A stretch of DNA of 13,812 bases from Actinomycetes bacterium. Lineage in GTDB: Bacteria > Actinomycetota > Thermoleophilia > Solirubrobacterales > Solirubrobacteraceae. The stretch lies in NCBI GenBank assembly GCA_023405705.1, contig JAEXXR010000512.1, forward strand, positions 1 to 13,812. The letters are read 5' to 3'. A program made the position numbers and the translations under genes. This document shows, piece after piece, positions 1-13,812 of the stretch. The stretch's first letter is position 1. The number at the start of each line of letters is the position of its first letter. Under the pieces are notes generated by a model. It made no database searches and was not told the DNA's origin. It saw nothing but the letters and a program-made list of their open reading frames with translations.

Positions 1-33
1 ACCGTGCACGGCGTGGGACGCCGACCGCTCCGG

Positions 34-471
34 TCAGGCCAGCACGCGGGCCAGCTCGTGCCAGCGGCGATGGCGATGGCGGAACATCAGCCGCGCGAAG
101 AGGCCGGTGCCGAGGCCATGGAGGCCGCCGTCGACCTCTATCTCGTCGGTGTAGCGGCAGCTGTTCGCATCCAGCGGCTCGAACGTGAGGCGGTGGTTCC
201 ACGTGCGCACCGGACCGCCGTGCTCGTTGGTGTAGATCTCGCCGTCGCCCATGCGGACGAGGTGGATGTGGTGGCGCCACGACGGGATCGCCCCCAGCCA
301 CCACAGGCGGCCCGAGCCCGCAGACCCGGACTCGAAGGTCGCCGGCGCATCCACGTCGCGAATGCGCAGATAGGGCGAGACCACGTACTCGAACAGCTCG
401 ATCTTCGCGGCCAGCCGGTATGCGGTGCTGGCGGGGATCGGCAGGACGCTGGAACGACGGACGAAGCTCAT
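34..471 (-). CDS. SRPBCC-family (polyketide cyclase/START-like) small protein
   Basis: This 145-aa ORF runs from ATG (469-471 on the minus strand) to TGA (34-36). It opens with MSFVRRSSVLPIPASTAYRL, the first strand and helix typical of SRPBCC ligand-binding proteins. The middle and end, with a W-x-H-x-L-x-F segment (TWNHRLTFEPL), a YTDEIEV strand and a C-terminal amphipathic helix (ARLMFRHRHRRWHELARVL), fit the helix-grip fold. About 145 residues is the usual length for the family. Such proteins bind hydrophobic ligands or act as cyclases; nothing here fixes a substrate. There is no signal peptide, so it is probably cytoplasmic. No clear Shine-Dalgarno precedes the ATG; instead a 14-bp palindrome ends three bases upstream. 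It is divergent from the exported-protein operon, with about 280 bp between them. The family call is from recalled patterns, with no search run. Confidence 0.75.
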   Translation of the reverse strand: MSFVRRSSVLPIPASTAYRLAAKIELFEYVVSPYLRIRDVDAPATFESGSAGSGRLWWLGAIPSWRHHIHLVRMGDGEIYTNEHGGPVRTWNHRLTFEPLDANSCRYTDEIEVDGGLHGLGTGLFARLMFRHRHRRWHELARVLA

Positions 472-473
472 GC

Positions 474-487
474 CCGAGCATGCTCGG
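474..487. promoter_or_regulatory. 14-bp perfect palindrome at a gene start, possible operator
   Basis: CCGAGCATGCTCGG is a perfect inverted repeat lying directly upstream of the ATG of the SRPBCC gene (469-471, minus strand). It occupies the place where a Shine-Dalgarno would be expected. A symmetric site here could be a repressor operator or a small mRNA hairpin that limits ribosome access. A 14-bp palindrome can also arise by chance in GC-rich DNA, so the role is inference. Confidence 0.3.
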
Positions 488-554
488 CGATCGCCCGGAG
501 CGGCGCAACTCGCATTCTGCGCGCCCCTGGCGAGACCCCCGCGACGTCCCCGGG

Positions 555-584
555 TTGCGGAATGTGAATGAGATCCATTATCGT
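555..584 (+). promoter_or_regulatory. Putative promoter for the exported-protein operon
   Basis: The 280-bp gap between the divergent genes contains an unusually AT-rich patch at about 561-597. Within it, TTGCGG (555-560) and TATCGT (579-584) are spaced by 18 bp and make a plausible -35/-10 pair for the gene starting at 752. That would give a 5' leader of roughly 160 bases. The rest of the gap (588-739) is ordinary GC-rich DNA in which I see no gene. The call rests on spacing and composition only. Confidence 0.35.
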
Positions 585-751
585 TTTATTCGTTGCACGG
601 CTCGGGGCATGTGCGGCCAGCTCGGGGGATCCGCGCGGCCGCCTGACGTGGTCGACCACGGCCCGCGCCGCTGCATCGCCAGCCGTTCCGCCGGCGGCCT
701 GGACCGCGGCCGCGCCACCGGCCCATCGTCAGCTCATCGAAAGGAACGCTC

Positions 752-1405
752 GTGAAGAGCTTCAAGAGACGTGCCGCAGCGCTCGCTTCAGGGGGACTGT
801 GCGTGGGCGCGCTGCTCGCGTCGGCCGGTCCCGCACAGGCGGTCAACCAGATCTCCTCGGGGCACATCGACGGGGTCACCGTCACGTGCAGAAACACCGG
901 CGGGACGATCACCTACGACGTGTTCACGACCATCGACGGCAACCCGCACGGCGCCGATCGGGTCGACACCGGCTCCGGCACCGGCCAGATCGGCGACTAC
1001 CTCTTCCTCCACGACGCCTCGGACTCGCCCAGCGCCGTCAGATGGATAAGAGCGTGGCAGGAGTACCTCGTCGGCGGAAGCGGCAGATTCGCCGACATCG
1101 GCTTCACCTACGACTGCGCCGACAGCGGCGCGGCCGACCAGGTGACCATCGCGATCGACGAGGACCTCCCCGCCGACGACCTGTGGGCGGTGACGGTGGC
1201 CGGCACGGCGACCAACACCGACGGCACGAGCGTGATCACGCTCCCGCGCACCGGCTCCAACCATCACGTGCACGGCAACTGGTACTTCGAGGCGCCCCTG
1301 TTCGACCAGGACGACCACGAGATCGCGTTCGACGTGACGATCAACAGCAGACCGATTCCCACCACCGCGACGATCGGACCGGTCCACATCCGCGTCCAGC
1401 CCTGA
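752..1405 (+). CDS. Exported 217-aa protein, small relative of the choice-of-anchor M domain
   Basis: The start is GTG at 752, chosen because AAAGGA (740-745) lies six bases upstream and the N-terminus is a textbook Sec signal peptide. That peptide has KSFKRR, then a hydrophobic ALASGGLCVGALLASAG, then PAQA with likely cleavage after residue 30. The mature protein of about 187 aa starts with an SSGHIDGV segment like the 'GHxD' opening of actinobacterial surface repeats. Near residue 173 it carries HVHGNWYF, close to the HxHxNWxF signature of that domain. Two cysteines (about C46 and C122) could form a disulfide. No membrane anchor or sorting signal is visible, so it is probably secreted or held by a partner. 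It is followed after 86 bp by the large repeat protein on the same strand, so co-transcription and joint action at the cell surface are likely. The domain relationship is my reading of short motifs. Confidence 0.8.
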   Translation: MKSFKRRAAALASGGLCVGALLASAGPAQAVNQISSGHIDGVTVTCRNTGGTITYDVFTTIDGNPHGADRVDTGSGTGQIGDYLFLHDASDSPSAVRWIRAWQEYLVGGSGRFADIGFTYDCADSGAADQVTIAIDEDLPADDLWAVTVAGTATNTDGTSVITLPRTGSNHHVHGNWYFEAPLFDQDDHEIAFDVTINSRPIPTTATIGPVHIRVQP

Positions 1406-1477
1406 TCCGGCCGGTCGGCGGCAGGCGTCCGCACGGCGCCTCCCGCCGGCCGCCGGTCTGTGTCAACGCTCCCCCTC

Positions 1478-1483
1478 GAGAGG
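1478..1483 (+). promoter_or_regulatory. Ribosome binding site fixing the start of the repeat protein
   Basis: GAGAGG lies eight bases before ATG 1492. The reading frame is open far upstream (to 568), but that stretch overlaps the 217-aa gene in another frame and is arginine-rich shadow sequence. This site plus the signal peptide directly after it place the true start at 1492. Confidence 0.65.
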
Positions 1484-1491
1484 TCCAATCG

Positions 1492-6220
<4,729 letters not shown>

Positions 6221-6228
6221 GACGGAGT

Positions 6229-6533
6229 CGAGCGCGCGGCTTGCGCGGCTCGTCTGCGCCGAGGTCGACGAGCTGGGCGTGGCCGGCGTCGAGACGATCG
6301 CCCGTCAACTGCACGAGCAGCAGGTCGCTGAGATCGCGGCGGCGATCGGCGCCGTGGCCGAGCGATACGAGAAGCGTCCGCCCGTGATCGCGCTCGGCAC
6401 CGGCGCCGCCATCGCACGCGAGGCCGCGGAGGTCGCCGGCGTGAGGATCGCCGAGCCCGGCCCGCCGTGGACCATGCTCGCCGCCGAGGTCGCCCCCGCC
6501 GTCGCGCTGTCGCTGCTGAGCCGCGATGGCTGA
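6229..6533 (+). pseudogene. C-terminal fragment of a hydantoinase-like 'H4MPT-linked C1 transfer' protein (MfnF-like)
   Basis: About 100 residues in one frame, from roughly ARLARLVCAEVDELG to SLLSRDG and TGA (6531-6533), look like the C-terminal end of the hydantoinase/ASKHA-type family known as the H4MPT-linked C1 transfer pathway protein (TIGR03123; archaeal MfnF). Landmarks are a helix with IARQLHEQQVAEIAAAI, then a PPVIALGTGAAIAREAAE strand-loop-helix that resembles the sugar-kinase-fold glycine loop, and a final APAVALSLL helix. The N-terminal two thirds are missing. The frame continues upstream to 6087 only across antisense dehydrogenase sequence. Its last eight bases overlap the start of the kinase gene, an arrangement of translational coupling. 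Pairing with an MfnE-like kinase supports the family call; the N-terminal loss makes function unlikely. Confidence 0.6.
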
Positions 6534-7203
6534 GTCCACGCCGCTCCCGCGCGTCACCTCGGCAGCCGCGCCCGCGCCGCTCCCGCTTGTCGTCAAGATC
6601 GGCGGCGGCCTGCTCGCGGCGAGCGGCGCCGACGATGTCCGCGCGTTCGCCGCCGCGCTCGCCGACGCGGCCACGACCCGGCCCGTCGCGATCGTGCCCG
6701 GCGGCCCATTCGCCGATGCGGTGCGGGAGGCCGATCGCACCGTCGGTCTCAGCGACGACGCCGCCGACCGCCTGGCGATCCTCGCAATGGATCAGTTCGG
6801 CCACCTCCTGCTCGACTTGCCTCCCGACGCCTCGGCCACGACCTCGCTCGATCCGGTCGGCTGGGATGCCGGCCGCCTCACCGTCCTCCTCCCCGCCGCC
6901 CGCCTGCTCGCCGAGCGTCCGCTGCCCGCGAGCTGGGACGCCACCTCCGACTCGCTCGTCGTCTGGATCGCCGCCACCGCCGGCGCCCGCCTCCTGCTCG
7001 CCAAGCCCGTCGCAGGTCTGCGCTCCGACTGGCCGTCCGAGACCTCTCTCTCCCCCCCGACGCCCTCGCCGCCCTCCAGGCTGCCGGCGTCGCCCGCGTC
7101 ATCGACCCCTGGTTCCCCACCGCCCTGCGCCGCTTCCCGATCGACGCCGCGCTCGCCGACGGCCGCGACCCCGCCGCCTTTGCCGCGGCAGTTCCGATTC
7201 TGA
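6526..7203 (+). pseudogene. Amino-acid-kinase-family protein (MfnE-like), frameshifted near the C-terminus
   Basis: ATG 6526 overlaps the previous stop by eight bases. The product shows LPLVVKIGGGLLA (about residues 19-31, phosphate-binding glycine loop; the usual Ser of GGS is Gly), AIVPGGPFADAVREADRTVG (55-74) and LAILAMDQFGHLLLDL. This set fits the amino-acid-kinase-fold enzyme of methanofuran synthesis ([5-(aminomethyl)furan-3-yl]methyl phosphate kinase, MfnE). After about residue 176 the frame turns into Pro/Ser-rich nonsense. Shifting at the C7 run (7052-7058) restores LAALQAAGVARVIDPWFP and DGRDPAAFAAAV, so one C is missing or was mis-called. Even when corrected, the frame has no stop until 7380-7382 and homology fades near 7195. 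The natural end therefore seems to have been replaced by the lower-GC block. Frame as written ends at TGA 7201-7203. Function is from recalled family motifs. Confidence 0.65.
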
Positions 7204-10200
7204 GGTGGCTGCGACGACCTTTGTTCGACCTTCTTCCGGCTGATGTTTCGAGCCCGCTCGGTACGCTCGTCGGATGCCAGCGTGGGATGAAACTCGGAAG
7301 CGACTTCTGGCTTGGACGAACGGATCCTCACAGGCCGAGCATCTCGCGGCTCAGGTGCTGCTCGCGGATGGTTTCCGGGTAGACCCGAGCCACCCGCTGG
7401 GAGGTCCCGACGGCGCTGCTGACGCATTGGCCGAACGTGACGGACTGCGCTGGGTGATGGCCGCGTACTTTCCTCGCGATCAGCAGCCGTTTACCCAGAT
7501 ACGGGCCAAGGTCGAGTCAGACTTCGCTGGCGTCGCGACAAATAGGGCGGATGCTCTGGTGTTCGTCACCAACCAGGAGATTCGTCGCAGCGAGCGCCGG
7601 CAGCTGCAGGAGACAGTCGCAGGACGGATCGAGCTCTATCACCTCGAGCGCGTCAACACGATCCTCAGCCAACCGAGTATGGCGCGCCTTCGCCGTCAAT
7701 ACCTGGGAATCGACTCCGACCACCGCGAGGCCGCGCTGGAGGCGGTCACCTCGTTCGGAGCGAGAACCCGACTGGCGGCGCAGCGCAAGCGCCACCCTAC
7801 CGTCACCGGCCGTGACCTGGAGCTCGCAGCGCTCGCCGCTGCGACGCCCGGTCTCACATTGATCGAAGGTCCCTCATGGAGTGGAAAGACCGCGCTGTTG
7901 ACGGAGTTCTGCCACCGACACCCTTCAACTGTGGTTCATTTCTTCGACCTCGGGTGCACGACGTTGAGTGAGTGCGCCGATGTACTCGCATCTCAGCTCG
8001 CCCTCGGCGGTCCGGCGCCGTCGGGTTCGGACCCTGTCGAAGGGCTGCGACGCCTCTCGGCGTTCGTCGCGACGGCGGACGCAAGCCCTCCGATCGTCGT
8101 CGTCGACGCCATCGACGAAGCTGACGAACCACGGCGGGTCTTGGAGGCGCTTGCGCAGATGGCGCGCCAGGGGCTGGTCGTCGTCGCCTCGATCAATCCG
8201 CGAGCTTCGATTCCGACCGAGGAAATCGCCGACACGTCGATGCGGCTCGAACCGCTGGCGATCTCTTCCGCCAACGAGCGTGACGCCCGCCGCTACGTGC
8301 GTGATGTCACGCAGGCGAGCGATCTCACCCTGTCTGCGTTCGCTGTGCTCTCCGTCGCTCTCGGCCCGATCACGCGCAGTGATGTCGCTGCGGCGCTCGG
8401 CGTTACGGTAGGCGCCGTCAACGCGGCGCTCGACAAGCACAGACGGCACCTCATCGACGACGCCGACGGCATACAGCTCGCGCACCGGACATTGTCAAGA
8501 TGGCTGGCCGACTCCCCGGAAGTCTCGACGACGAAGGCGACAGCTGCCCTTGAGGCATGGGCGGACGAATGGAGCGAACGCGGCTGGCCTGCCGACACCC
8601 CGGCGTATCTGCTCTCGTACTGGCCACGCCACCTCGGACACGATGGGTGGCAGCAGGCGCGGCTGCTCACCGACTCGCGTTTCGCGAAATGCTTTCGAGC
8701 CCGTTCCGGTCCCCGCCGCGTTCGCGAGGCGTACCTCGCAGCCGTCGTTGCACTCGATCCACGGTCAGCCAGCAAGCCGAGCGACTGGCTCGGGCTCGCG
8801 AGCGACCTGCTCTTCGCAGCACTCATCATCTGCCGCTCCTACACGGCGACCATCTCGTCGGAGTTGATCGCAGCGCTCAACGCGAGCGGGCATCATCAGG
8901 AAGCGTTCGAACTGGCCACGGTATCTGGCAATCTGCTGCTGCTGCAGACGTTCGCGCTCGGCAGCCCGCCGCTGTTCAGCCATACCGCTGTTCGGTGCCT
9001 CCAAGAGTACGCCGAGCAGGGGTCCCCCAGGCGCGTCCACGATCTGAACCTCGTGTTCGCCAGAACGTACCCCGACGTCGCGATCGAGATGATGCGGCTG
9101 ACGTCGAGACCCACCCGATCTCACTACGGAATGCTTCAGGACTGCGTCGAGACGCTCGCCCGGGAGGAGTGGATTCAGGATGCCCAGATCATCGCGCTGG
9201 CCGGTGGCCTCCCACGCTGGCGCGTTCTCGCGGGGATCGCGAGCGTCCGCGATGATGCGATCCCCGCCGCTGTCCAGGCAGCGCTGACGGAGTCCGGCGG
9301 CGACTTCGACGTCACGCTGGGAGCCGATCTCGCGGTCCGCTGCGCTCGTGTAGGTCGAATGCACGATTGCAGACGGCTCCTCGAACTTGTCGAAGGAGCT
9401 GCGTTTGATCCGGCTTGGGCTCGACTGCCAATCATCGTCGCACTCGCTGCCGAACATGGCGAGCATCTGTCCGAGGCGCTCGAAGCGATCGGCGCTGGAC
9501 GGCCGATCAGCACCGACCTCCTGCTGACTCTGTACCGCGCCCGACCGGAGACACGAGACGCCGTTCTGGCGCACGCGTCCAAAGAGCCGCTGTTCGCCAC
9601 CAGCGGGCAGGAGTCGGCGATCTTCGAAGCAGTGGCCGCTGCGGAGTCACCTCGCGTCGCCTTGGAGTTGGTCGACCGGAGCATCAATTCCGACGCCGCA
9701 AAGCTCGGGATCGTGCGAGCAGCCGTTGCAGCGGACGACTACGCACTCGCTGAGGAGGTCACCGCCACGATCGAGCGGTCCGCGATCCATGTGCTCGCGC
9801 TCGCAGAGCTCCTGCCCGTGCGGGAGTCGGCCTCGAACGAGATCCTGGAACGGGTTACGGACGCGGCCGAGGTCCTTTCGGCAGCACCCTTCGCGACCGC
9901 CAAGCTGGCCGCACTCGCCGTCTCCCGCGGGACGCGGAGTGCTGACGAGATGGTCGCGGTGACAGATCGCTTCGCCAGTCGGCCGCTCAGAGAGGAGCTC
10001 GCGGCCCTCTGCTGCGTCCGCGAGCCGGATCGCGTTGAAGAGGTTGCAGCGCGACTCGGCCTGCTCAGCTCCGAAGCAAGCGAAGGTCCGCTCGAGAGCG
10101 AAGACACGTATGTCTCGTCCGTCTCCGTGTTCGGCCGTTCGGAGCCGGCCACGACCGAGCCGCTCACCGTCCGAGCGCATTTGACCGGGTGCGCTGCGCA

Positions 10201-11475
10201 GGCCGATGCCCTTGACGTCTGCTGGACTCTGATCGAGACCGCACGGTCTCGGCAGGAACGATTCCAAGCCCTGGTCGCGTTGGTCGAGGGCCAGCCGACC
10301 CAGCTGGAGCCGGCACTGCGCTACCTCCAATGCCTCGGTCAACAGCCAGGTCGCGGCGAAATCGAGGTCGAACTCGTGCTTGCGGCGATGCGAGGCCTAC
10401 CGCTTGCGGAGGCCGTGCAGCGTGTGACCGGAGTCTCTCCTCAGTCCCTTCACGACGCCGTCGCGACTCTCCTGCTCGCGCGAGTCGCGGACGAACTCGG
10501 TCGCGACGCGGCAGAGCAGCTCGCGAGTTCGTGCACCACCGCGTTCGGGCGTTTCAGCGCCCTCGGAGTTCTGGCCGACCGCGTCGATCGCAGCTTCGCC
10601 GACGCTGCTGTCGAGCGCTTCCGCGCCCTTCCAGAGGCCGACCGGTGTCTGCTTCTGCAGCTTTCTCCTACGCTGCCCGACTACCTGATCGAGTCCCTCG
10701 AGGCGACGGCGATGGACCTCGACTGCGCCGCGAAGCTGGTGCCGGCGGTGACGAAGCTCCCTGTGACCGCGCAGTTGCGCAGTCACGCGCTGGACGTCGT
10801 GCTGACCGAGCCCGACGTGATCCGTCGCGCGCATCAGCTCGCCGCCCTGTCACGCTGGTCCGGCACAGTGCTGCCTGACGCAGTCGCCGCGCTCAACGAG
10901 GCCATCGACGCGGCGACCCCGGCAGACAACGCACGGGCCGTCGATGTCACGACGCTCTGTCAGCTCGCGGACGATGGATTGATGCTCGCGCGGCTCGACC
11001 CCGAGTTGTTCGACTCTGCCCGTCGGTTCGCCGAGAACGTCAGTAAGACTTTGCGAGGGACCGTGCTCGTCCCGCCCCTGCTGAACCACATCGATCTGCT
11101 CGCCGACATCTCGCTCGAGGAGGCACTCGCCGCCGTCAACAGAGAGCAGATGTCCCACACAGCCGCGGTCAGGCTTCTGCTCTGGGCGAAAGACGGCGGC
11201 TCCGCCGAAGTGCTCGACATCGCCACGAAGATCGACGACGACTTCGCGGCGGCATCGGGGCTGTGGGCCGCAGCGGGGGACGAGGCCGAGCTCCGGCATG
11301 CCGCGTGGGAGCGAGCACGCACCATTCGTTCGCACGACTCGCGCACGAACGCTCTCCTCGCGATGGCCTCTCCCGATGAGTTCGCCGAGGTCTGCTGCGA
11401 GGCAGCTCAGTACGAGGTGGCAGCGCTGATGCGGAACGAGTGGACGGCTGACAGAAGAGACGACCAAGCCGCGGC
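7196..11475. other. Lower-GC block carrying the STAND NTPase, probably acquired
   Basis: Sampled 60-base rows in this block count 37, 40, 36 and 37 G+C, against 45 and 47 in the surface-protein gene. Codon third positions are visibly less G/C-biased. The left edge falls where the kinase homology ends (about 7195). The right edge falls where antisense moaA homology begins (about 11476). I found no integrase, transposase or obvious terminal repeat, so the mechanism of arrival is unknown. The boundaries are estimates. Confidence 0.5.
7262..7267 (+). promoter_or_regulatory. Putative -10 element suggesting a leaderless transcript
   Basis: TACGCT matches the actinobacterial TANNNT -10 pattern and ends six bases before ATG 7274, the distance expected if transcription starts at the A of the start codon. 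No Shine-Dalgarno-like purine run precedes this ATG, consistent with a leaderless mRNA. A convincing -35 at the right spacing is not visible. Confidence 0.35.
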
Positions 11476-11518
11476 TCAGCCGCCGATCGCGCTCATCGAG
11501 CGAGCCGGCTGGACGTAG
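7274..11518 (+). CDS. STAND-type P-loop NTPase with degenerate restriction-endonuclease-like N-terminal domain
   Basis: The product is an intact 1414-aa protein. Residues about 15-147 resemble a restriction-endonuclase-like sensor or effector domain: LGGPDGAAD (D46, D50), RWVMAAYFP (60-67) where a nuclease would have D/E-x-K, LVFVTNQEI (about 95-103) and an RRQYLGID end. No lysine follows the second acidic position, so catalysis is doubtful. Residues about 195-340 form the NTPase: Walker A GPSWSGKT (199-206), Walker B IVVVDAIDEAD (D278, D281, E282) and a VVASINPR segment near 305. Residues about 349-415 look like the winged helix of STAND proteins, ending HRTLSRWLAD. The remaining 1000 residues are Leu/Ala-rich helical pairs, probably an alpha-solenoid that senses a ligand. 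There is no signal peptide or membrane segment, so it should be cytoplasmic. Architecture and isolation in a lower-GC block suggest an immunity or stress NTPase. Some transcription-regulator STANDs look similar, but no DNA-binding effector is seen. The last 13 codons are antisense to the end of moaA. Confidence 0.8.
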   Translation: MPAWDETRKRLLAWTNGSSQAEHLAAQVLLADGFRVDPSHPLGGPDGAADALAERDGLRWVMAAYFPRDQQPFTQIRAKVESDFAGVATNRADALVFVTNQEIRRSERRQLQETVAGRIELYHLERVNTILSQPSMARLRRQYLGIDSDHREAALEAVTSFGARTRLAAQRKRHPTVTGRDLELAALAAATPGLTLIEGPSWSGKTALLTEFCHRHPSTVVHFFDLGCTTLSECADVLASQLALGGPAPSGSDPVEGLRRLSAFVATADASPPIVVVDAIDEADEPRRVLEALAQMARQGLVVVASINPRASIPTEEIADTSMRLEPLAISSANERDARRYVRDVTQASDLTLSAFAVLSVALGPITRSDVAAALGVTVGAVNAALDKHRRHLIDDADGIQLAHRTLSRWLADSPEVSTTKATAALEAWADEWSERGWPADTPAYLLSYWPRHLGHDGWQQARLLTDSRFAKCFRARSGPRRVREAYLAAVVALDPRSASKPSDWLGLASDLLFAALIICRSYTATISSELIAALNASGHHQEAFELATVSGNLLLLQTFALGSPPLFSHTAVRCLQEYAEQGSPRRVHDLNLVFARTYPDVAIEMMRLTSRPTRSHYGMLQDCVETLAREEWIQDAQIIALAGGLPRWRVLAGIASVRDDAIPAAVQAALTESGGDFDVTLGADLAVRCARVGRMHDCRRLLELVEGAAFDPAWARLPIIVALAAEHGEHLSEALEAIGAGRPISTDLLLTLYRARPETRDAVLAHASKEPLFATSGQESAIFEAVAAAESPRVALELVDRSINSDAAKLGIVRAAVAADDYALAEEVTATIERSAIHVLALAELLPVRESASNEILERVTDAAEVLSAAPFATAKLAALAVSRGTRSADEMVAVTDRFASRPLREELAALCCVREPDRVEEVAARLGLLSSEASEGPLESEDTYVSSVSVFGRSEPATTEPLTVRAHLTGCAAQADALDVCWTLIETARSRQERFQALVALVEGQPTQLEPALRYLQCLGQQPGRGEIEVELVLAAMRGLPLAEAVQRVTGVSPQSLHDAVATLLLARVADELGRDAAEQLASSCTTAFGRFSALGVLADRVDRSFADAAVERFRALPEADRCLLLQLSPTLPDYLIESLEATAMDLDCAAKLVPAVTKLPVTAQLRSHALDVVLTEPDVIRRAHQLAALSRWSGTVLPDAVAALNEAIDAATPADNARAVDVTTLCQLADDGLMLARLDPELFDSARRFAENVSKTLRGTVLVPPLLNHIDLLADISLEEALAAVNREQMSHTAAVRLLLWAKDGGSAEVLDIATKIDDDFAAASGLWAAAGDEAELRHAAWERARTIRSHDSRTNALLAMASPDEFAEVCCEAAQYEVAALMRNEWTADRRDDQAAAQPPIALIERAGWT

Positions 11519-12056
11519 CCGGGATCGTTGACCTGGTGCTTGAGCTCTTTGCGTCAGACGGCGTCGCAGATGTTCTGGACGAGCGCGTCGTCGTCGGCGC
11601 CGGCGCGCATCGGGTCACGCAGGCTGGTCTCGTTGTGGGAGAAAAGGCAGGTGCGGAGGTTGCCGTCGGATGCGGTTGCAGTCGCCGCAGAACGGCTCTG
11701 AGACGGGTTGATAAAGCCGATCCGGTGCTGGCCGTCGGCGAAGCGGTAGACGCGCGCGGTCGCTGAGGGCTCGCGCGGCTCCGGTTCGAGCGGGTGGCGC
11801 GCGTGGATGAGCGCGCGCAGCTCCTCGCGGGTCAGGACCTGCTCGCGTGACCACGCGTGGTCGGCGTCGAGCGGCATGTACTCGATGAAGCGGACCTCGT
11901 ACGGATGCTCGCGAGCGAACGCGGCGAAGCGCAGCGCCTCGTCCTCGGTGAAGTCGCGCAACGCGACCGCGTTGACCTTGATCGGATGTGCCTCCCCTCG
12001 AAGAAGCGATCGCGCTGGAGCGAGTCGATCGAGACGTTGAAGCGATTTGGGCGAGT
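11476..12056 (-). pseudogene. moaA: moaA remnant (GTP 3',8-cyclase, molybdenum cofactor synthesis), multiply damaged
   Basis: Minus-strand frames give NRFNVSIDSLQRDRFFE, then HPIKVNAVALRDFTEDEA, VRFIEYMPLDADHAW, GFINP, EPFCGDCNRIR, SDGNLRTCLFSHNETSLRDP, KELKHQVNDPGYVQP and finally MSAIGG with TGA at 11476-11478. That is the second half of radical-SAM MoaA, including its C-terminal Fe-S cysteines and the terminal GG. Damage includes loss of the N-terminal half with the CxxxCxxC cluster motif; an internal gap of about 25 codons near 11993-11997; a missing base near 11705 followed by about 11 missing near 11668, which together skip the CGDC cysteines in the long frame; and TGA where Trp is expected in DAV-W-RKELK. 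The longest surviving frame is 11554-11961. It cannot make functional MoaA. It is convergent with, and overlapped by, the STAND gene. Confidence 0.88.
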
Positions 12057-12085
12057 CCCCTATATTTCAAGAATAAGACTCAATC
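12057..12085. other. AT-rich junction between the moaA remnant and surface gene 3
   Basis: The stretch from about 12060 (CTATATTTCAAGAATAAGAC) is strikingly AT-rich for this DNA. moaA homology ends just left of it, and a signal-peptide-like frame without a start codon begins inside it (KNKTQS at 12069 onwards). It marks the point where both divergent genes have lost their 5' ends. Confidence 0.5.
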
Positions 12086-13169
12086 TGTTGTCGTGGTCGT
12101 CGCGCTGTGCGCGCTGGGCCTGTTCGCAGGTCCGGCCATCGGACGGGCCGGCGCCGGCCCCGACCGAGTACCGCGTCATCTCCCGCGTCCACACCGACGC
12201 GATCTCGACCTTCTTGGACGACGGGCAGCTCCAGCTCGGCGCGAAGGTCGACGTCGATGAGCAGTTCGGCGTCCGCTTCGCTGCCGAGCAGATCTGGCTC
12301 CACCTCGAGGAGGAAGCGCGGACGCTCGTGCCGGCCGACCGCGAATTCATCGCGCCGATAGGGAGCGAGGTCTGGATCGCCGACGAGGTCAACCCCGGAC
12401 CGGGCCGCCTCTGGCCGGGCTTCTCGACCGAGTCGGTGCCGGCCGACGCCGTCACCGGCGACACGACGCTGAGATTGACGGAGGTCGACGGCCCCGGGCA
12501 GGTCGAGCTGTTCACCGTCCAGCTCGGCGCGGTCAGACGTCTTTGGTCGTCGAGAGATGCCGCGCACCGCGCGTTCGCGCTGCCGCCGGGAACTCACCGG
12601 CACGCGAACTGGGCCTTCACGGCCACCGGCAGCTACCGGATCGCCGTCGAGGCGACGGCGACCGTCAACGGCCAGCCTCAGAGCGCCCAGGCGACCTACA
12701 CCTTCGTCGTCGTCGGCGACGTGCCGGCGGCCGTCAGCACGACCACCGCACTGACCGCGAGCGCCTCCACGATCGCCGCCGGCAGAGCGCTGACGCTCGA
12801 CGCGACCGTCACCCCCTCCGCCGCCGCAGGCGCTGTCGAGTTCCGCGACGGCGGCGCCGTGCTCGGGCACGCCGCTGTCGAGGACGGCAGCGCGACGCTG
12901 CCGGTCGCGCTGAGCAGACTCGGGACCCGCTCGCTGACGGCGCACTTCGTCCCCGCCGTCGCCAACCGCTTCGGCGTGTCGGCCTCCGATCCCGTGAACG
13001 TCTCGGTCGTCGAGAACGACGGCGCCGAGCCGTTCGGGATCGTCGGCGTCGAGACGACCTACCAGCCCGGCGAGATCATCGAGCTGCGGCTCACGGGCGC
13101 GACGCTGGAGCCGGGGCAGACGACGCTCTGGCGGATGTGACCCCAACCGCGACAGCTACACGGCGGGAG

Positions 13170-13259
13170 GATGTCGACCTGGATCTGGACGCCGTCGAGC
13201 GCTTGGGTCGCCTCGAGTCTGTGGCTCATCGTCGTGTCGCCGTAGCTGAGCGCGGTGAT
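13170..13259 (-). other. Inverted gene fragment: surface-repeat motif on the minus strand
   Basis: Thirty minus-strand codons read ALSYGDTTMSHRL followed by EATQALDGVQIQVDI. This matches the strand-turn-strand part of the tandem C-terminal repeat seen on the plus strand (LNGARIRVEHYDADG and WDGAEITAAVVRADG). Twenty-eight of the 30 third positions are G or C and one codon is AGA, as in the flanking gene, so the minus strand looks like the coding sense here. The segment interrupts surface gene 3 directly after its stop codon. Confidence 0.5.
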
Positions 13260-13682
13260 GGGCCTCAACGGCGCCAGAATCAGAGTCGAGCACTACGACG
13301 CCGACGGCAGGCTGCTGGCGGGCAGCGACCCCGGCGCGGATCGCGATGTTCGACCACGGCCTGGCGGCGCCGCAGAGAGTCTCGATCGACGGCGCCACCG
13401 CCCGCTACACCGCCGGCTCCCAGCGTCCAGCTGTCGGCGAAGGTCACCGTCACCAACCCGCTCATCAGACGCGCGACGGTGCTGGAGACCTACCAGTGGT
13501 TCGTCAAGCGCCCCGGCGACACCGAGCCGCAGCTGATCGCGGGCGCGACCAGCGCCGGCCACGCCTTCGACGCCGATCCCAGCTGGGACGGCGCCGAGAT
13601 CACAGCCGCCGTCGTCCGCGCCGACGGGAGAATCGTCTACGGCCCCTCGCAGCCGGTGACCCTGGCAGTCGACGCCGCCCCG

Positions 13683-13718
13683 GACCCCGGCACCGATCCC
13701 GACCCCGGCACCGATCCC
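13683..13718 (+). repeat. Perfect tandem duplication of an 18-bp unit
   Basis: GACCCCGGCACCGATCCC occurs twice in direct succession (13683-13700 and 13701-13718), encoding DPGTDP twice in the low-complexity Pro/Asp/Gly tail of surface gene 3. Looser copies (GACCCGGAGCCCGGCC and GACCCGGAGCCCAGCC) follow. Such tails usually act as flexible wall-spanning stalks and vary in length by slippage. Confidence 0.85.
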
Positions 13719-13812
13719 GGCCCGGACCCGGAGCCCGGCCCGCGGCCGCTCCGCGACCCGGAGCCCAGCCCGCAGCCGGCCCCAGCCCCGGCGCCGATCC
13801 TCGGCCCGGCGC

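What the first reader, a model, noticed from the sequence alone, without database searches (positions are those of the whole stretch)
7274..11518. Candidate single-gene immunity NTPase: nuclease-like domain, STAND core, 1000-residue helical sensor
The order of an N-terminal restriction-endonuclease-like domain, a P-loop core with winged helix and a long alpha-solenoid matches the general plan of STAND antiphage proteins (Avs-type and relatives). It lies alone in a lower-GC block. What is unusual is the effector: D46 and D50 are followed by VMAAYFP instead of a D/E-x-K core. The domain may therefore bind nucleic acid or protein, or use another chemistry. I do not recognise the protein as a named defence system.
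Basis: partly seen in the sequence, partly recalled or inferred. Interest (0 to 1): 0.75.

Follow-up and report, generated by a model that had tools for sequence, protein, structure and literature searches.

The report
STAND NTPase with variant nuclease-fold head
This gene most likely encodes a one-protein bacterial alarm: a switch ATPase that carries a DNA-cutting-type domain whose usual catalytic pair is replaced throughout its family, probably by residues on the next helix.

The parts
7274..11518 (+). whole gene, 1414-aa single-chain STAND NTPase
   Evidence: ORF; homology over the N-domain and core
7274..7714 (+). residues 1-147: Mrr-like PD-(D/E)XK domain with non-canonical active site
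7337..7339 (+). E22, motif I acid in helix A
   Evidence: 238 of 242 rows E, the other 4 gaps
7409..7423 (+). D46 and D50, motif II (PDGAAD; aligns with GDGGID of E. coli Mrr)
   Evidence: 241 of 242 rows each, one gap; hhalign local match of low probability
7460..7468 (+). A63-A64-Y65: motif III strand where (E/Q)-x-K would be
   Evidence: position 63 A 216, G 22, S 3, gap 1; position 65 Y 231, H 4, F 3, N 3, gap 1
7508..7522 (+). K79 and D83 in helix B (motif IV): proposed relocated catalytic residues
   Evidence: 241 of 242 rows each, one gap; entropy 0
7571..7576 (+). N100-Q101, invariant just after strand 4
   Evidence: 241 of 242 rows each, one gap
7640..7651 (+). H123-L-E-R126, conserved motif after strand 5
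   Evidence: H 241, E 233, R 238 of 242 rows
7868..7891 (+). P-loop GPSWSGKT, residues 199-206
   Evidence: alignments with P0011, P0244, P0245; numbering checked
8096..8119 (+). Walker B VVVDAIDE, residues 275-282
8324..8473 (+). putative winged helix, residues about 351-400
   Evidence: aligns with P0011; Pfam MarR_2 only E 0.78
8582..8614 (+). GWPADTPAYLL, residues 437-447, shared signature of this STAND branch
   Evidence: conserved with P0011, P0244 and P0245
8714..11515 (+). residues 481-1414: helical region, presumed sensor
   Evidence: low-confidence model; weak profile similarity to relatives' C-terminal regions

Best explanation
A single-gene STAND-type conflict/immunity protein. The C-terminal helical region senses an invader or infection-made ligand, the STAND NTPase switches and oligomerises, and this brings the N-terminal Mrr-like domains together so that they cut nucleic acid, stopping the infected cell. 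The nuclease domain uses a rewired PD-(D/E)XK site: E22, D46 and D50 for metal, A-x-Y in place of (E/Q)-x-K, and K79 plus D83 in the following helix supplying the lysine and the second acid. Shown here: ORF, predicted fold, invariance of these residues, domain shuffling, STAND branch. Inferred: sensing, oligomerisation, nuclease activity, antiphage role.
Against: I found no assay of this family. Chains of RNA polymerase subunit RPB5, the same fold without an active site, are ranks 2 and 3 in Foldseek, and no hit reached 1e-3. Model coordinates could not be read, so no K79-D50 distance was measured. The window's own neighbours are not defence genes. 7 of 10 annotated N-domain neighbourhoods show no named restriction system, and the N-domain copies in L022 and L023 look truncated or split. 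The sensor fold is not established (pLDDT 41). The core match to STAND_TPR is distant (69 bits against 922 for a close member).
Confidence: 0.57

Rival explanations
1. The N-domain has lost catalysis and works as a nucleic-acid-binding or protein-docking adaptor on conflict proteins, with a separate enzyme doing the damage.
For: Both residues of the motif III (E/Q)-x-K are replaced; RPB5, said to lack catalytic residues in a passage of PMC551604, is high among the Foldseek hits; Kaur et al. 2020 report that many effector-position peptidases are inactive (passages of PMC7159879); some partners are themselves enzymes, such as a protein kinase (P0116).
Against: E22, D46, D50, K79, D83, N100, Q101, H123 and R140 stay invariant or nearly so at a median pairwise identity of 0.54, which an adaptor surface would hardly need; published cases of lysine migration to the same helix exist.
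Confidence: 0.2
2. A STAND regulator of gene expression or development (AfsR/SARP-like) rather than an immune protein.
For: The NB-ARC-TPR partner in P0003 resembles AfsR (NCBIfam SARPRegAfsRStmc 213.7 bits against a cut-off of 1430); a sigma region 4 HTH occurs beside NACHT in P0024; the window neighbours are metabolic or surface genes.
Against: A nuclease fold is not typical of such regulators (general knowledge); occurrence is rare; homologues lie on plasmids and viral contigs, some beside restriction systems; the core's nearest named relatives are the CRISPR-linked STAND proteins.
Confidence: 0.13
3. The same fold with another chemistry, for example cleavage of a nucleotide or other phosphoester, using the D46/D50/K79/D83/H123/N100-Q101 cluster.
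For: Conserved H123 and N100-Q101 have no obvious counterpart in E. coli Mrr (compared by eye).
Confidence: 0.1

Closest known systems
Avs4 (STAND antiphage protein, PDB 8dgf)
   Different: No Avs model matched the window protein (E up to 1); motif III residues replaced; core nearer to STAND_TPR; ligand unknown
STAND_TPR, PADLOC PDLC01173, described there as associated with cas1-less I-E systems in Streptomyces (see also PMC12231136, passage)
   Same: STAND core, E 5.2e-20 over residues 165-480, with the GWPxDTPxYLL signature
   Different: 69 bits against 922 and 758 for two G353 proteins; Mrr-like N-domain instead of an HTH; no cas gene among eight window ORFs scanned
Mrr-like restriction endonucleases (E. 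coli Mrr, MspJI, AspBHI)
   Same: Fold; motif II gDGGiD (weak); Mrr_cat E 0.0005 on the domain alone, just below its cut-off
   Different: A-x-Y replaces Q-x-K; invariant K79 and D83 in helix B
COG4636 putative nucleases with a migrated lysine (PMC551604, passages)
   Same: Lysine in the helix after the motif III strand, same 16-residue spacing
   Different: COG4636 keeps the motif III acid (E111); here it is A, G or S and D83 may replace it
Trypsin-STAND proteins (P0011 and relatives in the order of genome G353)
   Same: Same STAND core branch
   Different: Trypsin-like protease in place of the Mrr-like domain

Membership tests
STAND NTPase superfamily | P-loop and Walker B with DxxDE | tested here: met
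   GPSWSGKT and VVVDAIDE align with P0011, P0244, P0245; PADLOC STAND_TPR E 5.2e-20
STAND NTPase superfamily | winged helix after the NTPase | tested here: inconclusive
   Pfam MarR_2 only E 0.78; region aligns with P0011; core model too poor
STAND_TPR of type I-E loci | HTH N-terminus and adjacency to type I-E cas genes | tested here: not met
   N-domain is Mrr-like; no cas gene among eight window ORFs scanned. Only 13.8 kb could be seen (no genome held)
Avs1-4 | match to Avs family models | tested here: not met
   PADLOC scan up to E 1 returned only STAND_TPR
Avs1-4 | binding of a phage protein such as terminase or portal, and oligomerisation | not testable with these tools
   needs experiment
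PD-(D/E)XK fold, Mrr-like | fold | tested here: met
PD-(D/E)XK fold, Mrr-like | motif II Asp and motif I Glu | tested here: met
   D46 and D50 in 241 of 242 rows, E22 in 238 of 242
PD-(D/E)XK fold, Mrr-like | motif III (D/E/Q)-x-K | tested here: not met
   A, G or S at 63; Y, H, F or N at 65 in 241 rows
migrated-lysine PD-(D/E)XK (COG4636-like) | conserved Lys in the helix after the motif III strand | tested here: met
   K79 in 241 of 242 rows, in helix 73-89 of the model
migrated-lysine PD-(D/E)XK (COG4636-like) | motif III acid kept | tested here: not met
   A, G or S at 63
migrated-lysine PD-(D/E)XK (COG4636-like) | spatial overlap of that Lys with the canonical site | not testable with these tools
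antiphage defence system | location in defence islands | tested here: inconclusive
   3 of 10 annotated N-domain neighbourhoods with restriction systems; core relatives: 4 of 30 loci with cas genes; window neighbours metabolic or surface genes

The most novel reading that the evidence does not exclude
The N-domain is an unnamed, widely shuffled effector cassette of bacterial conflict proteins: a PD-(D/E)XK domain in which both motif III catalytic residues have moved to the next helix (E22 / D46-x3-D50 / A-x-Y / K79-x3-D83). It plugs into at least four kinds of switch (NB-ARC, NACHT, HSP90-type, and a STAND branch with CRISPR-linked members), so that one catalytic head serves many sensors.
Probability: 0.4. 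Interest if true: 0.75.

Novelty: new variant of a known kind. Interest (0 to 1): 0.6.

Why it matters
If true, it adds a large effector family that current libraries catch poorly: Pfam Mrr_cat passes its cut-off for P0006 and is listed for P0013, P0060 and P0110, but stays below it for the window protein and P0002; NCBIfam and PADLOC gave no consistent model. It also offers a testable case of an active site that moved twice within the PD-(D/E)XK fold. And it shows that a STAND branch with members beside type I-E CRISPR genes swaps whole N-terminal modules (trypsin, HTH, Mrr-like), which fits the idea that those CRISPR loci signal through a STAND switch.

Tried and rejected
Simple 'dead nuclease' reading: weakened, not excluded, by the invariance of K79 and D83. 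Structure of core and sensor: AF2 with two sequences gave pLDDT 41 and was not used for fold search. Search of solved structures by sequence: nothing useful. Phage records: no match. hhalign against E. coli Mrr gave only a short match (probability 0.6%, E 0.098) at motifs I-II; the pairing of QAK with AAY is by eye. tRNA and Rfam scans of the window found nothing, and promoter and terminator counts at 7000-11700 were about those of shuffles (0 against a mean of 0.2; 2 against a mean of 1.7). The genome-contig scan returned one locus. NCBIfam (six proteins) gave no match within the N-domain. PADLOC on nine N-domains: best 4.4e-5 for one member (Aga_REase), nothing consistent. Paper searches for a description of this domain or architecture showed none that I could identify in listings and passages; Kaur et al. 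2020 mention 'a previously unreported REase clade' (passage) that I could not compare by sequence, so it may be the same family. Single-linkage at E 1e-6 may split related ATPases, and two of the clusters come from one protein (P0026), so 19 clusters are not 19 folds.

Full report
What is there. The ORF at 7274-11518 (+) is 1414 codons long and uninterrupted. Its start is backed by homology: relatives begin with the same DETxxRLxxWT-like stretch. Pfam finds AAA_16 (E 5.6e-6, residues 177-302) and Mrr_cat (E 0.0017, residues 20-127), both below their curated cut-offs. PADLOC gives one family, STAND_TPR, E 5.2e-20 over residues 165-480. GC is 66.6% against 72.4% and 70.9% on the two sides. No genome is held for the window.

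The N-terminal domain. A protein search with residues 1-150 of relative P0003 gave 182 proteins (120 listed), and one with a 412-aa Rhodococcus plasmid protein gave 754 (120 listed; only the 7996 best candidates scored). With the first search (11 proteins) I held 243 proteins; 242 contain the domain (the exception is P0011). Leaving out the window's own copy P0001 and adding the window, 242 rows were aligned. D46, D50, K79, D83, N100 and Q101 are the same in 241 rows, with a gap in the last; H123 in 241 with one E; E22 in 238 with four gaps; R140 in 241 with one K. Position 63 is A in 216, G in 22, S in 3; position 65 is Y in 231, otherwise H, F or N. So (E/Q)-x-K is absent in every row that has letters there. 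Median pairwise identity is 0.54, minimum 0.37, and the picture holds in the 33 sequences kept at 60% identity. Within helix B (73-89) only positions 79 and 83 have zero entropy; positions 74, 75, 77, 78, 81, 82, 85, 88 and 89 have 2.4-3.4 bits.

Active site. Papers read in passages describe the same kind of change: in COG4636 the lysine moved from the motif III strand to an adjacent helix (all3650: E111 and K127, 16 residues apart), while in Cfr10I and NgoMIV the acid moved (PMC551604); DUF506, DUF790 and DUF1626 are similar (PMC1913061). Here A63 and K79 are also 16 apart, and D83 is one helical turn on. I infer that both motif III residues moved to helix B. E. coli Mrr, fetched as a yardstick, aligns at GDGGID with PDGAAD (low probability); QAK against AAY is by eye.

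Partners. Outside the N-domain, 244 regions (including the window's and P0011) form 20 single-linkage clusters, and 94 of 239 C-terminal regions show a P-loop pattern. Named partners include NB-ARC plus TPR, sigma region 4 plus NACHT plus HEAT repeats, iHD-CE with an HSP90-type part, a protein kinase and pentapeptide repeats. The window's region clusters only with P0011, which lacks the N-domain and carries a trypsin-like protease instead (32% identity over 303 columns, E 3e-18; Trypsin_2).

The core branch. One lies beside ORFs matching Cas11e, Cas7e, Cas5e and Cas6e, the other beside a helicase matching MkoC at 220 bits; I did not search for cas1 or cas3. A core profile matched at E 1e-10 in 80 of 343 genomes of that order, G353 included. 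I examined 30 loci: two from G353 and 28 of the next best-scoring places, so not a random sample, and the profile contained the trypsin and HTH types. At E 1e-6, 10 carry the trypsin N-terminus, 4 the HTH type, 4 a second N-terminal type and 12 none of these. Cas genes (G353 queries) are in 4 of 30, the same 4 that carry the HTH type. A fifth locus, L066, has a weaker HTH match (E 3.3e-4; 4.5e-6 as protein) and no cas match. None of the 30 matches the Mrr-like domain at E 0.01, while the three N-domain loci in the same database do. A 2025 review states that minimal type I-E variants in Streptomyces neighbour predicted STAND NTPases and that experimental evidence is lacking (PMC12231136, passage). 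The window protein thus joins a shuffled effector to a STAND branch that swaps its N-terminus.

The helical sensor. A two-sequence model of residues 160-1359 has pLDDT 41. A profile of 24 relatives (23 ORFs of the G353 order and P0011) matches residues 183-549 clearly (44 bits) and the later part only weakly (below 10 bits); none of 20 shuffles of the C-terminal part matched.

Verdict. Catalysis, sensing and protection remain inference.

Noticed in passing
6526-7203 and about 6940-7240: The amino-acid-kinase gene before the STAND gene looks broken: the Pfam match is partial and a kinase-like reading seems to continue in another frame. Sequencing error or decay cannot be told apart.
   Followed up: partly
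11554-12070 (-): Only a C-terminal piece of MoaA is seen (Mob_synth_C); its cysteine motif appears in a different frame from the flanking parts.
   Followed up: no
5651-6100 (-): A fragment beginning LVNNAG looks like a short-chain dehydrogenase remnant (recalled motif); no Pfam hit for the frame scanned.
   Followed up: no
568-5592 and 11857-13140 (+): ORFs with Ig-like Big_3_5 domains and a recurring HxNWAFT-like motif lie on both sides of the block that holds the STAND gene.
   Followed up: no
P0124-P0243: The largest partner cluster of the N-domain (120 proteins) has an unnamed 205-350-aa C-terminal region without a P-loop pattern and without a Pfam entry in the listing.
   Followed up: partly
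L018:3091-6444: Helicase matching PADLOC MkoC (220 bits) beside the second STAND_TPR-type gene of G353.
   Followed up: partly
L039, L042-L044, L048, L050-L053: Nine core relatives have a short N-terminus with a recurring motif like IGVAVTGDHN or VVIGDGN instead of an enzyme; possibly an adaptor.
   Followed up: no
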